Shown: in pieces, positions 1-15,513 of the stretch
Layout: each line of letters begins with the position of its first letter
Numbering within the stretch: position 1 is the first letter of the stretch
NCBI GenBank assembly: GCA_002436115.1
Contig: DIXV01000012.1
Coordinates: 4,775-20,287 of the forward strand
Origin: Streptococcus sp. UBA6071
Lineage (GTDB): Bacteria; Bacillota; Bacilli; Lactobacillales; Streptococcaceae
Direction: 5' to 3'
Length of the DNA: 15,513 nt
Notes under the pieces: model-generated
Told to the model about the DNA's origin: nothing
Databases searched by the model: none
Seen by the model: the letters and a program-made list of their open reading frames with translations, nothing else
Position numbers and translations under genes: made by a program

Positions 1-1699
<1,699 letters not shown>

Positions 1700-1719
1700 G
1701 ATTAAAGTGACAATCTATT

Positions 1720-1736
1720 TGTCAACAGTGTTGACA
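1720..1736. repeat. 17-bp dyad after guaB
   Basis: TGTCAAC-AGT-GTTGACA is a perfect 7-bp inverted repeat with a 3-nt spacer, starting 21 nt after the guaB stop. It could be a small hairpin or an operator. The TTGACA in its right arm (1731-1736) has no matching -10 at normal spacing, so it is not read here as a promoter. Confidence 0.5.
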
Positions 1737-1750
1737 GGTGTGCAACATCA

Positions 1751-1778
1751 AAATGGCTGGAAAGAGTTCCAGCCATTT
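1751..1778 (+). terminator. Hairpin terminating guaB (weak U-tract)
   Basis: A perfect 12-bp stem, AAATGGCTGGAA (1751-1762) pairing with TTCCAGCCATTT (1767-1778), has a 4-nt AGAG loop. The stem is strong, but only ATTTCGTTGTC follows, so the U-tract is poor. It probably ends guaB transcription or protects the 3' end; some read-through into the permease gene is possible. Confidence 0.6.
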
Positions 1779-1783
1779 CGTTG

Positions 1784-1798
1784 TCAACTAAAAGTTGA
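1784..1798. repeat. 15-bp dyad before the permease gene
   Basis: TCAACT-AAA-AGTTGA is a perfect 6-bp inverted repeat with a 3-nt spacer. It lies just downstream of the guaB hairpin, about 95 bp ahead of the permease start, and resembles the 1720-1736 dyad in its TCAAC/GTTGA half-sites. An operator role is only a suggestion. Confidence 0.4.
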
Positions 1799-1835
1799 TC
1801 AGAGATTGACATGAGAGACAATTTGTTTACAGTTT

Positions 1836-1866
1836 TTGTCAAGAACAGAGTCGTTGAAACTAGGAT
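1836..1866 (+). promoter_or_regulatory. Possible promoter of the permease gene
   Basis: TTGTCA (1836-1841) and TAGGAT (1861-1866) are separated by 19 nt, a weak match to a sigma-A promoter just ahead of the gene. A TTGACA at 1806-1811 has no good -10 partner. No clear cre box for CcpA was seen. The promoter assignment is therefore tentative. Confidence 0.3.
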
Positions 1867-1881
1867 AGATATCACACAAAT

Positions 1882-1886
1882 AGGAG
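1882..1886 (+). promoter_or_regulatory. SD that decides the permease start
   Basis: AGGAG at 1882-1886 directly abuts an ATG at 1887, which is too close for initiation. It lies 6 nt from the in-frame ATG at 1893, the normal distance. The start is therefore placed at 1893. Confidence 0.8.
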
Positions 1887-1892
1887 ATGAAA

Positions 1893-2768
1893 ATGGAAGG
1901 AATTTTATATGCTTTGGTTCCCATGTTTGCTTGGGGTTCCATAGGATTTGTTAGTAATAAAATTGGAGGAACAGCAAATCAGCAGACCTTCGGCTTGACC
2001 CTAGGTGCTTTTATTTTTGCATCAGGACTTTTTCTCATTCGTCGTCCACCTCTAGATTTGACACTACTTGTTGTCGGGATGTTTGGAGGAGTCCTCTGGG
2101 CTATTGGTCAAAAAAATCAATTTCAAGCGATGAAATACATGGGTGTTTCTGTTGCAAATCCACTTTCAGCAGGATTTCAACTGGTTATAGGAACTTTATT
2201 AGGTGCCCTTGTTTTTCGTGAGTGGTCTAAAACAATTCACTTTCTTTTGGGACTTCCAGCTATAGTTGCCCTTGTCGTTGGCTTTTATTTTACAGCAAAA
2301 AAGGATAAAGATAACCCTAAACGGGTGACAACAGGACACTTTTATAACTTTACAAAAGGAATTCAAGTGCTTATTTATTCAACATTTGGGTATATTAGTT
2401 ACACTGTTTTATTTAATAACATTATGAAATTTGATGCACTGGCTGTTATTCTTCCTATGTCACTGGGTATGATATTGGGTGCGCTTGCTTTTTCTGGTTT
2501 TAAAATGGACTTTAGTCCGTTGGTTATAAAAAATGCAGGTGTTGGTCTGCTGTGGGGAATTGGGAATATTTTTATGCTTCTAGCCGCAGAAGTAGCAGGT
2601 TTAGCCATAGCCTTTAGTTTCTCCCAGTTAGGTGCAGTTGTCTCTATTGCAGGTGGTATCTTCTTTTTGAAAGAGGAAAAAACAGCCAAAGAATTACTCT
2701 GGTTGGGAGTCGGAACCACTTTTTTCATTTTTGGAGCAGTTCTCTTGGGAGTTGTCAAGGCAAGTTGA
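1893..2768 (+). CDS. GRP-family sugar permease (GlcU/RbsU-like)
   Basis: A 291-residue, very hydrophobic protein with about ten predicted membrane segments, typical of the glucose/ribose porter (GRP) branch of the drug/metabolite transporter superfamily. These are small PTS-independent sugar importers thought to use the proton gradient. The opening MEGILYALVPMFAWGSIGF and the central NPLSAGFQLVIGTLLGALVF followed by REW match the family pattern. A basic cytoplasmic loop (AKKDKDNPKR) separates the two five-helix halves. The substrate cannot be read from sequence; glucose or ribose are the best guesses. The gene stands alone between guaB and the convergent recF and shares a bidirectional terminator with recF. 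The upstream ATG at 1887 is rejected on SD spacing. Confidence 0.88.
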   Translation: MEGILYALVPMFAWGSIGFVSNKIGGTANQQTFGLTLGAFIFASGLFLIRRPPLDLTLLVVGMFGGVLWAIGQKNQFQAMKYMGVSVANPLSAGFQLVIGTLLGALVFREWSKTIHFLLGLPAIVALVVGFYFTAKKDKDNPKRVTTGHFYNFTKGIQVLIYSTFGYISYTVLFNNIMKFDALAVILPMSLGMILGALAFSGFKMDFSPLVIKNAGVGLLWGIGNIFMLLAAEVAGLAIAFSFSQLGAVVSIAGGIFFLKEEKTAKELLWLGVGTTFFIFGAVLLGVVKAS

Positions 2769-2783
2769 CACAAAGTTTACAAA

Positions 2784-2828
2784 AAAACAGCCAACTATTA
2801 GGTTTATTGTCTAATGGTTGGCTGTTTT
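2784..2828. terminator. Bidirectional terminator, permease / recF
   Basis: A long stem pairs AAAACAGCCAAC (2784-2795) with GTTGGCTGTTTT (2817-2828). It continues through a T-G wobble and ATTAG (2797-2801) / CTAAT (2811-2815) around a 9-nt loop. The A-run at 2781-2787 and the T-run at 2825-2828 give U-tracts on both strands. The recF stop codon (2811-2813, minus strand) lies inside the stem. Confidence 0.92.
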
Positions 2829-3908
2829 AATTTCCCCTTGATGCACGTGGAATAGCTCAAGTTGATCGGGTAACTGATGAAGATGTTCGAGTGTGGTTGT
2901 GGTAATAAAGGTTTGAACCCTATCTGAAATGGTTTCTAAAAGCTTTATTTGGCGACTATTGTCAAGCTCACTCATGACGTCATCTAGCAATAAAATCGGG
3001 CTTTCACCAGTCAGGTTTTTCATGAGTTCAATTTCTGCTAATTTAAGGGAGAGCACTAGACTACGGTGTTGCCCTTGACTCCCAAAACTTGCATCCATAC
3101 CATTAATGAAAAAATGGAGATCGTCACGGTGGGGGCCAACGCCGGTATTTTTTTTGAAAATATCGCGCTGATGTGACTTTGCTAGAGCAAGTTTAAAGGC
3201 ATTGGAAAGCTCATCAGGGTTTTCAAAGGGGAAAGAACTCTGATAGCTTAAGGTTAAAGCCTCTTTTTGATCTGAGATGCTCCAGTGTTTGCGATGACCA
3301 AATTCCTCTAATTGTTGGATAAAATGTAGACGATCTATGATTACTTTGCTACCAGCAGCAACTAATTGCTGATCTAGGACTTCTAAAAAATCATTATCCA
3401 CCTTTTCAACTTGTTTAAGATAGCTATTACGTTGTTTGAGGATATGGTTATAGTTGGAGAGTTCCGCCAGATAAATTGGCTTTATTTGGCCTAATTCCAT
3501 GTCTATAAATTTTCGGCGTAAAGCTGGTGCTCCTTTGATCAGTTGTAAATCTTCAGGAGCAAAGAGAACCACATTCATGTGGCCAATGTAGGTTGACAGC
3601 TTGTTTTGTTTAAGATGATTAACCTTCGTTATTCTGCCCTTCTTAGATAACTGAACCTCAAGATGGATACTCCCAGCTTGACGAACAAGCTCACCGCTGA
3701 CAGCAATTTCCTGTTTTGAAAAATGAATCAAATCTTTATCTGATTTTGTGCGATGACTCCGAGTTAAGGAAAGAAAGTAGATAGCTTCTAAAATATTGGT
3801 CTTACCCTGTGCGTTTTGCCCCAAAAAAATATTGAGTCCTGGATGAAAATTGACCGTTTGACTTGGGTAGTTTCTAAAATGTTGGAGTTGAATAGATTTA
3901 AGAAACAT
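2811..3908 (-). CDS. recF: DNA replication/repair protein RecF
   Basis: SMC/ABC-type ATPase that binds gapped DNA and, with RecO and RecR, loads RecA. The 365 residues are normal for the family. Visible motifs are Walker A GQNAQGKT (residues 30-37), the ABC-like signature GSQGQHRS (276-283), Walker B ILLLDD (305-310) and the following MSELD. The ATG at 3908 is preceded on the minus strand by AGGA with 8 nt spacing, lying within the last codons of yaaA. Only 2 bp separate the yaaA stop from this start, so the two are probably translationally coupled. Unlike in Bacillus, recF is not next to dnaN/gyrB. Its stop codon is buried in the shared terminator. Confidence 0.97.
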
Positions 3909-3910
3909 AA

Positions 3911-4279
3911 TTAGGTTCCTGGGAAGCGGACAGGCTCTTTTTTACGGGATTTTGGGGGTGTGTGGGCTGTCTGTTTCTTGACGTTTTGATTCATTTCTTT
4001 AACGCGTTTTGCAACCCGTAATTTCTCATCCTTTTCCTCTTGATACTTTTGGAGGTCTTCAGGATTTGGAGCAATAATCTTGATTGTTAAGTTTTGATCG
4101 GGAAGTTTCAGACAATCGTTAATCCGTATTTTTTTACCTCGTCTTTTCTCATCTTCACCGTTTAGGAGGACAGAGTGTTCCGCTAAGAACCCTTTAATAG
4201 CACCTCCGCTTTGGATGATACCAAGGGTCTTGAATAAGGCTTGTAGCGTTATATAATCGTCAAATAATTTGTATTCCAT
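3911..4279 (-). CDS. yaaA: S4-domain protein YaaA
   Basis: A small RNA-binding-type protein of the RecF-linked YaaA family; its molecular role is not established. The S4-like core is in the first ~70 residues ([20 protein letters not shown], then [15 protein letters not shown]). A charged, Lys/Arg-rich tail follows, making it longer (122 aa) than the ~70-residue Bacillus protein. A GTG start at 4288 is possible, but that codon lies inside the SD GAGGTG (4286-4291, minus strand). The ATG at 4279 is 6 nt from this SD and is preferred. It is first in a two-gene minus-strand unit with recF, an association conserved in Firmicutes. Confidence 0.92.
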
Positions 4280-4301
4280 AAATAGCACCTCGCTAGTTCT
4301 T

Positions 4302-4310
4302 ATTATAGCA
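4302..4310 (-). promoter_or_regulatory. yaaA-recF promoter, extended -10
   Basis: Read on the minus strand, a perfect TATAAT (4307 to 4302) is preceded by TGC, forming TGCTATAAT. No convincing -35 is present, as expected for an extended -10 promoter. Transcription would begin a few bases upstream of the yaaA SD, giving a short leader. Confidence 0.7.
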
Positions 4311-4363
4311 TAAATTTCACCGATATCCCTGTTCTAAAATAAGCAAAAAAAGGCGAGAAAGGG

Positions 4364-4369
4364 TATAAT
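4364..4369 (+). promoter_or_regulatory. yfmF-yfmH promoter (-10)
   Basis: A perfect TATAAT sits 38 nt before the yfmF start. The expected -35 position (about 4341-4346, AAGCAA) is poor, and no TG extension is present. This promoter is divergent from the yaaA promoter, with about 55 bp between the two -10 boxes. Two GAGAGG copies (4390-4395 and 4397-4402) precede the ATG; the second has SD spacing. Confidence 0.6.
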
Positions 4370-4407
4370 GGTCTTTTAGAGAATAAAGTGAGAGGCGAGA
4401 GGACTAG

Positions 4408-5655
4408 ATGAAATTAACTGAGGGAGTTTATTTACATTTTATTAAAGCCAAACAGTTTAAAACGCAACGCATTAAGATAAGATTTTCTGCGCCTATGACG
4501 AAAAACCAGTTGGCAGGCCGTGTGCTGCTTGCTAACATGCTAGAAGTTGCTAATAAAGTTTATCCAACAGCTAGGTCTTTTCGTCAAAAGCTGGCAAGCC
4601 TTTATGGAGCCAACTTCTCAACCAGTTTGGGGAAGAAAGGGTTGGTTCATACTGTTGATCTTGACATAAGCTTTCTATCAGCCGACTTCTTATCGGGTAA
4701 GGATTTGACCCTTGATGCTTTAGATTTCTTAAAAGCCAGTTTGTTCCATCCACTGACCCAAGCAGATAGTTTTGATGAAGATCTTTTTAAGATTGAACAA
4801 AAAAACGTATTGCATTATCTTGAGACAGAGATTGAAGATAATTTTTATGAAGCCGATCAGATGATTGATCAATTGTTTTATCAAAAGGAGGACTTAAGCT
4901 TACCCTACTTGGGAACTCTGGATTTAATAAGATCTGAAACACCTCAAGCTACTTTTAGAACATTTCAAAAGATGCTGGCAGGAAATCAAGTGGATATTTT
5001 TTGCCTAGGAGTATTCAACGAAGCTGAAGTTTCTGACTACTTTAAAAAGTTTGAACTAGCACCACGGCAAATTCAGCTTGATATTATCGCTGAACAGGCA
5101 TTTTCTACTATCATACGAGAAAAAATAGAAAAGAAGCCAACCAATCAATCCATTTTGCAAATAGCCTATCATGTACCAGTGACTTATGGAAGTCAAGATT
5201 ATTTTACCCTTTTAGTCCTTAATAGCCTCTTGGGTGACTCACCTCAATCTAAATTATTTGTTAATATTAGAGAAAAAACAGGATTAGTTTACACGATTGG
5301 CAGTGAAATTGACAGCTTGACAGGTTATCTCAAGATTTACGCAGGGATTGACAGAGATAAGAGAAATCTCATGATGACATTAATTCGTAGACAGTGGTCA
5401 GGTTTACAAAGGGGACAATTTACAGTAGAGGAACTCAGTCATGTGAAAGACTTGATAAAAAGCAAATGTTTACTGAGGCAAGACCGACAAATTGGTTTAA
5501 TAGAGGAAGCTTACGGATTGCAGGTGTTTGGAGATGACTATCTCAAGATTGACGATTTGTTGACAGGTGTTTACAAGGTAAGCAAGAAAGATGTCATGGA
5601 ACTGGCACGACAAGTCAAATTACAGGCACTTTATTTTATGGAGGGAGACAAGTGA
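4408..5655 (+). CDS. yfmF: M16-like protein YfmF (inactive peptidase subunit)
   Basis: A 415-residue member of the M16 (insulinase/mitochondrial processing peptidase) family, of the YfmF/YmfF type. In Bacillus this type is linked to 5-aminopentanol modification of elongation factor P. The zinc motif HxxEH is missing: the corresponding N-terminal helix reads LANMLEVANK (about residues 41-50). This copy is therefore expected to be the non-catalytic partner of YfmH. Typical M16 half-domain sequence follows (SLYGANFSTS near residue 67; SLLGDSPQSKLFVNIREK in the C-terminal half). The ATG at 4408 has SD GAGAGG. The stop overlaps the yfmH start by 4 bp (GTGA), which indicates coupling and equal dosage. 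The substrate in streptococci is unknown. Confidence 0.9.
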   Translation: MKLTEGVYLHFIKAKQFKTQRIKIRFSAPMTKNQLAGRVLLANMLEVANKVYPTARSFRQKLASLYGANFSTSLGKKGLVHTVDLDISFLSADFLSGKDLTLDALDFLKASLFHPLTQADSFDEDLFKIEQKNVLHYLETEIEDNFYEADQMIDQLFYQKEDLSLPYLGTLDLIRSETPQATFRTFQKMLAGNQVDIFCLGVFNEAEVSDYFKKFELAPRQIQLDIIAEQAFSTIIREKIEKKPTNQSILQIAYHVPVTYGSQDYFTLLVLNSLLGDSPQSKLFVNIREKTGLVYTIGSEIDSLTGYLKIYAGIDRDKRNLMMTLIRRQWSGLQRGQFTVEELSHVKDLIKSKCLLRQDRQIGLIEEAYGLQVFGDDYLKIDDLLTGVYKVSKKDVMELARQVKLQALYFMEGDK

Positions 5656-6944
5656 GTGGAGATTTAAGAAAACATGACTTTCCAAGGGTCAAGGAAGAAG
5701 TTTTCAAAAAAACATTGGCAAATGGCTTGCAGGTAGTTTTAATTCCCAAACCAGACTATCATGAGTTCTTTGCAATGGCAGTTACAAAGTTTGGTGCTAT
5801 GGACACAGTTTTTAAACCTAACAATCGCAAGAGGCATCAAGTGTTTCCAGCAGGAATTGCGCATTTTCTAGAACATTGTTTGTTTGAAATGAAAGATGGA
5901 GAAGATGCCTTACAGGTGCTTTCTCATCTAGGCGCCCAAGCAAATGCCTTTACAACCTATACTCAGACAGCCTACTATTTTTCCTGCACGACTCGTGTTC
6001 TAGAAAGCTTAGAGGTGTTACAACAGTTTACAACCTTGTCAAGATTCTCTGAAAAGAGTTTACTTAAAGAAAAAGAAATTATAAAGCAAGAAATAAGGAT
6101 GTATCAAGATGACCCCGACTATCAACTTCGTCGTTCCATTTTGGCACAGCTTTACCCAGAAACTCCCTTGGCAGATGATATTGCTGGAAGTTTAGAGTCA
6201 ATTACTCCAATTGACAGAACACTTTTAGAAAAAGCTTTTGATGTTTTCTACCAACCGTCCAACATGCTTTTGTTGCTGGTAGGAAATTTTGATCCCAAAG
6301 AGTCATTAGAGGCCATTGAAAATTACCAAAATAGGGGACGTATTAAGAAGAGAAGAGTTATTGATAAAACTCCATTAAAACATCTACCTGTCAGGAGTTC
6401 AGCTAATCTGGATATGTTGGTTTCAGGGCCTAAACTAGCTGTTGGACTAAGAGGACAGCTAACTCTCACAAATTGGCCGACTAAAACTTATCGCTTAGCC
6501 TTGCGTTTGCTTTTTTCAATGATTTTAGGTTGGACCTCCTCAACTTACCAAAAGTGGTATCAAAAAGGGAAGATAGATGATTCGTTTGCTATCGAAATAG
6601 AAGTTTCCGAGGCTTATCGCTTTGCGCTTATTACACTTGATACAACTGAACCCTTGGCTATGTCTAAACGGATTAGGCAACTAATCAAGAATTTTGAACA
6701 ATTGGAAGATTTAACAGAGGAGCACTTTGAGCTGGTCAAAAAAGAAATGTATGGTGACTTTATGGCATCAATGAATCATTTAGAGTCTATGGCCGTGGAG
6801 TACGCTTCTTCTTGGGGAGAGGACGAAGATGTTTTTTCTCTGCCGGAAATTATAGATAATTTGGCCTTGACTGATGTCCTAAAGATTGGGCGGGACTTTA
6901 TTTTAGAAGCTGACACAACAGATTTTATTATTTTTCCGAGATAG
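5652..6944 (+). CDS. yfmH: M16 zinc peptidase-like protein YfmH
   Basis: A 430-residue M16-family metallopeptidase homologue and the likely catalytic partner of YfmF. The inverted zinc motif HFLEH is at residues 71-75, with E74 as the general base. The downstream glutamate ligand probably lies in the KEKEIIKQE segment near residue 147. A second, non-catalytic M16 half follows (residues ~200-430). Translation starts at GTG 5652, overlapping the yfmF stop, with a GGGAG SD 4 nt upstream. There is no signal peptide, so it should act in the cytosol. In Bacillus this pair is required for EF-P modification; the reductase YmfI that accompanies it there is not encoded next to it here, so the target may differ. 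No terminator separates it from rodZ, only a promoter. Confidence 0.92.
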   Translation: MSGDLRKHDFPRVKEEVFKKTLANGLQVVLIPKPDYHEFFAMAVTKFGAMDTVFKPNNRKRHQVFPAGIAHFLEHCLFEMKDGEDALQVLSHLGAQANAFTTYTQTAYYFSCTTRVLESLEVLQQFTTLSRFSEKSLLKEKEIIKQEIRMYQDDPDYQLRRSILAQLYPETPLADDIAGSLESITPIDRTLLEKAFDVFYQPSNMLLLLVGNFDPKESLEAIENYQNRGRIKKRRVIDKTPLKHLPVRSSANLDMLVSGPKLAVGLRGQLTLTNWPTKTYRLALRLLFSMILGWTSSTYQKWYQKGKIDDSFAIEIEVSEAYRFALITLDTTEPLAMSKRIRQLIKNFEQLEDLTEEHFELVKKEMYGDFMASMNHLESMAVEYASSWGEDEDVFSLPEIIDNLALTDVLKIGRDFILEADTTDFIIFPR

Positions 6945-6947
6945 TCG

Positions 6948-6976
6948 TCGAAAATTAGTCAAAATTTTGCTACAAT
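6948..6976 (+). promoter_or_regulatory. rodZ operon promoter
   Basis: TCGAAA (6948-6953) and TACAAT (6971-6976) are spaced by 17 nt, with TGC directly before the -10 (extended -10). It lies 43 nt upstream of the rodZ ATG and starts just after the yfmH stop. The rodZ SD AAGGAGG (7006-7012) is ideal, with 7-nt spacing. Confidence 0.75.
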
Positions 6977-7019
6977 AGTAGGTATCACGATAAAAAGAAA
7001 ACACGAAGGAGGCTAAGAG

Positions 7020-7877
7020 ATGGAAGAAAAAAGCATTGGTCAGCTACTACAGGAAGCGAGAGAAGAACAACATTTATCTATATCAGCTGCACAGAGTTTA
7101 TCTAAAATAAAAAAACGCTACCTTCGGGCTTTGGAAAATGATGACTTTGAAAACATTCCTGGAGGTTCACAGGCACGAACTCTGTTAGAACGTTATGCAG
7201 AATTCTTAGAGTTAGATGTAGATGTTATCCTAGATGCATATGATACAGGGAGCCCTCTTCGGGTTTTTGAAATTGAAACGAAAGCCAATAGAACTGCTCG
7301 CCTAAATCGTAGGCGAAAGGTAAAGCGAAGAAATAGCTTCCTTCCTCTAATCTACCTCTTTCTGTTGGCTCTTGGGATTATTTCCTTTGTTAGCTATACA
7401 GTTTGGCAGCATAAGCAAGAAAACAAAAAGGAAACCAGTTCATCTAGCTATCAAGCAAAATCAAATTCAGACTTATCTCAGTCAAGTTCAAACCTAGAGC
7501 AGACAAGTGAAGCCTCTTCAACAGGGGCATCCTCTGATTCAACAGAAGAAAGTGCTCAAGCTTTAACGATTAATGTCTCTTCTCAAGAGGGAGGGCTTGT
7601 TGCCGATATCAGCAATGCTCCCCAGCAAGTTAAAGTAACGCTATCTGTGACAGACACAAGTAGCTGGATTGCTGTTTCAAACACAGAACTTGCTGACGGT
7701 GTAACCCTGTCACCGGATAATCAGTCTGTTTCAGTTGTCATTGACAAGGCTCTGGTTAGCCGTTCTGTTGTGACACTAGGTGCTGTTGAAGGAGTGACTG
7801 TTAAGATAGAAGAACAGGCACTTGATTTATCAAGCTTGAACACCTTGCCATCCAATGTGGTACTACAATTTAATTAG
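7020..7877 (+). CDS. rodZ: Cell-shape protein RodZ
   Basis: A bitopic membrane protein of the cell-elongation machinery, 285 residues. The cytoplasmic N-terminus is a RodZ-type helix-turn-helix (residues ~5-75, including ENIPGGSQARTLLERYAEFL). A basic stretch (RLNRRRKVKRR, ~94-104) precedes one membrane segment (~107-128). An external Ser/Thr/Gln-rich linker (~138-178) follows, then a beta-rich C-terminal DUF4115-like domain. Positive residues inside and the Ser-rich region outside fit the topology. Streptococci lack MreB, the usual RodZ partner, so here it probably works with the peripheral peptidoglycan machinery. The gene heads a compact run with pgsA and the ECF genes. Confidence 0.93.
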   Translation: MEEKSIGQLLQEAREEQHLSISAAQSLSKIKKRYLRALENDDFENIPGGSQARTLLERYAEFLELDVDVILDAYDTGSPLRVFEIETKANRTARLNRRRKVKRRNSFLPLIYLFLLALGIISFVSYTVWQHKQENKKETSSSSYQAKSNSDLSQSSSNLEQTSEASSTGASSDSTEESAQALTINVSSQEGGLVADISNAPQQVKVTLSVTDTSSWIAVSNTELADGVTLSPDNQSVSVVIDKALVSRSVVTLGAVEGVTVKIEEQALDLSSLNTLPSNVVLQFN

Positions 7878-7887
7878 AGGAGACTTA

Positions 7888-8427
7888 ATGAGAAAAGAAG
7901 CGATTCCTAATTTACTGACCTTAATAAGGATTATCATGATTCCTATATTTTTAGGAATCCTTTCGATCAGTGATAGTTTAACTGCCCATGTAAGCGCGGG
8001 GCTTATTTTCGCCTTAGCCAGTTTTACAGATTACCTTGATGGTTATTTAGCCCGTAAATGGAAGGTTGTGACAAATTTTGGTAAATTTGCAGATCCGCTA
8101 GCAGATAAAATGTTGGTCATGTCAGCATTTATTATGCTAGTAGGGTTGGGTTTTGTGCCTGCTTGGGTATCTGCAGTGATTATCTGTCGTGAACTAGCAG
8201 TAACAGGACTCCGCTTGCTTCTAGTAGAGACAGGTGGTGAAGTACTTCCAGCAGCAATGTTAGGCAAGATAAAAACATTCACACAGATGTTTGCTGTTAT
8301 TTTTCTGCTCTTTCATTGGCAACTTTTAGGCCAAATTTCACTCTATATCGCACTCTTTTTCACAATTTACTCAGGCTATGACTATTTTAAGGGTGCTAGT
8401 TTTTTATTCAAGGATACCTTTAAGTAA
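7888..8427 (+). CDS. pgsA: Phosphatidylglycerophosphate synthase PgsA
   Basis: Integral membrane enzyme transferring phosphatidyl from CDP-diacylglycerol to glycerol-3-phosphate, the committed step to phosphatidylglycerol and cardiolipin. The CDP-alcohol phosphotransferase signature is complete: D48, D51-G52, A55-R56, G65, D69 and D73 (in TDYLDGYLARK and FGKFADPLADK). The length of 179 residues with several hydrophobic helices fits the family. An in-frame ATG at 7855 lies inside rodZ and is rejected. The ATG at 7888 has SD AGAGGAG (7876-7882), 5 nt away, and the product begins with the typical MRKEAIPNLLTLIR. The gap from rodZ is 10 bp, and the stop abuts the ecfA1 ATG. Confidence 0.97.
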   Translation: MRKEAIPNLLTLIRIIMIPIFLGILSISDSLTAHVSAGLIFALASFTDYLDGYLARKWKVVTNFGKFADPLADKMLVMSAFIMLVGLGFVPAWVSAVIICRELAVTGLRLLLVETGGEVLPAAMLGKIKTFTQMFAVIFLLFHWQLLGQISLYIALFFTIYSGYDYFKGASFLFKDTFK

Positions 8428-9261
8428 ATGAATGTAGTTGATGTTAAACACCTAAAGTATAGGTATAAGGAAGAATCACAAGATTATATTCTAGATGATG
8501 TTTCGTTTCACGTGAAACAAGGAGAGTGGTTATCTATCATCGGGCACAATGGGTCAGGGAAGTCAACACTAGTTCGGTTGATAGATGGCCTTTTGTTAGC
8601 AGAATCAGGAGATATATATATATCAGGAGACTTGTTGACTGTAGATAATGTTTGGGAAAAACGCCGCCAAATTGGCATGGTCTTCCAAAATCCAGACAAT
8701 CAGTTTGTTGGTGCGACTGTTGAAGATGATGTTGCTTTTGGGCTAGAAAACCAAGGGGTTCCTTTAGCAGAAATGAAAGAACGGGTCACAGAGGCTTTAG
8801 AACTCGTTGGGATGGCCGATTTTAAAACACGAGAACCTGCTCGACTTTCCGGTGGGCAAAAGCAACGAGTTGCCATTGCGGGAGTTGTCGCACTTCGACC
8901 AGATATTATCATCTTGGATGAAGCAACTTCCATGTTAGATCCTTTGGGACGTTTGGAGTTGATTGCGACAATTAAACGAATAAAGGATAAATACGGGATA
9001 ACTTTGATATCAATCACTCATGACTTAGATGAAGTTGCTCTAAGTGACCGTGTTTTGGTTATGGCTTCTGGAAAAATAGAGTCAATTAATAGCCCAAGAG
9101 GTCTATTTGCACGTAAGGATTTACATGATCTGGGTCTTGATTTTCCTTTTACGCAACGCTTGAGACTTGAGTTGCAAAAGATAGGTTTTGAGTTGCCGGA
9201 TAATTATTTAACAGAAAAGGAATTGCAAGATACATTATGGGAATTACTCTCCAACAGGTAA
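8428..9261 (+). CDS. ecfA1: ECF transporter ATPase EcfA1
   Basis: One of the two ATPases of the energy-coupling-factor transporter, which powers uptake of vitamins and metals together with EcfA2, EcfT and exchangeable S components. Of 277 residues, Walker A GHNGSGKS is at 39-46, the Q-loop FQNPDNQF near 86-93, signature LSGGQ at 140-144, and Walker [14 protein letters not shown] around 160-172. The EATSMLD variant is typical of EcfA1. The ATG at 8428 follows the pgsA stop with no gap, and no SD is visible at normal distance, so translation is probably coupled to pgsA. Codons 26-31 carry a near-consensus parS site. The 3' end overlaps ecfA2 by 25 bp. Confidence 0.95.
8504..8519. promoter_or_regulatory. 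parS-like ParB-binding site
   Basis: The 16 bp CGTTTCACGTGAAACA differ from the established parS consensus TGTTTCACGTGAAACA only at the first base. They contain a perfect 14-bp palindrome, GTTTCACGTGAAAC (8505-8518). The site is inside ecfA1, encoding Phe-His-Val-Lys. ParB binds such sites near the origin and spreads from them to recruit SMC condensin. The guaB/recF surroundings agree with an origin-proximal position. The sequence match is direct; binding is inferred. Confidence 0.88.
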
Positions 9262-10082
9262 GCTATACTTATCAAAAGGATACTCCTTTTGAAGGGCAAG
9301 CCCTTTTTGATGTGGACATGACTATTGAAGATGGCTCTTACACAGCTTTAATTGGCCATACAGGTAGTGGAAAATCAACCATACTACAACTCTTGAATGG
9401 TCTAATTAAGCCAACGAAGGGTCAGGTACTTATTGATGATTTTACAATTACGCCAGATTCGAAAGATAAAGCCATAAAGCAAGTGCGTCAAAAAGTAGGA
9501 TTAGTTTTTCAATTTGCAGAAAGTCAGTTATTTGAGGAGACAGTTTTAAAGGATGTTGCTTTTGGTCCCCAAAATTTTGGGCGTTCTCAGGAAGAAGCTG
9601 AACAGATAGCGCGTGAAAAGCTAACTATTGTAGGTATATCTGAAGACTTATTTATGCGGAGCCCTTTTGAATTATCTGGTGGTCAGATGCGTCGAGTTGC
9701 TATTGCTGGTATTTTAGCTATGGAACCAAAGGTTTTGGTCTTGGACGAACCTACTGCTGGGTTAGATCCAGCCGGTCGACGGGAATTGATGCATTTATTT
9801 AAAGAGCTACATCAAGCTGGTATGACAATTGTGCTAGTAACGCATCTAATGGATGATGTGGCAGATTTTGCAGATCAGGTCTATGTTCTGGAAAAGGGAA
9901 GCTTGGTGAAATCAGGGCAACCACATCAGGTTTTTCAAGATCTTGGTTTTATGGAGGCAATTCAACTAGGCGTTCCAAAAGCGACACGCTTTGCTAAGGG
10001 ATTAGTTGATCAGGGCTATTCCTTTGACAAGGGATTGCCTATTAGTCTATCGGAATTAAGGGAGGCTTTACAAGATGGATAA
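9237..10082 (+). CDS. ecfA2: ECF transporter ATPase EcfA2
   Basis: The second ATPase of the ECF energizing module, 281 residues. Walker A GHTGSGKS is at residues 40-47, the Q-loop [12 protein letters not shown] near 91-102, signature LSGGQ at 146-150, and Walker [14 protein letters not shown] around 166-178. The N-terminal [11 protein letters not shown] and [10 protein letters not shown] are typical of EcfA2. It begins inside the last 25 bp of ecfA1. The nearest purine-rich SD (AAAGG, 9216-9220) is 16 nt away, so coupling to ecfA1 is likely. It overlaps ecfT by 8 bp. The strict overlap chain would keep the subunits at matched levels. Confidence 0.95.
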
Positions 10083-10872
10083 ACTCATTATAGGACGATA
10101 CATTCCAGGTCATTCTCTAATCCACCGCCTTGACCCACGCTGTAAACTCTTGTCAATGATTGTGTTTATTCTGATTGTTTTTTGGGCAAATAACTTGTCA
10201 ACGAATCTTCTTATGATTGCCTTCATAATAGGTTTAATATTACTTTCTCGAATAAACTTCTTTTTTTTCCTAGGTGGTTTAAAGCCTATGGTCGGATTGA
10301 TTTTATTTACAACTTTTTTTCAAGCCTTCTTTACAAGAGGAGGAGGAGATGTTTACTGGTCATTTTGGATTTTCCAACTGTCAAGTCAAGGTTTACAGCA
10401 AGCAGGCATTGTTTTTGTAAGGTTTGTTCTTATCATTTTCTTTTCAACGCTTTTGACCTTGACAACTATGCCCTTGAGTATTGCAGATGGTGTAGAGGCT
10501 TTATTGGGACCTTTGAATCGGTTTAAAATTCCTGTCCACGAAATTGGATTAATGCTCTCCATGAGCCTTCGATTTGTGCCAACTCTTATGGATGATACCA
10601 TAAGGATTATGAACGCCCAGAGGGCTAGAGGTGTGGATTTTAATGAGGGAAGTCTGTTGCAAAAGATTAAATCTATTATTCCAATTCTGATTCCTCTCTT
10701 TGCATCGTCTTTTAAGCGAGCAGATGCTCTAGCTACTGCTATGGAGGCAAGAGGTTATCAAGGTGGAACTGGACGAAGTAAGTACCGTGTTTTAGCTTGG
10801 CAGCTGAAAGACAGTTTAGCAATCTTGACACTTCTAGCCTTTGCTGTTCTGCTATTTTTTCTGAAAACTTGA
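10075..10872 (+). CDS. ecfT: ECF transporter transmembrane protein EcfT
   Basis: The membrane scaffold coupling the EcfA1/A2 ATPases to substrate-binding S components. The 265-residue protein has several hydrophobic segments (about 25-60, 70-88, 108-132, 200-212, 246-263). The two coupling-helix ARG signatures expected in EcfT are present, at residues 184-186 (QRARGVDF) and 225-227 (MEARGYQG). The N-terminal [18 protein letters not shown] is characteristic. SD GGGAGG (10060-10065) lies 9 nt before the ATG, inside ecfA2. No S component is encoded nearby, which fits a group II ECF system serving S proteins encoded elsewhere. Its TGA stop is inside the terminator stem that ends the operon. Confidence 0.95.
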
Positions 10873-10897
10873 CAAGTTTGTCAAGTTTTATTTTTTT
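10864..10897 (+). terminator. Terminator of the rodZ-ecfT operon
   Basis: A perfect 11-bp stem, AAAACTTGACA (10864-10874) pairing with TGTCAAGTTTT (10879-10889), has a 4-nt AGTT loop. It is followed by A and seven T (10891-10897). The ecfT stop codon (10870-10872) lies within the left arm. Confidence 0.92.
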
Positions 10898-10927
10898 AAA
10901 AGCTTTGTTGTTCAAAATAAAATATCG

Positions 10928-10981
10928 TTGTCATTTTTGTAACATAATCATAAAGATATAGTAACAAATAGTGTGTATGAT
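10928..10981 (+). promoter_or_regulatory. Regulatory region of the LysM gene
   Basis: The 90 bp before the gene hold several TGT(A/T)A-like half-sites. The minus strand of 10928-10944 reads TGTTAC-N5-TGACAA, a partial match (about 10 of 12) to the WalR/VicR direct repeat TGTWAH-N5-TGTWAH. Candidate -10 boxes are TATAGT (10957-10962) and TATGAT (10976-10981), neither with a good -35, so an activator would be needed. WalR control of cell-wall hydrolases is known in Firmicutes; here it is inference. Confidence 0.35.
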
Positions 10982-11018
10982 AGGGAGAGTAAATAATATA
11001 GAACAAAGGAGCATAATC

Positions 11019-11639
11019 ATGCACTTTTCAACACAGCGTGGAATGAAATTCACACTATTAGGTATTACTTCTTTTGCAGCCTTGGCATTTTCTATCTCTG
11101 CCCAAGCAGAAACACACACCGTACAATCTGGTGACACATTGTCAGAAATTGCTGAAAAAAATAATCGCACCATTGACTATTTAGTCGCTATCAATAATCT
11201 CCAAGATCCAGACCATATTGTCTCTGGACAAGAATTGGAATTGGGTGATGGAGAAACTTTTCCTGCAACAGCCAATGCAGCTACTTCAACACCTGCATCT
11301 GTTTACAACTATTCTGAAAATACATATTATGGACAACAATCGGCAACTACCAATAGCAATGCAACAACTACACCAGTGTTGCCAAATGGCAATACTGCAG
11401 GTGCAACAGGTTCCTACGCAGCCTCTAAAATGGCAGAAGCGACAGGAGTGCCCGCATCTACTTGGGAATACATTATTGCACGTGAATCAAACGGGCAAGT
11501 AAATGCCTACAACCCTTCTGGTGCTTCAGGCCTTTTCCAAACCATGCCAGGTTGGGGGTCAACAGCAACAGTTGACGATCAAGTTCAGTCAGCCATCAAG
11601 GCTTACAATGCGCAGGGACTATCAGCTTGGGGCTATTAA
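11019..11639 (+). CDS. Secreted LysM / transglycosylase-like cell-wall protein
   Basis: A 206-residue exported protein. A signal peptide ends at SAQA (cleavage after residue 30). One LysM peptidoglycan-binding domain follows (residues ~32-76, [18 protein letters not shown]). A Thr/Ala/Asn-rich linker spans ~80-140. The C-terminal SLT-like module (~142-206) contains IIARESNG with candidate catalytic Glu156 and the [14 protein letters not shown] pattern. It ends abruptly in LSAWGY, as many IsaA/SceD-like and streptococcal LysM proteins do. It likely binds and perhaps trims septal peptidoglycan; activity is unproven. The start at 11019 has SD AAAGGAG (11005-11011) with 7-nt spacing and an immediate signal peptide. 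An upstream GTG at 10971 would bury the signal and is rejected. It is isolated from ecfT by the terminator at 10864-10897. Confidence 0.9.
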
Positions 11640-11657
11640 AATAGAAGCAAAGCAAAC

Positions 11658-11689
11658 AGTGTAAGATTTCAACGTTGAGATCTTACACT
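11658..11689 (+). terminator. Hairpin after the LysM gene (no U-tract)
   Basis: AGTGTAAGAT (11658-11667) pairs perfectly with ATCTTACACT (11680-11689). The 12-nt loop can fold further through TCA/TGA. Only CTTAATGACT follows, so termination may be partial and the downstream small ORF could be co-transcribed. Confidence 0.6.
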
Positions 11690-11721
11690 TAATGACTAGG
11701 TTAGCCATCTTAGAGGTATAT

Positions 11722-11820
11722 ATGAGATTCGTTATCAAGATCATCTCACGTATTTGCATTGTTATGCTATGTCTCATCCTCCTTGTTTTAGCAATACATA
11801 GATTTAACAGCTGCCGCTAA
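11722..11820 (+). CDS. Small hydrophobic peptide ORF (32 aa), possibly a gene remnant
   Basis: A short ORF of 32 codons begins with ATG 5 nt after a good SD (AGAGG, 11712-11716). The product has a basic start (MRFVIKIISR), one strongly hydrophobic segment (ICIVMLCLILLVLAI) and a basic end (HRFNSCR), so it could be a single-pass membrane peptide. I do not recognise it. It may instead be the N-terminus of a decayed longer gene: other frames continue with protein-like sequence to a stop at 11937-11939, directly before the strong terminator at 11945. No separate promoter is obvious; expression could come from read-through of the LysM gene. Confidence 0.4.
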   Translation: MRFVIKIISRICIVMLCLILLVLAIHRFNSCR

Positions 11821-11939
11821 AGACTTAATGAAATGAAATTGGACAGTGAAAGTATTAGAGAAATCTGACAGATTTGAGTCGTTACAATCAAGAAATAGAA
11901 GGTGTTACTGTTCGTTTAGCAATCTGGCATACCAATTAA
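11722..11939 (+). pseudogene. Candidate decayed short gene
   Basis: Three reading frames look protein-like in succession. The 32-codon frame starts at 11722. A second frame reads YIDLTAAAKDLMK before a stop at 11834-11836 and goes on with NWTVKVLEKS. A third frame, open from 11859, reads TDLSRYNQEIEGVTVRLAIW and ends at TAA 11937-11939, 5 nt before the terminator stem. This layout (SD and start at one end, stop plus terminator at the other) suggests one gene broken by frameshifts and a nonsense codon. The family is not recognised. Alternatives are a true 32-aa peptide plus untranslated RNA, or chance. Confidence 0.35.
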
Positions 11940-11944
11940 AAGAT

Positions 11945-11980
11945 AAAATCATCCTCAAAGTATTTGAGGGTGATTTTTTT
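11945..11980 (+). terminator. Strong rho-independent terminator
   Basis: A 15-bp stem with one T-G wobble, AAAATCATCCTCAAA (11945-11959) pairing with TTTGAGGGTGATTTT (11963-11977), has a 3-nt loop and a run of T at 11974-11980. It ends whatever transcript comes from the LysM/small-ORF side. The 15 A/T-flanked pairs could also work on the minus strand. Confidence 0.92.
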
Positions 11981-11989
11981 CAAAATTCC

Positions 11990-11998
11990 TGTTATAAT
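11990..11998 (+). promoter_or_regulatory. Extended -10 promoter upstream of mnmA
   Basis: TGT-TATAAT is a perfect extended -10 (TG at 11990-11991, TATAAT at 11993-11998). It starts 10 nt after the T-run of the preceding terminator. No good -35 fits at 16-18 nt. If used, transcription starts near 12005 and mnmA would have a leader of about 300 nt, or a separate small RNA is made. Confidence 0.55.
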
Positions 11999-13427
<1,429 letters not shown>

Positions 13428-13433
13428 GACAAA

Positions 13434-13451
13434 GTTTACACTTGTGTAAAC
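13434..13451. repeat. 18-bp dyad after mnmA
   Basis: GTTTACAC-TT-GTGTAAAC is a perfect 8-bp inverted repeat, 6 nt after the mnmA stop. The 2-nt spacer makes a stable RNA hairpin less likely than a DNA operator, though the inner pairs could open. I do not recognise a regulator for it. Confidence 0.5.
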
Positions 13452-13459
13452 CGAAATGT

Positions 13460-13496
13460 GTCAACTGAAGCAATTCTGATGTTTTCTTTAGTTGAC
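13460..13496 (+). terminator. Possible mnmA terminator hairpin
   Basis: GTCAACTGAAG (13460-13470) can pair with CTTTAGTTGAC (13486-13496) through 11 pairs including one G-T, around a 15-nt loop. The following TTTGATAGG is only weakly U-rich, so termination would be inefficient. The right arm overlaps the possible mnmG -35. Confidence 0.45.
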
Positions 13497-13518
13497 TTTG
13501 ATAGGATTTTGATAAAAT
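13492..13518 (+). promoter_or_regulatory. Possible mnmG promoter
   Basis: TTGACT (13492-13497) and TAAAAT (13513-13518) are spaced by 15 nt, shorter than ideal. A start near 13525 would give a leader of about 88 nt. The -10 sits in the loop of the GATAGGATT/AATCCTATC dyad. Confidence 0.4.
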
Positions 13519-13527
13519 AATCCTATC
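13500..13527. repeat. 28-bp dyad at the mnmG promoter
   Basis: GATAGGATT (13500-13508) and AATCCTATC (13519-13527) form a perfect 9-bp inverted repeat around a 10-nt AT-rich spacer. That spacer contains the candidate -10 TAAAAT. A dyad framing the -10 box is the usual layout of a repressor operator, but no regulator can be named. Confidence 0.5.
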
Positions 13528-13533
13528 TGGAGG

Positions 13534-13597
13534 TCAAAGCTCTTAGAACTTGTGCGTTTTTTCGTACATCTTCTACGGCTTTGATATTTTTAGTTTT
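13534..13597 (+). terminator. Structured leader with U-rich tail before mnmG
   Basis: A three-part stem forms: TCAAAGC/GCTTTGA (13534-13540 / 13578-13584), TAGAA/TTCTA (13544-13548 / 13571-13575) and TGTGCG/CGTACA with one G-U (13551-13556 / 13563-13568), around a TTTTTT loop. TATTTTTAGTTTT follows directly. This resembles a terminator or attenuator placed between the mnmG promoter and its SD (AAAGG, 13602-13606). Confidence 0.6.
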
Positions 13598-13612
13598 CTT
13601 GAAAGGAATAAA

Positions 13613-15513
13613 ATGGGAGAACAATTTAGAGAGCACTATGATGTCATTGTTATTGGAGCAGGACATGCAGGGGTTGAAGCAGCGTTGGCAAGCAGTCGGA
13701 TGGGCTGTCGGACCTTACTGGCTACCTTGAGTATTGAAATGGTGGCGTTTATGCCCTGTAATCCTTCAATAGGAGGTTCTGCTAAAGGGATAGTGGTTCG
13801 TGAGATTGATGCCTTAGGCGGGGAAATGGGTAAGAATATTGATAAAACATATATTCAAATGAAGATGCTCAATACAGGTAAGGGACCTGCTGTCAGAGCT
13901 TTGAGAGCCCAAGCGGATAAGGAACTTTACAGCCGAGAGATGCGTCAAGTAATCGAGCAACAAGAGAATTTAATCTTGCGTCAGACCATGATTAACGACA
14001 TATTGGTTGAAGATGGGCAGGTTGTGGGTGTTGAGACAGCGACACATCAACGCTATTCAGCAAAAACTGTTATTGTGACAACAGGAACAGCTCTCCGTGG
14101 TGAAATTATCATCGGAGACCTCAAGTATTCGTCAGGGCCAAACAATAGTCTTGCTTCTATAACACTAGCTGATAACCTAAAGAAGCTTGGTTTTGAAATT
14201 GGTCGCTTTAAGACAGGAACACCGCCTCGAGTTAAAGCGTCTTCTATCAATTATGCAGCGACAGAAATACAGCCAGGCGATAGCCTGCCGAATCATTTCT
14301 CGTTTGCCTCCAAAAACGAGGACTATAGGGCAGATCAAGTTCCTTGTTGGCTGACATATACGAATGCAACCAGTCATGAGATTATCAAGGAGAATCTACA
14401 TCGTGCACCAATGTTTTCAGGGATTGTTAAAGGGGTAGGGCCACGCTATTGTCCTTCTATCGAAGATAAAATTGTCCGCTTCTCAGACAAAGAGCGCCAT
14501 CAACTTTTCTTAGAACCTGAAGGACATCACACAGAGGAAGTGTATATCCAAGGTTTGTCAACTAGTTTGCCTGAGGACGTTCAAAAAGAGATGGTCCATT
14601 CAATTGCTGGTCTTGAGAAGGCTGAAATGATGAGGACTGGTTACGCTATTGAGTATGACATGATAATGCCTCACCAGCTTCGTGCAACGCTTGAGACCAA
14701 AAAGATTTCAGGTTTATTTACCGCTGGTCAAACCAATGGTACTTCGGGTTATGAGGAAGCCGCAGGTCAAGGCTTAGTTGCAGGAATTAACGCTGCACTT
14801 AAAGTCCAAGGAAAGCCAGAAATGATTCTTCAACGCAGCGATGCCTATATTGGAGTTATGATTGATGACTTGGTAACTAAAGGAACGGTAGAACCTTATC
14901 GTCTCTTGACAAGTCGAGCGGAGTATCGTTTGATCTTACGTCACGATAACGCTGATATGCGATTGACTGAACTTGGTCATGCGGTAGGATTAGTGACTGC
15001 TGATCGCTATGCTCTTTTTCAGCAACACAAAGAAGCATTTGATAAGGAGTTGACACGACTATCTTCAATCAAGTTGAAGCCAATCCCTGAAACAAATACT
15101 AAGATTGAGTCCCTAGGGTTTAAACCTCTAACAGATGCAGTAACCGCTAAAGAGTTTATGCGGCGTCAGGGTGTCACCTATCAGGATGTTGTAGCATTTA
15201 TTGGATTGCCTCCTATTCCCTTGTCAGCACGAACAATTGAGTTGCTTGAAATAGAGATTAAATACGAAGGTTATATAACAAAAGCCCTTGATCAGGTTGA
15301 GAAGATGAAGCGAATGGAAGAAAAAAGGATTCCAGCAGATATTGATTGGGATGATATCGATTCAATTGCAACAGAGGCTAGGCAAAAGTTTAAAATGATA
15401 ACCCCTGAAACCATTGGTCAGGCGAGTCGGATTTCTGGTGTAAATCCAGCAGACATTTCTATTCTGATGGTCTACTTAGAAGGTCGTAGCCGTTCCATTT
15501 CTAAAAAGAAAAA
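13613..15513 (+). CDS. mnmG: tRNA uridine-5-carboxymethylaminomethyl synthesis enzyme MnmG (partial)
   Basis: FAD-dependent enzyme that, with the GTPase MnmE, installs the carboxymethylaminomethyl group on C5 of wobble uridine 34. The frame is open from ATG 13613 to the window edge, 633 codons with no stop, about the full family length, so only the last few codons are missing. The dinucleotide-binding motif GAGHAG is at residues 15-20. The cysteine in MPCNPSIGG is C49, and that in RYCPSIEDK is C280, corresponding to the two conserved family cysteines. Also present are [30 protein letters not shown] and the C-terminal tRNA-binding helices ending in [24 protein letters not shown] is 6 nt from the ATG. 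It is the former gidA. Confidence 0.97.

Follow-up and report, generated by a model that had tools for sequence, protein, structure and literature searches.

The window analysed here is a 15,513-nucleotide stretch of a Streptococcus draft genome (contig C17, positions 4775-20287; the draft amounts to 1.84 Mb in 141 contigs and is 74.58% complete). It carries guaB and recF and, further along, ecfA1, which encodes the ATPase of an ECF transporter and whose product scores 400 bits against NF010156 and 368 bits against TIGR04520, both over the cut-off (Table 1). Within ecfA1, the 16 bases CGTTTCACGTGAAACA, read on the plus strand, differ from the parS consensus TGTTTCACGTGAAACA by a single mismatch, and the core inside them is a perfect palindrome of 14 bp. 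An earlier note on this DNA had claimed both the 15-of-16 match and the uninterrupted palindrome, as well as the coexistence of Phe-His-Val-Lys coding with a parS site, and all three were borne out: codons 26-31 of ecfA1 are doubly coding. The mismatch at parS base 1 is forced by coding, since it falls on the middle position of the Ser/Thr codon 26, and base 16 of the site changes along with residue 31 (Q/H, R or P).

Table 1. Features of the window that bear on the parS site in ecfA1.
Feature	Position	Strand	Basis or role
parS site CGTTTCACGTGAAACA, 15/16 to TGTTTCACGTGAAACA	8504..8519		consensus match
Palindromic core GTTTCACGTGAAAC, 14 bp	8505..8518		exact at the ecfA1 position in 139/161 genomes
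Doubly coding ecfA1 codons 26-31 (Ser26 TCG, Phe27 TTT, His28 CAC, Val29 GTG, Lys30 AAA, Gln31 CAA)	8503..8520	+	codon tables, tree-based counts
ecfA1, ECF-transporter ATPase, host gene of the site	8428..9261	+	NF010156 and TIGR04520 over cut-off
guaB (IMP dehydrogenase), setting	218..1699	+	TIGR01302 over cut-off
recF, setting	2811..3908	-	TIGR00611 over cut-off
yfmH codons 55-60 (KPNNRK in the window)	5814..5831	+	place of a second parS in one clade

The window contains two matches to TGTTTCACGTGAAACA at up to three mismatches, as compared with 0.10 expected from 200 shuffles. The second of them, TATTGCACGTGAATCA at 11474-11489, has three mismatches, lies within an open reading frame (10971-11639) and is probably due to chance. 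The genome-wide search at up to two mismatches that the earlier note had proposed was run on the draft, and it found two places with at most one mismatch, namely the ecfA1 site and C19:19052-19067, where the contig ends 252 bases away, and one further place with two mismatches (C9:6002, with adhE and thrC on either side). Across the ecfA1 regions of 161 genomes, 2.08 Mb altogether, 155 exact copies of the core were counted, whereas neither its reversal nor any of 60 randomly drawn palindromes with matching half-site composition has a single exact match.

The conservation of the site was followed in 161 Streptococcus genomes, comprising the window and 160 of the 195 relatives with ecfA1, which are not a random draw; ecfA1 itself was found in 196 of the 197 genomes of the genus. 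Besides the genomes with the exact core at codons 26-31 (Table 1), 13 are one base off and nine at least two, so that 152 of the 161 keep the core to within one mismatch. In nine of the 13 one-off cores, T replaces C at core position 7. Anywhere in the genome, the exact core is present in 184 of the 197 genus genomes and absent from 13, while the reversed control was found in none. A search with the 16-mer at one mismatch leaves 23 of the 197 genomes without a site; in part, this number reflects the method, since the site of many species reads CG...ACG and so mismatches at two outer bases.

The earlier note had also inferred selection on synonymous codons, and had named free synonymous variation of the palindrome in close relatives as the observation that would speak against it. 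The comparison of codons 26-31 across the 161 genomes revealed no such freedom. Synonymous steps were counted among genomes having the residue of the window, on a tree of six neighbouring genes from which ecfA1 was left out, and the expectation was taken from codons of equal degeneracy; each control gene could be used in at least 153 and up to all 161 of the genomes, and the recF alignments include over-extended starts. Codons 26-30 underwent 14 steps (Ser26 3, Phe27 2, His28 5, Val29 4, Lys30 0), where 128.7 were expected. Their ratio of 0.109 ranks lowest among 251 five-codon windows in seven genes, the next being 0.565, and neither 1,000,000 degeneracy-matched nor 1,000,000 residue-matched draws of codons reached 14 even once. 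Taken singly, Ser26, Val29 and Lys30 are extreme (1/270, 2/318 and 4/398 codons of their kind change as little), but Phe27 and His28 do not stand out from the other two-fold codons in this way (9/398 and 18/398). Of the 1,056 codons scored, eight others had zero to two changes, and several of these sit at the ecfA1-ecfA2 and ecfA2-ecfT overlaps, where double coding is to be expected. Immediately downstream of the site, the step numbers are 37 for Gly32, 27 for Glu33, 48 for Leu35, 45 for Ser36 and 42 for Gly39. Selection at the DNA level, a feature of parS, is therefore found at the ecfA1 site.

The constraint extends beyond silent positions, further than the earlier note had claimed, as residue 28 and the first base of codon 31 also follow the DNA site. 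His28 is present in 151 of the 152 genomes that keep the site and in none of the nine that lost it. This coupling is partly built in, because a change of the His codon damages the core; however, none of the nine lost the core by silent changes alone. Codon 31 begins with C in all 152 site keepers, encoding Q, R, H or P; over the 161 genomes, Q is the commonest residue 31 (81 genomes), ahead of R (53), H (14), K (7), P (5) and E (1). Similarly, the third base of codon 26 is G in 153 of the 161, although the codon may specify Ser, Thr, Gly or Glu. Lys30 occurs in 151 of the 152 keepers, but it is weaker evidence because most losers also retain Lys. Outside the genus, FHVK at residues 27-30 was found in none of 70 homologues, for which the search patterns included FHVKQGEW, so that any bias would be toward FHVK; the core has at least four mismatches in all 70. 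His28 occurs in three of them, and residue 28 is otherwise S, T, D, E, A or others. The in-frame position of the core in ecfA1 would account for the freezing of codons 26-30 and for the retention of His28 and of the C that opens codon 31. The parS site seems to shape the EcfA1 protein, apparently setting some of its amino acids.

A parS site would be expected to occur in few copies, clustered near the origin and parB, and to be accompanied by a ParB protein with parS-type specificity residues; both features are found in the relatives of the window's organism. ParB (TIGR00180) scores over the cut-off in 195 of the 197 genus genomes and in all 189 good ones; the two in which no match over the cut-off was found are the window's own draft and another that is 86% complete. 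No dnaA over the cut-off was found in the own draft either. Given that neither parB nor dnaA was recovered from it, the origin stretch is most likely missing from this assembly, whose contig starts 13.2 kb upstream of ecfA1, and the presence of ParB in the organism is inferred from its relatives. The earlier note had placed the site in an origin-proximal setting. This holds in the relatives, where dnaA and the ecfA1 core are separated by 10.7-22.2 kb in 12 single-contig genomes (15 were searched; two lacking the ecfA1 core and G162 were left out), but it cannot be read from the own draft. Among the matches listed, 69 exact cores in 27 genomes share a contig with parB, at a median distance of 13.3 kb and a maximum of 94 kb. 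Alignment of one streptococcal ParB with Spo0J and Noc chains revealed that it keeps the parS-type Arg and Gly at the equivalents of residues 173 and 201. A motif script run over loci L252-L290 did not pick up every parB copy but captured eight ParB sequences from seven genomes, with Arg at the 173 equivalent in all eight and, at the 201 equivalent, Gly in six and Ala in two. The Ala-bearing proteins are those of L284 and L272; Gly201 is described as absolutely conserved in ParB in excerpts of PMC7383237.

Could the stretch instead be kept for the protein, with Phe-His-Val-Lys needed in the ATPase and codon bias adding the rest? Phe27 in 161 of 161 genomes and Val29 in 160 of 161 would agree with this, but the frozen codons include minority choices (in the six neighbouring genes, 6.2% of the Ser codons are TCG, 24.1% of the His codons are CAC and 16.7% of the Val codons are GTG), and the equally invariant Gly39 uses all four codons, GGT in 82 genomes, GGG in 37, GGA in 27 and GGC in 15. 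Together with the rank among the 251 windows, the scarcity of His28 in homologues outside the genus and its disappearance from all nine genomes without the DNA site, these observations led us to reject a protein requirement supplemented by codon bias, which we regard as extremely unlikely. Conservation of an RNA element, such as a hairpin or an attenuator in the ecf transcript, appears exceedingly improbable as well. Palindromes can form hairpins, and the centroid structure has a 5-bp stem; however, the single sequence folded, 8474-8549, does no better than its shuffles (z 0.21, 116 of 200 as good or better), on which ground an RNA element was rejected, and the core is also found in yfmH in a different frame, beside rlmH and elsewhere near the origin.

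A reader other than ParB itself, either a relative with another job, for example nucleoid occlusion of the Noc type, or some other DNA-binding protein, is very unlikely, although it draws on two observations. Two streptococcal ParB proteins match the Noc model, TIGR04285, at 224-225 bits, which is under its 315-bit cut-off, and the available text of PMC7022226 describes a pneumococcus without ParA, so that the role may differ from classic segregation. The Noc binding site (NBS) resembles parS in being a palindrome and is bound by a ParB paralogue. According to excerpts of PMC7383237, however, NBS half-sites have A at base 1 and C at base 6, and Noc proteins have Gln173 and Arg201. The ecfA1 core has G and A at these bases, and streptococcal ParB has Arg at the first residue and Gly or Ala at the second, so that both the site and the 173 equivalent of its presumed reader are of the parS type. 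A one-mismatch core, GTTTCACGGGAAAC, in which one half is parS-type and the other Noc-like at base 6, turns up repeatedly on the right arm, in most cases 31-39 kb after dnaA and in L286 at 69 kb (L276 4928, L277 5616, L279 7420, L280 8390, L281 9445, L283 9028, L286 9023, L287 8155), and several genomes also have a one-mismatch core of this type around +11 kb. A weak parS is one possible reading of it, a mere conserved stretch of gene another.

The palindrome in ecfA1 is, in our judgement, very probably a working chromosomal parS, a loading site for ParB. ParB is a CTPase clamp, and parS is the site at which it is loaded. We infer that ParB dimers would load at the ecfA1 parS, that the loaded protein would spread by sliding over the adjacent genes (ecf, pgsA and rodZ), and that its recruitment of SMC would lead to the organisation and segregation of the origin region; selection for ParB binding would then maintain the 14-bp core. 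In its sequence, its palindrome, its clustering near parB and the origin and the genus-wide conservation of its ParB, the site is like other chromosomal parS, the 16-bp centromere-like sites of the ParB/Spo0J family. Unlike chromosomal parS generally, it is held in one structural gene over most of the genus sample, strictly freezes codons and some amino acids, and has a further copy in yfmH in one clade. Judged from sequence comparison, it is a parS of ordinary type in an unusually durable, dual-coding position, with ParB binding as a prediction.

Mapped on the tree, presence of the site (at most one mismatch) requires five changes, with presence at the root. The yfmH copy, an exact core at nucleotide 166 that encodes Val-Ser-Arg-Glu-Thr, lies 2.64-2.66 kb upstream of the ecfA1 site and is shared by 14 genomes, which together make up one clade (support 0.998). 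Eight of these keep the ecfA1 core, and six, comprising five S. sanguinis-like genomes and L116, are without it. Two separate losses would explain its absence in this clade; one loss followed by one regain takes an equal number of steps, but a regain would demand that the same 14 bases arise anew at the same codons. The second parS is not present in the yfmH of the window, where 12 of the 14 core bases mismatch. The nearest relative outside the clade, L134, reads VPRGTK at this place with six mismatches, and L113, L118 and L123 read IPRGSN with five to six. Elsewhere, L215, which lost the ecfA1 core, carries a core with one mismatch 1.5 kb upstream, within rodZ. In L205, which also lost it, the closest other core adjoins rlmH and is not a new substitute, because other species carry it too. 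At ecfA1, the core of L216 has two mismatches, and the 13 kb of this locus yielded no further site with one mismatch or none. A nearby substitute is thus present for three of the five loss events. The genomes with both copies suggest that gain came before loss. We somewhat favour a history in which a centromere site came to write protein: parS would have arisen in ecfA1 near the root of Streptococcus and fixed His28 and the first base of codon 31, and a strong need for an origin-side site would have let it move by gain before loss, with the gain in yfmH (VSRET), some genomes keeping both copies, and two lineages that lost the ecfA1 site now having Gln28.

As far as sequences can tell, the site in ecfA1 is a real and strongly selected parS of a known kind, dual-coding, protein-shaping and kept over most of the genus. 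It offers a clean natural case in which a short, putative DNA-binding site overrides the choice of codons, and of some amino acids, in an unrelated gene. The position of parS, beyond its mere presence, is maintained over most of the genus, and the existence of species with both copies, either or neither makes the importance of that position directly testable.

The pneumococcus, which belongs to the same genus, is described in the available text of PMC7022226, citing Minnen 2011, as having four parS close to oriC and an orphan parB (parA is absent), with ParB recruiting SMC. Further excerpts place one conserved parS downstream of the pneumococcal ori and two proximal sites upstream (PMC12416852), and three parS on the left replichore (PMC12014288). 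Our literature search found no account of a parS in ecfA1/cbiO, nor of synonymous selection on parS; the primary pneumococcal papers were outside its reach, and ParB binding at exactly this site may already have been published. One of the pneumococcal sites, parS(-1.6 deg), affects competence and lies 5 kb from comCDE (PMC7022226, as far as its available text goes). A first hint that the ecfA1 site might be this one came from G102, in which 5.1 kb separate the ecfA1 core from a comE-like gene. This identification was rejected: in L284 and L290, which group with S. oralis, another core lies about 5.2 kb from comE, and ecfA1 is 11.2 kb further out. The other core of L284 fits the partial description of parS(-1.6 deg) better than ecfA1 does, and the ecfA1 site may be another of the four.

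Relative to the origin, the ecf operon of G102 (L255 3424, with 8578-10661) lies on the opposite strand, with comE/comD-like genes about 5 kb away; this local rearrangement brings the ecfA1 parS near the competence genes. In other genomes a second core adjoins the end of rlmH, next to htrA-parB (L257 16829, L258 16786, L268 16143, L271 17183, L285 16166, L267 1105); it is exact in four of them and has one mismatch in L267 and L271. L260, L261, L272, L284 and L290 instead have a core 2-5 kb beyond comE.
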